Origin: an uncultured Ruegeria sp.
Lineage (GTDB): Bacteria; Pseudomonadota; Alphaproteobacteria; Rhodobacterales; Rhodobacteraceae
Length of the DNA: 64,000 nucleotides
Direction: 5' to 3'
Assembly: GCF_947500045.1 (NCBI RefSeq)
Contig: NZ_CANMQQ010000002.1
Span: forward strand, 400,208-464,207
Every line of letters begins with the position of its first letter. Positions within the stretch are counted from its first letter, which is position 1. The translations under genes and the position numbers were made by a program. The notes beneath the pieces are model-generated. The model saw nothing but the letters and a program-made list of their open reading frames with translations, was not told the DNA's origin and did no database searches. Shown here piece after piece: positions 1 through 64,000 of this stretch.

Positions 1-338
1 TTGCGGAAATGTTCCGGGCGCTCACGCCATTTGACGAGGCCATCTTCGGCCTCGAGGTACTTGGTTGCGCCCTCGACAATGATTTCGACGTGATCGGTTT
101 CGCTGAGGTGTTCGTAGACGAAGGTCCAGCGATCTGGACCTCCACGCAATACAATGGAACACCCCTCGTCACAGTTTGACAGGCATTCCACGGGTTTCAG
201 TGTGATTCCTGCGGGCAGGTCTGCCTGTTCAAGCGCCTTGTGCAACAAAGCACCGGGCAGCTCCGCGTCATCTTCAACAGGCAACCCGCGGCGGCAGGTA
301 GTGCAGACCAGCAGTTCGACCGGTGCGGTCTCGGTCAT
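1..338 (-). CDS. DUF1636-family small metal-binding (ferredoxin-like, CxxC) protein, 3' end cut by window edge
   Basis: Minus-strand reading from CAT at 336-338: MTETAPVELLVCTTCRRGLPVEDDAELPGALLHKALEQADLPAGITLKPVECLSNCDEGCSIVLRGGPDRWTFVYEHL...; CxxC and CxxxC cysteines; lies downstream of a cobalamin riboswitch. Confidence 0.75.
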   Translation of the reverse strand, partial: MTETAPVELLVCTTCRRGLPVEDDAELPGALLHKALEQADLPAGITLKPVECLSNCDEGCSIVLRGGPDRWTFVYEHLSETDHVEIIVEGATKYLEAEDGLVKWRERPEHFR

Positions 339-434
339 GTCTCTCATCCCCCCAAATCCTCTTCGTGGGGGACGGGGTTTCATGCGGGTCGCCTTTGACC
401 CGACACCGGAACACCCCGTCCGGTTTCATCTTCG

Positions 435-593
435 GGTGTTGGCAGGTCTCCCGGCTTGCGGATGTCAGAGCTTTGCTCTGTCGGATGTCCCGCCTTCCCG
501 GCCTTGCAGGCCAGTGGCTTGGGCACCCTCTCCGGTCACGGTCGCGGGGGCGGCTGCGTTTGACGGATAAACCGTTGACGCATTCCCTTTTCA
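435..593 (-). promoter_or_regulatory. Cobalamin (B12/AdoCbl) riboswitch
   Basis: Minus strand contains AAAAGGGAATGCG...GCAGCCGCCCCCGCGACCGTGA...GCCACTGG...CCGGGAAGGCG...GCAAGCCGGGAGACCTGCC, matching the conserved B12 riboswitch core including the B12 box. Confidence 0.93.
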
Positions 594-774
594 TCTGCTG
601 TCGCAGACACCAACACAAGGCTCTTGGGGCAGCATCACCCCCATTGTCAAGCGCGTTACGCTCAACAGTGTACAGCGGGGCAGAAAAGCGACCTCTGGGG
701 GTCGCTGGACGGCATGACTGAGGGCGGGGGGCGTGCTCGCATGGGCGTCAAACGACAATCAGGGAGAGCAGTGT

Positions 775-1731
775 ATGAGAGTAGGCTTTATTGGGCTGGG
801 GAATGTGGGCGGCAAACTGTCAGGATCGCTTCTGCGCAACGGGATTGATCTGAGTGTTCATGACCTGAATCCGGATTTGGTGGATGGGTTTGTGTCACAA
901 GGTGCCAAAGCTGCCAAAAGTCCGGCCCAGTTGATGCGCGATTGCGATGCCGTGATCACCTGCCTGCCATCTCCTGCCGCTTCGGATGCGGTTATGCAAG
1001 AGATGCTGCCCGAAGTTGCGCCAGGCAAAATATGGATGGAAATGTCAACAACCGATGAAGCCGAGGTCAAACGCCTTGGTGCCATGGTGATCGAACGCGG
1101 CGGCGCTGCTGTTGATTGCCCCGTGTCCGGCGGGTGCCATCGGGCTGCGACCGGGAATATCTCGATCTTCGCGGGGTGTGATCGGGAGACATTTGAGCGC
1201 ATCCTGCCCTTCCTGACCACCATGGGGCGCCGCGTTTTGCACACGGGTGATCTGGGATCGGCTTCGGTTCTAAAAGTGCTTACGAACTATCTGGCAACGG
1301 CCAATCTGATCACCTGTGCCGAAGCTTTGGTGACGGCAAAGGCCGCCGGGATGGACCTTGGCACAACCTACGAGGCGATCAAGATATCTTCGGGCACCTC
1401 TTTCGTGCATGAAACAGAAAGTCAGGTGATCCTGAATGGGTCGCGCGATATCTCGTTCACCATGGATCTGGTCAAAAAGGACATCGGCCTGTTTCAGGAG
1501 GTCGCCGACCGTGCCGGGGTGCCGCTTGAGATGAACCCGGTGATGATCAAAATCTTTGAGGATGGTATCGAACGGTATGGTGATCGCGAGCTGTCGCCGA
1601 ACATCATCAAGCGCCTCGAAGACGCCACAGGTCTGGATATTCGGGCGCCGGGTTTTCCACCCGAGATGCAGGACGATGAGCCAGAAGAACCGGGCTATGA
1701 GGTGATCCCCCAAAACCGACAGAATGCCTGA
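775..1731 (+). CDS. NAD(P)-dependent oxidoreductase, 3-hydroxyisobutyrate dehydrogenase / 6PGDH-like family
   Basis: MRVGFIGLGNVGGKLSGSLLRNG Rossmann GxGxxG start, DCPVSGG motif, KVLTNYL substrate-binding Lys region. Confidence 0.85.
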   Translation: MRVGFIGLGNVGGKLSGSLLRNGIDLSVHDLNPDLVDGFVSQGAKAAKSPAQLMRDCDAVITCLPSPAASDAVMQEMLPEVAPGKIWMEMSTTDEAEVKRLGAMVIERGGAAVDCPVSGGCHRAATGNISIFAGCDRETFERILPFLTTMGRRVLHTGDLGSASVLKVLTNYLATANLITCAEALVTAKAAGMDLGTTYEAIKISSGTSFVHETESQVILNGSRDISFTMDLVKKDIGLFQEVADRAGVPLEMNPVMIKIFEDGIERYGDRELSPNIIKRLEDATGLDIRAPGFPPEMQDDEPEEPGYEVIPQNRQNA

Positions 1732-2022
1732 AACCGCTGGCACACACCTCACACCGATTGCGACTGCGCGGTCAGAACCACTTCAAATCGCGGGCGGTTT
1801 GTGATGTGTTGCGACCTGACACGGCCTCACGAGCGCTGTCTTGCGATGCCGGTCGTCTGCGTTGTGTACGAAGTCAGGCTAAGGAAATCTCAATTTGGAA
1901 TCAGTCCGATCCCGCCCGAGCACCGCGCCTGAGATTGCGGCACCCTGCATCTTTGTTCGTGAGAGCTTGGCAACGCACAGCGCAGGCGCTTGTTATGCAT
2001 CGCATGTGCAGGGCCATCAGAG

Positions 2023-2801
2023 ATGAAAGTCGTTTTCGCATATCGGATCGGCCAAAAGGCAATGGGCGGAAAGGCGATGCGGGTCGATCAGTTGGCGGCC
2101 ATGGCGCAGGCGCATTTGTCAGAGCGCTATGCCTTTGAAGTAGCTCTTGCACCCAAAAGTTCGCGACCGCATGCGTGTCGCCGATTTGTCGATGTACACA
2201 TCGCTGCCTCTTATGAGGCCGAGCGGAACTTGTGCGGGTATTGAGCGCACTTGACCCGACACCGGGCGTAAAGATGCGCTATCTGCGCCATCATGCAGAT
2301 CCACGTTTTGCCGCAGGATCAGTGCCGGTCGACCAGTTTCAACTGGGTTACTTCGGCTTGCCCGACAACGTGGTCTTACCGCCTGAAATGGCGGAAAAAG
2401 CCGTTGTTCCCGGTTGCGATGGGAAAGGCGACGTAAGCGCCTTTATCGCGCAACTGTCCGACGCCAACTTCCACATATGCACGCGCGACCCGAGCCCATC
2501 ATTGACCCGCGGAATCCTGTCGTCCAAGCCCTTCACCAAAGGTTTCAATGCAGCCGCGGTCAGGGCCAATGTTCTGGTGAACCGTCAGGTTCATGATGCA
2601 GAGTACTACTTGGGTTCGGATTATCCGTTTTTCATAGATAGTACAGATACTTGTGCGATCAGCGATGGTGTCAGACATGCATCGGCAGAGTTTGGTGGTG
2701 CACAATGGGAAAAGGCACAGACCCGGATGGCCAGCGTCGCCAGACAGGTTGCACCATCAGAGGTAATGGCCGAGTTGGACAAAATTCTGAGGCTATTCTA
2801 A
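2023..2801 (+). pseudogene. Degenerate/frameshifted glycosyltransferase-like gene (N-terminal piece about 2023-2244, C-terminal piece 2232-2801 in another frame)
   Basis: MKVVFAYRIGQKAMGGKAMRVDQLAAMAQAHLSERYAFEVAL in one frame, then RVLSALDPTPGVKMRYLRHHADPRF...CTRDPSPSLTRGILSSKPFTKGFNAAAVRANVLVNRQVHDAEYYLGSDYPFF in another; middle appears missing. Confidence 0.45.
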
Positions 2802-2847
2802 ACAGGTCAACAACAGACCGTTACTCGTACAGGCAAGAGAACAACAT

Positions 2848-3855
2848 ATGGCGAATGAGACCTTTCTTATCGTGACCACGATGAAGAACGAAGGGCCTTT
2901 CATGATCGATTGGGTGGCCTACAACCGCGCAATCGGCTTTGATGACATTCTGATCTATACGAATGATTGCGCCGATGGCACCGACGCGATGGGTGAGCGT
3001 TTGCAGGCATTGGGCTGGGCGCATCATGAAAGAAACCGACTGGGGCCGCGCGCCACGCCGCAAAACCGGGCGTTTTCGCTGTCACGCAGCCACCCAAGCT
3101 ATTTGTCTTCTGATTGGATCATGAGCCTGGATGTGGACGAGTATATCAATATCCGTTTGCCTCAGGGCGATATCCAAAGCCTTGTCGATGCCAGCGGAGA
3201 AGCAGACGCAATCTCGATCTGTTGGCGCATGTTTGGGAATGCCGGCCTGAACGATTTTGTGGACCAGCCTGTTCCTGAGACTTTCTTTCTTGCCGCCACA
3301 GAAGAAGGATACCCTCATCACCGGACAAAAGGCTTCAAAACGCTGTTTCGAAACAACGGTAAGTTCAGCCGATTTCGCGCCCATCGACCCCGGACCAATC
3401 CCGAAGATACACCAAACCCTGATGCGCCTTACGAGGGCGTATTGTGGAGGGATGCAGGCGGAAACCTCTATCCTGCGGACCAAGTGAAATGGAAGGCTTG
3501 GCGCGGGTTCAGTCATGAATTCGCGCGTATTCATCATTATGCCGTCCGCAGCACCGATAGCTTTCTGGTCAAACGTGATCGAGGCCGGACCAACCATGTT
3601 GGTCAGGATCAGGGGCTGAAATACTGGCTGGTGATGAACCATAACGACACCGAAGATCGCTCCATACTGGATCACATGCCTGCCATGCATGAGATCAAGG
3701 CCAAAATGATGGCTGATCCACAGCTGGCAGACCTCCATCATCAAGCCTGTGAATGGCACAAAGCGAAAGCCGAAGAGCTGAAGGCCCGGACGGACTGGGC
3801 TGATCTGGTCGATGCATTGCAGAATTCCCATACCGGAGAAGAAGCGCATGGCTGA
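2848..3855 (+). CDS. Glycosyltransferase family 2-like protein
   Basis: TTMKNEGPFMIDWVAYNRAIGFDDILIYTNDCADGTD...SLDVDEYINIRL; DxD-like motif; paralogous to 4555..5553. Confidence 0.8.
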   Translation: MANETFLIVTTMKNEGPFMIDWVAYNRAIGFDDILIYTNDCADGTDAMGERLQALGWAHHERNRLGPRATPQNRAFSLSRSHPSYLSSDWIMSLDVDEYINIRLPQGDIQSLVDASGEADAISICWRMFGNAGLNDFVDQPVPETFFLAATEEGYPHHRTKGFKTLFRNNGKFSRFRAHRPRTNPEDTPNPDAPYEGVLWRDAGGNLYPADQVKWKAWRGFSHEFARIHHYAVRSTDSFLVKRDRGRTNHVGQDQGLKYWLVMNHNDTEDRSILDHMPAMHEIKAKMMADPQLADLHHQACEWHKAKAEELKARTDWADLVDALQNSHTGEEAHG

Positions 3856-4459
3856 ACCTGTGTCCGCCGAAGACCGCCGCAATAAACAACAACAGCAGCG
3901 TGAGCGGAAAGATGCGCTGAGGCGCGAAATGCTCAGGACTATGCCCAACGGAAGGCTCAGTGTTGAGATCGGCGTTTGGCGGGGTGAGTTTTCGCGGATA
4001 TTGCTCGATGTATTGAAGCCTTCTAAGCTGTGCCTCATCGATCCATGGGGAGTGCAGCCCGACTCTGATGGCGGTGCTTCTTTGGCAGGCGCGCGCAGCC
4101 AGAACGACATGGACCAGATCTATGAAGCGGTGAAAGATACATACGCATCAGAGATAGCAAAGGGGCAAGTGTCGGTTATTCGTGACTTTTCTGTTCCTGC
4201 GCTGCGCTTGTTCGAAGATCAGAGCATCGGGTTTGCCTATCTTGATGGCGACCATTCCTATGAAGGGGTCAAAGCGGATTTGGATGCGCTGTTGCCGAAG
4301 ATGATCGAAGGTGGCGTCATCATGTTAGATGACTACCACCGTCGAGGGTGGTGGAAAGATGGAGTGATGCGTGCGTTCCACGAGTTCCTTGGGTCAAACT
4401 CGGCGAGTTTGCGTCTTAAGGCGATCAAAGGCGCTCAGGTAGCGGTTCAAAAGCTCTAA
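3848..4459 (+). CDS. Class I SAM-dependent methyltransferase
   Basis: LSVEIGVWRGEFSRILLDVLKPSKLCLIDPWG...GFAYLDGDHSYEGVKADLDALLPKMIEGGVIMLDDY; overlaps upstream GT2 stop by 8 nt. Confidence 0.8.
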   Translation: MAEPVSAEDRRNKQQQQRERKDALRREMLRTMPNGRLSVEIGVWRGEFSRILLDVLKPSKLCLIDPWGVQPDSDGGASLAGARSQNDMDQIYEAVKDTYASEIAKGQVSVIRDFSVPALRLFEDQSIGFAYLDGDHSYEGVKADLDALLPKMIEGGVIMLDDYHRRGWWKDGVMRAFHEFLGSNSASLRLKAIKGAQVAVQKL

Positions 4460-4554
4460 TCAATGAAGCCAATTTCCTACCGACTTGGGGATGTTGAGAT
4501 CCGGCATAGGCCTGCCGAAGATGGCGCGAGTTTGGTTCAACCGCAGGATTTTCT

Positions 4555-5553
4555 ATGACTGACAGGATAGTTGTCTACACGACGATGAAAAACGAAGGCC
4601 CATTCATGATTGATTGGGTGTCCTACTACCTGTCGCTTGGCGTTGACCATTTCCTCATCTACACCAACGACTGCGACGATGGCACCGATCTGATCGCGAA
4701 ACGGCTTGGGGAACTTGGCGTTGCGACCCATGTCGACAATTCGGTCAAACCAAATCAAAGCCCGCAGAACACGATGCTCAGGCGTGTTCGTTCGCATCCG
4801 AAGTTTCTGGATGCGGACTGGACGTTTTCATTGGACGTCGATGAATATCTGAACATCCGTCTTCCTGACCCATCCATGCACAAGCTGCTGGGAAAACTTC
4901 AGGATACCGCAGGCGCGCCTTTCGATGTTGCGTCCTTTGCATGGAAGATATTCGGATGCGGTGGTATTGAGAACTTTAACGATACTCCGGTCGCAGCGCA
5001 GTTTTTTCTTTGTGATACCGAAAAAGGTTTTTATTCGGGGGTCGCGGGCGGGCTGAAGAGCATCACGCGCAACAACGGGCTGTTTACACGATATGGCCCA
5101 CACCGGCCCAAAGGGGTGGCGCCCGAGCGTATGTCCGAGATCAAATGGGTCGATGGCGGAGGTCAGCTGCTTGACCCCGAAGCTGTGACGTGGCGCGCCA
5201 CAAGCGGATATCGCCATGATTTCGCACGTATTCATCACTATGTGACCCGCTCAATCGGGTCGTTTATGGTTAAACGCGACCGGGGCAAAACCAACCACAT
5301 TCACGGCGACCAGGCCGAGGTTTATTGGCGCAACATGAATGCCAACCTTGTTGAGGATCGGTCCATTCTGCCGCTTTGGAAGCAGGCCCTGACCGAGCGG
5401 GATCGCCTGATGTCAGATGATCAACTGGCCTCGTTACATGCAGCGGCCTGTACTTGGCACAAAAAGAAGATTGCCGAATTATGTCAAAGACCCGATTGGG
5501 CGGATTTCCGAGCATTCTTGCTCCGTTACAAGATCAACCGTCCCGTCCGTTGA
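4555..5553 (+). CDS. Glycosyltransferase family 2-like protein (paralogue)
   Basis: TTMKNEGPFMIDWVSYYLSLGVDHFLIYTNDCDDGTD...FSLDVDEYLNIRL. Confidence 0.8.
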   Translation: MTDRIVVYTTMKNEGPFMIDWVSYYLSLGVDHFLIYTNDCDDGTDLIAKRLGELGVATHVDNSVKPNQSPQNTMLRRVRSHPKFLDADWTFSLDVDEYLNIRLPDPSMHKLLGKLQDTAGAPFDVASFAWKIFGCGGIENFNDTPVAAQFFLCDTEKGFYSGVAGGLKSITRNNGLFTRYGPHRPKGVAPERMSEIKWVDGGGQLLDPEAVTWRATSGYRHDFARIHHYVTRSIGSFMVKRDRGKTNHIHGDQAEVYWRNMNANLVEDRSILPLWKQALTERDRLMSDDQLASLHAAACTWHKKKIAELCQRPDWADFRAFLLRYKINRPVR

Positions 5554-5585
5554 ATCGTGGAGAGAGCTAAGTGCTTGGAAATAAA

Positions 5586-5659
5586 TGGAGGCGAGTACCG
5601 GAATCGAACCGGTGTACACGGATTTGCAATCCGCTGCGTCACCACTCCGCCAACTCGCC
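5586..5659 (-). tRNA. tRNA-Cys (anticodon GCA)
   Basis: Minus strand GGCGAGTTGGCGGAGTGGTGACGCAGCGGATTGCAAATCCGTGTACACCGGTTCGATTCCGGTACTCGCCTCCA: full cloverleaf, GGTTCGATTCC T-arm, encoded CCA. Confidence 0.96.
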
Positions 5660-5886
5660 TTTTCAAGTAATATCAATCACTTGCCGTGGTGTGGTGGGCG
5701 TTCTATCAGCTTTCAGGATGAACGTCCAGAGTATTGAATGCGATTATTCCTGTCCCTGAAGGAAAATCGATGCGCCCGCCGAGTGAGTGCTTTTTGCCGC
5801 GCCAGTAATTGGCGTCTGGCCCGTTGCTGCGGGCGGGCGGATATGGCACAAGCCTGATAGCAGATTGACAAGGAATGAGCGGTCAT

Positions 5887-6540
5887 ATGACAGATTTCGC
5901 AGCCCGGCGTCTTACGATGGTTGATACTCAGGTCAGGCCGTCGGACGTGACTAAGTTTCCTATCATCGATGCGATGTTGGCTGTGGCGCGTGAGAATTTC
6001 GTGCCAGACTCGCAGCGTGAGGCGGCGTATGTCGGCGACCTGGTAGAGTTGGGAGGAGGGCGTTGCCTGCTTGAGCCCCGGACACTGGCCAAGATGTTGG
6101 ATGCTGTGAATATTTCCAATGATGAGGTGGTCCTGGATATCGCTCCGGGGCTTGGATACTCGACCGCTATTGCCGCTCGAATGGCGGAACTGGTTGTGGC
6201 TGTGGAATCCGATGAAGCCTTGGCGGCCGAAGCGCAGACTGTTCTGATGGAAGCGGATGTCGACAATGCCATCGTCCACACAGGCCCGCTTGAGCAGGGC
6301 GCGGACGAGCACGGCCCTTATGATGTCATCATGATTCAGGGCGGGGTTGAGCAGTTGCCAGACGCTCTGCTGGATCAACTCAAGGATAGAGGCCGGATCG
6401 TTTGCCTGTTCATGGAAGGTGACCTAGGAACCGTTCGTGTGGGTCTCAAGTCGGCGGGTCGTGTGTCTTGGCGGTATGCCTTCAATGCCAGCGCCCCCGT
6501 TTTGCCTGCCTTTTGCGCTGAGTGTGCATTTTCGCTATAG
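5887..6540 (+). CDS. pcm: Protein-L-isoaspartate O-methyltransferase family protein
   Basis: RLTMVDTQVRPSDVT...REAAYVGDLVELGGGRCLLEPRTLAKMLDAV...EVVLDIAPGLGYSTAIAARM; adjacent to tolC as in many alphaproteobacteria. Confidence 0.85.
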   Translation: MTDFAARRLTMVDTQVRPSDVTKFPIIDAMLAVARENFVPDSQREAAYVGDLVELGGGRCLLEPRTLAKMLDAVNISNDEVVLDIAPGLGYSTAIAARMAELVVAVESDEALAAEAQTVLMEADVDNAIVHTGPLEQGADEHGPYDVIMIQGGVEQLPDALLDQLKDRGRIVCLFMEGDLGTVRVGLKSAGRVSWRYAFNASAPVLPAFCAECAFSL

Positions 6541-6635
6541 TTGGCGATAGAAGTATTTTGATGCCTTGATTACTTGAAAACAGCGGCGCAAACTGCCTCG
6601 GTGGTTGCGTAATTTCGATTTGAGAGGATTTGGTT

Positions 6636-8054
6636 ATGCACGGAACGACGACAGGAAAGTTGGTCAAAGGCCTGACTTTGGCGGCGGGCATCGCATTGAG
6701 TGTCGTGCCCGGACGCTCGGTTTGGGCTGACAACCTGACGGATGCGTTTATCGGTGCTTATAACACCAGCGGCTTGCTTGAGCAGAACCGGGCCCTGCTG
6801 CGCGCGGCAGATGAAGATGTCGCCATCGCACTGTCCGCGCTGCGCCCAATCATCAACTGGACCGTGCGGGTGAGCCGTGACTATACGAGAACGAACACGA
6901 GCAGCGCGATCAGTACTCGCGAGCCGTCCAGCTTTTTCTCGGGCCTCACGTTAGGTCAGTTGATCTATGATGGTGGCGCATCTGTTCTGGGCAAGCAATC
7001 TGCGCAAGAAACGGTGCTATCGACGCGGCAATCCTTGATTGATATCGAACAGCAAATCCTGATCCGCGCAGCCAATGCCTATCTGGGTGTTCTGCTGCAG
7101 GAAGAAACGGTTGCGATCCGCGAGAACAACGTCGAAGTGTCCGCGGAAGAACTTCGCGCCTCTCAGGACCGCTTCGAAGTTGGTGAAGTCACCCGGACAG
7201 ATGTTGCCTTGTCAGAAGCGCAGTTGGCCAGTTCGCAAGCGGATTTGGCTGTCGCACGTGGTAATCTGAGTATTGCGCAGGCTGAATACGTAAACGCCGT
7301 TGGCAAAAGGTCAGGGCGGACAGCAGGTCAGCCAAGGCTGCCGAACCTGCCGCGTTCGGAATCCGATGCGGTCAATCTGGCGCAGCGTAACCACCCGGCA
7401 ATTCTTTCTGCGCAGCACCAAGTTCGTGCTTTGGATTTGATTGTGCAGCAGCAGCGCGCCAATCTGGGGCCGAATGTCAGCCTGAATGCCGATGCGGGCA
7501 TTACTGAAAGCTATGACAACGACGATTATATCAACGAGGCGACGATCTCGCTGAACTTCAATCAGCCGATCTATTCTGGTGGTGGCTTGGCCGCAGCGGT
7601 GCGTCGGGCCATGGCAACACGCGATGCCTCGCGTGCGAATCTGTTGAATGTCCAGAAGAACATCACGCAAGGGGTCGCCGACCGGTATGCAGCCTTCCAG
7701 GCCGCAGCTGCCAGTTTGCGGGCATCGACCGAGCGTGTCCGTGCATCACAAGTTGCGTTCGATGGTATTCGTGAAGAGGCGACGCTGGGTGCACGAACAA
7801 CCCTTGATGTTCTGAACGCGCAGCAGGATTTGCTGGATGCGCAATTGGCCGAAGTTGCCTCGCGGACCGAACGGTCTCGGGCAGCGTATGAACTGCTGCA
7901 GGCGCAAGGATTGCTAACGGCGGAACGGCTGGGCCTGGCGGTGCAGATCTATGATCCGACGTTGTATTACAACCTTGTGAAAAAAGCGCCGTCGCAGGTC
8001 AGCAAGCAAAGCCGCGATCTGGATCGGGTGCTCAAGGCATTGCGCCGGGATTAA
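6636..8054 (+). CDS. tolC: TolC family outer membrane protein
   Basis: Signal peptide, LTDAFIGAYNTSGLLEQNRALLRAADE..., IYDGG, RTTLDVLNAQQDLLDAQL, LLTAERLGLAVQIYDPTLYYNLV. Confidence 0.9.
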   Translation: MHGTTTGKLVKGLTLAAGIALSVVPGRSVWADNLTDAFIGAYNTSGLLEQNRALLRAADEDVAIALSALRPIINWTVRVSRDYTRTNTSSAISTREPSSFFSGLTLGQLIYDGGASVLGKQSAQETVLSTRQSLIDIEQQILIRAANAYLGVLLQEETVAIRENNVEVSAEELRASQDRFEVGEVTRTDVALSEAQLASSQADLAVARGNLSIAQAEYVNAVGKRSGRTAGQPRLPNLPRSESDAVNLAQRNHPAILSAQHQVRALDLIVQQQRANLGPNVSLNADAGITESYDNDDYINEATISLNFNQPIYSGGGLAAAVRRAMATRDASRANLLNVQKNITQGVADRYAAFQAAAASLRASTERVRASQVAFDGIREEATLGARTTLDVLNAQQDLLDAQLAEVASRTERSRAAYELLQAQGLLTAERLGLAVQIYDPTLYYNLVKKAPSQVSKQSRDLDRVLKALRRD

Positions 8055-8126
8055 AGGGTATCGCTACCTGTTGTGGCGATGGTCCGGATTGGCTACAATC
8101 GGACCAAGGTTAGAGCGGTAGAAAAA

Positions 8127-8894
8127 ATGTCAGATCGTGTTGTAAGCGCCAATATTCAGGACGTTCTCTCGTCGGTCAAACGAATGGTCGATGAAGACGC
8201 AAGTGGCGAATCGGAATTTATCTTTGTCCCTTCGACCCCGGCACCCAAGCCGGGGCGGCTGGTTTTGACGGATGCGCTGCGTGTCAGCGAGGAACCGCTG
8301 ATCGTCCAGAAACGCGCACCTTTGAAGTTGATGCCTCAGAATACTGCTCATGAGGGTACGGCAAATCAGGCCGCGAATGCGCCGGGCAATCCAGAAGCGC
8401 CTATGCGTTTACAGCCAGGTGACAGCGTGCGTGCTGATGGCGCTGACGCAAATGACGAAAAACCAAAGCGTGATCTCGCAGGCAGTTTAAGCGCGAAGAT
8501 CGAAGCCTTGGAAGCTGCCATAGCCCGGACCGAAGACCAGTGGGAGCCGGATGGCGAAAGCGATGATGAATATTCCGGTACTAAGACAAAAGCCGTTGAA
8601 TGGCCGGTAGGAAAAGGTTTCGCACAATCCAAAGTCGCTGAACCTGAGCCTGAGCCTGAGCCTGAGACAGAGACAACGGCCGAGGCAACCTTTATTCGTG
8701 ATCCGGCCGTGGTCGCGAAGCAGGCCCAGAAACCTGCTGGTGTGATTGTTGATGAAGAACAGTTGCGTGATCTTGTGGCGCAGATCGTTCGGGAAGAGTT
8801 GCAGGGCGCGCTTGGGGAGCGGATCACTAAGAATTTGCGCAAGATGGTCCGTCGCGAGATATCGCGTGTCATTGCCGCGCCCGACAGGGACTAA
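8127..8894 (+). CDS. Acidic low-complexity protein, divergent PopZ/DUF2497-like candidate
   Basis: MSDRVVSANIQDVLSSVKRMVDEDASG N-terminal helix, acidic/proline-rich middle (PEPEPEPETET), C-terminal helices QLRDLVAQIVREELQGALGERITKNLRKMVRREISRVI; directly downstream of pcm-tolC. Confidence 0.5.
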   Translation: MSDRVVSANIQDVLSSVKRMVDEDASGESEFIFVPSTPAPKPGRLVLTDALRVSEEPLIVQKRAPLKLMPQNTAHEGTANQAANAPGNPEAPMRLQPGDSVRADGADANDEKPKRDLAGSLSAKIEALEAAIARTEDQWEPDGESDDEYSGTKTKAVEWPVGKGFAQSKVAEPEPEPEPETETTAEATFIRDPAVVAKQAQKPAGVIVDEEQLRDLVAQIVREELQGALGERITKNLRKMVRREISRVIAAPDRD

Positions 8895-8897
8895 GGC

Positions 8898-10361
8898 TTA
8901 GCCCCGATCTGGTGCTTGCGCCATCGACAGAAGCAGATCCAGATCCATATGCAGTTCTAGATGATCGGCAAGGTCGTCCAATACCTGTTCAACACCATCT
9001 TCATAGGTGGTTTCCGACGTGGCGCCCAGTTCAGCCAAATAGCTGGCGCGAAATGCGTCTGATGTGAATATCCCGTGCAGATAGCTGCCGCGCACGCGTC
9101 CATTGGCGCTGGCAGCGCCTTCTGGGCGGCTTTCGATCTGCAGCCAGGCGCGGGCGCAATCCGGCCCGTCGGTCCGACCCATATGGATTTCATAACCGCT
9201 GACTGGTTCATTACCGGGCAGGGCGGTTGCGGAACGCAGGGTAACCTGCTTGTCACCGGCCATGGTGGTAGTGACATCCAACAGGCCAAGCCCCTCGACC
9301 CGTCCCGGGTGCCCGTCGACGCCATCCGGGTCCGCGATGGTTTTCCCCAGCATTTGATATCCTCCGCATAGACCCAGCACGTGGCCGCCACGGCGGACAT
9401 GGGCATAGAGGTCGACGTCCCAACCCTGAGCCCGGAAATAGGCCAAATCGCCAATTGTGGATTTACTACCGGGCAAGAGCACCAGATCGGCATCCCCGGG
9501 CAGGGGGCGGCCTGCTGGGACGATTTCGACCGTTACACTTGGTTCGGCGGAAAGCGGGTCGAGATCATCGAAATTGGCCATACGCTCCAACTGCGGCACG
9601 ACGATCTTACACGCACCTCCGGCGTAAGAGCGAATGTCCATCATATCTTCTGCCGGCAGTTTCCATGCATCATGGAACCAGGGCACCACACCGACGCAGG
9701 GCCAACCGGTGCGGGCGGCGATATCGTCGCGCCCTTCGTCAAACAGGGACACGTCGCCCTTGAACCGGTTTATGGCAAAGCCTCGGATCAATTCCTGATC
9801 CCCAGTATCCAGAACGGCCTGCGTTCCAACGATCTGTGCGATCACTCCGCCCCGGTGGATATCGCCCACCAGCACAACTGGAACATTCGCTGCGCAGGCA
9901 AAACCCATATTGGCAATGTCACCTTTGCGCAGATTGGTTTCGGCCGGGCTGCCCGCGCCTTCGATCAGGACAAGATCGGCATCGTTGCAAAGACGTTCAA
10001 AGCTTTCCAGGGCCGCCGCCAGAAGCTTTGATTTATCTTTGCGGTAATCACCCGCTTTCATGGTCCCTGCGCGCTGGCCCTGAAGAATGATCTGGGCGCC
10101 CGTATCGGTTTCGGGCTTCAACAGGATCGGGTTCATATCGGTATGCGTAGTCCGCTTCGCGGCCCGCGCCTGTAGGGCTTGCGCGCGACCGATTTCGCCA
10201 CCGTTTTCCGTAACGGCTGCGTTATTTGACATGTTCTGCGGCTTGAACGGAGCAACGCTCAGCCCGCGCCGTGTATAGGCACGCGCCAGACCGGCCACCA
10301 ACACCGATTTGCCGACATTACTGCCGGTGCCCTGAATCATGATGGACCGCGCCATGGCCAT
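8898..10361 (-). CDS. cobQ: Cobyric acid synthase
   Basis: [51 protein letters not shown]...[11 protein letters not shown]...[10 protein letters not shown]. Confidence 0.97.
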
Positions 10362-10415
10362 TCTCCTATGTTGACGCGCAGATGACCTGATTTAAGGCCA
10401 AAGGAAAAGCCCCAG

Positions 10416-10985
10416 ATGAACACTCCAGCGCATCTTTTGATTGGCGCCGCCGCTTTTGCGCGCCCAGCCAGGAGGGCGGCGCTGTGGGCCGCTTTGTTCG
10501 GATCGCTGCTGCCAGACCTGTCGCTGTATGTGATGGCGGGCGTCTCGCTGTACATCCTGAACATCTCGGCACATGTGGTGTTCGATCAGCTTTACTTTTC
10601 ACCAGCATGGCAAACTGTTTTCGCGATCGATAATTCGTTCTTTCTGTGGGCGGCGGCGCTTGGGATTGGGCTGTGGCGCGGCTGGCACCTGCTGGCCATA
10701 GGCGCGTCGGCAGGGCTGCTGCATCTGGTGATGGATTTCTTTTTGCACGCGGGGGATGGTCGCCCACAGTTCTGGCCGATCAGTTCGTGGGTCTTTGATA
10801 GCCCCATCAGCTATTGGGACAGCACGCATCACGCAGTTTGGGCTGCGCCGATTTCGATGGGAATCTGCGTCGCCGCCTATGTCGTCCTTTGGCACCGGGG
10901 CCTTTCGGTTTCGACAAAGCTTTTCTTTGCGTTGTTGTTGGCGGCCGAGCTTTGGGTCGCGCGGCAATGGATAATGTATTTTTGA
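10416..10985 (+). CDS. Membrane protein, YdjM-like/membrane-bound metal-dependent hydrolase-like
   Basis: MNTPAHLLIGAAAFARPARRAALWAALFGSLLPDLSLYVM...LHLVMDFFLHAGDGRPQFWPISSWVFDSPISYWD; multiple TM segments with conserved His/Asp. Confidence 0.65.
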   Translation: MNTPAHLLIGAAAFARPARRAALWAALFGSLLPDLSLYVMAGVSLYILNISAHVVFDQLYFSPAWQTVFAIDNSFFLWAAALGIGLWRGWHLLAIGASAGLLHLVMDFFLHAGDGRPQFWPISSWVFDSPISYWDSTHHAVWAAPISMGICVAAYVVLWHRGLSVSTKLFFALLLAAELWVARQWIMYF

Positions 10986-11001
10986 TCAGGCCAACGAAAA
11001 A

Positions 11002-11030
11002 CGCGCCCCAAAGGTAGGGCGCGCTTTTTC
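11002..11030 (+). terminator. Rho-independent terminator
   Basis: ACGCGCCCcaaaggtaGGGCGCGCTTTTT. Confidence 0.75.
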
Positions 11031-11049
11031 AATCGGAGGCGGGGGTCAA

Positions 11050-11370
11050 TCAGGCCGCTTCAGCCTGCTGAGCCGCATTCCGGCGTTCGCTTTCTTCGCG
11101 TGACAGCGCAACAGACGTCCGTACGCCGCGGCCAACGAATTCCATCAATCCGCCAACAACCCGCTCGTTGGGGTCGATACCGGCGCATGACAATACTTCA
11201 CGCCCGTCGCGCGAACGCGCCCAGCGGGCTATTTGTTCCGGACCGTTGCCATACTTCTTGTCGTCAGCAATGGCATCATCCAGTGCAGCCAGTACGACGG
11301 CTGCGAAAAGTTTACGTGCACGATTGCCTTGTTCGTTATTAAAGGCCGTGCCGTCAACGAAATCTCTCAT
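11050..11370 (-). CDS. Conserved hypothetical protein
   Basis: 106-aa ORF MRDFVDGTAFNNEQGNRARKLFAAVVLAALDDAIADDKKYGNGPEQIARWARSRDGREVLSCAGIDPNERVV; behaves like a real short gene between a terminator and a divergent gene. Confidence 0.6.
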   Translation of the reverse strand: MRDFVDGTAFNNEQGNRARKLFAAVVLAALDDAIADDKKYGNGPEQIARWARSRDGREVLSCAGIDPNERVVGGLMEFVGRGVRTSVALSREESERRNAAQQAEAA

Positions 11371-11589
11371 CTCGTCATTCCCGTTTTTCTTGCTCTTGCA
11401 CTTTTTGGCGTGACGGTCCTTATGACCTATTACATGCGATTCGGATACACCTAAATTGCATAACTACGTTGCGTCAACTGCATGGCTTGCTGCAGGTGCA
11501 GCACTAGGTTTCGTTGTCTTGTCAGGTGTGGTTACGCCAGATATAGGGACAAGAACTGACGCATCAACCGTTTGTGAAGGATTTATGTA

Positions 11590-12153
11590 ATGCCCAAGAT
11601 AAATGGGAACGAAATTCGCCCCGGCAATGTGCTTGAGCATAACGGCGGGCTGTGGGCAGCTGTTAAGGTAGATCACGTAAAGCCCGGCAAAGGCGGCGCT
11701 TTTGCACAGGTCGAGCTGCGCAACCTGCGCAACGGCTCGAAACTGAACGAACGGTTCCGGTCAGCCGACAAAGTGGAACGCGTGCGTCTGGAACAAAAGG
11801 ATCAACAGTTCCTGTACGAATCCGACGGCATGCTAGTGTTCATGGATTCCGAGACATACGAACAGATCGAATTACCTTCGGAGCTGTTGGGTGAGCGTCG
11901 TCCGTTTCTGCAGGACGGCATGACAATTGTGGTAGAGTTCTACGAAAGTGAAGCGCTGAACGCGACGGTGCCGCAAAAAGTGACCTGCAAAATTGTCGAG
12001 ACCGAGCCGGTCGTCAAAGGGCAGACCGCTGCGAATTCGTTCAAGCCTGCGATATTGGACAACGGTGTCAAAGTTATGGTTCCGCCGTTTGTCGGTCAGG
12101 ATGAGATGATCATCGTGAACACAGACACCATGGAATACTCTGAACGCGCCTGA
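11590..12153 (+). CDS. efp: Elongation factor P
   Basis: [58 protein letters not shown]. Confidence 0.97.
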
Positions 12154-12172
12154 ACTTTGCCAGAGCCAAATC

Positions 12173-12205
12173 AAAAGACCGCATCACCCTGATGCGGTCT
12201 TTTTG
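12173..12205 (+). terminator. Rho-independent terminator after efp
   Basis: AAAAGACCGCATCAcccTGATGCGGTCTTTTTG. Confidence 0.85.
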
Positions 12206-12208
12206 TTG

Positions 12209-13147
12209 TCAGCGCCGTGGACGCCGGTATCGCTCGGGCTCGGGGCCGAACAGCTCAAGCATCAGTTCGAACTTGATCCGATTGGCGCTGACCTGACGAT
12301 AGTACGCAATCAGAAACGCGGTTGGGCCTTGAATGCGGCTTAGTCCGCTGGTGGCCGCGACCACGGTGCCTACATCCGTGCGCCCTTGTAACACGAGCCA
12401 TCCGCCCAGCATCAAAATGCCGACCGTGCCCGCGCCGTTAATGACGCTGAGCAGAAACTTGGCAGACAGTTTCCAGATGAACATGCGGCGGCGCGTTTCG
12501 TATATATCGTCAAACAGGGCGTTGATATCCGCCGACACTGCTTCGATATCCTCGGTCGTCAGTTGGTCGGTCGACTTGCGCAGGATGCGGACCCTTTCGG
12601 CAACAAAGACGTTCACGCGCCGTTGCGAAACCAAAACAATGACAATCTGGGGAACAATCATTGAAAATGCGATCAGGCCCAACCCTGGCTGCGTGGACGA
12701 GATATAACCAATCACGCTGATTAGGGTTCCTATCTGAACGACCGGGTCAGAAAAGGCACCGCCAGCAAATTTTCCAAGTTCTTCGGCCTCGGCAGATACG
12801 GCAGTGCTCATGGTTCCTTTGCGAAAGGACTCTTGGGTTTGGTTAAGGTCAGATGCGCGCACCAACAGGCGTTGCCGGATCAGACGGATCAGGTCTTCGC
12901 CCAATGTGCCCGCGCGATAGCCCAGCACCCATTTCAGGGCAAGGCTCAGAAGAATAACGGCCAGCATGCCAGCCCCCAACGTCAGCAATCGTTCGACCCC
13001 GACATTTGCCGATGTTAGGTGATTGATGATGTCACGCTGAAATTCCAGTGGAACTGCGGCCAACCCTGCAATTGCCAGCGACAGCAGAATAAGAATAACT
13101 TGCCGACCCGCGCTGGCCCGCCAAATCGCCCGATACAGCCGGAACAT
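12209..13147 (-). CDS. ABC transporter transmembrane-domain protein lacking a visible nucleotide-binding domain
   Basis: MFRLYRAIWRASAGRQVILILLSLAIAGLAAVPLEFQRDIINHL... six-TM exporter-like; no Walker A or ABC signature in the ORF. Confidence 0.6.
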   Translation of the reverse strand: MFRLYRAIWRASAGRQVILILLSLAIAGLAAVPLEFQRDIINHLTSANVGVERLLTLGAGMLAVILLSLALKWVLGYRAGTLGEDLIRLIRQRLLVRASDLNQTQESFRKGTMSTAVSAEAEELGKFAGGAFSDPVVQIGTLISVIGYISSTQPGLGLIAFSMIVPQIVIVLVSQRRVNVFVAERVRILRKSTDQLTTEDIEAVSADINALFDDIYETRRRMFIWKLSAKFLLSVINGAGTVGILMLGGWLVLQGRTDVGTVVAATSGLSRIQGPTAFLIAYYRQVSANRIKFELMLELFGPEPERYRRPRR

Positions 13148-13260
13148 GTTCTTTATCCCTCTTGAAGTTCCGGTGTCAGTGTTACCGCGCAGTGCGATAG
13201 GTACCAGCGAAAACACGACCAGAGGGTGATAGTTGTTCCTAGGATGCTGTCAGCAAGGTG

Positions 13261-13998
13261 TCAGCTGGACAGACGCACAATCGCTTCACCCGCCTGCATG
13301 TCCCCTTGGGCGCGGTCCAGTCGCAAATAGGCAATCGCTTTGCCATTGGATTGCGTGAACACTGTTCCCACGGGTTTCCCATTTGACTGAATCTCGGTCC
13401 CAACCGGGGCGGTGTCAGAAATCTCAACAACGCGCAGGCCTTTGCGCAGTTCGGTTTTGTGCTTCATGCGTGCGGTGACTTCCTGACCGACATAACAGCC
13501 TTTCTTGAAATCCAGCCCATTCAGCGCTTCGAAACCAGCCTCAAGAATGTAGCTATCCGGCGTCAGTTCGATGCTGGTTTCGGGGATGCAATGACGGACG
13601 CGGATCGCGTCCCAATCGGTATCATCATCACTTTCGGGCGTTTGGGAATAAGCCCGCCATCCAAGATCGGGATGCCGAGGATCGGGCAGGGCGCCATCAG
13701 GCGCCGGGCCAGTGCCGCGTTGCAGATTAAGCTCGGTATCCTCGATCGAGACGTCAGCGCGCAGCTTGTACATCGTCAGGCGTTTAACCAGCCCGTCGGC
13801 CAGATCCTCGGCCACATCCAGCAACACCGATACGTCGTCCCGTTTGAGAAAGAAATCGGCCAGATACTTGCCTTGCGGGGTCAGGAGGGCGGCGTAGACC
13901 AGCCTATCGTCCAGCCTTTGGACATCATTTGTGATCAGCCCCTGCAGAAAGCTGTCTGTATCCTTGCCGGTCAGGCGCAGAATGCGGCGATTGGGCAT
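13261..13998 (-). CDS. ygfZ: Folate-binding / tRNA-modifying YgfZ (IBA57-like) protein
   Basis: RILRLTGKDTDSFLQGLITNDVQ...TPQGKYLADFF...KGCYVGQEVTARMKHKTELRKGL. Confidence 0.92.
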   Translation of the reverse strand: MPNRRILRLTGKDTDSFLQGLITNDVQRLDDRLVYAALLTPQGKYLADFFLKRDDVSVLLDVAEDLADGLVKRLTMYKLRADVSIEDTELNLQRGTGPAPDGALPDPRHPDLGWRAYSQTPESDDDTDWDAIRVRHCIPETSIELTPDSYILEAGFEALNGLDFKKGCYVGQEVTARMKHKTELRKGLRVVEISDTAPVGTEIQSNGKPVGTVFTQSNGKAIAYLRLDRAQGDMQAGEAIVRLSS

Positions 13999-14071
13999 GG
14001 GTTGATCCTCGTCATTTGGTCTGGCCTCGTGATATAGGAGATCGCGCTGCCATGACCAGAGGGTTTAAGAC

Positions 14072-14746
14072 GTGTCCGCCCCAATCAGTATCGTGATCCC
14101 AACCCTGAATGCGGAACGTGATTTGCCAGCAACCCTGCAATCGTTGATGGAGGGGCTGCAACAGGGCCTGATCCGTGAGTTGATTGTGAGCGATGCTGGC
14201 TCGGACGATGCAACGCTTGAGATGGCGGATGAGGCTGGGGCCCGGATCGTCACCGGCCCTGCGTCGCGCGGCGGGCAATTGCAAAGAGGCTGCGCCGAAG
14301 CCTCGGGCGAGTGGCTGCTGATCCTGCATGCCGATACAGAGTTGCAGCCGAGCTGGACTGCTGTAGTGGCAGAGCATTTGAACTCAGACCGGCCAGCATC
14401 CTTTCGTTTGCGGTTCCGTGCAAATGGTCTGGGGCCGCTCTGGGTCGCCGGTTGGGCGAATTTGCGCAGCCGCCTGTTCGGGTTACCCTACGGCGATCAG
14501 GGCCTCTTGGTGCGGCAAGAGGCTTATCTGTCAGCAGGCGGATATCCGGATCAGCCGCTGATGGAGGATGTCGCCCTGATCCGCGCCTTGCCGCGCGCTG
14601 TATTGTTGAACGCTGACGCGGTTACGAGTGCGGAACGCTATATCCGTCAGGGCTGGTTTCGGCGCGGCGCGCGGAATCTTTGGACCCTGATGCGCTACTT
14701 TCTTGGGGCTGATCCGAAGAAGCTGGCTCAGGCGTACCGGGGATAA
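14072..14746 (+). CDS. TIGR04283-type glycosyltransferase (arsenosugar biosynthesis-associated family)
   Basis: ISIVIPTLNAERDLPATLQSL...ELIVSDAGSDDATLEMADEAGARIVTGPASRGGQLQRGCAEASGEWLLILHADTEL; GTG start. Confidence 0.8.
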   Translation: MSAPISIVIPTLNAERDLPATLQSLMEGLQQGLIRELIVSDAGSDDATLEMADEAGARIVTGPASRGGQLQRGCAEASGEWLLILHADTELQPSWTAVVAEHLNSDRPASFRLRFRANGLGPLWVAGWANLRSRLFGLPYGDQGLLVRQEAYLSAGGYPDQPLMEDVALIRALPRAVLLNADAVTSAERYIRQGWFRRGARNLWTLMRYFLGADPKKLAQAYRG

Positions 14747-15509
14747 AGGCGGTGCGCAATTCTACGACGGATTTCCCAAGGCGAAATGGTGCTGCAAAGC
14801 TGACCAGACACAAGGCGACGATCTGCAGGACCAGAATATGGGCGTTAGCCTGCAAATACTCCCACTCCTCCTTCAGTTTGCCAACTTGATCAATTAGATC
14901 ATCGTAGCTTTGGGCAAGGATCAGATAGTCTCCGGCGATGGCAGGTACTTTGCGGCGCATGTTGTCGACGGCAGCTTGTGTGGTTTCGTCCAGAGAGGTG
15001 AAAACCAGAAACTGCTGGATATCAAAGGCATCTGCTTTGGCGGCCATGCCCCGGGCGTCTTTCATATCGTCCTTTGCGGTCTGGCCGAACAGGAAATGCA
15101 GGCCCTGCAGCGGTGCGACCTCGTTGGTGACCGCGATGAACAGCGGCAAATCGGCGTTGCTGGCGGTTGAGGCAGACAGGAACTCGACCTTTTCGCATAA
15201 AACGGCTGTATCTGGATCATAGGCCGGGTCGCAGAATCGCAGTCGGAAACGTGCGGCATCGCGATCAAAGGCCAGAGTTGCCGCGTAGGCCACGTCAATT
15301 TGCCGGTCCAGTCGCGAACTGTCCGAAGTATAGAGCCCGGCCAATACGGCCACCAGCGCGCCAATCCCGCCCAATACGACCCAAACCAGATCGGCTAGTT
15401 TCCAGGCCCGATGGCCCGCAGGTTTGCGAAACAGGAACCCCGTTCCGAGCAGACCGATCAGAAACGAAAGAATCAGTAACGGCAGTTGATTGTCGGCAAT
15501 GAATGTCAT
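14622..15509 (-). CDS. Hypothetical membrane protein
   Basis: 295-aa ORF with N-terminal TM segments and a C-terminal TM (HILVLQIVALCLVSFAAPF); overlaps 3' end of convergent 14072..14746. Confidence 0.6.
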   Translation of the reverse strand: MTFIADNQLPLLILSFLIGLLGTGFLFRKPAGHRAWKLADLVWVVLGGIGALVAVLAGLYTSDSSRLDRQIDVAYAATLAFDRDAARFRLRFCDPAYDPDTAVLCEKVEFLSASTASNADLPLFIAVTNEVAPLQGLHFLFGQTAKDDMKDARGMAAKADAFDIQQFLVFTSLDETTQAAVDNMRRKVPAIAGDYLILAQSYDDLIDQVGKLKEEWEYLQANAHILVLQIVALCLVSFAAPFRLGKSVVELRTAFIPGTPEPASSDQPQESSASGSKDSARRAETSPDGYSVPHS

Positions 15510-15589
15510 GTGGCAGAGTGTACGGTTTGAGATGTCTCAGACAACTGTGTTCACGCGCTGTTGTATCTCGTGACACTTCGACAGCAACG

Positions 15590-16459
15590 TCAGGACCCAG
15601 AGCTTTGGCCAAATTTGCGAAACAGTTTCGTCCGGTCGAACGCCTGTTCCAGTTCTTCCGTGCGTTCTTTGACGCTGTCCCACAGACGTTCCTGCATTTC
15701 GGCGATTACGCATTCCAGCAGAACCAAAAGTGAGGCCATGGAGTCCCAAGCTGACGGAACCGCGATGCGCGCGGCGAATGTGTGTTTCGCAAGTTGGTGA
15801 ATGGGGGAACGCCATTGATCCGTCAGCAGCACAACCTCGGCCCCTCGTTCGTGGCAGAGCTGCCCGATCAGTAGGGTGGTGTTTTCGTACCGTCGCACAT
15901 CCAGGGCCACCAATACGTCGCCTTCCCGCACTTCCAGCAGATCATGCGTCCAAGAGGCCGCATCAGATAGCAGCTTTACGTCGGGACGTATCATCTGCAG
16001 GTGAAGATACAGATATTGCGCCAGTGTCCCGGTAATGCGCCCTCCGGTTATGAAAATGCGCCGATCCGGATCGCACAGCATCCGGCACAAACTGTCGAAT
16101 TTTTCCGGATCCACCTCATCAATCGAACGGCGCTGGTTTTCCAGGGCCTGCCGGGAATACCGATTGAGAATATGTTCTTCCGGCAGATCATTCTGCCACA
16201 CATCCCGCTTGGCAACTGGCCCCGAGATCATCTCTTTTACTTCGCCCCGGATTGCGGCTTGAAACTGGGGATAGCCCCCAAACCCGGTTTTTTGCAGCAT
16301 CCGCGCAACCGTGGTGGTCGAAACCGAAGCGATGCTGGCCAGTTCCGTAATGCTGCCAAGGCCCGCCATTGGATAATCATCCAGCAGCACATTCACCAAC
16401 TGCCGCTCGGATGGGGTCATCGTTTCACGATGGGCAAGGAGCCTTTCAGTTACGCGCAC
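15590..16459 (-). CDS. MurR/RpiR family transcriptional regulator (HTH + SIS)
   Basis: MTPSERQLVNVLLDDYPMAGLGSITELASIASVSTTTVARMLQKTGFGGYPQFQAAIRGEV; C-terminal SIS-like RRIFITGGRITGTLAQYLYLHL. Confidence 0.88.
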   Translation of the reverse strand: MRVTERLLAHRETMTPSERQLVNVLLDDYPMAGLGSITELASIASVSTTTVARMLQKTGFGGYPQFQAAIRGEVKEMISGPVAKRDVWQNDLPEEHILNRYSRQALENQRRSIDEVDPEKFDSLCRMLCDPDRRIFITGGRITGTLAQYLYLHLQMIRPDVKLLSDAASWTHDLLEVREGDVLVALDVRRYENTTLLIGQLCHERGAEVVLLTDQWRSPIHQLAKHTFAARIAVPSAWDSMASLLVLLECVIAEMQERLWDSVKERTEELEQAFDRTKLFRKFGQSSGS

Positions 16460-16582
16460 AGAATAGTCCTTTTTTAGTTGTTCGCTATCATATGTATAAA
16501 TTTTGACATCCGAAACAGTTATGGTGAATTTTTTTCAGGAAAATTATTGACAGGAGATTGATGGGTGTAGAAATCTTTCCCC

Positions 16583-17377
16583 ATGGAATCACCTGACAGC
16601 CTTTCGCCTGCTGGGCATCTGGATTTTGGGCCGGCCGTTCACACGCTGGAACCAACGGGTAAACCGTCGGTTATCGTGGTTTGTGAACATGCAACGCATC
16701 GGATTCCAGAGGGGCTGGAAGATTTGGGCCTAAGCCCGAAGGCCTTGCGCAGTCATATCGCGTGGGACCCCGGTGCACTGCCGGTGGCACAAGCCATTGC
16801 ACGACAGATGTCTGCAACAACGGTCTATGGGGGCGTTTCGCGGCTTGTGTATGACTGCAATCGTCCACCTGAAGCCAGCGATGCGATGCCTTCCCAAAGT
16901 GAGGATTTCGCCATCCCAGGGAACGCTTCTTTGTCTGAAAGTGAACGCAAGGCGCGGGTCGATAAAATCTATCGGCCTTTTTGCGCCGAACTTGAGACGA
17001 TGTTGGACCGCTATCGGGATACGCTAGAGCTGATGGTGACAATCCACAGCTTTACACCGGTCTATCGCGGGCAGAACCGGTCCGTCGAATTGGGTCTGCT
17101 GCATGGTGAAGACGATCGCTTTGCTTTGAAAATGCTGGAAAATACGCCCTCAGACCTGCCGCTGGTTACGCGCCTGAATGAGCCGTATTCAGCGTTAGAC
17201 GGCGTGGCGCATACGCTGGATTGTCATGCCGCACCTCGCGGATTGCTGAACGTCATGATCGAAATTCGCAACGACCTGGTTGAAACGCCGGAACAACAAC
17301 AGGCCATAGCCAATGATCTGGTTCCTTGGATAGACAAAACGCTGAGCGTCGTTCGGGGCGAGGACGTCGTGCAATGA
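16583..17377 (+). CDS. N-formylglutamate amidohydrolase family protein
   Basis: VIVVCEHATHRIPEGLEDLGLSPKALRSHIAWDPGALPVAQAIA...YGGVSRLVYDCNRPPEASDAMP...VTIHSFTPVYRG. Confidence 0.88.
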   Translation: MESPDSLSPAGHLDFGPAVHTLEPTGKPSVIVVCEHATHRIPEGLEDLGLSPKALRSHIAWDPGALPVAQAIARQMSATTVYGGVSRLVYDCNRPPEASDAMPSQSEDFAIPGNASLSESERKARVDKIYRPFCAELETMLDRYRDTLELMVTIHSFTPVYRGQNRSVELGLLHGEDDRFALKMLENTPSDLPLVTRLNEPYSALDGVAHTLDCHAAPRGLLNVMIEIRNDLVETPEQQQAIANDLVPWIDKTLSVVRGEDVVQ

Positions 17378-17955
17378 AGTTGATGGCCGCATATGTGCGC
17401 ATGGTCGATGCGATGAATTATCGGATCGGGCGGATCATGATGTGGGGCCTGTTTGTGATGATGGGTATCCTGCTGTGGTCCTCGATCTCGAAAACCTTCT
17501 TTCTGCCGTCTCTCTGGACGCTGGAAATGGCGCAGTTTGCGATGGTGACCTACTACATCATCGGAGGTCCGTACTCGATCCAGATGGGCTCGAACGTACG
17601 CATGGATCTTTTCTATCATAACTGGAGCCCGCGTCGGAAAGCATGGTTCGACGCTTGTACGGTGCTGTTGCTTATTCTCTATCTCGGTGTGCTGTTCTAT
17701 GGGGGGCTGGGTTCGACGGCCTACAGCCTGGGATATTGGGGGGATGAGCCGGTTGCCTACTTCACAGGGCTCGTCACCGGAAGCGAGGAAATCGGAAGAC
17801 TCGAACGCTCATCCACGGCGTGGCGACCCTATATTTGGCCGGTTAAGGCGATCATGGTGTTCGGTTTCTTCCTGATGCTGCTGCAGGCAATTTCCGAGTT
17901 TTTCAAAGACATTGCGCGGATCAACGGGCAGGAAATCGGGGTCAGGCGGGCATGA
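17374..17955 (+). CDS. TRAP transporter small permease
   Basis: Four-TM protein of DctQ type immediately before DctM-like ORF; start overlaps upstream stop (ATGA). Confidence 0.85.
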   Translation: MKLMAAYVRMVDAMNYRIGRIMMWGLFVMMGILLWSSISKTFFLPSLWTLEMAQFAMVTYYIIGGPYSIQMGSNVRMDLFYHNWSPRRKAWFDACTVLLLILYLGVLFYGGLGSTAYSLGYWGDEPVAYFTGLVTGSEEIGRLERSSTAWRPYIWPVKAIMVFGFFLMLLQAISEFFKDIARINGQEIGVRRA

Positions 17956-19271
17956 GCCAAGAATATATCGCCATCTTCATGTTCGCCTCGATGATGCTGA
18001 TGCTTTTTACCGGCCAGCGCGTTTTTGGTGCTATCGGCGCAGTCGCGGCCATAGCGGCGCTGGTGCTATGGGGCACAGGTGGACAGGACATTCCCTTTTC
18101 GGCTGCGATGAAGCTGATGAAGTGGTACCCACTGCTCACGCTGCCGATGTTTATATTTATGGGTTATGTCCTTAGCGAAAGCCGGTTGGCAGATGACCTC
18201 TATCGCATGTTCCACGTCTGGATGGGACCTGTGAACGGAGGGCTGGCGATTGGCACAATCGGGCTGATGGTCTTGGTTTCGGCGATGAACGGCCTCAGCG
18301 TGGCCGGCATGGCCATCGGGGCAACGATCGCTTTGCCCGAACTTCTACGACGCGGGTATGACAAGACGATGGTGACAGGGGTCATTCAGGCCGGGTCGAG
18401 CCTTGGTATCCTCGTGCCGCCTTCGGTTGTTCTGGTGCTTTACGCCATGATCGCGCGTCAACCTGTCGGTCAGCTGTGGCTGGCTGGGATTGTACCGGGG
18501 CTGCTGATGGCATCGCTATTTATCCTTTATATCTGGATACGCTGTCGCATTCAGCCAGAGCTTGGCCCGGCGATGGAAGACGCGCACGAAGTACCACGGG
18601 CCGAGAAACTCCGATTGCTGGGTGCGGGCGCGTTGCCGCTGATTATCTTCGCAGCAATGATGATCCCATTCGTCAATGGCTGGACTTCGCTTGTCGAAAG
18701 CTCGGCACTTGGGGCGCTGGCAGCACTGGTGGCATCGGTTCTCAAACGCCGGATGACGTGGAAAATCTTTGAGGACTGCACCAAGCAGACGCTGGCCATA
18801 TCCTGCATGTTCATGTGGATTATTCTTGCCGCGTTAGGCTTTGGGGCTGTGTTTGATGGATTGGGCGCGGTCAAGGCAATCGACAGCCTGTTCACCGAAC
18901 AGCTGAGTTTGTCACCTTGGGTTATCCTGATCCTGATGCAGCTAAGCTTTATCGTCATGGGTACTTTCCTGGACGACACGGCGATGCTGGTCATCGTGGC
19001 CCCACTTTATGTGCCGCTTGTCGGTGCGCTGGGTTTTGACCTGATCTGGTATGGTGTGCTGTATACGATCACCACGCAGATCGCATATATGACGCCGCCT
19101 TTCGGATATAACCTGTTCCTGATGCGTGCGATGGCCCCACCAGAGATCAGTCTGAAAGACATCTATCGCTCGATCTTTCCCTTTGTCGGCGTGATGGTTC
19201 TGGCGCTCGTGATAATCATGATGTTCCCCGAGATCGCCCTTTGGCTGCCCGGTTATGTTTATGGAAAATAA
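17952..19271 (+). CDS. TRAP transporter large permease (DctM-like)
   Basis: FMGYVLSESRLADDLYRMFHVWMGPVNGGLAIGTIGLMVLVSAMNGLSVAGMAIGATIALPELLRRGYDKTMVTGVIQAGSSLGILVPPSVVLVLYA. Confidence 0.93.
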   Translation: MSQEYIAIFMFASMMLMLFTGQRVFGAIGAVAAIAALVLWGTGGQDIPFSAAMKLMKWYPLLTLPMFIFMGYVLSESRLADDLYRMFHVWMGPVNGGLAIGTIGLMVLVSAMNGLSVAGMAIGATIALPELLRRGYDKTMVTGVIQAGSSLGILVPPSVVLVLYAMIARQPVGQLWLAGIVPGLLMASLFILYIWIRCRIQPELGPAMEDAHEVPRAEKLRLLGAGALPLIIFAAMMIPFVNGWTSLVESSALGALAALVASVLKRRMTWKIFEDCTKQTLAISCMFMWIILAALGFGAVFDGLGAVKAIDSLFTEQLSLSPWVILILMQLSFIVMGTFLDDTAMLVIVAPLYVPLVGALGFDLIWYGVLYTITTQIAYMTPPFGYNLFLMRAMAPPEISLKDIYRSIFPFVGVMVLALVIIMMFPEIALWLPGYVYGK

Positions 19272-19322
19272 TTAGAAGGCCCGGCAAACGGGCACATAAA
19301 CTTCAACGGAGAGGAAATTGAC

Positions 19323-20357
19323 ATGACGACAAGACGTAAGTTTTTGAAAACTGCCGGGGTAGGGGTCGCTGCTGCGCCTCTGGCCGCACCAGCGCTTGCG
19401 CAAAGTACGATTACATGGCGGATGCAGACCTATGCTGGGCCAGCACTGGCTGCACATGTGATCGATCCGGCCATCGAGATGTTCAACAAGATCGCTGGCG
19501 ACCGCATGCAGATCGAGCTGTTCTACGCCGACCAACTGGTTCCGACTGGAGAGCTGTTCCGCGCCATGCAAAAGGGCACAATCGACGCGGTGCAGTCCGA
19601 TGATGACTCGATGGCCTCGCCCACTGAGGTCACCGTGTTCGGCGGCTACTTCCCCTTTGCCTCGCGCTATTCGCTGGACGTGCCGGTTCTGTTCAACCAG
19701 TGGGGCCTGAACGAGATATGGGACGAAGAATACTCCAAAGTTGGGGTCAAACATATCAGCGCTGGTGCATGGGATCCGTGCCATTTCGCGACCAAGGATC
19801 CGATCAACTCGCTGGAGGACATGAAGGGCAAACGTATCTTCACATTCCCAACTGCGGGTCGGTTCCTGTCGCAGTTCGGCGTGGTGCCGGTGACGCTGCC
19901 ATGGGAAGATATCGAGGTCGCGGTTCAGACCGGTGAGTTGGACGGTATCGCATGGTCGGGCATCACCGAAGATTACACCGTTGGTTGGGCGGATGTGACC
20001 AACTATTTCCTGACCAACAACATCTCGGGTGCTTGGGCGGGTCACTTCTTTGCCAATATGGACCGCTGGAACGAGCTGCCTGAAGATCTGCAAACCCTGT
20101 TCAAGGTCTGCTGTGATCAGTCACACTACTATCGCCAGTGGTGGTATTGGGGCGGAGAGGCCAATCTGCGGGTCAACGGCACAAAGATGCAGTTGACGAC
20201 CATCCCAGATGAGGAATGGGCTACCGTTGAAGGAGCGGCCGTGAAATTCTGGGATGAGATTGCGGCGGAATCTGAGACCAAGGCAAAGGTCGTGGATATC
20301 TTCAAACGCTACAATGCCGAAATGCTCAAGGCCGGGCGGCCTTATCGCTACGGCTGA
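19323..20357 (+). CDS. TRAP transporter substrate-binding protein (DctP-like, Tat signal)
   Basis: MTTRRKFLKTAGVGVAAAPLAAPALAQSTITWRMQTYAGPALAAHV; TRAP order small-large-SBP. Confidence 0.9.
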   Translation: MTTRRKFLKTAGVGVAAAPLAAPALAQSTITWRMQTYAGPALAAHVIDPAIEMFNKIAGDRMQIELFYADQLVPTGELFRAMQKGTIDAVQSDDDSMASPTEVTVFGGYFPFASRYSLDVPVLFNQWGLNEIWDEEYSKVGVKHISAGAWDPCHFATKDPINSLEDMKGKRIFTFPTAGRFLSQFGVVPVTLPWEDIEVAVQTGELDGIAWSGITEDYTVGWADVTNYFLTNNISGAWAGHFFANMDRWNELPEDLQTLFKVCCDQSHYYRQWWYWGGEANLRVNGTKMQLTTIPDEEWATVEGAAVKFWDEIAAESETKAKVVDIFKRYNAEMLKAGRPYRYG

Positions 20358-20365
20358 TGAAACTT

Positions 20366-20393
20366 GACCGGCCCGTTTTCTGGCGGGCCGGTC
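20366..20393 (+). terminator. GC-rich hairpin downstream of the TRAP SBP gene (terminator or mRNA stabiliser)
   Basis: GACCGGCCCG-ttttctgg-CGGGCCGGTC perfect 10-bp stem; no strong U-tract. Confidence 0.55.
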
Positions 20394-20447
20394 GCTATAT
20401 GGGTCAAGAATTTTCGTCGAAAATTCTCGCGCATTTTGAGGTAATTT

Positions 20448-21800
20448 ATGCTGACACTCGAACACCTTAAGACGCAGGTTTCTGCTGGTGAGATTGATAC
20501 TGTATTGGTGTGTATGGTTGACATGCAGGGTCGTTTGATGGGGAAACGCTTCCATGCGGGTCACTTTGTTGCAGGTGCGTGGGAAGAGACGCATTGCTGC
20601 AATTACTTGCTGGCCACGGATCTGGAGATGGGAACACCGGATGGCTATGCCTCGACCAGTTGGGAGCGGGGGTACGGCGATTATGTGATGAAGCCTGATC
20701 TGAGCACACTGCGCCCGGTGCCGTGGCTTGAAGGCACGGCGATGGTGATGTGCGATGTGTTGGATCATCATACGCATGAAGAGGTGCCGCATGCGCCTCG
20801 GTCGATCCTGAAGCGTCAGGTGAACCGACTGAAAGCGATGGGTTATGACGCGATGTGCGCGACGGAGCTGGAGTTCTTTCTATTCGAGAAAAGTTTTGAT
20901 CAGATCCGCAAAGAAGGTTTCCGTGATCTGGAGCCGATCTCGGGCTATAACGAAGACTACCATATCCTTCAGACCACCAAGGAAGAGCATGTGATGCGCC
21001 CGATCCGCAACCATCTGTGGAATGCGGGGATACCGGTCGAGAACTCGAAAGGTGAGGCCGAGACTGGGCAAGAAGAACTGAACATCAAATATGCGGCGGC
21101 GATGGAGACGGCCGAGTATCACTCGATCGCCAAGAACGCCGTGAAAGAGATTGCCTGGCAGCATGGCCATGCGGCGACGTTTTTACCGAAATGGCACCAT
21201 GAAAAGGTCGGCAGTTCGTCCCATGTCCACCAGTCGCTTTGGGCGGAGGGGCGCCCCATCTTTTTCGACGAAAAAGATCCGCTTGGCATGTCGGATGTGA
21301 TGAAATGCTACATGGCGGGTCTGTTGAAATACGCCGCCGATTACACCTATTTCATGGCACCCTACATCAATAGCTACAAGCGGTTCATGAAGGGGACCTT
21401 TGCGCCGACGCGGATCATTTGGTCGGTGGACAACCGCACGGCCGGGTTCCGCCTGTGCGGCGATGGAACCAAATCGGTTCGGGTGGAGTGCCGAATACCG
21501 GGCTCGGACATGAATCCCTATCTGGCGATGGCGGGGATGCTGGCAGCCGGGATCGCTGGCATAGAACAGGGGCTGGAGCTGCAGCCTCCGACCCAAGGGG
21601 ATGTCTATCAGGGCGAGACCGGGATGATCCCCGGCAACCTGCGCTCAGCGCGGGATGCGTTGAATGGATCGGCTATGTTGCGATCGGCCATGGGCGATGA
21701 GGTGGTCGATCACTATACCCGCGCGGCTGAGGTGGAGATCGAAGAATTCGAACGTGTGGTGACCGATTGGGAAATAGCACGCGGGTTCGAGCGAGCTTAG
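20448..21800 (+). CDS. Glutamine synthetase family protein (gamma-glutamyl-amine ligase type)
   Basis: VCMVDMQGRLMGKRFHAGHF...ATELEFFLFEKSFD...GSSSHVHQSLW...APTRIIWSVDNRTAGFRLCG...RVECRIPGSDMNPYLAMAGMLAAG. Confidence 0.92.
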   Translation: MLTLEHLKTQVSAGEIDTVLVCMVDMQGRLMGKRFHAGHFVAGAWEETHCCNYLLATDLEMGTPDGYASTSWERGYGDYVMKPDLSTLRPVPWLEGTAMVMCDVLDHHTHEEVPHAPRSILKRQVNRLKAMGYDAMCATELEFFLFEKSFDQIRKEGFRDLEPISGYNEDYHILQTTKEEHVMRPIRNHLWNAGIPVENSKGEAETGQEELNIKYAAAMETAEYHSIAKNAVKEIAWQHGHAATFLPKWHHEKVGSSSHVHQSLWAEGRPIFFDEKDPLGMSDVMKCYMAGLLKYAADYTYFMAPYINSYKRFMKGTFAPTRIIWSVDNRTAGFRLCGDGTKSVRVECRIPGSDMNPYLAMAGMLAAGIAGIEQGLELQPPTQGDVYQGETGMIPGNLRSARDALNGSAMLRSAMGDEVVDHYTRAAEVEIEEFERVVTDWEIARGFERA

Positions 21801-21806
21801 AGGGTC

Positions 21807-21859
21807 GGAGCGAGGGGCCAGCCCCTCGCGCACCCCGAGGTATTTTTAGCCAGATGAAA
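21807..21859 (+). repeat. Intergenic palindromic repeat, copy A
   Basis: GGAGCGAGGGGCCAGCCCCTCGCGCACCCCGAGGTATTTTTAGCCAGATGAAA; near-identical to 46974..47027. Confidence 0.85.
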
Positions 21860-21894
21860 CAGGGGATCCTGTTTCTTTCGGAGATGGAGTGGAT

Positions 21895-23277
21895 ATGGGG
21901 CAGATGTTGAAATGCATCTCACCGATTGATGGGTCGGTTTTTGCAGAGCGCGAAGTGGTATCGCGCGAGGCGGCGTTTGAAGCCGCGAGGCAGGCAAAAG
22001 CTGCGCAATCGGGCTGGGCGGCGCGACCATTGCAGGAACGAATTGATCTTGTGATGGCAGGTGTTGCCGCCGTTGGCGCGATGAATGATGAGATCGTACC
22101 GGAACTGGCGCATATGATGGGGCGCCCGGTGCGCTATGGCGGCGAGTTTGGCGGCTTCAATGAACGCGCCAGCCATATGGCGGAGATTGCCGAGACGGCT
22201 CTGGCTGATATCGCGGTGGGTGAGGACGCGAGTTTCAAACGCTACATCAAGCGCATCCCGCATGGTGTGGTCTTTGTGGTGGCGCCCTGGAACTATCCTT
22301 ACATGACGGCAATTAATACCGTTGCACCGGCGTTGATTGCGGGCAATACCGTGATCCTGAAACATGCCACGCAGACCCTGCTGGTGGGCGAACGCATGGC
22401 GCGGGCTTTCCATGCAGCGGGTGTGCCGGAAGATGTGTTCCAGAATATCTTTCTGAGCCATGACGTGACCAATGATCTGATCGCGGGCAATGCGTTCGAC
22501 TTCGTGAACTTCACCGGTTCGGTCGGCGGTGGCCAGGCGATGGAACGCGCGGCGGCGGGGACCTTTACCGGTGTTGGCACAGAACTGGGCGGCAAGGATC
22601 CGGGCTATGTCATGGAAGACGCCGATCTGGATGCGGCCGTCGATACCCTGATCGACGGAGCCATGTTCAACGCGGGCCAGTGCTGCTGTGGGATCGAACG
22701 GATTTACGTGCATGAAAGCCTTTATGATGACTTCGTTGCCAAGGCGGTGGAGATCGTGAAGGGCTACAAGCTGGGCAACCCATTGGACACTGCGACAACG
22801 ATTGGCCCGATGGCCAATGTGCGCTTTGCCAATGAGGTGCGCGCGCAGATCGCCGAGGCGGTCGCAGCAGGCGCAGTGGCCCATATCGAAACCTTAGCCG
22901 AGGATGATGGCGGTGCCTACCTGACGCCGCAGATCCTGACAGGCGTGACTCATGACATGCGCGTAATGCGGGATGAGAGCTTTGGCCCCGTGGTGGGCAT
23001 CATGAAAGTGTCCTCGGATGGAGAGGCCATCGCGCTGATGAATGACAGTGAATTCGGCCTGACTGCCAGTCTTTGGACCCGCGATCTTGACCGTGCCGCT
23101 CGGGTCGGCGACCAGGTTGAAACCGGCACCGTATTTATGAACAGGGCCGATTATCTGGACCCTGGCCTGTGCTGGACGGGCTGCAAGAATACCGGTCGCG
23201 GTGGTGGCTTGTCCGTCATCGGCTACCACAACCTGACACGTCCCAAATCCTATCACCTAAAAAAGGTCACGGGCTAA
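21895..23277 (+). CDS. Aldehyde dehydrogenase family protein
   Basis: VVAPWNYPYMTAINTVAPALIAGNTVILKHA...FTGSVGGGQAMERAAAGTFTGVGTELGGKDPGYV...FNAGQCCCGIERIYVH. Confidence 0.93.
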   Translation: MGQMLKCISPIDGSVFAEREVVSREAAFEAARQAKAAQSGWAARPLQERIDLVMAGVAAVGAMNDEIVPELAHMMGRPVRYGGEFGGFNERASHMAEIAETALADIAVGEDASFKRYIKRIPHGVVFVVAPWNYPYMTAINTVAPALIAGNTVILKHATQTLLVGERMARAFHAAGVPEDVFQNIFLSHDVTNDLIAGNAFDFVNFTGSVGGGQAMERAAAGTFTGVGTELGGKDPGYVMEDADLDAAVDTLIDGAMFNAGQCCCGIERIYVHESLYDDFVAKAVEIVKGYKLGNPLDTATTIGPMANVRFANEVRAQIAEAVAAGAVAHIETLAEDDGGAYLTPQILTGVTHDMRVMRDESFGPVVGIMKVSSDGEAIALMNDSEFGLTASLWTRDLDRAARVGDQVETGTVFMNRADYLDPGLCWTGCKNTGRGGGLSVIGYHNLTRPKSYHLKKVTG

Positions 23278-23344
23278 GGGCGCCGGCCTGCTCTGAACTT
23301 ACGCCCTCGCCAGAGCAGGCCCCAAAATACAAAGGAAACCTGAC

Positions 23345-24490
23345 ATGTCACTTGTTGGAAACTGGTCATATCCGACCGCAATCAAATTCGGCGCCGGGCG
23401 GATCAAGGAATTGCCCGAGGCCTGCGCCGCCGCCGGTATGAAGAAACCGCTGCTGGTCACCGACAAGGGGCTGGCCGATCTGCCGATTACTACAGCGACG
23501 CTGGACATCATGGAATCGGCCGGGTTGGGCCGCGGATTGTTCAGCGACGTGGATCCGAACCCCAATGAAAAGAACCTCGATGCGGGGGTCGCGGCCTATA
23601 ACGCCGGTGGCCATGACGGGGTGATCGCCTTTGGCGGTGGCTCGGGGCTGGATCTGGGCAAGATGGTGGCCTTCATGGCCGGTCAGACGCGGCCCGTGTG
23701 GGACTTTGAGGATATCGGCGACTGGTGGACTCGCGCCGATGCTGATGTCATTGCACCAATCATCGCCGTGCCAACCACCGCCGGCACCGGGTCCGAGGTG
23801 GGGCGCGCCAGTGTCATCACCAACTCTGAGACCCATGCCAAGAAGATCATCTTTCACCCCAAGGTGCTGCCCACGGTTGTGATCTGCGACCCCGAACTGA
23901 CGGTGGGTATGCCCAACTTCATCACTGCAGGCACCGGTTTGGATGCGTTCGCCCATTGCGTTGAGGCCTATTCCAGCCCGCATTATCACCCGATGAGCCA
24001 AGGCATGGCGCTAGAAGGGATGCGGCTGGTCAAGGACTACCTGCCGCGCGCCTATGCCGATGGCACCGATATCGAGGCCCGCGCCCAAATGATGAGCGCG
24101 GCGGCGATGGGTGCGACCGCCTTCCAGAAGGGTCTTGGCGCCATTCACGCGATGAGCCACCCTATAGGCGCGGTGTTCAACACCCATCACGGCACCACCA
24201 ACGCGGTCTGTATGCCCACGGTGCTGGACTTCAACGCACCCGCCATCGCCGACCGCTTCCAGCACGCCGCGAACTATCTGGGCATCGACGGCGGCTTCGA
24301 CGGCTTCCGCACATTTGTACAGGAGTTCAACGACGCCCTCGGTATCCCACGCAAGCTCTCCGATTTGAGCGTGACCGAGGACGCCATCCCCGAGTTGGTC
24401 AAAGGGGCGATCATTGATCCGTCCTGCGGCGGCAACCCGATTGAGCTGACTGAAGACAACCTGACGGTGCTTTTCAAAGCAGCCCTCTAA
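23345..24490 (+). CDS. Iron-containing alcohol dehydrogenase
   Basis: GVIAFGGGSGLDLGKMVAFMAG...IIAVPTTAGTGSEVGRASVIT...GTGLDAFAHCVEAY...HAMSHPIGAVFNTHHGTTNAVCMP. Confidence 0.94.
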   Translation: MSLVGNWSYPTAIKFGAGRIKELPEACAAAGMKKPLLVTDKGLADLPITTATLDIMESAGLGRGLFSDVDPNPNEKNLDAGVAAYNAGGHDGVIAFGGGSGLDLGKMVAFMAGQTRPVWDFEDIGDWWTRADADVIAPIIAVPTTAGTGSEVGRASVITNSETHAKKIIFHPKVLPTVVICDPELTVGMPNFITAGTGLDAFAHCVEAYSSPHYHPMSQGMALEGMRLVKDYLPRAYADGTDIEARAQMMSAAAMGATAFQKGLGAIHAMSHPIGAVFNTHHGTTNAVCMPTVLDFNAPAIADRFQHAANYLGIDGGFDGFRTFVQEFNDALGIPRKLSDLSVTEDAIPELVKGAIIDPSCGGNPIELTEDNLTVLFKAAL

Positions 24491-24548
24491 GCCTCTTGCG
24501 CGCACTCTCCCTCATCATGCATTCTGAGTGTAGGTGAGGGAGATTTTC

Positions 24549-25319
24549 ATGACAAAAGAGATTGTTCTGATCCACGGCGCTTTCGCTGGGCCGTGGTGTA
24601 TGAAGGACTACGCGGGTTTTTTCCGCGCACTTGGCTGGACGGTTCATACACCTGCACTGCGGTTTCATGGCGGCGATCCGAAGGCCGAGCCTGACCCTAG
24701 CATGACCGATACCAGCGTTACGGATTACGCCAATGATATTGCCGAGTTTGTGCAGGGTTTGGACAGCAAGCCCATCTTGCTGGGTCATGCCATCGCGGGT
24801 GTTGTGGCGCAGCAGGTGGCGGCGCGCGGGTTGGCCAGCGCGATTGTTCTGATCAACCCGAACGCACCGTGGGGCACGTTGCCCGAAACCGACGATGAAC
24901 GCGCCGTTCCGCGCGCGTTGATGGAGGGCGGTGCGTTCTGGAAACAGCCCATGCGGGTCGATTTCGACCTGATGGCCCCCTTTGCGCTGAACAAAATGCC
25001 CGAGGCGCAGCAGCATGAGGTGTTCGACCAGCTGGGCGCTGAAAGCGGGCGGGTGATGTTTGAGATGTTCTTCTGGATGTTCGATGACCACCACGCAATG
25101 AAGGTGGATATCGACAAGGTCGACTGCCCGGTGCTGATCGTATCGGGCACCGAGGATCGGGCCGTGAACCCCAACACCTGCCGCGCGCTGGCGAAACTCT
25201 ACGGAGAACGCGCGACGTTTCTGCCCGTCGAAAACCACGCGCATTTCCTGTTTATGGAGCCGGGATGGGAAGACCCCGCCGGGCAGATTGCGGATTGGTT
25301 GGATCAAAAGGTGGGCTAG
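24549..25319 (+). CDS. Alpha/beta hydrolase
   Basis: IVLIHGAFAGPWCMKDYAGFF...PILLGHAIAGVVAQQVAARG...VLIVSGTEDRAVNP. Confidence 0.85.
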   Translation: MTKEIVLIHGAFAGPWCMKDYAGFFRALGWTVHTPALRFHGGDPKAEPDPSMTDTSVTDYANDIAEFVQGLDSKPILLGHAIAGVVAQQVAARGLASAIVLINPNAPWGTLPETDDERAVPRALMEGGAFWKQPMRVDFDLMAPFALNKMPEAQQHEVFDQLGAESGRVMFEMFFWMFDDHHAMKVDIDKVDCPVLIVSGTEDRAVNPNTCRALAKLYGERATFLPVENHAHFLFMEPGWEDPAGQIADWLDQKVG

Positions 25320-25341
25320 GGCGCCCACCTTTTATCGCCGA

Positions 25342-25620
25342 TCAATTGGTTGAAAACGTGCTCTGAGGTCGCCAGGTCAGAGTGCCGTCGCTGTTGCGAT
25401 AGCACCGTAGCAGCCGTTCCTCGCGCGTGTTGACGGTTGAGGTGACGGTGTTGTCGCCCGTCATCAGAACAAATGCATCTTCGGAATAGGCCATGCCTTT
25501 ATAATAACAGAACCGCGTTTCAGCCCCGTCCGGAATGGGGGATGCGGTGCTGAGCATCTGCTGCGCGGGGGCTGCCGAGGCCAGCAGGGTCAGAGCCAGC
25601 CCGAGGGTTAATGTTTTCAT
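25342..25620 (-). CDS. Small secreted hypothetical protein
   Basis: MKTLTLGLALTLLASAAPAQQ signal peptide, two Cys (RFCYYKG, LLRCYRN). Confidence 0.65.
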   Translation of the reverse strand: MKTLTLGLALTLLASAAPAQQMLSTASPIPDGAETRFCYYKGMAYSEDAFVLMTGDNTVTSTVNTREERLLRCYRNSDGTLTWRPQSTFSTN

Positions 25621-25876
25621 GTCGTCCTCCCGTTCGAAATCTCGTGTTCGTTGAAATTGGGTCTTGGACGCTCGGAACCTCAAATGTCGTTCTTGGATGA
25701 CGGATTGAGGGGAAGTGTGAACGGGATCAGCGGGTTAGGCAAGGGGATGTTCAAGGTGGATTTGGGCAAGGATATCAGTCCTGCAGCCCTGCAAGGATTG
25801 AAACACTACGCATTCGCTCTAGCCGCAGGCACGAACCACTTTGCGACACAGGTAATTTGCAGTCTCTGCTCGCTTT

Positions 25877-26293
25877 TCACGGCTGTCCGGATTCAAGGAA
25901 AAGTCCACTTTGCTGTGGGGCATCATTGAAAGCTGGAGGAAGGCTAACTAACCCTTCAAGCAAATAAGGATGGATCTCGTCGGACGAAAACAGTGTAGCC
26001 TCTCGATTCCAATGAACGGTATATATCGAATTTTCTAGACCGGGAATTCTGTTGGATCTTGGTTCACCCTTCCCGGTGTAGACGAATATCCAATCCCCTT
26101 TTTTTACCCACCCCATACCGAGCCACATGGAGTTATCATTGATAGGAAAGATGTGGCTATTTGGTTGTTTTATTCCGATCCCGATCCATTGATATTGAAG
26201 ATAAAAGTCTTCTTCGACTTTTATTGGAATCCTCTCGAGGTTCGGTACGCCGCGATCAACTACGTCCATTAGCATCAAAGCAGAGTCGATCAT
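25877..26293 (-). CDS. Hypothetical accessory protein (138 aa)
   Basis: MIDSALMLMDVVDRGVPNLERIPIKVEEDFYLQYQWIGIGIKQPNSHIFPINDNSMWLGMGWVKKGDWIFVYTGKGEPRSNRIPG; start at the end of upstream ORF 26293..26841; AT-richer than flanks. Confidence 0.55.
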   Translation of the reverse strand: MIDSALMLMDVVDRGVPNLERIPIKVEEDFYLQYQWIGIGIKQPNSHIFPINDNSMWLGMGWVKKGDWIFVYTGKGEPRSNRIPGLENSIYTVHWNREATLFSSDEIHPYLLEGLVSLPPAFNDAPQQSGLFLESGQP

Positions 26294-26841
26294 TATGACT
26301 TCCCTTTTGAGAAAAATGCGGTACCAAAAATCCCAACGAGATAGGCTATTGCCGCAACGCCCAGAATTGCCCAATCGCGACCTTCCAAGGGTTCCGCGTT
26401 TGGGACAAATGCCAAAGTCACCAGAATACCGGCCGCGACCAGAATTGCTGTTGAGTACTTCTTCTCCGACTTTGCAGAGTCTCTTTTCTCTCTTTCAACG
26501 CGAACATCAGCCTGCGATAATGCTAGGTCGCTTTTCAGGTCGGCAACCTGTTCTGTTAAATCTCTATTTTGAGACCTAAGTTCGTTGTTCTCCTGTTCCA
26601 ACTCCCTCAGTCTAGCGGCAATCAGATAAGAAGTGTTTGCTCCTGAAATCCCACGAACGTTCTCCTCCGCAATTCGCTTGACGGTTCCGACGAATTCACC
26701 GCTTGCGTATTTCGCCTCTGTCACAGGAGGTAAAACTTCGCCTTCGATTGAAGTGTGTTTTTGGTTTCCAGATGCACCTGAATCTGGGACCTCCGGGATA
26801 CCAGTATGGGCTCTATTTAACTTGGATTTGGGGTTATTCAA
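26293..26841 (-). CDS. Hypothetical accessory protein: coiled coil plus C-terminal two-TM hairpin, probable TTG start
   Basis: RLRELEQENNELRSQNRDLTEQVADLKSDLALSQADVRVEREKRDSAKSEKKYSTAILVAAGILVTLAFVP...WAILGVAAIAYLVGIFGTAFFSKGKS. Confidence 0.6.
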   Translation of the reverse strand: MNNPKSKLNRAHTGIPEVPDSGASGNQKHTSIEGEVLPPVTEAKYASGEFVGTVKRIAEENVRGISGANTSYLIAARLRELEQENNELRSQNRDLTEQVADLKSDLALSQADVRVEREKRDSAKSEKKYSTAILVAAGILVTLAFVPNAEPLEGRDWAILGVAAIAYLVGIFGTAFFSKGKS

Positions 26842-28796
26842 ACATCCAGCTCCTCCACGAACCGCGCGTTTTCCTGAATGTACTGGAACCGCAGTTCGGG
26901 TTTTTTACCCATCAGGCGCTCGACCAGATCGCCGGTCTCGCCGGGTTCGTCCTCGTCGATGGTGACGCGGATCAGTTTGCGCGAGGCCGGGTCCATCGTG
27001 GTCTCTTTCAGGTCCTTGGCGTCCATCTCGCCCAGACCCTTGAAGCGCGAGACGTCGATCTTGCCTTTGCCGCCCAGGCCTTTTTCCAGCCACTCGTCCC
27101 GCTCGGCCTCGTCCAGACAATAGACACGTTTGGCGCCTTGGGTCAGGCGATACAGCGGCGGGCAGGCGAGGTAGAGGTGGCCCGCGTCAATCATCGGGCG
27201 CATCTGGGTGAAGAAGAAGGTCATCAGCAGCGCCGCGATATGCGCGCCGTCTACATCCGCGTCGGTCATGATGATGATCTTGTCATAGCGCAGGTCATCG
27301 ACGTTGAAGCGGGTGCCAAGGCCAACCCCCAGTGCTTGGGTCAGGTCGTTGATCTCGGCATTGGTGCCCAGCTTGGAACTGGCCGCGCCCAGCACGTTCA
27401 GGATCTTGCCGCGCAGGGGTAGAAGGGCCTGCGTTTTGCGGTTGCGACCCATTTTTGCAGATCCGCCCGCAGAATCTCCTTCGACGATGAATAATTCGGT
27501 TCCGTCCCGTGTTGAACTACTACAGTCCACCAGCTTGCCGGGGAGACGAAGTTTCTTAGTGGCGGACTTGCGTTGTGTTTCCTTCTCGGCCCGTCGGCGC
27601 AGACGTTCCTCAGACCTTAGGATGAGGAAGTCTAAGATAGCGCCGGCGGATTTCGTGTCCGCGGCCAGCCAGTTGTCGAAATGGTCGCGGACGGAGTTTT
27701 CGACCAACCGCTGTGCCTCGACCGTGGCCAGCCGGTCTTTGGTCTGGCCGACGAATTCCGGTTCACTGATGAAACAGGACACCAGCGCGCAGCCGCCCGT
27801 AATCAGGTCGTCACGGGTGATCTGTGCGGCCTTTTTGTTGTTGATCAGCTCTCCGTAAGCCTTGATGCCTTTGAGGACGGCGGCCCAGAACCCTGCCACA
27901 TGGGTGCCGCCTTCGGGGGTAGGAACGGTGTTACAGTAGGACTGGATGAACCCATCGCGCGAAGGCGTCCAGTTGATCGCCCATTCGACCTTTCCGGGTG
28001 CGTTGAATTTTTCCTGAAAGTCCACGGTACCGGCAAAGGGCTGCTCGGCATAGGTCGAAGAGCCGTTCATCGTTTCCTTCAGGTAATCCGAAAGGCCGCC
28101 GGGGAAGTGGAAGCTCGCTTCGGTCGGGGTCTCGCCATCGTCGATGTGGGACTTCCAGCGGATTTCGACGCCCGAGAACAGGTAAGCCTTAGAGCGGATG
28201 GATTTGAACAGTCGGGCGGGTTTGAACTTGTGGTGGCCGAAGATGTCGGGGTCGGCGTGGAAAGTCACCGTGGTGCCGCGCCGGTTTGGGGCCGCGCCAA
28301 CCTTTTCCACCGGGCCCAGAGGGATACCGCGTGAGAACCGCTGTTCAAAAAGCTGTTTGTCGCGGGCCACCTGAACCACCATCGAATCCGACAGGGCGTT
28401 GACCACCGAGGCACCGACGCCGTGCAGACCGCCCGAGGTCTGATAAGCCTTGCCCGAGAACTTGCCGCCCGCATGCAGGGTACACAGGATCACCTCAAGC
28501 GCGGATTTGTCCGGGAATTTGGGATGCGGATCGATAGGAATGCCGCGCCCGTTGTCACGCACGGTCAGGGCGTAATCTGCGTGCAGCTCCACCTCGATCC
28601 GGTTCGCGTAACCCGCCACCGCCTCGTCCATCGAGTTGTCGAGGATTTCCGCCACCATATGGTGCAGCGCACGCTCATCCGTGCCACCGATATACATGCC
28701 GGGGCGTTTGCGGACCGGTTCCAGGCCTTCGAGCACCTCGATGGACGAGGCGTCATATATGGTGGTCGCTTCTGGCGTCAACAGTTCGTCGGGCAT
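26838..28796 (-). CDS. parE: DNA topoisomerase IV subunit B
   Basis: VLEGLEPVRKRPGMYIGGTDERALHHMVAEILDNSMDEAVAGYANRIEVEL...GLHGVGASVVNALS...FIVEGDSAGGSAKMGRNRKTQALLPLRGKILNV...IMTDADVDGAHIAALL. Confidence 0.95.
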   Translation of the reverse strand: MPDELLTPEATTIYDASSIEVLEGLEPVRKRPGMYIGGTDERALHHMVAEILDNSMDEAVAGYANRIEVELHADYALTVRDNGRGIPIDPHPKFPDKSALEVILCTLHAGGKFSGKAYQTSGGLHGVGASVVNALSDSMVVQVARDKQLFEQRFSRGIPLGPVEKVGAAPNRRGTTVTFHADPDIFGHHKFKPARLFKSIRSKAYLFSGVEIRWKSHIDDGETPTEASFHFPGGLSDYLKETMNGSSTYAEQPFAGTVDFQEKFNAPGKVEWAINWTPSRDGFIQSYCNTVPTPEGGTHVAGFWAAVLKGIKAYGELINNKKAAQITRDDLITGGCALVSCFISEPEFVGQTKDRLATVEAQRLVENSVRDHFDNWLAADTKSAGAILDFLILRSEERLRRRAEKETQRKSATKKLRLPGKLVDCSSSTRDGTELFIVEGDSAGGSAKMGRNRKTQALLPLRGKILNVLGAASSKLGTNAEINDLTQALGVGLGTRFNVDDLRYDKIIIMTDADVDGAHIAALLMTFFFTQMRPMIDAGHLYLACPPLYRLTQGAKRVYCLDEAERDEWLEKGLGGKGKIDVSRFKGLGEMDAKDLKETTMDPASRKLIRVTIDEDEPGETGDLVERLMGKKPELRFQYIQENARFVEELDV

Positions 28797-29180
28797 ATGG
28801 GCTGCTCTTGTTTTTAAGTTTCCTCCATTATGGCAGGTGATGTGGTCCGGGGGAAGAGGGGCGCGAGGTGTTGTGGGTGGTTTGGCCACCAAGCCGTCCT
28901 TCGCTGCGTTTGCAACCAACCAAGTCCAAACGTCCGCTTTGCGCTGTCTTTGCGCTTGTAAAGTCTGGCGAGCTTCTCTGAAGCCGACATTCAGCCGGGA
29001 AAACACCTTGCGCTAGATTTGAGCCACGACGCGTGTCTATTGGGGTCGGGAACAAATGCTGCGAGTCAACTGGGCAGCTGGCAGCTAAAAGCGTGCACTT
29101 CTAATTTGGGTATAGTCGGTTGCCGCGCCATGTTGCCCAACCTTGAGGCCAAAGCCACTGGGTCACCCAACAAAATCATA

Positions 29181-29214
29181 CGGCAACCTTTGGTTCATCC
29201 AAAGGTTGCCGTTT
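29181..29214 (-). terminator. Hairpin downstream of the 882-aa gene, probable terminator
   Basis: CGGCAACCTTTGG-ttcat-CCAAAGGTTGCCG, 13-bp perfect arms, between parE upstream region and the defence-like ORF. Confidence 0.6.
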
Positions 29215-29287
29215 CATAAGATATATGTTGTGGCACTGCATTATTTTTTTCGGATCCTACCACGGCTCGCAATATGCTATCAATCCC

Positions 29288-31936
29288 CTAAAATTCTACT
29301 AACGACCCTTTCAGTCGTTCGTTGGCTGTATTGTATTCTTTTATCTTTACAATGACTTGATCACCTTCCTCCAGTTCACTGAAGACTACATGAGACGACT
29401 TGCCAAAGTCTGACTGATGCACAAAGCAGTCCATTCCCGAATCAAGTTCAACAAAAATGCCGTAGTTCTGAATTGATGCAACTTGACCCAAGTGTTCTGA
29501 TCCGCGTGGGAAATCTTCCGCGATGCGACTCTTTGCTGAGTAGCCATCACTCTTTACCTCTTTTGACTCAACAAATCTCGTGAGGCTAGCAACCATCTCA
29601 GTGTGTGACCATGAAAAGCTATCTGGTGCTATCTGGTTTTCAAGAAAAAACTGCGACCCGTAACCACTTAAGTAGTTCACCAGGGAAACACTACTGCTTA
29701 GCGCGGCATCTTTTGAACCGGCCTTGAAAAGACCTCTCCCAACAAGGTTGTCCGCAATTCTGTTGGCCACCATGGAGTCCCTGAAGAAGGTGTCTTCCGA
29801 GACAATTGAAAGATAGTTGATGTTTCGAATTACGTTGAGGTGAGTGAACCCAGACGCTGTCAATACAACCAAGTCATCTATGTCAACAGTCTTCGTTAAT
29901 CCTTCTGTCATGACTAGTTCTGATTGCACTAGTGATGCTACCTCAGCAATAGTGCGTTCCCTAGCATGCCCGAGACCTTGCATCACTTGAACTAAGGTTT
30001 CAACTTTGTGGAAACCTTTTGTGTTGTTTGGGCCCGAAACTTTGAAGTTCTCTTTGAGCCAACATAGAATATCTAGTCGAACGAACGGATCTGGAAGCTC
30101 GTCTCGTGGGTCAGAATGAAAAACATTGACTAGCCTAGACTTTTCATCGCTAAAGTAACGACGATTTCCTTTTAGGAGCACTCGATAAACCAAGTGGGAG
30201 GGTAAGCGGTATTCCCCGTTCGAGAGGCGCATCTTAAGGATGTCATCAGCGCTGATATGTCCTGACTTACAAAAATCCAGAACTACTTCGAGCCCTCGGC
30301 GAATATTTCGTCCAGCCAATCCTTTGATAATAGATTTGAAGTGCTTGTCTTGAAACAGAGTGGTGATGATACACCGCATAAAGTTCGCAACTTCGTTTCT
30401 GCCACAGCTTACTATTACACCATTTTCCGTACTGAATCTGAATTTTTCCGGATTGCTACCGACAGATCTCAATAGGTATCCCATTCTCGCAGACAGCACT
30501 TTTTCCAGAAGCGGTGCCTCAATTCGGAATACCAAGTCCTTAATTACGGTATCCAACGGTGGGAGGTCTGAGTAAGTATCGTAAGTCGTGTCCCGAAGAG
30601 GTAGAAAAATTAGACACCTAAATTCATTCTTCAACCATGCTGCGACCTCGAACATTAACAACTGATCATCCCGTGTTCTCTTGTCACAGTTGTCCAAGAC
30701 AATCACTAGGAGAAGCCCTCTCTCTTCGAAAAGAAGAGAAATCAAATTTACAAGCGTCTGCCTGGTGTCTCCCTGCAAGCGCTTCATTTCCTCAGCCAGT
30801 ATTTCCAGGTGCTGGATTGAATCTGGTGGGAAAAATGCGGCTCGCCCTTTAGCAACCGCACCCAACTCCTTTGAGTACAGTTTTTTTAAGAAGTCCAAGG
30901 ATTCGAAATCTATTTCCGGAAAAATGTATCGTATTTTTTTTGATATCGCGTCTAATATCCAGTCGTATATCTCAGTCTTTGACAACGGTGCATTGTTCAA
31001 GTCAACATTAACCCACCGCGTGGATTGTACGAGACTTTGTGGGAGGGCTTTTAACCTCAAAAATTCCGTAAATGTTGACTTTCCAGCTCCAACGCCGCCG
31101 ACCAATAAGCACAGTTCGTTTTTCAGCCGATCTCTATTCTCGAAAGTTCCTAGTGTCTCGAAAATCTCCGTCGGGTTCTCTGTGTCGTTAATAGTGTTAG
31201 AGTCTCTCTGGTGAGGCGGAATAGTTGCACGTAGAACCCTGTCGATAGGGGCCACATGAGACTCCCGGCGTTTAGATCGGATGTAGGCATTTTCTACAAT
31301 CCCGGCCTTTTCCTCAATGGTTTCCGGGTTGAATAGTGATTGATATTCGAGAGAAACGTTCGAGCCAAAATCGTTTGCACCAACAGATTCGTTGATTACT
31401 GATTTTCCGCCCAGAGAGAAAACAGGCTTGGTGTACTTGGCCACACCGCGTATTTCAGATCTGATAGCAGAAACCCTTGACGCTACGACATCTCTTCCGC
31501 CAAACCTCAGAAGGTCAATAAAATCTTGGTTTGTTACACTACAATTCTCAACGTTTAGATCAATTGCAGGGCTCTGTTGATCCGAAAACCCAGCTATCAG
31601 CCGCAACCCATTTGTCGCAATAATTCGCTCACATGGGTTTACTCTATTATCATACAACGCATTTATCTCATGCGCATACAGTCGAGCTTCACGAAAAGCC
31701 TCTTCAAGATTATCGTCGTTTGGCTCTTTCGCCTCAACAATCAAAGAGGGGACCCCATCGATAACTATAGCGTAATCAGGATAGTAGAGTTTTTGACTAC
31801 GCCCCTTACCAATCACTATCTTCCGAATGTCGCGCTTTGTTTGGATATCATCAGGAAAGAAATCCAAGCCATCTGGAGAACTTTTGGTCAGAAGCCCATA
31901 AACAAATTTCTGCTCTACATCACTTTCCGTGAACAT
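29288..31936 (-). CDS. Multidomain HsdR_N-like nuclease / P-loop NTPase / S1 RNA-binding protein (candidate defence protein, 882 aa)
   Basis: N-term MFTESDVEQKFVYGLL...YYPDYAIVIDGVPSLIVEAKEPND (D-x13-ExK); Walker A LLVGGVGAGKSTF; Walker B LLLVIVLDNCDKR; C-term GQVASIQNYGIFVELDSGMDCFVHQSDFG S1 fold; AGGA Shine-Dalgarno upstream of ATG at 31936. Confidence 0.85.
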   Translation of the reverse strand: MFTESDVEQKFVYGLLTKSSPDGLDFFPDDIQTKRDIRKIVIGKGRSQKLYYPDYAIVIDGVPSLIVEAKEPNDDNLEEAFREARLYAHEINALYDNRVNPCERIIATNGLRLIAGFSDQQSPAIDLNVENCSVTNQDFIDLLRFGGRDVVASRVSAIRSEIRGVAKYTKPVFSLGGKSVINESVGANDFGSNVSLEYQSLFNPETIEEKAGIVENAYIRSKRRESHVAPIDRVLRATIPPHQRDSNTINDTENPTEIFETLGTFENRDRLKNELCLLVGGVGAGKSTFTEFLRLKALPQSLVQSTRWVNVDLNNAPLSKTEIYDWILDAISKKIRYIFPEIDFESLDFLKKLYSKELGAVAKGRAAFFPPDSIQHLEILAEEMKRLQGDTRQTLVNLISLLFEERGLLLVIVLDNCDKRTRDDQLLMFEVAAWLKNEFRCLIFLPLRDTTYDTYSDLPPLDTVIKDLVFRIEAPLLEKVLSARMGYLLRSVGSNPEKFRFSTENGVIVSCGRNEVANFMRCIITTLFQDKHFKSIIKGLAGRNIRRGLEVVLDFCKSGHISADDILKMRLSNGEYRLPSHLVYRVLLKGNRRYFSDEKSRLVNVFHSDPRDELPDPFVRLDILCWLKENFKVSGPNNTKGFHKVETLVQVMQGLGHARERTIAEVASLVQSELVMTEGLTKTVDIDDLVVLTASGFTHLNVIRNINYLSIVSEDTFFRDSMVANRIADNLVGRGLFKAGSKDAALSSSVSLVNYLSGYGSQFFLENQIAPDSFSWSHTEMVASLTRFVESKEVKSDGYSAKSRIAEDFPRGSEHLGQVASIQNYGIFVELDSGMDCFVHQSDFGKSSHVVFSELEEGDQVIVKIKEYNTANERLKGSLVEF

Positions 31937-32490
31937 AGTTTTTCCTATATTATTGAGGCAGCACAAGATGTTGCGTTGTAGTATTTGTACGGCTTGCATC
32001 GACATTGGCAAGGAGTAAACGGTGCAACAGGATCTTTGTAGCCATTCGCTTCTTCGCCAAGCTTGAGTTACCCACTGGGCTAACAAAATACTTGCTCTAA
32101 CCTTCAAGCCAAAAAGTTACTTTTCTATGGTGAAGATGTCGAACTCATCGAGCACTTAGAGATGATGTGCCGCAAGTGGTTGCCACGTAATGCCCATTTG
32201 CTGAGCAAGTCGAACGTGCAGAAGTGCTATAGCTGGACCCTGGCAAATGTCTGGTTTGTCCAGCCTCATGACCAATGCAGCGAGAGATTGCCTAGATCCG
32301 CTAGCTGGGGCTTGGAGTTTGGTCGGACGTCTGCTTCGAGCAGTGAGCGCCCTTTCGCGATTGCAGCATTCTTTCCTTGTGGCAATGGCGGGAGTGGGCT
32401 CTTAGTGAATACTCGTCGATTTCGTCTCGCTACCTGATCAAAGCGCTCTTAGTCTGCGGACACGAAGCAATCGAGACAACAGGAACCCAA

Positions 32491-33099
32491 ATGAGCTGGA
32501 TCAAAACCATCCCCTACGCTGAGGCGACGGGTAAGCTGCGTAAACTCTATGACCGTGTGACCGGGCCGGATAACAATGTCGATAACATCATGATGGCGCA
32601 TTCGTTGCGGCCTCATTCGATGGAAGCCCATATGGCGGTCTACAAGAATGTGCTGCACCACTCGGCCAATACGGTGCCCAAGTGGTTTCTGGAAGTGCTC
32701 GGTGTTTGGGTCAGTGCGCTGAATCGGTGCGGGTATTGTGTTGAACATCACTTTTCCGGGCTGCAGCGGTTGTTGCAAGATGAAGCGCGCGGAGATGCGA
32801 TCCGGGCCGCGATTGAAGCGGGTGACCCTGCTTCGGCCCCTTTGGACCCGGCGCAAGTGGCCGCGATGGGGTATGCGCGTAAATTGACCGAGGCACCGGG
32901 CGATCTGACCGAGGCGGATATCATCGCCCTGCGCAATGCCGGTTGGGAAGACGGAGAGATCCTTGAGATCAACCAGGTGTGTTCGTATTTTTCCTATGCG
33001 AACAGGACCGTGCTTGGGCTGGGGTGTTCGACCGACGGGGATGTTCTGGGGCTGTCGCCAAACAACTCGGACAATCCAGACGATTGGGGACATCGGTGA
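32491..33099 (+). CDS. AhpD-like / carboxymuconolactone decarboxylase family peroxidase-related protein
   Basis: TVPKWFLEVLGVWVSALNRCGYCVEHHFSGLQ (CxxC-H AhpD motif). Confidence 0.85.
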   Translation: MSWIKTIPYAEATGKLRKLYDRVTGPDNNVDNIMMAHSLRPHSMEAHMAVYKNVLHHSANTVPKWFLEVLGVWVSALNRCGYCVEHHFSGLQRLLQDEARGDAIRAAIEAGDPASAPLDPAQVAAMGYARKLTEAPGDLTEADIIALRNAGWEDGEILEINQVCSYFSYANRTVLGLGCSTDGDVLGLSPNNSDNPDDWGHR

Positions 33100-33206
33100 G
33101 CGAGGAAACGAGGGGCCACCATTCCCCGATGCTGAAGTGGCGGCTGTTCAGTGTGATCAGCGAGGATCGTTTGGCTTTTCATGTCCGGACAGCGGGAAAC
33201 CCATAG
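33096..33206 (+). CDS. Small ORF (36 aa) overlapping the preceding stop codon
   Basis: GTG start in GTGA overlap: VSEETRGHHSPMLKWRLFSVISEDRLAFHVRTAGNP. Confidence 0.25.
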   Translation: MSEETRGHHSPMLKWRLFSVISEDRLAFHVRTAGNP

Positions 33207-33285
33207 GCAAATTGACACCAGTCAAAGCGCGGACTGAAGCCACGTGCTAGTCGTTCCCCGGACCGTGGAACCGAGGAGAACATGC

Positions 33286-34215
33286 ATGGATGCCAAGCCC
33301 CAGATCACACAGAAATCACCCCGGATCGAAGCTGTAACTATCCCCGCAGCGGACAGTCCTTCGCCCAGCCCCGAGAAAATCCGGCAGGCTTTTGAAAGCG
33401 GTAAGTATCCGTACGGCCGTAAGATGGCGCGCAAGGATTATGAGGCGCAGAAAGCCGAGCTGCAGGCAGAGCTGCTGAAGGTCCAATTATGGGCGCGGGA
33501 CACCGGGCAGCGATTTGTGTTGTTGTTTGAGGGTCGCGACGCTGCGGGAAAGGGCGGAACCATAAAAAGGTTCATGGAGCACCTTAATCCACGTCTGGCG
33601 CGGGTCGTTGCGTTGAACAAACCGACGGATGAGGAAAAGGGGCAGTGGTATTATCAGCGTTATGTCCAACAACTTCCGACTGTCGGTGAAATGGTTTTTT
33701 ATGACAGGTCCTGGTACAACCGTGCGGGTGTTGAACGGGTCATGGGTTTCTGCTCGCCCAATGAATATCTGGAGTTTATGCGGCAAACGCCCGAGTTGGA
33801 GCGGATGCTGGTGCGCTCGGGTATTCAGCTCTATAAATACTGGTTTTCTGTCACGCAGGAAGAACAGCAACGCCGCTTCCGGAGTCGCGAGACCGATCCG
33901 CTGAAGCAGTGGAAGCTATCTCCGATCGACAAGGCCAGCCTGAGCAAATGGGATGATTATACCGAGGCGAAAGAGGCGATGTTCTTTTACACGGACACCG
34001 CAGATGCGCCTTGGACCATTGTCAAATCCAATGACAAGAAACGCGCACGCCTGAACTGCATGCGTCACTTCCTGTCTACGCTGGACTATCCCGATAAGGA
34101 CGACCGGATCGTGGGGGAACCTGATCCGCTGATCGTCGGACAGGCCCATCATGTAATCCAACGCTCAGATCACATCCTCGGAACGGCATTACACCCTGAT
34201 TCCAAAACTACCTAA
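33286..34215 (+). CDS. ppk2: Polyphosphate kinase 2
   Basis: VLLFEGRDAAGKGGTIKRFMEHLNPR...WYYQRYVQQLPTVGEMVFYDRSWYNRAGVERVMGF. Confidence 0.95.
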   Translation: MDAKPQITQKSPRIEAVTIPAADSPSPSPEKIRQAFESGKYPYGRKMARKDYEAQKAELQAELLKVQLWARDTGQRFVLLFEGRDAAGKGGTIKRFMEHLNPRLARVVALNKPTDEEKGQWYYQRYVQQLPTVGEMVFYDRSWYNRAGVERVMGFCSPNEYLEFMRQTPELERMLVRSGIQLYKYWFSVTQEEQQRRFRSRETDPLKQWKLSPIDKASLSKWDDYTEAKEAMFFYTDTADAPWTIVKSNDKKRARLNCMRHFLSTLDYPDKDDRIVGEPDPLIVGQAHHVIQRSDHILGTALHPDSKTT

Positions 34216-34351
34216 TTGCGGGAACAAAGTGTAAGCGCGGCCAGCACCCTGCGGGGTGGTGGCTTTTCATTGCTTAGCTGATTTGAGTCTCACTTTGATT
34301 TTTTTGGTTGGGCTCTTGTCTCTGGTCAAGGGCAGGCCTAAGGCTGGCGGG

Positions 34352-35719
34352 ATGAGCAAGGTCATGACATATCCCGGCCATATCCGCGCGATCGCGGTGT
34401 TAGGGCTCCCTTTGATTGGCGGGCACCTGGCCCAGTTTGCAATCGGGCTGACTGATACTGTCATGTTGGGCAGGTACAGTGTTGAAGCATTGGCAGCGGT
34501 GACGGTGGCAAGCAGCTTTTTCTTTGTGCTCTTTTTATTTGGTGCCGGTTTTGGGCTGGCGGTAATGCCCATGGTAGCAACCTCAGCTGCAGAAGAGGAT
34601 GAGACCAGCATTCGCCGCGCTACCCGTATGGGGCTTTGGTTGTCATTGCTTTATGCCATCGTGATAATACCGTTGCTGTGGTGGTCCCATCCCATTCTGA
34701 TTGCACTGGAACAAGAACCTGAGGTCGCCGAAACCGCTTCGCGCTATTTGCGGGTCGCTGGTTGGGGGCTATTCCCGGCACTATTGGTGATGGTACTGAA
34801 ATCCTATCTGGCCGCTCTGGAACGAACCCAGATCGTTTTGTGGATCACTGTCGTGGCCGCCGTGGTGAATGGCCTGACGAACTATGCACTGATTTTCGGT
34901 AATTGGGGTGCGCCCGAAATGGGTGTAACTGGTGCTGCGATTGCGTCGGTTATGACGCAACTGGTGTCTTTGGTGGCAGTTGTAGTTTACGCGGTCAAGG
35001 CGTTGCCAGAACACAGTTTGTTCCAAAGATTCTGGCGCCCTGATTGGGAGATGTTCGGCAGGGTTTTTCGGCTGGGTGTACCCATCGGATTGACTACTTT
35101 GGCCGAAGTTTCCCTGTTCGCAACGTCTGCATTTATGATGGGTTGGATTGGACAAGTCCCGTTGGCCGCGCACGGAATTGCGCTTAACCTCACGTCGGCA
35201 ACTTTCATGGTGCATCTTGGCCTTTCAAATGTGGCCACGATCCGGGCTGGCAACGCGCTTGGCCGCAAAGATCGGGCGCATCTGGAGAAAGGTGCAATCA
35301 CCATCACGGCCATGTCTTTGGTCATGTCGGTCCTGACAATCATTTTGTTTCTGACCTGTGCCGAACCTTTGATTTCACTGTTTGTTGAGGCGGGTGACCC
35401 CAAACGCCCACAAATCGTACTAATAGGGACCGGGCTGTTGGCCATGGCGGCACTGTTCCAGTTGGTCGACGGTGCACAGGTCATCGCGCTGGGCCTGCTT
35501 CGGGGTCTGCAAGACGCAAAGATTCCGATGGTGATGGCCGCGCTCAGCTATTGGGCAATCGGGATCCCGGCCTCGTATTACTTTGGATTCACCCAAGGTA
35601 TGGAGGGTATTGGCATCTGGCTTGGCCTCGTGCTGGGATTGGCCCTTGCCGCTGTATTGCTGATGGGACGGTTCTGGTTGCGGTCGGTACGCGAAGTTGG
35701 CGTTGCTCCCGCCGAATAG
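34352..35719 (+). CDS. MATE family efflux transporter
   Basis: LGLPLIGGHLAQFAIGLTDTVMLGRYSVEALAAVTVASS; 12-TM pattern. Confidence 0.92.
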   Translation: MSKVMTYPGHIRAIAVLGLPLIGGHLAQFAIGLTDTVMLGRYSVEALAAVTVASSFFFVLFLFGAGFGLAVMPMVATSAAEEDETSIRRATRMGLWLSLLYAIVIIPLLWWSHPILIALEQEPEVAETASRYLRVAGWGLFPALLVMVLKSYLAALERTQIVLWITVVAAVVNGLTNYALIFGNWGAPEMGVTGAAIASVMTQLVSLVAVVVYAVKALPEHSLFQRFWRPDWEMFGRVFRLGVPIGLTTLAEVSLFATSAFMMGWIGQVPLAAHGIALNLTSATFMVHLGLSNVATIRAGNALGRKDRAHLEKGAITITAMSLVMSVLTIILFLTCAEPLISLFVEAGDPKRPQIVLIGTGLLAMAALFQLVDGAQVIALGLLRGLQDAKIPMVMAALSYWAIGIPASYYFGFTQGMEGIGIWLGLVLGLALAAVLLMGRFWLRSVREVGVAPAE

Positions 35720-35722
35720 GCT

Positions 35723-36124
35723 TCAGTCCTTAGTGAACCGGTCAGATTTCTTGCGCACCAGCACTGACCGCAGATCGTGCATCGCCATCAACAGCCGATC
35801 AGTGATCTCTTCCAGTTGCTCATCCGTGGCTTTGGATTGCGCCCATTGCGTGGTGAGGTTCAGGTGGTCGACCGCGCGGTGAATATCATCCATATCGCGG
35901 CGGGACAGCAATTCCCTACGCTCATCCATCCAACGGGCGATTTCAGCTTTGTCGGTATCGGTCAGGGCGCGTTGACCCTGCGGCTTAACCTCGCCGTTGC
36001 GGATGTTGATCACAGCGATCTGGTCCATCTCGATCCGGCGTTGGCGATTTTCCGTGTCGATCTTGAACACTGCGGCACCGTTCTCGCGGACACGAAAGTA
36101 GTACTCGGGCAGGGCAGTGGACAT
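35723..36124 (-). CDS. Conserved hypothetical protein (133 aa)
   Basis: MSTALPEYYFRVRENGAAVFKIDTENRQRRIEMDQIAVINIRNGEVKPQGQRALT; between convergent and codirectional genes with no better ORF. Confidence 0.65.
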   Translation of the reverse strand: MSTALPEYYFRVRENGAAVFKIDTENRQRRIEMDQIAVINIRNGEVKPQGQRALTDTDKAEIARWMDERRELLSRRDMDDIHRAVDHLNLTTQWAQSKATDEQLEEITDRLLMAMHDLRSVLVRKKSDRFTKD

Positions 36125-36138
36125 ATGATCCTCCGGGG

Positions 36139-37362
<1,224 letters not shown>

Positions 37363-37433
37363 TCAGCCTGACTGTCATAGGGTGCGCCGAAATATCGATC
37401 AAGCCAATTGATTTCCACCTATTGGAGACCCCG

Positions 37434-37826
37434 ATGAATAACGAAACTGACTGGTTCGGACCGGATACCGCTACATTCGGGGATCGCGTTGCTGGTGCGC
37501 GCGAAGTGGCGGGTATGACCCAAACACAATTGGCCCGCCGTCTTGGGGTCAAAAAGGCGACGATCACCGCGTGGGAGGATGATTTGTCCGAGCCCCGTGC
37601 CAACAAGCTGTCGATGATGGCGGGGATGTTGAACGTGTCAATCATGTGGTTGCTGACCGGTGAGGGCGACGGCACGGACGCCACCGCGCTGGATGGGAAC
37701 GTAGATGCCGAACTGCACGATCTCGTGGTCGAGCTTCGTTCCATCCGGGGTGAGATGCGCGCCAGTTCCGAGCGTTTGGCCCGTGTGGAAAAGGCTATGC
37801 GCCTTAAGCTGGAACGCGCGCAATGA
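37434..37826 (+). CDS. XRE family helix-turn-helix transcriptional regulator
   Basis: FGDRVAGAREVAGMTQTQLARRLGVKKATITAWEDDLSEPRANKLSMMAGMLNVSIMWLLTGEG. Confidence 0.88.
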   Translation: MNNETDWFGPDTATFGDRVAGAREVAGMTQTQLARRLGVKKATITAWEDDLSEPRANKLSMMAGMLNVSIMWLLTGEGDGTDATALDGNVDAELHDLVVELRSIRGEMRASSERLARVEKAMRLKLERAQ

Positions 37827-38080
37827 CCGAGCCTCGGGATACACGGATCAAGCGCATGAAGATGCGTTCGATGCGGCGCGGTATCAAAGAGATGGATTTG
37901 ATCCTGACGGCCTATGCCGATCGCAACCTGTCATTGATGGATGAGGACGGGCTGAATACCTACGATGCTTTGCTGCATGAAAATGATCAGGACCTGTATC
38001 AATGGGTTACAGGTCAGGCCAACCCTCCAGTACAGCTGGCCGACCTGATTGCGGATATCGCACAAACCTTTCAAAAATAA
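37823..38080 (+). CDS. sdhE: Succinate dehydrogenase assembly factor (SdhE/Sdh5 family)
   Basis: IKRMKMRSMRRGIKEMDLILTAYADRNLSLMDEDGLNTYDALLHENDQDLYQWVTG. Confidence 0.9.
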   Translation: MTEPRDTRIKRMKMRSMRRGIKEMDLILTAYADRNLSLMDEDGLNTYDALLHENDQDLYQWVTGQANPPVQLADLIADIAQTFQK

Positions 38081-38157
38081 GTAATATTCTGGCTTAACCG
38101 ATTTTTCGGGAATTCGCGTCATGTTTTCAGAAACAGCGCGATGAATCGGAGGATTGA

Positions 38158-38655
38158 ATGAGTATGGAATTGCAGGTCACCGCGCCGGGGACCAAAGGGT
38201 TCATGACAAGTTATCTTGAGGCATTGGCGCTGGTCGAACGTCTGCACCGTTTGCTTCTGGACGTCATCAAAGATGAATTCGAACGCGTCGGTGTTTTGGA
38301 AATCAATGCAGTGCAGGCGTTGCTGCTGTTCAACATCGGCGATCATGAGGTCACAGCCGGAGAGTTAAAGAGCCGTGGCTACTATCAGGGCAGCAATGTC
38401 AGCTATAACCTCAAAAAACTGGTTGAGATGGGTTATATGCACCATCAGAGGTGCGAGATTGACCGCCGGTCGGTTCGGGTGCGCCTGACCCCGCGTGGGC
38501 GCGAGATTCGTGATATCGTTTCAGAGCTGTTTGCGCGTCATGCGGAAGGGTTGCAAAACCGTGACGTGATTGCTGCCGACGGGATTGATGAGATCACCAA
38601 CTCCCTGCGTCGGGTTGAGCGGTACTGGACTGACCAAATCCGTTACATCTATTGA
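38158..38655 (+). CDS. MarR-like winged-helix transcriptional regulator
   Basis: LEINAVQALLLFNIGDHEVTAGELKSRGYYQGSNVSYNLKKLVEMGYMHHQRCEIDRRSVRVRLTPRGREI. Confidence 0.85.
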   Translation: MSMELQVTAPGTKGFMTSYLEALALVERLHRLLLDVIKDEFERVGVLEINAVQALLLFNIGDHEVTAGELKSRGYYQGSNVSYNLKKLVEMGYMHHQRCEIDRRSVRVRLTPRGREIRDIVSELFARHAEGLQNRDVIAADGIDEITNSLRRVERYWTDQIRYIY

Positions 38656-38697
38656 TCCGCGACAGGTTGGTGCGCACGAAACCGATGCTCAGGCCGA

Positions 38698-39432
38698 TCA
38701 GTCCACCTTGCCCGATTGCCAGGCGCTGAGCTCCAAACCCTTAAGCTCTCGTTCAAGTTTGCGCCGCATGGCACGCTCGAAATCCTCAAAACCCGCAGCA
38801 ATCTCAAGGAATGCTCCGGGCCCATGCAGGACGTTTTCCTGAAAGAATGGTATCAGGTCCATTTCACCTTCAAAATCGGCGGCGTTGATCACCAGTCCAT
38901 TCACAGTCGTGTTTTCGAACGGAAAGTGCTTGTAGGCGATTTGTGGCCCGTAACCATCATTGTTCTTGCCGTCGCCCGAAATATCAATGGTTTGGAAAAG
39001 GCAACGGGGGGCGCGTTGCATAAGTTTGGCACCATACGCCAAAGCGTGTCCCATCGCTGTAGGGGAGTCATTGGCAGACCGCTCGGACAAGCCTATGCCA
39101 TGTGCGGCTGTGACAAGATCGGCGGCAGTTTCAATCATCTGCCAATCCAGTAGAAGCTTCTGATTAAAGTTACCGGACCATTCGTAGACCGCTAGCGCGA
39201 CAGGCAGCGGAGACTTGAAGAACGCCTCTTGCACCTCTGGCGCGATCAGAGCAGCAGCCAACCCCTTGCGTTGCAACGCATCCTCGGTCGCATCAACCGA
39301 GGTTGAGATGTCCATCGCAAGGGCCAGAGCAAGGCGACACTGCTCGGCCCAAACGGGGCTGCCCGCAAAGAACAGCCCCAAGGGTGCCATCCACCGGATC
39401 ACCAGTGCCCGGCGCTTTCCATACTTGCCCAA
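38698..39432 (-). CDS. DUF1194 (VWA-like) domain secreted protein
   Basis: [40 protein letters not shown]...[18 protein letters not shown]. Confidence 0.85.
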
Positions 39433-39827
39433 GGCTCTGCCGGGTTCAGCGCTTCGCCGTTCTGCAACAATTCAACCGAAATATTGTCGGGCGAGCGTAC
39501 GAACGCCATACGCCCGTCGCGTGGCGGACGGTTGATTACAACACCATTGTCCTGAAGGCGCTGGCAGGTTTCATAGATATTGTCGACGCCATAAGCGAGG
39601 TGACCAAAATGGCGGCTATCGCTGGGCAGTTTATCATCTCCGTCCCAGTTATAGGTCAGCTCGATGGGGGCATCTTCCTGTCCTGGCGGTGCGAGGAACA
39701 CCAATGTGAACCGTCCTGCTTCGCTTTCATAGCGACGCGTCTCTTTCAGGCCCAGAAGCTGATAAAATGCCAAGGATTTTTCAAGGTCCTGCACGCGGAC
39801 CATGGTGTGGAGGTATGTCAGCCCCAT
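39399..39827 (-). CDS. gloA: Lactoylglutathione lyase / glyoxalase I
   Basis: [46 protein letters not shown]...ELTYNWDGD...[22 protein letters not shown]. Confidence 0.9.
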
Positions 39828-40004
39828 CGTGACTTTCCTTACTTTGATTGTGATGCCCAGCACCTTAGCGCGCAACGATGTCATGTCGAGGGGCAGGTCG
39901 GACACATTTCCGAATTTGCGCGCCAAGCCGCACATATCGCGGTTCCGGTGGCTACTAAGCCGATATATAGTGGTGGGCGACTCATTGCTGGAAAGGATAA
40001 TTTC

Positions 40005-40916
40005 ATGCCGCTGTCTTCCGACCAATTGGCCGAGATTGATGCGCAACGCGCACAATCAAGCCCGACCCGCCGCGTCGTTGCTGAAGGTATGGAAGATCAT
40101 CTGTATACGGCGCATCAGGTGCTGGATCACGGATTTGTCCGCGTCATCGACTATATGGGTGATGATGCTGCGATCTGTCAGGCGGCGCGCGTGTCTTACG
40201 GCAAAGGCACCAAATCGGTTCAGAACGACGAAGGTCTGATCCGCTATCTGATGCGCCACTGGCATTCGACCCCGTTTGAAATGTGCGAGATCAAGCTGCA
40301 CGTCAAACTTCCGGTGTTCGTGGCACGCCAGTGGATTCGCCACCGGACGGCGAATGTGAATGAATATTCAGCCCGTTACTCGATCTTGGATCGAGAGTTC
40401 TATATTCCCGCGCCCGAGCATGTGGCGGCACAATCCGAAGTCAACAATCAGGGCCGCGGTGACGCGCTGCAAGGCGAAGAAGCCGCGCGCGTATTGGAGA
40501 TACTGAAGGCCGACAGCGCTCGGTGCTATGATAACTACGAAGCGATGATCGGTCAGGATGGCCAGCAGGGGTTGGCACGTGAACTGGCGCGGATGAACCT
40601 GCCTGCGAATATCTACACGCAATGGTATTGGAAGGTGGACCTTCACAATCTGTTCCATTTCCTGCGCCTGCGCGCCGATCCACATGCGCAGTACGAAATC
40701 CGGATTTACGCTGACACCATGTGCAAGATCGTCGCCGACTGGGTCCCATTTGCCTATCGCGCGTTCGACGATTACCGCCTGGGCGCGGTCAACCTCTCGG
40801 CACAGATGGTAACATGCCTGCGCCGGATGCTGAGTGGTGAGGCGGTCAACCAGGAAAACTCGGGCATGACAGCGCGGGAATGGCGCGAGTTTGAAGCTGT
40901 GATCCGCGAAAGCTGA
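40005..40916 (+). CDS. thyX: FAD-dependent thymidylate synthase
   Basis: [45 protein letters not shown] (RHRxxxxxxxSxRY motif). Confidence 0.97.
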
Positions 40917-40939
40917 TCAACCAGAAAAAAAGAAAACAG

Positions 40940-40964
40940 CGCGTCCCGAAGTGGGCGCGTTTTT
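40940..40964 (+). terminator. Rho-independent terminator after thyX
   Basis: CGCGTCCCgaaGTGGGCGCGTTTTT. Confidence 0.65.
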
Positions 40965-41040
40965 AGGGGGTAGCTAACGGTTAACGGCCGAAAATTGGCC
41001 GCCAACCTTCTTTGTCTTTCCCGCCGGGGCAGGCCTTGCC

Positions 41041-41247
41041 TTACAGCGGCTTCAAATCAGCCGCCATCTGGCGACCGTCACGCCCATCTTCAAGCTCGTA
41101 CGAGACTTTCTGATTGTCAGCGAGTCCGGTCAGGCCGGATCGTTCTACGGCCGAGATGTGTACAAACACATCTTTGCCGCCTTCATCGGGGGCAATGAAA
41201 CCAAAGCCCTTGGTTGTATTAAACCATTTCACGGTGCCAGTTGGCAT
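41041..41247 (-). CDS. Cold shock protein, CspA family
   Basis: MPTGTVKWFNTTKGFGFIAPDEGGKDVFVHISAVERSGLTGLADNQKVSYEL. Confidence 0.96.
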   Translation of the reverse strand: MPTGTVKWFNTTKGFGFIAPDEGGKDVFVHISAVERSGLTGLADNQKVSYELEDGRDGRQMAADLKPL

Positions 41248-41461
41248 TTCCCGTGTCTCCTTCTACTTACACGTTGTCCCACAAATCGGTGGGGGTAGTG
41301 GTTGGCAAGACCGCAACACATCACTGTTCGCCCACACGATACAGCCCGGGTTGCGTATTTTGCCTTTTTCAACATTGCACGGTGAAGTAAAAAATCAAGA
41401 ATAACCGGGCCATGCCAATGGAATTGCCCAATTTTGCAGCGAAGACAGGATCAACCAAACT

Positions 41462-41779
41462 ATGCGTCTTTACGGATTGAAGAACTGCGACACATGTCGC
41501 AAGGCATTGAAATCTCTTCCGAATGCAGAGTTTATCGACGTGCGCGGGCAAGGTGTTCCCCAAAATACCCTGTCAGAGGCCTATGAGACTTTCGGCAAAG
41601 CCTTGCTCAATACGCGGTCAACAACTTGGCGGGGTCTGGATGAAGATACGCGAAATCGACCGGTGCTTGAGTTGTTGATTGATCATCCAACCTTGATGAA
41701 GCGCCCGTTGATCGAAGCCGATGGCCAGATGTACCTGGGCTGGACGCCTGAAACCCGTGAGGCCCTTGGTGTTGCTTGA
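41462..41779 (+). CDS. ArsC/Spx/YffB family thioredoxin-fold protein
   Basis: MRLYGLKNCDTCRKALKSLPNAEFIDVR...LLIDHPTLMKRPLIE. Confidence 0.85.
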   Translation: MRLYGLKNCDTCRKALKSLPNAEFIDVRGQGVPQNTLSEAYETFGKALLNTRSTTWRGLDEDTRNRPVLELLIDHPTLMKRPLIEADGQMYLGWTPETREALGVA

Positions 41780-41821
41780 ATGACTGCCTATGTGACACGG
41801 GCAACAATCGGAGAGCTGTGA

Positions 41822-42190
41822 ATGCGAAACGCTGCCATGATACTGGGCGTCATTGCCGGACTGATCGGGATGATCGTCGGTTTTTTCGGCTATGGCTTTG
41901 TGGAATTGATCGACCAGTTCGGCGAGATCGACGGGATTGCCGAGCAGGTGGATAACCCTGGTTTGATCCAGACCGCTTCGATCGTGGCACCGCTGTTGGC
42001 AATTGTTGGGGGTGCTATGGCCCATTCCCGGGCGCTGATCGCAGGTGTTTTACTGCTGATTTCTGCGGCAGGGATGTATTATGCCTTTGGATTCGGTGTT
42101 TTCACCATGTTCCCGATTGCCTTTGCAGGCGTGGCGGGATTGCTTGGGCTCGCAGCGGGAAAACCGGACGAGCCCAAAGCGCATTTCTAA
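41822..42190 (+). CDS. Hypothetical membrane protein
   Basis: 122 aa, several hydrophobic TM segments. Confidence 0.6.
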   Translation: MRNAAMILGVIAGLIGMIVGFFGYGFVELIDQFGEIDGIAEQVDNPGLIQTASIVAPLLAIVGGAMAHSRALIAGVLLLISAAGMYYAFGFGVFTMFPIAFAGVAGLLGLAAGKPDEPKAHF

Positions 42191-42191
42191 T

Positions 42192-42710
42192 TCACTTCAG
42201 TCGCAGCAACCGATCCAGTGAAAGTGGACCTGCACCATTGATTACGATCACCAGCAACAGGAATGTCCACAACACCCGCTGATCGAGGATGTCAGGCGCT
42301 GCGTTGAACAAACTGCCTAGTTTTACGCCATGGCCGGTGACGTCCACCAAAGTCTGGACCCAGACAAACCCGATCATGCCCAGTGCGGCAAGTCGGGTGA
42401 AAAGGCCAATCAGCAATAGAGTAGGCAGGGCGAATTCGGCGATTGTGCCCATGAATATCACGATCCGCTGGAAAAAAGTCATTTGGCTGACGTCATACAG
42501 CACTGCCTCGGCGGCTTTGGGGAAGATTTGCCCAAACGCACCGGCGGATGGTGAAAAGATCGAGCCGTCGATCTTCAGCGTAGCCGAATTCCAGTAGTAG
42601 AAGAACAGGACAGCGATAAAGACGACACGGGCCAGCGTTGGCGTAAGCCAGCCGGATGTGTTGGCCACTTTATCCATCGTGTCGTTGTAGGTAGAGATCA
42701 GGGCAGTCAT
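42192..42710 (-). CDS. DoxX family membrane protein (bufferin operon member)
   Basis: VFIAVLFFYYWNSATLK...PTLLLIGLFTRLAALGMIGFVWVQT; start overlaps bufC stop (ATGA). Confidence 0.85.
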   Translation of the reverse strand: MTALISTYNDTMDKVANTSGWLTPTLARVVFIAVLFFYYWNSATLKIDGSIFSPSAGAFGQIFPKAAEAVLYDVSQMTFFQRIVIFMGTIAEFALPTLLLIGLFTRLAALGMIGFVWVQTLVDVTGHGVKLGSLFNAAPDILDQRVLWTFLLLVIVINGAGPLSLDRLLRLK

Positions 42711-43468
42711 GTGTCCAGCCTTTCGATAGTCACAGAAGTTATTGCACCGCCCTGCAAAAGCAGTGCCAGAGTGGTTCCAAGGTCAAATTCGGGCGTTTCC
42801 GCCACGGTGGCTTCAAATGCTTCGCCGATAGTAACCCCGTCCTGAATGCGCGTGATCCAGGCTGCCCCTCCTAACGGCAAAGGGTGCGGGGCAGGATCGT
42901 ACTCGGGACGTGTAATCAGAACATCCTGAGCACCCGCTTCTGGCTTGGGGGCGTCGTCTTCGGTATTGAACAACCAGATCGCGTGAATAGGCCAGTTTGA
43001 CCGCAGCATCCTCATCGCCGGAGCGAGCGTCAGCTTGGCCCGCATCAAATCCTCGGGCGGAATACTCAGCGCTTCGGCATCGATAGATTGGCTGTCAGCA
43101 GCGTGATAGGCTTGCCGCAGCGCCAGTTCCAGGCGTGCAACATCTGCTAGGTACCCCAGATGCGATAGTTGCTGCATGCCTTCCAGAAAGGCAGGAAATT
43201 CTGCACCGTAAAACATCATCAGCGGCGAGGACGGAGGGTGCTGGCGCAAAAACATCCCGGCAAGGCCATCCATGTTCTGCGCCCCCAGCAGTTTCGTGAT
43301 CACCGGGAAGGCTTGATGCATTGCCTCGGTCAGCGAGACGGCGACATTGTTACGATATACACTGAAACGGCGCCCCACAGCGTTGGCCTGCGCGTCCTGC
43401 AAGCCATCCGGAACTGTCCTGCTGGCGTCCAGCAAAGCGTCATGGAATGTGGTTTGCGACACACTCAT
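42707..43468 (-). CDS. bufC: HvfC/BufC N-terminal domain (DUF2063) protein, RiPP recognition/partner protein
   Basis: FHDALLDASRTVPDGLQDAQANAVGRRFSVYRNNVAVSLTEAMHQAFPVITKLLG; start overlaps bufB stop. Confidence 0.88.
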   Translation of the reverse strand: MSVSQTTFHDALLDASRTVPDGLQDAQANAVGRRFSVYRNNVAVSLTEAMHQAFPVITKLLGAQNMDGLAGMFLRQHPPSSPLMMFYGAEFPAFLEGMQQLSHLGYLADVARLELALRQAYHAADSQSIDAEALSIPPEDLMRAKLTLAPAMRMLRSNWPIHAIWLFNTEDDAPKPEAGAQDVLITRPEYDPAPHPLPLGGAAWITRIQDGVTIGEAFEATVAETPEFDLGTTLALLLQGGAITSVTIERLDT

Positions 43469-44328
43469 GCGGGGATCTTGTCCAATGCGGATTGGGCACG
43501 TTCGGCTTCGGCCCGCAAGATCGGCCAGTCCGGCACATCGGTATCCCATTCGATCAACACCGGCTTGGGGCCCGACTTGTCCAGAACGTAGTCCAGCAAG
43601 GCCCAGACGGGATCAACCACCTCGCGCCCGTGGCTGTCGATCAGCAGGGGATGGCCATGCTCGTCCTCGTCTTCGTCATGACCGCCCAAGTGAACCTCAG
43701 CCACGTGCTCCAGCGGGTAAGCATCGATGTAGCCCTGTGGTGAGAAATCCAGATTGGTGGCAGAGACAAAGACGTTGTTTACATCCAACAGCAGCCCACA
43801 GCCGGTACGGCGTGCTATTTCACGCAGGAAATCAGGTTCGGACCATGTGCTTTCCTCGAACGCCAGATAGCTGGAGGGATTTTCTAACAGCATTTGCTGC
43901 CCGACCATTTCTTGCACCTGATCGATATGTTCGCACACGCGCGCCAGGGTGGCGTCGGTGTAGGGCAGGGGCAGAAGATCATTAAGAAAATGACTGTCGT
44001 GAGTAGACCATGCCAGATGTTCAGAAAAGCTGGCTGGTTTCAGCCAGCTAACCAGATGTTTCAAGCGGGCCAGATGTTCGGGGTCCAGCGGTGTTTCGCC
44101 ACCAATGGAAAGCCCGACACCGTGAACGGATATGGGAAACTGTTCGGATAGGTGGCGTAGCTGCGCCAGAGGGCGGCCGCCATCACCCATGTAGTTTTCA
44201 GCATGAATCTCCAGCCAGGCCACGGGCTTTGCATGCTCAAGGATCTGCGAGAAATGCTGCGGCTTATATCCGACGCCCGGTGCGGCAGGCAGCCGGTTCG
44301 ATCTGAGAGCATTATCCAACATGTGCAA
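43465..44328 (-). CDS. bufB: DUF692 / MNIO family multinuclear non-haem iron oxygenase, BufB-like
   Basis: GVGYKPQHFSQILEHAKPVAWLEIHAENYMGDGG...SVHGVGLSIGG...FSEHLAWS...LLENPSSYL...LLLDVNNVFVSATNLDFSP...EVHLGGHDEDEDEHGHPLLIDSHG. Confidence 0.93.
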   Translation of the reverse strand: MHMLDNALRSNRLPAAPGVGYKPQHFSQILEHAKPVAWLEIHAENYMGDGGRPLAQLRHLSEQFPISVHGVGLSIGGETPLDPEHLARLKHLVSWLKPASFSEHLAWSTHDSHFLNDLLPLPYTDATLARVCEHIDQVQEMVGQQMLLENPSSYLAFEESTWSEPDFLREIARRTGCGLLLDVNNVFVSATNLDFSPQGYIDAYPLEHVAEVHLGGHDEDEDEHGHPLLIDSHGREVVDPVWALLDYVLDKSGPKPVLIEWDTDVPDWPILRAEAERAQSALDKIPA

Positions 44329-44345
44329 ATCCCCTGATCACGACA

Positions 44346-44375
44346 GAAAGGGCGGGCGATGGTGCCCGCCCTTTC
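44346..44375 (-). promoter_or_regulatory. Perfect 12-bp stem hairpin between bufA and bufB (attenuator / partial terminator / mRNA processing or stabilising element)
   Basis: GAAAGGGCGGGC-gatggt-GCCCGCCCTTTC. Confidence 0.75.
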
Positions 44376-44393
44376 CGGTTCATTCGGGCAGTC

Positions 44394-44696
44394 TTATGCA
44401 GGCAGGTCACGCTCCAACGGCTCAAGCGAACCTTCGCGCGCTGCACCGTCTGCCGATTTGGGCAGTTCGATATCGGCACAGGTTCCTGCGTCTACCAAGG
44501 TCCATGCGTTGCCTTGATAATCGACGGTCGAAGTGCCTGCACACGTGGTGCCAGGGCCAGCTGCACAATCATTCTGACCTGCCAGCGAAACGCCATAGCA
44601 TTTCTCTTTGGCTTGGGCGGTCGCGGTTGTGGCAGCGCCGGAAACGGCTGCAGCAACTGCGCTTGCGATAACCAGTGTTTTTGCGGTGTTCGACAT
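44394..44696 (-). CDS. bufA: BufA1-like (DUF2282) bufferin precursor, periplasmic metal-chelating RiPP
   Basis: Signal peptide [29 protein letters not shown]; core [43 protein letters not shown] with four Cys; followed by MNIO gene. Confidence 0.9.
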
Positions 44697-44867
44697 CTCG
44701 AATTTTCCTTCTGCTGACTTAGTGTGTCTGCTTGTGACAATGACAAAGGTAGTAGCTTGATGGTCAGAGTTGAATTCACGAGCCCGTGTCTCACAACCCC
44801 GTCAAAGACCGTCATGCACTCTTGTAGGTTAACAAACTGTTTTTGAAATGAAAAATGCTATTTGTTT

Positions 44868-44897
44868 CAATCCGACCCCAGAAAAGGGGTCGGATTT
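44868..44897 (-). terminator. Rho-independent terminator downstream of thrS
   Basis: Minus strand AAATCCGACCCC-tttt-ctGGGGTCGGATT hairpin between thrS stop and bufA. Confidence 0.7.
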
Positions 44898-44918
44898 CGG
44901 GCAATTTGCTGCTGAATG

Positions 44919-46877
44919 TTACAGCAGATCCGGCGGTGTTGCGGCCTGACCCAGTTCTTTTGTTACAGATTCAAGCGGCTGAACCTGCGTCTGTTTTTCG
45001 CCAAGACGACGGACACTGACGGTGCGCTCATCAACTTCGCGGTGACCGACGGCCAGTATGATCGGGACTTTGCCAACCGAATGCTCGCGGACTTTGTAGT
45101 TGATTTTCTCGTTACGAATATCAGCTTCGGCCCGGACACCGGCGGCTTTGAGCGTTTCAACGACTTCCATCACATAGTCGTCCGCCTCGGACGTGATCGA
45201 GGCGACGACGACCTGACGCGGTGCCAGCCAGAAAGGTAATTTACCTGCGTGTTCTTCGATCATGATTCCGACGAACCGTTCGAACGAACCAAGGCAGGCG
45301 CGGTGCAACATATAGGGGCGCTGCTTGCTGCCGTCAGCCGCGATATACGTCGCCCCCAGCCTTTCCGGCAGGTTCGGGTCGACCTGGAATGTGCCACATT
45401 GCCAGACACGACCGATTGCGTCGGTCAGATAGAAATCCAGCTTTGGTCCGTAAAACGCGCCATCGCCAGGCTCCAACGTGAAGTCACGTCCAGTCGCCTT
45501 GATCGCAGCTTCCAGCGCGCCTTCGACATGATCCCAGCTTTCGTCGCTGCCGACGCGTTTTTCCGGACGGGTGGCGAACTTGATCTCGAACTGTTCAAAG
45601 CCGAGGTCTTTGTAGACACTGGCGAGGAAGTTGATGAACTTCGCGCATTCCGCTTCGATCTGATTCTCGGTGCAGAAGATATGGGCATCGTCCTGCGTGA
45701 ACCCGCGTACGCGCATGATTCCGTGCAACGCCCCCGAAGGTTCATACCGCGAGCACGAGCCGAATTCAGCAAGGCGAAGGGGCAAGTCACGATAAGATTT
45801 CAGGCCTTGATTGAACACCTGCACGTGGCAGGGGCAGTTCATCGGCTTGAGCGCGTTGATTGCCTTTTCCTTGGCATGTTCTTCTTCGACTTCGACGATG
45901 AACATGTGCTCTTGGTATTTGTCCCAGTGACCTGAGGCTTCCCACAGCTTGCGATCCACAACCTGCGGTGTGTTGATCTCACGATAGCCGTCGGCACGCT
46001 GTTTGCGGCGCATGTAATCCTGAAGCTGTGTGTAAATGGTCCAGCCATTGGGATGCCAGAAAATCTGCCCCGGGGCCTCTTCCTGCATGTGGAACAGGTC
46101 CATCTCGCGGCCCAGCTTGCGGTGATCGCGTTTGGCGGCTTCTTCCAGCATATGCAGGTGAGCCTTGAGCTTTTCCTTGCCGGTGAAGGCTACGCCGTAG
46201 ATGCGTTGAAGCATCGCGCGATCGCTGTCGCCGCGCCAATAGGCACCCGCGATGGACATGAGTTTGAAGGCATCACCGGGAACCTGACCGGTATGCTGCA
46301 GATGCGGGCCGCGGCACAGGTCCTGCCAGTCGCCGTGCCAGTACATGCGCAGCGGCTCATCGCCCGGAATGGCGTCGATCAGCTCGACCTTATAGGGCTC
46401 GTTGTTGGCGGTGTAGAAATCAATTGCGCGCTGGCGATCCCAGACTTGCGTTGTCACGGCATCGCGCTTGTTGATGATTTCCTTCATCTTTTTTTCGATC
46501 AGGCCAAGGTCTTCGGGCGTGAAGGGTTCAGCCCGGTCGAAATCATAATACCAACCGTTTTCGATGACGGGGCCAATGGTGACCTTGGTGTCGGGCCAGA
46601 TCTCCTGAACGGCGCGGGCCATGATGTGGGCCAGATCGTGACGGATCAGTTCATTGGCCTGATCTTCATCCTTCATGGTGTGGATGGCAATCTGTGCGTC
46701 AGCATTGATGGGCCATTGCAGGTCCCAGTGCTGACCGTCTACCGTGGCCGAGATCGCCTTTTTAGCCAGCGAAGTCGAGATGTCGGCAGCGACCTGCGCC
46801 GGCGTGACGCCTGCGTCAAAGGATCGGGAGTTACCATCTGGAAAAGTAAGGGAGACTGACTGTGAGTCTAGGGCCAT
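44919..46877 (-). CDS. thrS: Threonyl-tRNA synthetase
   Basis: TGS domain [120 protein letters not shown]. Confidence 0.97.
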
Positions 46878-46973
46878 ATCGGCTCTCCTCGTCGGTTTGG
46901 CGCCCACTGAACGCCCGGTTGCGGGTTATGTGTTCCGCTCATGTGGCAGGTGGTCGCGCGAGTGTCAAGGGCG

Positions 46974-47027
46974 GGAGCGAGGGGCGCTGCCCCTCGCGCT
47001 CCCCGAGGTATTTTTAGCCAGATGAAA
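46974..47027 (+). repeat. Intergenic palindromic repeat, copy B
   Basis: GGAGCGAGGGGCGCTGCCCCTCGCGCTCCCCGAGGTATTTTTAGCCAGATGAAA; near-identical to 21807..21859. Confidence 0.85.
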
Positions 47028-47092
47028 AGGGATCTGTGAATTGCGAAGTGCGTGGTGACGTGCATGATGCAGAGGAAAGCAAAGAGGGTTTC

Positions 47093-47842
47093 ATGGCACA
47101 GGCGAAATTTCTGGAAACGGCTCAAGGACGCCGCTTGGCTTATCACAAGAGCGACGGGGTAGGGCCGACCATCGTTTTTTTGGGCGGGTTGAAGTCGGAT
47201 ATGGAGGGCACCAAGGCTGTGCATCTTGAGACCTGGGCGCAGGCGCGTGGACAGGGGTTCCTGCGATTTGACTATTCGGGGCACGGAGAAAGCTCGGGTG
47301 CTTTTACCGACGGGTGCATTGGAGACTGGCACGAAGATACGCTGGCCGCGGTTTCGAGATTGACCGATGGACCGTTGATTGTTGTGGGATCGTCGATGGG
47401 CGGATGGCAAGCGTTGTTGCTGGCACGTGTCATGCCCGAAAGGATTGCGGGCACGGTGACGATCGCAGCAGCACCCGATTTTACCGAAGACGGATATTGG
47501 GCGTCATTTTCGGATCAGCAGAAATCTGATCTGGAAACTGTCGGACATGTGGAGCTGCCTTCGGATTACATGGAACCATACGTGATCACAAAACGGATGA
47601 TCGAGGATGGGCGCGAGAGGCTGGTGTTGCGCGCGCCGCTTGATCTGCCATTCCCAGTGCGATTCCTGCAGGGGACTGCTGATACGGCGGTCTCGACCGA
47701 TACGGCGGTACGTTTGCTGGATCATGCCACTGGGTCTGACATGCAATTGCTGCTTGTCAAAGACGCGGATCACAGATTTTCGGACGGGCCCTGCCTGGGG
47801 TTGATTGAGCAGGCCCTACGGGATGTCATGGGAGACACCTGA
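47093..47842 (+). CDS. Alpha/beta hydrolase
   Basis: TIVFLGGLKSDMEGTKAVHLETWAQARGQGFLRFDYSGHGESSG...IVVGSSMGGWQALLLARVMPERI. Confidence 0.88.
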   Translation: MAQAKFLETAQGRRLAYHKSDGVGPTIVFLGGLKSDMEGTKAVHLETWAQARGQGFLRFDYSGHGESSGAFTDGCIGDWHEDTLAAVSRLTDGPLIVVGSSMGGWQALLLARVMPERIAGTVTIAAAPDFTEDGYWASFSDQQKSDLETVGHVELPSDYMEPYVITKRMIEDGRERLVLRAPLDLPFPVRFLQGTADTAVSTDTAVRLLDHATGSDMQLLLVKDADHRFSDGPCLGLIEQALRDVMGDT

Positions 47843-48834
47843 TGCAGCGAATTGGCTGGGTACTGGGGCGTCTGCTGTTGGGGTTGGTGCTGATTGGTGG
47901 ACTGGCTTATGTTTTTGGCCCCCGCGAACCCGTGGACCTGCACCCGCGTTTCGATCCACGCAAATTTGGCGAAGGCGTTCAGGTATATTTTGAAAGCATC
48001 GAATCCGCTTATGATGACATCGTGCCGGGCGTCGAAAAACGGGTGGTCTGGCGGGACGGGTTTTACGAGCAGCGAACACCGTATTCTGTGCTCTATGTTC
48101 ATGGGTTTTCGGCCTCGTCGGAAGAAATAAGGCCAGTGCCCGACCGGGTCGCGGACGCGCTGGGCGCAAACCTTGTTTACACCCGGCTTCAAGGGCATGG
48201 GCGGGACGGTGACGCAATGGCCCAAGGCACGGCCTCGGGCTGGATGCGAGACGTGGCCGAAGGGTTGGCCGCCGCACGCGCGGTCGGCGAACAGGTCGTT
48301 GTAATCTCAACATCGACGGGTGGTACTTTGGCAGCGGCGGCTGCGCTGGATGCCGAACTGAGAGCGGATGTGGCCGCCCAGATTTTGGTCTCTCCGAATT
48401 TTGGGGTAAATACGGTTGCTGCATGGGCGCCATCTTTGCCTTGGGCCCGTCGCTGGTTGCCGATTCTGATGGGGCCAGAACGGGATGTTTCCAGCTCTGA
48501 TCCCGAGAAGGACAAGTATTGGACAACGATTTACCCATGGGAGGCGGTTGTACCGATGTCTGCCCTTGTGGATGCGGTCTATGCGCTGGACTTTTCGGGG
48601 GCGCAGGTTCCGGCGCTGTTTTGGTTCTCGGATGACGATCAGGTGGTACGGCCAGACCGAACGCATGACGTGGCGCAGGCTTGGGGTGGCCCGGCCTCGG
48701 TTTCATTGGTTACGATGGGCCCCGGGGATGATCCAGCCTCGCACGTTGTGGCGGGGAACTTGATGTCGCCCGGTCAGACAGATGCGGCGGTTACCGGCAT
48801 GTTGGATTGGTTGTCAGAGCAAGGGATTCGGTGA
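47842..48834 (+). CDS. Membrane-anchored alpha/beta hydrolase
   Basis: N-terminal TM; YSVLYVHGFSASSEEIRPVPDRVADALGANLVYTRLQGHGRDG...VVISTSTGGTLAAAAAL. Confidence 0.85.
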   Translation: MQRIGWVLGRLLLGLVLIGGLAYVFGPREPVDLHPRFDPRKFGEGVQVYFESIESAYDDIVPGVEKRVVWRDGFYEQRTPYSVLYVHGFSASSEEIRPVPDRVADALGANLVYTRLQGHGRDGDAMAQGTASGWMRDVAEGLAAARAVGEQVVVISTSTGGTLAAAAALDAELRADVAAQILVSPNFGVNTVAAWAPSLPWARRWLPILMGPERDVSSSDPEKDKYWTTIYPWEAVVPMSALVDAVYALDFSGAQVPALFWFSDDDQVVRPDRTHDVAQAWGGPASVSLVTMGPGDDPASHVVAGNLMSPGQTDAAVTGMLDWLSEQGIR

Positions 48835-49259
48835 TGGAGCAGCGTGTAAGCCTGATCACAATTGGCGTGGAAGACTTGGAAACTGCAGCAGTTTTCTATG
48901 AAAAACTGGGATGGCAGCGCGTCACCAGCCCGGATGGCGTGATTGCATTTGATCTGATCGGGCAGACGTTGGGTCTTTATCCGCTTGCCGCGCTGGCCGA
49001 CGAAATGGGGATAGACGCCGCCACCCTGGGGCGTGGGGCGATGACCCTTAGCTACAATTGTCGCGCGAAGGAAGATGTGGCGGCGGTGCTTGAGCGGGCG
49101 GAACGTGCTGGGGCAGAAGTGATCAAGCCAGCCGCGGATGTTTTCTGGGGCGGGCATCATGGATATTTTCGAGCACCCGACCAGACAATCTGGGAAATTG
49201 CGTTTAACCCGTTCTCGACATTAGGTGACGACGGTTCCTTCCGTTGGAACGGGTACTGA
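48834..49259 (+). CDS. VOC family (glyoxalase-like) protein
   Basis: VSLITIGVEDLETAAVFYEKLGWQRVTSPDGVIAFDLIGQTLGLYP...GYFRAPDQTIWEIAFNP. Confidence 0.88.
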   Translation: MEQRVSLITIGVEDLETAAVFYEKLGWQRVTSPDGVIAFDLIGQTLGLYPLAALADEMGIDAATLGRGAMTLSYNCRAKEDVAAVLERAERAGAEVIKPAADVFWGGHHGYFRAPDQTIWEIAFNPFSTLGDDGSFRWNGY

Positions 49260-49261
49260 AC

Positions 49262-49894
49262 ATGCGTCGACCGGGCAGCATGTGGAGCCTCGAGACATTG
49301 GGTCGCGTGCGTTTGTCCCGGCATTTCTTCATGCGCGATTTCCTGTATTCCGAGATCGGGAACTTTCACGCGCTGCAGAACATTCCGGACAACCCTGATC
49401 TTGCCATTGAGACGGGGCGTGCGTTTTGCGAAACACTGATGGATCCTTTGGAAGAGACCTTTGGGCGTATCGCGGTGCGCTCGGGCTATCGCTCGCGCGC
49501 TCTGAACCAGTTTGGCAATGAAAACAGGTTGAACTGTGCCCGCAATGACAACCCGCTAGAGTGCCATATCTGGGACTGGGGTGAAGGCGACGCGCGCGTG
49601 GCCGGTGCGTCTGTGGTAATTCCGTGGTTTGCTGATCGTTATGCAAAAGGACGCGATTGGCGGGATTTGGCGTGGTGGATGCATGACCATCTGGATTATT
49701 CTGAAATCTGGTTCTTTCCTAAACTCTGCGCGTTCAATCTGGTGTGGCGACACAAGCCTGTAAGGCGGATCGACAGCTATATTGCGCCGCGCGGCTGCCT
49801 GTTGCGGGCCGGGACTGATCCAGAAGAAACGCTGGCCCAAAGGCAAGCGCGGTACGCGGATTTTCCACCGTTCAGAGCAATCAACTATCCCTGA
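49262..49894 (+). CDS. Conserved hypothetical protein, possibly peptidase M15/hedgehog-fold-like
   Basis: LSRHFFMRDFLYSEIGNFHALQNIPDNPDLAIETGRAFCETLMDPLEETFGRIAVRSGYRSRALNQFG. Confidence 0.6.
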   Translation: MRRPGSMWSLETLGRVRLSRHFFMRDFLYSEIGNFHALQNIPDNPDLAIETGRAFCETLMDPLEETFGRIAVRSGYRSRALNQFGNENRLNCARNDNPLECHIWDWGEGDARVAGASVVIPWFADRYAKGRDWRDLAWWMHDHLDYSEIWFFPKLCAFNLVWRHKPVRRIDSYIAPRGCLLRAGTDPEETLAQRQARYADFPPFRAINYP

Positions 49895-49967
49895 AGTTTT
49901 GCTTGCCCGGCTTCGGCAAACCTCTCATCCTGCAATAAAACACAAGTAACGAACGGAGGGCACCGAG

Positions 49968-50678
49968 GTGATCGAGCCGTTGGTTTTGCTGCCCGGATTG
50001 ATGTGCGACGCGCGACTGTTTGAGGCGCAGATCACAGCCTTGTCGCATGATCGCGCGGTGACAGTTGCGCCAATCACCGGTGGTGAGCGGATCGAAGAGA
50101 TCGCGTCGGGTCTGCTGGACCAACTGCCGCATCGGTTTGCCTTGTGTGGATTTGATCTTGGCGGTGGCGTCGCGCTTGAGATCGTGCGGCGCGCACCTGA
50201 AAGGGTGACACGTCTATGCTTGTTGGCGACCGATGCGCAAGTCGACACTCCTCTGATTGCGGCAGGCCGCGAAGAACTGATCGTTGGGGCGCTGACCGGC
50301 CAGTTGGACGAAGTGATGCGCAAGGTGATCGGCTCGGACATGCTGGCTCCGGGGCCGCGGCGCATTCCAATCCTGAACGATGTTCTGCAAATGGCTGAGG
50401 CCCTGGGGCCTGATGTGTTTGTACGCCAGATGCGAACCCAGCAACGCCGACCAGACCAGCATGGCACATTTCGTCGTATCAGGGTGCCCACTTTGGTCAT
50501 TTGTGGCGCGCATGACGTTGAGATCCCGGTCCGCAGGCATGCTTTCATTGCCGATCTCATCCCGGATGCGGATCTACGTGTGATTGATGAGGCCGGACAT
50601 TTCCCGACGCTGGAAACCCCTGAAACAGTGAACGCGCTGCTGCAGGGCTGGCTGCAGGTACCGCTGAGTCTAGTTTAA
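49968..50678 (+). CDS. Alpha/beta hydrolase
   Basis: LVLLPGLMCDARLFEAQITALSHD...FALCGFDLGGGVALEIVRRAPERV...LVICGAHDVEIPV. Confidence 0.87.
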   Translation: MIEPLVLLPGLMCDARLFEAQITALSHDRAVTVAPITGGERIEEIASGLLDQLPHRFALCGFDLGGGVALEIVRRAPERVTRLCLLATDAQVDTPLIAAGREELIVGALTGQLDEVMRKVIGSDMLAPGPRRIPILNDVLQMAEALGPDVFVRQMRTQQRRPDQHGTFRRIRVPTLVICGAHDVEIPVRRHAFIADLIPDADLRVIDEAGHFPTLETPETVNALLQGWLQVPLSLV

Positions 50679-51259
50679 TCGTAGAAAGCTGCGCGTTCTT
50701 CTTTGGTTAGAACAGTTGGTTGTACGACCGGTTCACCAGTTCCAGAACTGAAGAAGGGCGTTTTCTTCCAGCTTCCAGACAGGCGCGACTTCAAAACCCG
50801 TTTCAGCAGACCCCAAGCGGCATAGCGGATTTTTTCATGGGTCTGTTTGCCGTCGTGTCCGGGGACAAATCCGCGTGTTGTGACAGGACCAAGATCGTTG
50901 GTGTTTGGGATGCGTTTAACGATGAAACCCGCGAACGGGAACTTGGGTGTCAATGGTGTGGTAGCAAGCGGTGCGTTGCAGCATTTGGCGTACCACCGCA
51001 ACATACCCTTGGGGCTGAGTTGCATAGCGGCCAGATGCTCGGTGCCAGTTTCGAAATTGACGTCTTCCGGCGCCATCTGAAAAATCTCGACAGGGCCGGG
51101 CGCAGGGTCAGGTTGTTCGAAATAGAGCTGGGCGGCACGGCAGTCGTGGCAGTAACAGACCACGTGGGTACCCGACCTGACACCATGTTCGGTGATGTGG
51201 CCGGAAAGTGCGCCGCAATCGCAGGAAAAAGTGAGGGTTTTTGCCGCCTCGCGGCTCAT
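50675..51259 (-). CDS. DUF6151/GFA-like CxC zinc-binding protein
   Basis: TFSCDCGALSGHI...THVVCYCHDCRAAQLYF...WYAKCCNAPLATT. Confidence 0.75.
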   Translation of the reverse strand: MSREAAKTLTFSCDCGALSGHITEHGVRSGTHVVCYCHDCRAAQLYFEQPDPAPGPVEIFQMAPEDVNFETGTEHLAAMQLSPKGMLRWYAKCCNAPLATTPLTPKFPFAGFIVKRIPNTNDLGPVTTRGFVPGHDGKQTHEKIRYAAWGLLKRVLKSRLSGSWKKTPFFSSGTGEPVVQPTVLTKEERAAFYD

Positions 51260-52527
51260 GCCACTTTGTTTTTGTTGGCTGCACGGTGGCGGGGTTTGCG
51301 GCTGTTTTCATTCATGAAATCGATCACAAGGGGGCGGATGTTGTCGCGCCAACTGCGGCCGGCAAAGATACCATAATGGCCCGCGCCGGGTTCAACATGG
51401 CTGGCTTTTTTGCTGTCTGGCAGACCGGTGCACAGATCAAGTGCTGCAATGCATTGGCCGGGTGCCGAGATATCGTCATTCGCACCTTCGACGGATTTGA
51501 CGGCTACATCGGTGATCTTGCCGATATCCACCTTGTGCCCGGCAACCACGAATTCGTTGCGCGCAATCTCGCGATTCTTGAACACCCGTTCGACCGTTGA
51601 AAGATAGAACTCGGCCGTCATGTCCATCACGGCAAGATATTCGTCATAGAACCGGTTGTGGGCATCGTGATCCGAGGCTTCATCCTGGCTGACACGTTGT
51701 ATCTGGTCCGAGAATGCCTTGCTGTGACGCTCAGCATTCATTGACATGAAGGAGGCCAGTTGTAGAAGCCCCGGATAAACCATCCGGCCCACACCTTTGT
51801 ATTTGAAACCAACGCGTTGGATCATGGTTTCTTCAAGCTGCCCCATTGTAACGCGCCGACCGAAATCAGTCACCTCGGTCGGGGTTGCATCGGGGTCAAC
51901 AGGACCGCCAATCAGGGTCAGCGTGCTGGGTTGTGCTTTGGGCTCGACTTCGGCCAGATAGGCGGTCGCGGCAAGTGTCAGCGGGGCAGGCTGGCAGACG
52001 GCGACAACATGCGTGTCGGGCCCCAGCTCTTTCATGAAATCGACAAGGTAGAGCGTGTAATCCTCGACATCGAACTTGCCTTCGGAAACAGGGATATCAC
52101 GCGCATTGTGCCAGTCGGTGATATAGACTTCGCAATTGACCAGCAGGCTTTTGACGGTCGAACGCAGCAGGGTCGCATAGTGACCCGACATCGGAGCGAC
52201 CAGAAGCACCTTGCGCGGCTGTTCCTTGCGACCGTTGACGCGAAAATGGATCAAATCACCGAAGGGACGCTCAAGAACGGTAGTGATGTCGACCAGATGG
52301 TCTTTGCCGTCTTCGCAAGTAAAGGTCCGAATACCCCAGTCAGGTTTGACGACCATGCGTTGGAACGTACGCTCGGTCACCTCGCCCCAGGCGGCCATCC
52401 AGTTGAAGGCTGGGTTGGGCGCCATGGAAAACAGGGGGTAGGACGCCATCGCACTTGCGGTTGCACCAAGCCACTGGTTGGTGTTACGCATGGTTTCCAT
52501 CAGGTCGTAGGTCATCATATAGCGCAT
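51256..52527 (-). CDS. phaZ: Intracellular polyhydroxyalkanoate depolymerase
   Basis: KVLLVAPMSGHYATLLRSTVKSLLVNCEVYITDWHNARDIPVSEGKFDVEDYTLYLVDFMKELGPDTHVVAVCQPAPLTLAATAYL. Confidence 0.95.
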   Translation of the reverse strand: MRYMMTYDLMETMRNTNQWLGATASAMASYPLFSMAPNPAFNWMAAWGEVTERTFQRMVVKPDWGIRTFTCEDGKDHLVDITTVLERPFGDLIHFRVNGRKEQPRKVLLVAPMSGHYATLLRSTVKSLLVNCEVYITDWHNARDIPVSEGKFDVEDYTLYLVDFMKELGPDTHVVAVCQPAPLTLAATAYLAEVEPKAQPSTLTLIGGPVDPDATPTEVTDFGRRVTMGQLEETMIQRVGFKYKGVGRMVYPGLLQLASFMSMNAERHSKAFSDQIQRVSQDEASDHDAHNRFYDEYLAVMDMTAEFYLSTVERVFKNREIARNEFVVAGHKVDIGKITDVAVKSVEGANDDISAPGQCIAALDLCTGLPDSKKASHVEPGAGHYGIFAGRSWRDNIRPLVIDFMNENSRKPRHRAANKNKVA

Positions 52528-52603
52528 CGAATGTGCCTCCTGCGTATCATCCTGAAAGTTCGGACCATTCGCCGCTTTGCCCCCCGACGCCCACGACGTT
52601 ATT

Positions 52604-52614
52604 CTGCACAGCAG
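52604..52614. promoter_or_regulatory. PhaR-type site CTGC-N3-GCAG in the phaZ/phaC intergenic region
   Basis: CTGCACAGCAG. Confidence 0.6.
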
Positions 52615-52638
52615 CGAGACTAGGTGGGAATTGTTAAA

Positions 52639-54441
52639 ATGACAACTACTGACGGCCAAACACCCAAATTGACTGAAGAACATATTGAACGACTTAAAGA
52701 AAATATGGGCAAAGTCGAAGAACTGTCCAAGCGTCTAGTCGAAGTTATGGCCGGTAAAACGCCACACACACCAGCGTTGGACGGCCCGAATCAAGAGCTT
52801 TTTGCAAAAGCAGCAACTGCGTATTGGGCAGAGGCCATGCAAAACCCTGCCAAACTGATGGAGCAGCAAATCGAGTACTGGGGAAAGTCAGTTCTTAACT
52901 TTGCTGAAGCGCAGAAAGCGATGACTTCAGCTGAGGGCGGGGAACCCGAGGCCCCGGTCAAAGACAAGCGGTTTTCCAATCCGATGTGGGACTCCAACCC
53001 CTATTTCCGCCTTGTTCGCCAACAATACCAAACCAATGCCGAGGCTATTGCGCAGGCCGTCGCATCGGTCGACGACCTGGACACCAAAGACAAACAGCGC
53101 CTGCAGTACTTCTCGCAACAGATCATCGACATGATGGCACCAACCAATTTTCTGGCCACCAACCCGGATGCGCTGGAGAAAGCAGTCGAAACGGAAGGTC
53201 AATCATTGATACAGGGGCTTGAGAACCTTGTGTCCGACCTTGAGGCCAACGATGGTGAGATGGTTGTCAGGCTTGCCGACGAAAGCGCCTTTGAGATCGG
53301 CGGCAACATCGCGACGACACCTGGGGATGTTGTCTATCGCAACCGGATGATGGAGCTGATCCAATATAAGCCGGTAACTGAGACGGTGCATGAAACCCCG
53401 ATCGTTCTATTCCCCCCCTGGATCAACAAATTCTACATCCTTGACCTGAAGGCGCAGAACAGTCTGATCAAATGGGTGACTGAGCAGGGTTACACCCTAT
53501 TCGTGGTCAGCTGGGTAAATGCCGATGACTCACATGCCGATATCGGGATGGAGGATTATATTCAGGAAGGATTCCTGACCGCCATCGAAGAGGCCAAGAA
53601 GATCTGCAAGGTCAAGCAGGTCAACGCGGTCGGCTATTGCATCGCGGGCACGACGCTTAGCCTGACCCTTTCGTTGATGAAGCAGCGCGGCGACAAGTCG
53701 ATCAAATCGGCCACCTTCTTTACCACTCTGACAGATTTCGGCGAGCAGGGAGAGTTCACGCCCTTCCTGCAGAATGATTTCATCGATGGGATCGAAGATC
53801 AGGTCTCGAAGGACGGAATTTTGAAAGCATGGATCATCGGGCGTACGATGTCTTTCCTGCGTTCGAAAGACCTGATCTATACACCCGCAATCCGTAGCTA
53901 CATGATGGGTGAAACGCCGCCTGCCTTCGATCTGCTGTTCTGGAATGGGGACGGGGCCAACCTGCCGGGCCGGATGGCGATCCAATATCTGCGCGGTTTG
54001 TGTCAGAGCAATGATTTCGTCACCGACGGGTTCGAACTGATGGGTCAAAAGCTACATATCAAAGATGTGGATGTCCCTGTGATGGCGATCACTTGCGAGA
54101 CGGACCATATCGCCGCGTGGAAGGATTGCTATCGCGGTGTGCAGCAGATGGGGTCAAAGTCGAAGACCTTCGTGGTGTCTGAATCCGGGCATATTGCAGG
54201 TATTGTGAACCCGCCCAGCAAGAAAAAATACGGCCACTATACCAACCCCGATCTCAAGTCTGATGCCGATACCTGGTTGAAAGAGGCGGACTTCCACGAA
54301 GGTTCGTGGTGGCCAATGTGGGAGGCCTGGTTGAAAAAGCGATCTGGCAAGCAGGTTCCAGCGCGGGATACGGGCGATTCGGATCATCCGCGTCTTTGCC
54401 CCGCTCCGGGTACCTATGTTTTGGTCAAGGCAAACCGCTGA
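52639..54441 (+). CDS. phaC: Class I poly(3-hydroxyalkanoate) polymerase
   Basis: PIVLFPPWINKFYILDLKAQNSLIKWVTEQGYTLFVVSWVNADDSHADIGMEDYIQEGFLTAIEEAKKICKVKQVNAVGYCIAGTTLSLTLSLM (GYCIAG lipase-like box). Confidence 0.97.
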   Translation: MTTTDGQTPKLTEEHIERLKENMGKVEELSKRLVEVMAGKTPHTPALDGPNQELFAKAATAYWAEAMQNPAKLMEQQIEYWGKSVLNFAEAQKAMTSAEGGEPEAPVKDKRFSNPMWDSNPYFRLVRQQYQTNAEAIAQAVASVDDLDTKDKQRLQYFSQQIIDMMAPTNFLATNPDALEKAVETEGQSLIQGLENLVSDLEANDGEMVVRLADESAFEIGGNIATTPGDVVYRNRMMELIQYKPVTETVHETPIVLFPPWINKFYILDLKAQNSLIKWVTEQGYTLFVVSWVNADDSHADIGMEDYIQEGFLTAIEEAKKICKVKQVNAVGYCIAGTTLSLTLSLMKQRGDKSIKSATFFTTLTDFGEQGEFTPFLQNDFIDGIEDQVSKDGILKAWIIGRTMSFLRSKDLIYTPAIRSYMMGETPPAFDLLFWNGDGANLPGRMAIQYLRGLCQSNDFVTDGFELMGQKLHIKDVDVPVMAITCETDHIAAWKDCYRGVQQMGSKSKTFVVSESGHIAGIVNPPSKKKYGHYTNPDLKSDADTWLKEADFHEGSWWPMWEAWLKKRSGKQVPARDTGDSDHPRLCPAPGTYVLVKANR

Positions 54442-54465
54442 TATCACTTTGAAACTCAAATTATT

Positions 54466-54506
54466 CTGCACTGCAGCAAGAAAAAACTTGCAATGCTGCG
54501 ATGCAG
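54466..54506. promoter_or_regulatory. Two PhaR-type sites (CTGCACTGCAG at 54466-54476, CTGCGATGCAG at 54496-54506) upstream of phaP
   Basis: Two CTGC-N3-GCAG sites 30 bp apart in the phaC/phaP intergenic region. Confidence 0.75.
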
Positions 54507-54573
54507 CAATCATATTGCCCTCAAGCTGATGAAACCCGGGGTGGGCCCGGAACGGCTAAAAGGATTTAGGACA

Positions 54574-55020
54574 ATGGCAAAGACCCAAGACTTTACCGCG
54601 ACCCTGAAAGACATGATGGGCGCGTTCCCGGTTGACACAACCGCTCTGGAAGACGCATTCAAATCGACCGCTTCGCTGAACGAAAAGCTGTCGGGCGTTG
54701 CCCTGGACGCAGCTGAGAAATCGGCCGAAATCTCGAACAAATGGACCAAGGAAACCCTGGCCAAGCTGACCGAGATGTCGAAAGCAAAAACCGAGCCTGC
54801 AGATTACGCAAAAGCCGCAACCGACTTCGCTAGCGCGTCGGCTGAAGTTGCTGCTGAAAACATGGCTGCTTTCGCAGAAATCGCGAAAAAAGTTCAGACC
54901 GAAACTGTTGAGCTGCTGATGGCGGCTGGCAAAGACGTTGCTGAAGATGCGACCGCAGCCGTCAAGAAAGCCACCAACGAGGTGACTGCTGCTGCCAAGA
55001 AAGCAGCGACTGCCAAGTAA
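54574..55020 (+). CDS. phaP: Phasin family PHA granule-associated protein
   Basis: MAKTQDFTATLKDMMGAFPVDTTALEDAFKSTASLNEKLSGVALDAAEKSAEISNKWTKETLAKLTEMSKAKTEPADYAKAATDFASASAEVAAENM. Confidence 0.93.
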   Translation: MAKTQDFTATLKDMMGAFPVDTTALEDAFKSTASLNEKLSGVALDAAEKSAEISNKWTKETLAKLTEMSKAKTEPADYAKAATDFASASAEVAAENMAAFAEIAKKVQTETVELLMAAGKDVAEDATAAVKKATNEVTAAAKKAATAK

Positions 55021-55070
55021 GGTAAGTCTGCGACGCTGCACCCATTCCTCCCGATTGGTGCAATCGCAAG

Positions 55071-55102
55071 AGGGCAGGTCTTTTGACCTGCCCTTTCTTT
55101 TT
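55071..55102 (+). terminator. Rho-independent terminator after phaP
   Basis: AGGGCAGGTC-tttt-GACCTGCCCT-TTCTTTTTG. Confidence 0.88.
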
Positions 55103-55157
55103 GTTCTGCAGTCGCATAACCTGCGCTGCAACGCATCATCCTTGGGGAGGGTACCGG

Positions 55158-55712
55158 GTGTCTGAACAAGAAAAACCGCTGTTGATCAAGCGCTATGCCA
55201 GTCGTCGGTTGTACAATACCGAGACCAGCGATTACGTGACACTGGAAGATATCGCCGGGTTCATCCGCGACGGGCGCGAGGTTCAGATCATTGATCTAAA
55301 AACCGGCGATGACTTGACCCGTCAGTATCTGCTTCAAATCATTGCCGAACACGAAAGCCGGGGCGAGAATGTGCTGCCGGTCAATGTGCTGAATGATCTG
55401 GTGCGCAGTTACATGGTGCCAGGCGGGGGCATGATGCCACAATTCCTGCAAAGCTCGTTCGAGATGCTGCGTGAGAGTCAGGCCAAGATGGTAGAGAACA
55501 TGAACGCCATGAACCCGATGTCCCAGATGCCGGGGTTCGATGCGATGCAGGCGCAGCAAAAAGCTTTCTTAAAGGCAATGACCGGAGGTCTGGCTAGCAA
55601 CTGGTCCAGCCCCGAGCAAGAGGATGAGACCCCGTCCAAGCCGAAAGAGGATCTGAACGACATCAAGAAGCAGCTTGCCGAGTTGCAGCAGAAGCTGTCA
55701 AAGCTGAGTTGA
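55158..55712 (+). CDS. phaR: Polyhydroxyalkanoate synthesis repressor
   Basis: PLLIKRYASRRLYNTETSDYVTLEDIAGFIRDGREVQIIDLKTGDDLTRQYLLQIIAEHESRG; GTG start. Confidence 0.95.
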   Translation: MSEQEKPLLIKRYASRRLYNTETSDYVTLEDIAGFIRDGREVQIIDLKTGDDLTRQYLLQIIAEHESRGENVLPVNVLNDLVRSYMVPGGGMMPQFLQSSFEMLRESQAKMVENMNAMNPMSQMPGFDAMQAQQKAFLKAMTGGLASNWSSPEQEDETPSKPKEDLNDIKKQLAELQQKLSKLS

Positions 55713-55720
55713 TCTGAAAG

Positions 55721-56482
55721 ATGCGCTGGTTGGCTGTGCTTGGCGCGATGCTTTGGGCACAGGGCGCATGGGCACAGGGCCAGTTCACCTCGGTTTGGGA
55801 GCCGGTCTGTACGCTGGGTCAGGACAACGCTGAAGGTTGCGATGACATTCGCGCCCGGGAAATTCTGGACGCATCTATCCCGCCATGGCGCGCAATCGGG
55901 CGGGTCAATTTTGCCAGTCGCAGCCAGCTGTCGCATTGTACCGGTGTTCTGATTTCTGATAGGCTGGTTCTGACGGCGGCGCATTGTCTCTATAACAGTG
56001 CCCGCCAGCGCTGGATTCCCCCAACAAGCATCCGCTTTGCAGCGGGTTATCAGCGCGGTGAAGCAATTGCTGTATCATCTGTCACAAACTATCGGTTGGA
56101 TGCCGAGCAGAGGGCCGGAGGTCGTTTCAACAATCGCGCCGAACTGGATTGGGCCGTGTTGGAATTGGCCGAGCCGATAGGAGAGCAGGTGGGGTTTCTG
56201 CCGGTTTCACAGAGTGTTGGGCAGGATGGTACCGTCGCGGGGTATCCCGGACTGCGACCGCATGTGCTGAGCCAAACAAGCAGATGTGTCCCAAGCCCGG
56301 CAGGCAAGGGGCTGCTCCGTGCGATTTGCCCGGTCATGATGGGGGATTCAGGCGCGCCACTTCTTGTGCAAACTGATGCAGGTCTTGCCGTTGGCGGAAT
56401 ATTGTCGCGCATTGCGCCAACCCCGGAAGGGATTGACGCGTTGTTTTTGTCTACACAGCAATTCGATCTGGGCGAGCGTTAG
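55721..56482 (+). CDS. Trypsin-like serine protease
   Basis: Signal peptide; HCTGVLISDRLVLTAAHCLYN; CPVMMGDSGAPLLVQ. Confidence 0.9.
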   Translation: MRWLAVLGAMLWAQGAWAQGQFTSVWEPVCTLGQDNAEGCDDIRAREILDASIPPWRAIGRVNFASRSQLSHCTGVLISDRLVLTAAHCLYNSARQRWIPPTSIRFAAGYQRGEAIAVSSVTNYRLDAEQRAGGRFNNRAELDWAVLELAEPIGEQVGFLPVSQSVGQDGTVAGYPGLRPHVLSQTSRCVPSPAGKGLLRAICPVMMGDSGAPLLVQTDAGLAVGGILSRIAPTPEGIDALFLSTQQFDLGER

Positions 56483-56484
56483 CT

Positions 56485-57684
56485 TCAGGTGCCGTAGACA
56501 GGGATCGGGCCAACCACTTCTCCGACCGAGGCCAACAGAATGTCGGTGATTATGTCCAATTCTTCGCGTGTAAGGCGCACGGGCAGGCGAACATCACAGG
56601 CTCTCATCAGCATCGCGCGGGTCTGTGGCAGATCGACCTGTTCAGACAGGAACTGCCAATTCCAGAAGGCGCGGGCGTTGTCCTGACTCAGGCCAAACAC
56701 CTGTACTTTAACACCGCGTGCCTCGGACGCCGCGGCAAATGCACGGATTTCGTCGTCGCTGAGGTTCACCAGGTTGAACTGGATCGAATCTGGTGCGCGC
56801 CGCTCAGGCCCCAGCGGGGCAGGGACTTCGATATAGGGCGACGCGTTCAATCGACCGGCCACATAGTCATGGTTTGCTAGCCCGTCACGTACTCGGCGTG
56901 CCAGTTCGGGGATTTGCGGACGGATCACAGCGGCGCTGAGGTTGCTCATCCTCAGGTTATAAAGTGGCAACTGGTTCTGCCAACGGGCAAATGCCTGTTC
57001 CAGCTCGGGCGCGCCAGAGTGCTTTTTCCAGTTATGCTCATAGGCACCCGACATGATCACTGCGCGCGCCACAAGATCGGCGTCGTCGCTGACCAAAATA
57101 CCACCTTCACCGGCGTTGATCATCTTGTAGGACTGGAATGAGAAACAGCCCACCTTGCCGATGGTGCCGATATTGCGCCCTTGCCAGGTGGTGCCCAGCG
57201 AATGGGCCGCGTCCTCGATCACCGGGATATCACGTGCGTCACACAGCTCCATGATCGCATCCATGTCCGAGGTATGGCCGCGCATGTGGCTAATGATTAC
57301 TGCTTGCACGCTGTCCAGCTTGGCGATGAAATCCTTCAAATCGACGCGATAGTTCTCACTCACTTCGCACAAAACCGGGATGCAGTCGGCGTGAACGATC
57401 GAAGACGGCACGGCGGCAAAGGTAAAGCCGGGGATCAAAACCCGCGCATCTCTGGGCAGCCCCAGTGCCTTGAGCGACAGAAACAAAGCGGCCGAGCAGG
57501 AAGAAACCGCCAGCGCATATTTTGTACCAAGCAACTCAGCAAACTCGGTTTCGAGCAAGGCCACCGGCGCGTCCTGCGGCGCGGTATAGCGAAACAGGTC
57601 ACCTGATTGCATCAGGGCGTTGATGGCGTCAAGTGCGGCTGCGGGGATCGGTTCGGCGTCATGGACGTTGGGTATAAGCGTCAT
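56485..57684 (-). CDS. DegT/DnrJ/EryC1/StrS family PLP-dependent aminotransferase
   Basis: GTKYALAVSSCSAALFLSLKALGL...VIEDAAHSLGTTWQGRNIGTIGKVGCFSFQSYKMINAGEGGILVSDD. Confidence 0.92.
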   Translation of the reverse strand: MTLIPNVHDAEPIPAAALDAINALMQSGDLFRYTAPQDAPVALLETEFAELLGTKYALAVSSCSAALFLSLKALGLPRDARVLIPGFTFAAVPSSIVHADCIPVLCEVSENYRVDLKDFIAKLDSVQAVIISHMRGHTSDMDAIMELCDARDIPVIEDAAHSLGTTWQGRNIGTIGKVGCFSFQSYKMINAGEGGILVSDDADLVARAVIMSGAYEHNWKKHSGAPELEQAFARWQNQLPLYNLRMSNLSAAVIRPQIPELARRVRDGLANHDYVAGRLNASPYIEVPAPLGPERRAPDSIQFNLVNLSDDEIRAFAAASEARGVKVQVFGLSQDNARAFWNWQFLSEQVDLPQTRAMLMRACDVRLPVRLTREELDIITDILLASVGEVVGPIPVYGT

Positions 57685-57796
57685 ATTTGGATTTCCCGAA
57701 TTTTACCTTTGGGAAAGATAAAGTCAGACAAGGCTCAAGCCAAGACCTGAATCACCGCGTCGGCGAAATTTCACCAAACTGTCGTGATTGGCGGGG

Positions 57797-59101
57797 TCAG
57801 AATCCTAACCTGTCGCGCAGCGCGTACCATGTCATCGCCAGCACCAGCAAAGGGCTGCGCAACGCCGGACCGCCGGGAAAGCGCAAGGCAGGGACGCGGG
57901 CCATGGTATCAAACCCCTCGGCCTGACCCTGGACGGCAAGTGCCATTAGCTGTCCGGCATGGGTTGCCGTGCCAACCCCATGTCCAGAATAGCCCGAGGC
58001 CGAAAAGATGTTCGGGGCCAGCCGCGCCAAATACGGCATGCGGCGCATTGTGATACCAAGCGTTCCGCCCCAGGCATAGTCGATCTTGACATCCTGTAGA
58101 TGCGGGAAAATCTCGGTCATCGGCTTGCGCACTGCGGCGGCAATATCCGATGGAAAACGATAACCATAGCTTTCACCACCTCCGAACAGCAGCCTGTTAT
58201 CTGCACTCAGCCGGAAGTAATTCACCACGAATTTCGTATCCGCGACGGCAATATTCTTGGCCAAGACTTTTTGCGCCTCAGACCCCAAGGGTTCGGTTGC
58301 AGCAATGAAATTGTTGATTGGCATTACACGTGATGCGACTTGTCGGTTCAGATCGCCTAGATATCCATTGCAGGCCAAAATAACGTGATCGGCGGTGACC
58401 CTGCCTTTGTCTGTGCGCACCGTCGCGCGAGCGCCCTGGTCGATACCAAGGACTTCGGTGCCTTCATGCAGTCTCAGCCCGGCCCCAACCGCTGCGCGCG
58501 CAAGGCCGAGTACGTAGTTTAGCGGATGTAAATGCGCCGCGCCGTGATCCAGATAGCCCCCTGCATAAGCGGGTGACGGGCAAAGACCGCGCGCGGTATC
58601 GGCGTCCAAAGGTTCGATTTGGTCGTAATTGTATCTGCCTGTCAGATGCGCCGCGTGGTCGTGTAGCTCAGCACGTTCCGTATCGTTGAACCCAAGAACG
58701 GCGATACCGGGCTTCAAATCGCAGTCAATCTGATGCTTTGAGATCAGGGATTTGACAAGGTCCTTGGCATCTTCAGCCAGATCCCACAGCTTGGACGCAT
58801 CATCATCGCCGACAAGCCGCTCAAGATCCTCCTGATCCATCCGCTGCGCACTACCCAGCTGTCCGCCATTTCGCCCCGAAGCGCCAAAGCCCACGCGGTG
58901 AGCCTCCAATAAAACGACATCGAACCCGGCTTCTGACAAATGCAGCGCTGCCGAGAGGCCCGTATACCCGCCCCCAACGATGCACACGTCGGCCCTATGT
59001 TCTCCCTCCAACGCTGGATAGCGGTCGAATGGATGCGCTGTTGCGGCATACCAGCTTGGCGGAAATTCCGCCTTCCGATCATTGGAATACAGCAAGTTCA
59101 T
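57797..59101 (-). CDS. FAD-dependent oxidoreductase, gamma-glutamylputrescine oxidase (PuuB/OrdL)-like
   Basis: PFDRYPALEGEHRADVCIVGGGYTGLSAALHLSEAGFDVVLLEAHRVGFGASGRNGGQLGSAQRMDQ. Confidence 0.9.
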   Translation of the reverse strand: MNLLYSNDRKAEFPPSWYAATAHPFDRYPALEGEHRADVCIVGGGYTGLSAALHLSEAGFDVVLLEAHRVGFGASGRNGGQLGSAQRMDQEDLERLVGDDDASKLWDLAEDAKDLVKSLISKHQIDCDLKPGIAVLGFNDTERAELHDHAAHLTGRYNYDQIEPLDADTARGLCPSPAYAGGYLDHGAAHLHPLNYVLGLARAAVGAGLRLHEGTEVLGIDQGARATVRTDKGRVTADHVILACNGYLGDLNRQVASRVMPINNFIAATEPLGSEAQKVLAKNIAVADTKFVVNYFRLSADNRLLFGGGESYGYRFPSDIAAAVRKPMTEIFPHLQDVKIDYAWGGTLGITMRRMPYLARLAPNIFSASGYSGHGVGTATHAGQLMALAVQGQAEGFDTMARVPALRFPGGPALRSPLLVLAMTWYALRDRLGF

Positions 59102-59160
59102 TGAGAGCGCCCCATCTTCTTCTCGTTCCAAATACGGATATCCCGAACGCCGCCAAGTCC

Positions 59161-60519
59161 CTAGACGTTCATCAGCAGGTGCTCACGCTCCCACGGAGAA
59201 ATCACCTGCAGGAACTCTTCGTACTCTGCGCGTTTGACGATGCCATAAACACGGGCGAATTCAGGGCCAAGAACGTCATGCAAGGCGGTGGCTTGATCAA
59301 ACAAGTCCAGCGCGTCACCCATGACCTGCGGGATGTCGCCGTCACCTTCATAGGCATCGCCATAGAATTGGCGACGTGGGCGTTCCTGCTGGGTCAGACC
59401 TAAGTAACCGCAGGCCAGTGACAAAGCGATACCCAGATAAGGATTGCAATCCATCCCGGCGATACGGTTCTCAACTCGTCGCGCTTCTGGGCCTGACAGG
59501 GGTACGCGAATTCCAGTGGTGCGGTTGTCGCGCGCCCATTCCAGATTGATCGGCGCGGCATGATCTTTCACATAGCGGCGGTAGGAATTCACGTAAGGCG
59601 CCATCACCGCCAGACCAGCGGGCAGGTGGTTCTGTAGCCCTGCGATGAAGTGATAAAACGCATCCGTCTCGCCCCCTTGCGGACCAGAAAAGATATTCTG
59701 ACCCGTTTCCTTTTCGATGATCGAGTGATGGATGTGCATGGCTGAGCCTGGCTCATCCTCAATCGGTTTTGCCATGAACGTGGCAAAACAGTTGTGACGC
59801 AACGCGGCTTCGCGGATCAGGCGTTTGAAATAGAATACTTCATCCGCCAGCTTCACCGGATCACCGTGGCGCAGATTGATCTCCAACTGCCCGGCGCCGC
59901 CTTCCTGCGTGATCCCGTCGATCTCGAACCCTTGAAACTCGGCGAAATCGTAGATGTCGTCGATCACCGGTCCGAACTCATCCACCGCGGTCATCGAATA
60001 GGCCTGCCGCGCCGCGGCCGGCCGGCCCGAGCGGCCCATCATCGGCTTAATCCCCTGCGCCGGGTCCACATTTGGCGCAACAAGGAAAAATTCCATCTCG
60101 GGGGCGACGATCGGTTCCCAACCATTGTCGTGATACATCTTCACCACGCGCTTGAGCACATTGCGCGGGCTGAAAGGGATCGGCTCTCCGTCACGGTCAA
60201 ACGCGTCGTGGATCACCTGCAGGGTCCAGTCGCCGGTCCATGGAGCAGCAGATGCAGTTGAGAAGTCGGGCTTCAGAATCATGTCGCGCTCGATGAACCC
60301 GTCTTCTCCGGCAGCCTCGCCCCAGTCCCCGGTTATGGTTTGGTAAAAGATGCTGTCGGGCAGGTGGAAATAGGATTGTTTGGCGAATTTCGACGCGGGG
60401 ACCGCCTTGCCGCGCGCGATGCCGGGCAGGTCCGAAATGATGCATTCGACTTCATCCAGCCGCTTGCCTTCGAAATAAGTGCGTGCTGCTTCAGGCAGCT
60501 GATCTGTCCAGTCGGCCAT
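59161..60519 (-). CDS. Glutamine synthetase family protein, gamma-glutamylputrescine synthetase-like
   Basis: VECIISDLPGIARGKAVPASKF...APEMEFFLVAPN...GSAMHIHHSII...INLEWARDNRTTGIRVP...VENRIAGMDCNPYLGIALSLACGYLG. Confidence 0.92.
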   Translation of the reverse strand: MADWTDQLPEAARTYFEGKRLDEVECIISDLPGIARGKAVPASKFAKQSYFHLPDSIFYQTITGDWGEAAGEDGFIERDMILKPDFSTASAAPWTGDWTLQVIHDAFDRDGEPIPFSPRNVLKRVVKMYHDNGWEPIVAPEMEFFLVAPNVDPAQGIKPMMGRSGRPAAARQAYSMTAVDEFGPVIDDIYDFAEFQGFEIDGITQEGGAGQLEINLRHGDPVKLADEVFYFKRLIREAALRHNCFATFMAKPIEDEPGSAMHIHHSIIEKETGQNIFSGPQGGETDAFYHFIAGLQNHLPAGLAVMAPYVNSYRRYVKDHAAPINLEWARDNRTTGIRVPLSGPEARRVENRIAGMDCNPYLGIALSLACGYLGLTQQERPRRQFYGDAYEGDGDIPQVMGDALDLFDQATALHDVLGPEFARVYGIVKRAEYEEFLQVISPWEREHLLMNV

Positions 60520-61199
60520 CAGGCCCTCGCTTTCTTCAGAAAATCCGCCATGTGGCGACCGATTTTGGCATTGTCATCTGCGGCGTCCTGTCGGTTTGCG
60601 GCAGCTTGCATCAGGTCATCGGGAACCACGCCTTTACCTCGGGTTTCCATCAACCCCTGAATGAAATCATTTCCGTATTCCGGGTGGGCCTGCACGGTCC
60701 AGATCGTGTCGCCATACGCGACCATCGCGTTCTGGCAAAAGTCATTCGTGCCGGTGACCACAGCGCCTTCGGGCAGTCGCGTGACCTGATCCTGATGCCA
60801 AGCGTTCAGCGTGACGGCCTGGTCACCAAAGCGGTAATCGGTGCGTCCAATTGCCCAGCCGCCTTTGAACTTTTCCACTTTACCACCAAGGGCTTGCGCG
60901 ATGATCTGATGGCCAAAGCAGACACCGATCAACGGTGTTCCGGCTTCTTGAATATCACGGATCAGCCGCTCTAGTGGGGCAATCCATGGGTGATCTTCGT
61001 AGGCACCATGGCGCGATCCTGTTATCACCCAGCCATCGGCCTGATGCGCGTTTTCCGGAAACACGCCGTCGACCACTGAATATGTCTGGAATTCAAATCC
61101 GTTTCCGCCCAGTAATGCACGAAACATGCCGTCATATTCCCCGAATTGTTCATGCAATTCGTCGGGTGGGTGACCGGTTACAAGTATGCCGATTTTCAT
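60519..61199 (-). CDS. Class I glutamine amidotransferase-like protein
   Basis: DGWVITGSRHGAYEDHPWIAPLERLIRDIQEAGTPLIGVCFGHQIIAQALGGKVEKFKGGWAIG. Confidence 0.9.
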   Translation of the reverse strand: MKIGILVTGHPPDELHEQFGEYDGMFRALLGGNGFEFQTYSVVDGVFPENAHQADGWVITGSRHGAYEDHPWIAPLERLIRDIQEAGTPLIGVCFGHQIIAQALGGKVEKFKGGWAIGRTDYRFGDQAVTLNAWHQDQVTRLPEGAVVTGTNDFCQNAMVAYGDTIWTVQAHPEYGNDFIQGLMETRGKGVVPDDLMQAAANRQDAADDNAKIGRHMADFLKKARA

Positions 61200-61207
61200 A
61201 GTTCACC

Positions 61208-61223
61208 AAATTTGATCAAATTT
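61208..61223. promoter_or_regulatory. Operator-like palindrome AAATTTGATCAAATTT
   Basis: Perfect 16-bp palindrome immediately upstream of the SD/start of 60519..61199; core shared with 62636..62649. Confidence 0.7.
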
Positions 61224-61257
61224 ATTCTAGCGGAGCGAAGCAAGGCGGGCAAGAGGC

Positions 61258-62577
61258 TCAAACATTCTCAAGATAGCTAAGCCAGTGCTCCTCGGTAGGG
61301 CGGTCGGCAAAGCGCGCGATTTCCTGCCGTTTAGTCATTGCCATATTGCGGATCAGATCAGTGGGAAAGATGCGCGCAACCAAAGGGTCGGTCTCAAATG
61401 CGGATATGGCTGAAGGCCAGTCCGGAGCGAGTTGCGGCAGGTCCGTAACCTCATAGGCATTGCCGCTGATCGGTGCGGGTGGCTGTAGGCTGTCCTCGAT
61501 CCCGACCAATGCCGCACCCAGGACTGCGCTCAGCATCAGATAGGGGTTGATATCACCACCGGCAACACGATGCTCGATCCGCCGCGCTGCGGGCGCGCCA
61601 CCGGGAATACGCAGAGCCGCAGTGCGATTCTCGTAGGCCCAGCTTGCCCCGGTCGGGGCATGTGCGCCGGGCACGAGTCGCGTGTAAGAGTTTCCGTGCG
61701 GCGCGAAAATCAGCGTTGAGCCGGGCATCGCAGCCAGACATCCCGCCACCGCCGAGCGCAACAGTTCGGTGCCCTCAGGCCCCCCGTCATCGAAGATATT
61801 TTTACCATCAGCATCGATCACCGAGAAATGCACATGCATCCCGTTGCCCGCGTCCCGCGCAAAGGGTTTGGCCATAAAGGTCGCGGTGAACCCGTGTTTG
61901 TGGGCAAGACCGCGTGCCAAGCTTTTGAAAAGCCACGTATCATCGGCGCAGCGCATCGCGTCCTGATGGTTCAGGTTGATCTCGAACTGGCCGATACCGC
62001 TCTCGGAAATGGCGGTCTGGGCCGGGATGCCCATGGCAGCACAGCCATCGTAGAGATCGGTAAAAAAGGCATCAAAGGCATCCATTTCGGCCATCGAAAG
62101 AACGGCCTCGTCCTGCAGCCTGCGACCCGTGACTGGGTTGACCGGAGGCTGTGGCTGACCGCCCGAAGCATCGAGCAGAGTGAACTCAAGCTCGGTGGCG
62201 GCGATGACTGACCAACCACGTTCTGCATAACGATCCAGAATTGCAGAAAGGGCGTGCCGGGGGTCGCCCGCAAAGGGTGTGCCATCATCGTGATAGAGGC
62301 ACATGGGAACCAGTGCGGTGGCTGTATCAAGCCACGGCATAGGGACGGGGCCGCGCCCGGTGGGGCGCAGCAGACCATCGGCATCACCGCTTTCGAAGAC
62401 CAACGGGCTGCCATCGATATCGGCCCCCCATAAATCGACATTGAGCGCCGAGAACGGCATTCGCACGACACCTTTATCCAGCTTCGCGCTGTAGGAGGGC
62501 GGCACGCGTTTGCCGCGCATCTGTCCGTTCAGGTCACAGGCGGCGACGCGGAATGTATGCAGGGCGCTCAGGTCCAT
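61258..62577 (-). CDS. Glutamine synthetase family protein (gamma-glutamyl-amine ligase type)
   Basis: FRVAACDLNGQMRGKRVPPSYSAKL...AATELEFTLLDASGG...GNGMHVHFSVID...APTGASWAYENRTAALRIPGG...IEHRVAGGDINPYLMLSAVLGAALVG. Confidence 0.92.
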   Translation of the reverse strand: MDLSALHTFRVAACDLNGQMRGKRVPPSYSAKLDKGVVRMPFSALNVDLWGADIDGSPLVFESGDADGLLRPTGRGPVPMPWLDTATALVPMCLYHDDGTPFAGDPRHALSAILDRYAERGWSVIAATELEFTLLDASGGQPQPPVNPVTGRRLQDEAVLSMAEMDAFDAFFTDLYDGCAAMGIPAQTAISESGIGQFEINLNHQDAMRCADDTWLFKSLARGLAHKHGFTATFMAKPFARDAGNGMHVHFSVIDADGKNIFDDGGPEGTELLRSAVAGCLAAMPGSTLIFAPHGNSYTRLVPGAHAPTGASWAYENRTAALRIPGGAPAARRIEHRVAGGDINPYLMLSAVLGAALVGIEDSLQPPAPISGNAYEVTDLPQLAPDWPSAISAFETDPLVARIFPTDLIRNMAMTKRQEIARFADRPTEEHWLSYLENV

Positions 62578-62635
62578 TGTGGGCTCCGTAGTCGTGTATT
62601 GAGAGGTTTAAATCAGCTTCGTCGCGTTGTCACGG

Positions 62636-62657
62636 AATTTGATCAAATTATGATCAA
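62636..62657. promoter_or_regulatory. Operator-like palindrome AATTTGATCAAATT plus second TGATCAA half-site 11 bp away
   Basis: AATTTGATCAAATTATGATCAA; lies 58 bp upstream of the 61258..62577 start. Confidence 0.7.
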
Positions 62658-62789
62658 CTGTAATTTGCGGCCTAATATGAAAACTCGAATTGTCCATGTA
62701 GTACATGGGGCAAGACCGCTTTCTTCCGAGTTGTACAACATTGAGACACCCGATTGTGCCCGGTGCAACGATGCCTATAGTCTGTCTTC

Positions 62790-63599
62790 ATGTTCATCTT
62801 CCTTTCCATTCTGTTACTTTTTGCAGGCGGGTTCGCCTATTACGTCTGGTCCAAGAAACAGGCCCGCGCCGCGTTGTTGGCGACATCTCTGACCACTCAT
62901 CAACGCCAAGTTATCGATAATCAGGTGCCGATTATTCGGCGGTTACCAGCTGGGTTACGCAGCCACTTGGACGGCAAGGTGAACCTGTTTCTGGATCAGG
63001 TGAGTTTCTACGGCTGTGATGGGCTGGAGGTGACAGAAGAGATGGAGCTGTCGATCGCAGCGCAGGCCAGTCTTCTCGTGATCAACAGTGAACTTTGGTA
63101 CGATAATCTGACCACGATCCTGATCTATCCCAACGCATTCAAGTCGAAGCAACGGCGGCAGTCAGGCTTCGTCGTATCCGAAAAAGAGATCGTTCGCACC
63201 GGCGAAAGCTGGGATCGCGGGCCGGTCATTCTGTCATGGGCGCACAGCCAGCAAGGTGCGTTGGATGATCGGGACGGCCAAAATGTTGTGCTGCACGAAT
63301 TCGCTCATCAGATCGATGATTTGTCGGGCGGCACCAACGGCGTGCCCATCCTGAGCGAAGGTCAAAGCTTTGCCGAGTGGGAAAAGGTGTTCCTGACGGC
63401 CTATGATACGCATGTGCAGGCCGTTGAAAGCGGGCGGCACACGGTCATCGACCCCTATGGTGCGACGGGACATGAGGAGTTCTTTGCGGTCTCCGTTGAG
63501 GTCTTCTTTGAACGCCCCAAAGCGCTAAAACACGAGGTGCCCGAGGTCTATGAACAGCTTTCGAGACTGTTCCGACTGAACCCGGTAGAGTGGGCTTAG
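62790..63599 (+). CDS. mtfA: Zinc-dependent peptidase, MtfA (M90) family
   Basis: TTILIYPNAF...VILSWAHSQQG...NVVLHEFAHQIDDLSGGTNGVP (HEFAH). Confidence 0.92.
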   Translation: MFIFLSILLLFAGGFAYYVWSKKQARAALLATSLTTHQRQVIDNQVPIIRRLPAGLRSHLDGKVNLFLDQVSFYGCDGLEVTEEMELSIAAQASLLVINSELWYDNLTTILIYPNAFKSKQRRQSGFVVSEKEIVRTGESWDRGPVILSWAHSQQGALDDRDGQNVVLHEFAHQIDDLSGGTNGVPILSEGQSFAEWEKVFLTAYDTHVQAVESGRHTVIDPYGATGHEEFFAVSVEVFFERPKALKHEVPEVYEQLSRLFRLNPVEWA

Positions 63600-64000
63600 C
63601 GAGCGAAGTTCAGTTTGAACTGCATTTTGGTTTTTCGCTCGGCGGGGAGGTGTTTGTTGAGGTGTTTGTTGACCATGCCGAAGCCCCAGACGATGACGAG
63701 TGTGACCATGATGAAGTAGAAGGCCAGGATTGGGTAGGGGACGAACGGGTTGAAGGTTTTGTCCGCGAAGTAGCTGGCGTAATACAGCGCGTCTCCGCGT
63801 TGTTGCCAGGCCGGGAAGGCCGAGAAGAAGACCAGTGTGGTGGACTGGAATACAAAGATCGCCTCATTGGTGTAGGCGGGCCATGCCAGACGCAGCATTG
63901 TGGGCCAGATGATCCGGCGGAAGCGGGACCAGCCGGACATGCCATAGGCATCCGCGGCCTCGATATCGCCCTTGGGGATCGAGCGCAGGGCGCCATAGAA
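63596..64000 (-). CDS. ABC transporter permease (polar amino acid type), 5' part cut by window edge
   Basis: FYGALRSIPKGDIEAADAYGMSGWSRFRRIIWPTMLRLAWPAYTNEAIFVFQSTTLV (EAA-loop motif), continues to window end. Confidence 0.88.
   Translation of the reverse strand, partial: FYGALRSIPKGDIEAADAYGMSGWSRFRRIIWPTMLRLAWPAYTNEAIFVFQSTTLVFFSAFPAWQQRGDALYYASYFADKTFNPFVPYPILAFYFIMVTLVIVWGFGMVNKHLNKHLPAERKTKMQFKLNFAR

Follow-up and report, generated by a model that had tools for sequence, protein, structure and literature searches.

A mobile-element-borne protein with nuclease, NTPase and S1 domains as a probable single-gene anti-phage system

The window, which is the whole stretch of 64,000 nucleotides analyzed here, holds a solitary gene whose product unites a PD-(D/E)XK nuclease domain, a P-loop NTPase and an S1 domain in one chain. 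Our preferred reading, at a probability of roughly 0.6, is that of a stand-alone anti-phage (superinfection-exclusion) protein borne by mobile elements, in which the NTPase gates the nuclease and the S1 domain senses nucleic acid. The family is probably a one-gene anti-phage system that has so far not been named. Genomic position is the strongest evidence for defense, with the caveat that accessory genes of prophages may also serve other ends than phage defense.

The open reading frame for 882 residues was confirmed on the minus strand, as the initial annotation had it, including the ATG and the AGGA upstream of it. Homologues align from residue 2 onward, where they have TESDVEQKF in common, and the ATG at 31936 is therefore preferred over an upstream TTG at 32107. 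The features, in window coordinates, are as follows.

29288..31936, minus strand: gene of the HsdR_N–NTPase–S1 protein, 882 aa (ORF list, homologue alignment)
31943..31946, minus strand: AGGA ribosome-binding site, 6 nt 5' of the ATG (printed sequence)
31547..31936, minus strand: PD-(D/E)XK nuclease domain, residues 1–130, with E4, D54, E68, K70 and E83xxxY87 (Pfam HSDR_N, model topology, invariance in 46 proteins, weak Foldseek matches to restriction enzymes)
30521..31123, minus strand: P-loop NTPase core, residues 272–472 (Pfam below cut-off, model, Foldseek to CED-4, Cdc6/ORC and RdrA)
31073..31099, minus strand: Walker A GGVGAGKST, residues 280–288 (sequence and alignment)
30683..30715, minus strand: Walker B LLLVIVLDNCD, residues 408–418, with invariant D-N-x-D (alignment)
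29807..30508, minus strand: helical region and winged helix, residues 477–710 (secondary structure of the model)
29297..29503, minus strand: S1 RNA-binding OB-fold, residues 812–880 (Pfam S1, model, Foldseek to bS1 and GSP13)
28886..32408, no strand: low-GC segment missing from related genomes, with 75 bp at the same spot in one relative (genome comparison)

All three parts of the domain layout proposed earlier were recovered. Pfam places HSDR_N at residues 52–111 (E 3.4e-6, 27.5 bits against a cut-off of 25.1) and S1 at residues 815–876 (E 7e-8, above the curated cut-off), while the AAA_22, AAA_16 and KAP matches to the P-loop region fall under their cut-offs; NCBIfam and PDB sequence searches gave a strong match to the S1 part only. 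Since the pattern PD-x(8-20)-[DE]xK turns up in 7% of shuffles of residues 1–130, the nuclease motif alone is weak evidence, but it is invariant in 46 of 46 relatives. Across these aligned proteins of the wider family, E4, D54, E68, K70, Y87, G280, G285, K286, D415, N416, D418, R484 and R546 do not vary, and residue 83 is either E or Q, which gives a (Q/E)xxxY motif.

AlphaFold2, run on 30 sequences, returned a model with a mean pLDDT of 85.7 and a pTM of 0.78. Besides a topology like that of PD-(D/E)XK enzymes, the model shows a P-loop domain, a winged helix and, at residues 814–881, a barrel of five strands. The N-terminal part consists of a helix (4–17), two strands (55–59 and 62–69), a second helix (77–92) and further strands (104–117), with D54 opening one strand and E68-x-K70 closing the next. 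Searched alone with Foldseek, this part gave no significant match (best E 0.024), and the top ranks were mostly PD-(D/E)XK enzymes, namely HincII, BpuSI, EcoR124I HsdR and DrdV. The middle of the whole model matches CED-4, Apaf-1, plant NRC receptors, ORC/Cdc6, TnsC and RdrA, the matches to CED-4, NRC, ORC and RdrA having E values of 1e-5 to 1e-3 at high rmsd; at the C-terminus the matches are bS1 and GSP13. Matches in a viral structure library were to S1 proteins and generic ATPases. AAA+ proteins usually carry a catalytic acidic residue where the DNxD Walker B of this family has Asn. ATP hydrolysis may therefore be weak, and the motif would fit a nucleotide switch better than a motor.

Relatives in viruses and genomes were found with an alignment query, which retrieved 13 loci from IMG/VR and 21 loci from the genome scan; the latter had yielded nothing with a single sequence. 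As a class-wide search gave mostly ribosomal S1, matches to the S1 part only were discarded. All 13 IMG/VR matches are surrounded by phage, satellite or integrase genes. In five of them (L071, L072, L073, L074 and L083) a CI-like repressor gene directly precedes the gene and has the same orientation, and L071 has RecT- and RecE-like genes farther along; these five are related to one another and do not count as five independent cases. In L078 the gene sits between P2 gpA and the portal (gpQ)/terminase genes, an interval described as an anti-phage hotspot (PMC9122126). Another copy belongs to a P4-like satellite with integrase and primase (L076), two have integrases adjacent or near (L080 and L082), and the remaining placements include positions after P2-like tail genes (L081) and after tail genes (L079). 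Two contigs are inovirus-like with Zot-like genes (L075:9203-11866 and L077:8870-11527), and a gene of 2.7 kb is a large cargo for filamentous phages. Among GenBank phages, no match was found in 50,697 records, and a viral scan queried with the cold-shock-bearing relatives described below gave no match.

Plasmids carry the family as well. PLSDB holds two full-length S1-bearing relatives (47% and 41%), one without S1 (28.9%) and a remote group; one plasmid copy lies between a replication gene and parA, another beside a toxin–antitoxin pair. Relatives from the wider family occur in 8 of 5,426 E. coli genomes, and the two copies inspected, both lacking an OB-fold, reside in lambdoid prophages between DUF977 and hokD (L102:12001-14505 and L103:11995-14499, annotated as hypothetical protein). 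No close match to the K. aerogenes relative was found in E. coli.

The chromosomal copies of the S1 family are mostly solitary amid unrelated, mostly housekeeping genes. PADLOC and Pfam scans of 89 chromosomal neighbors detected three integrases, a single YhcG nuclease and a single DUF2130 protein; no gene accompanies the family consistently. The DUF2130 protein is probably the one encoded at L051:8371-9837, directly upstream of the homologue and on the same strand. With few PADLOC matches among the same 89 neighbors, defense islands are not visible around the chromosomal copies, and we claim no enrichment. The candidate defensive role put forward by the initial annotation gains from the prophage, satellite and plasmid placement and from a very patchy distribution, but not from the company of the chromosomal copies; its single-gene organization is borne out, the gene being solitary.

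The tree contains 29 S1-bearing members from Pseudomonadota, Bacteroidota, Bacillota, Desulfobacterota, Delongbacteria and Melainabacteria, and these 29 rows form a monophyletic clade with a branch support of 100/100. Phyla are intermixed, with Flavobacterium and Desulfocapsa adjoining proteobacterial members, and the gene has been transferred horizontally; the tree is midpoint-rooted with long branches, which limits finer claims. The nearest sister of the S1 clade has no S1 domain, several branches of the wider family keep the nuclease without any OB domain, and two remote members carry tandem cold-shock domains in place of S1 at the same C-terminal end. These cold-shock-bearing relatives are located at L036:9134-12007 and L003:757-3765. 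Within the S1-bearing rows of alignment A3, the aromatic pair is retained in most (Y/F at 825 in 21/27, F at 828 in 21/27), and it is mostly lost in a six-row subclade (Bacillota, Delongbacteria, Melainabacteria and a virus contig).

In favor of an anti-phage protein we counted the invariant catalytic and Walker residues, the prophage slots, the low GC content, the sporadic presence, the phylum-mixed tree, the Foldseek likeness of the NTPase to CED-4, NRC, ORC/Cdc6 and RdrA, and the C-terminal end of the family, where one clade has fixed S1 and another has gained tandem cold-shock domains. Counted against it were the housekeeping chromosomal neighbors, the null result in GenBank phages, the subclade with degenerate S1, the weak Foldseek result for the nuclease and the Asn in Walker B. 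Such a protein would work by means of its STAND/ORC-like NTPase, which, together with the winged helix, would hold the N-terminal nuclease inactive until a nucleic acid related to infection, in all likelihood RNA, is bound by S1 at the C-terminus. The S1 ligand and ATP binding would then alter the oligomeric state, and the released nuclease would degrade DNA, either that of the infecting phage or that of the host cell under attack. RNA sensing by S1 is plausible from the sequence, as the aromatic RNA-contact positions persist in most members. More speculatively, the family might represent unnamed immune receptors made of one protein, whose C-terminal OB-fold is swappable (S1, tandem cold-shock or none), senses phage or stress RNA and, by way of an ATP-loaded switch with the invariant DNxD Walker B, unleashes the HsdR-type nuclease. 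If active, the protein would be a compact single-gene immune protein that ties an S1 RNA-binding domain to a nuclease via an NTPase switch and that is spread over phyla by prophages, satellites and plasmids. The natural domain-swap series of S1, cold-shock and no OB-fold lets one ask whether OB-folds sense phage RNA in bacteria.

Two other modes of action are unlikely, and about equally so. The S1 or cold-shock domain could deliver the nuclease to RNA, be it of phage or host, or to ribosomes engaged in translation, with RNA cleavage and growth arrest as the outcome, which has been proposed for CoCoNuTs, whose McrBC-type NTPases and nucleases are joined to CSD and OB domains with predicted RNA targets (PMC11090510). 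That two separate clades carry OB domains of RNA-binding type at the same terminus fits this idea, but the nuclease keeps the full E..D..ExK..(Q/E)xxxY set of DNA-cutting HsdR/RecB-type enzymes, and the OB-less branches retain the nuclease. Alternatively, phage DNA might be recognized directly, by modification or structure, in the manner of type IV restriction, with S1 holding ssDNA or R-loops and the NTPase acting as motor or clamp. The depositor of one relative called it a predicted type IV restriction endonuclease, and the HSDR_N nuclease and the ORC/Cdc6-like fold with winged helix also speak for this reading; however, the Pfam results contain neither a helicase domain nor a modification-reader domain, and S1 is mainly an RNA-binding fold. 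Less probable still is a gene serving only its prophage or plasmid, through maintenance, replication control or inter-element competition, and giving no protection against lytic phages. Such a role would suit the copies next to repressors, in replication regions and near plasmid rep and par genes, but it sits poorly with a gene that occurs in unrelated element types and stands alone, without its element, at many chromosomal sites.

With regard to known systems, PADLOC-DB 2023 gave no meaningful whole-protein match for the window protein or ten relatives. In agreement with the initial annotation, no named system with the nuclease–NTPase–S1 architecture was found in PADLOC-DB, Pfam, NCBIfam or the literature (main text of open-access papers up to August 2026). 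Features that define HsdR, Avs, CoCoNuT and RADAR were looked for and found lacking, for which reason the protein is not filed under any of them. It shares with HsdR (PF04313) the nuclease domain with D..ExK..(Q/E)xxxY, but has no SF2 helicase motor (no helicase model match in Pfam or NCBIfam), carries an added S1 and, as noted at the outset of this work, has no hsdM, hsdS or helicase gene visible among its neighbors. The comparison with Avs is partly apt. The plan of nuclease, NTPase and putative sensor is alike, and the NTPase, with P-loop and winged helix in the model, may be of STAND type, to judge from its Foldseek matches at high rmsd; at the C-terminus, S1 is found instead of a TPR sensor, and PADLOC gave no Avs match. 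The NTPase region also matches RADAR RdrA (E about 3e-4, the matched PDB entries including an RNA-loading state), whereas the solitary gene has no RdrB deaminase partner and its product bears nuclease and S1 in the same chain. In CoCoNuTs and other McrBC-type systems, too, an NTPase and CSD/OB-fold domains go together with a PD-(D/E)XK nuclease (PMC11090510), but the present candidate is a single gene with no second nuclease and no McrB/McrC model match in Pfam, NCBIfam or PADLOC. The prophage exclusion genes rexAB of lambda and old/tin of P2 occupy the same genomic slots, while their proteins are unrelated to this family. IbfA was rejected as the same system, being an ATPase–TOPRIM protein.

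Finally, the window copy is a recent single-gene acquisition beside parE. It lies outside any prophage itself, prophage placement applying to its relatives. Its GC content is about 44%, compared to 55–60% (about 57%) in the flanks; DNA conservation with congeneric genomes ends at 28885 and restarts at 32409–32491, and a near-empty site in one relative has only 75 bp between both conserved flanks. Of the 54 genomes that represent the genus, one has the protein and the 53 others lack it. On this distribution we rejected a housekeeping role in DNA repair or replication, the least probable reading, for which the ORC/Cdc6-like NTPase and the frequent housekeeping neighbors could be cited, but which conflicts further with mobile placement and the lack of conserved neighbors.

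The genes around the insertion, read by eye, are parE, a carboxymuconolactone-decarboxylase-like gene and a polyphosphate-kinase-like gene. The listed parE start is a GTG at 29006, yet conservation with relatives ends at 28885, which probably puts the real start around 28805. The genes found between parE and the carboxymuconolactone-decarboxylase-like gene differ from one species of the genus to another (L096–L101). On the other side of parE, positions 25750–26841 form a second low-GC stretch with two short ORFs, one of which shows, by eye, a coiled-coil-like stretch and hydrophobic segments. A sequence of about 50 bp at 21807–21858 recurs with about 91% identity elsewhere in relatives (L100:4839-4891 and L101:2758-2806) and is perhaps a dispersed repeat.
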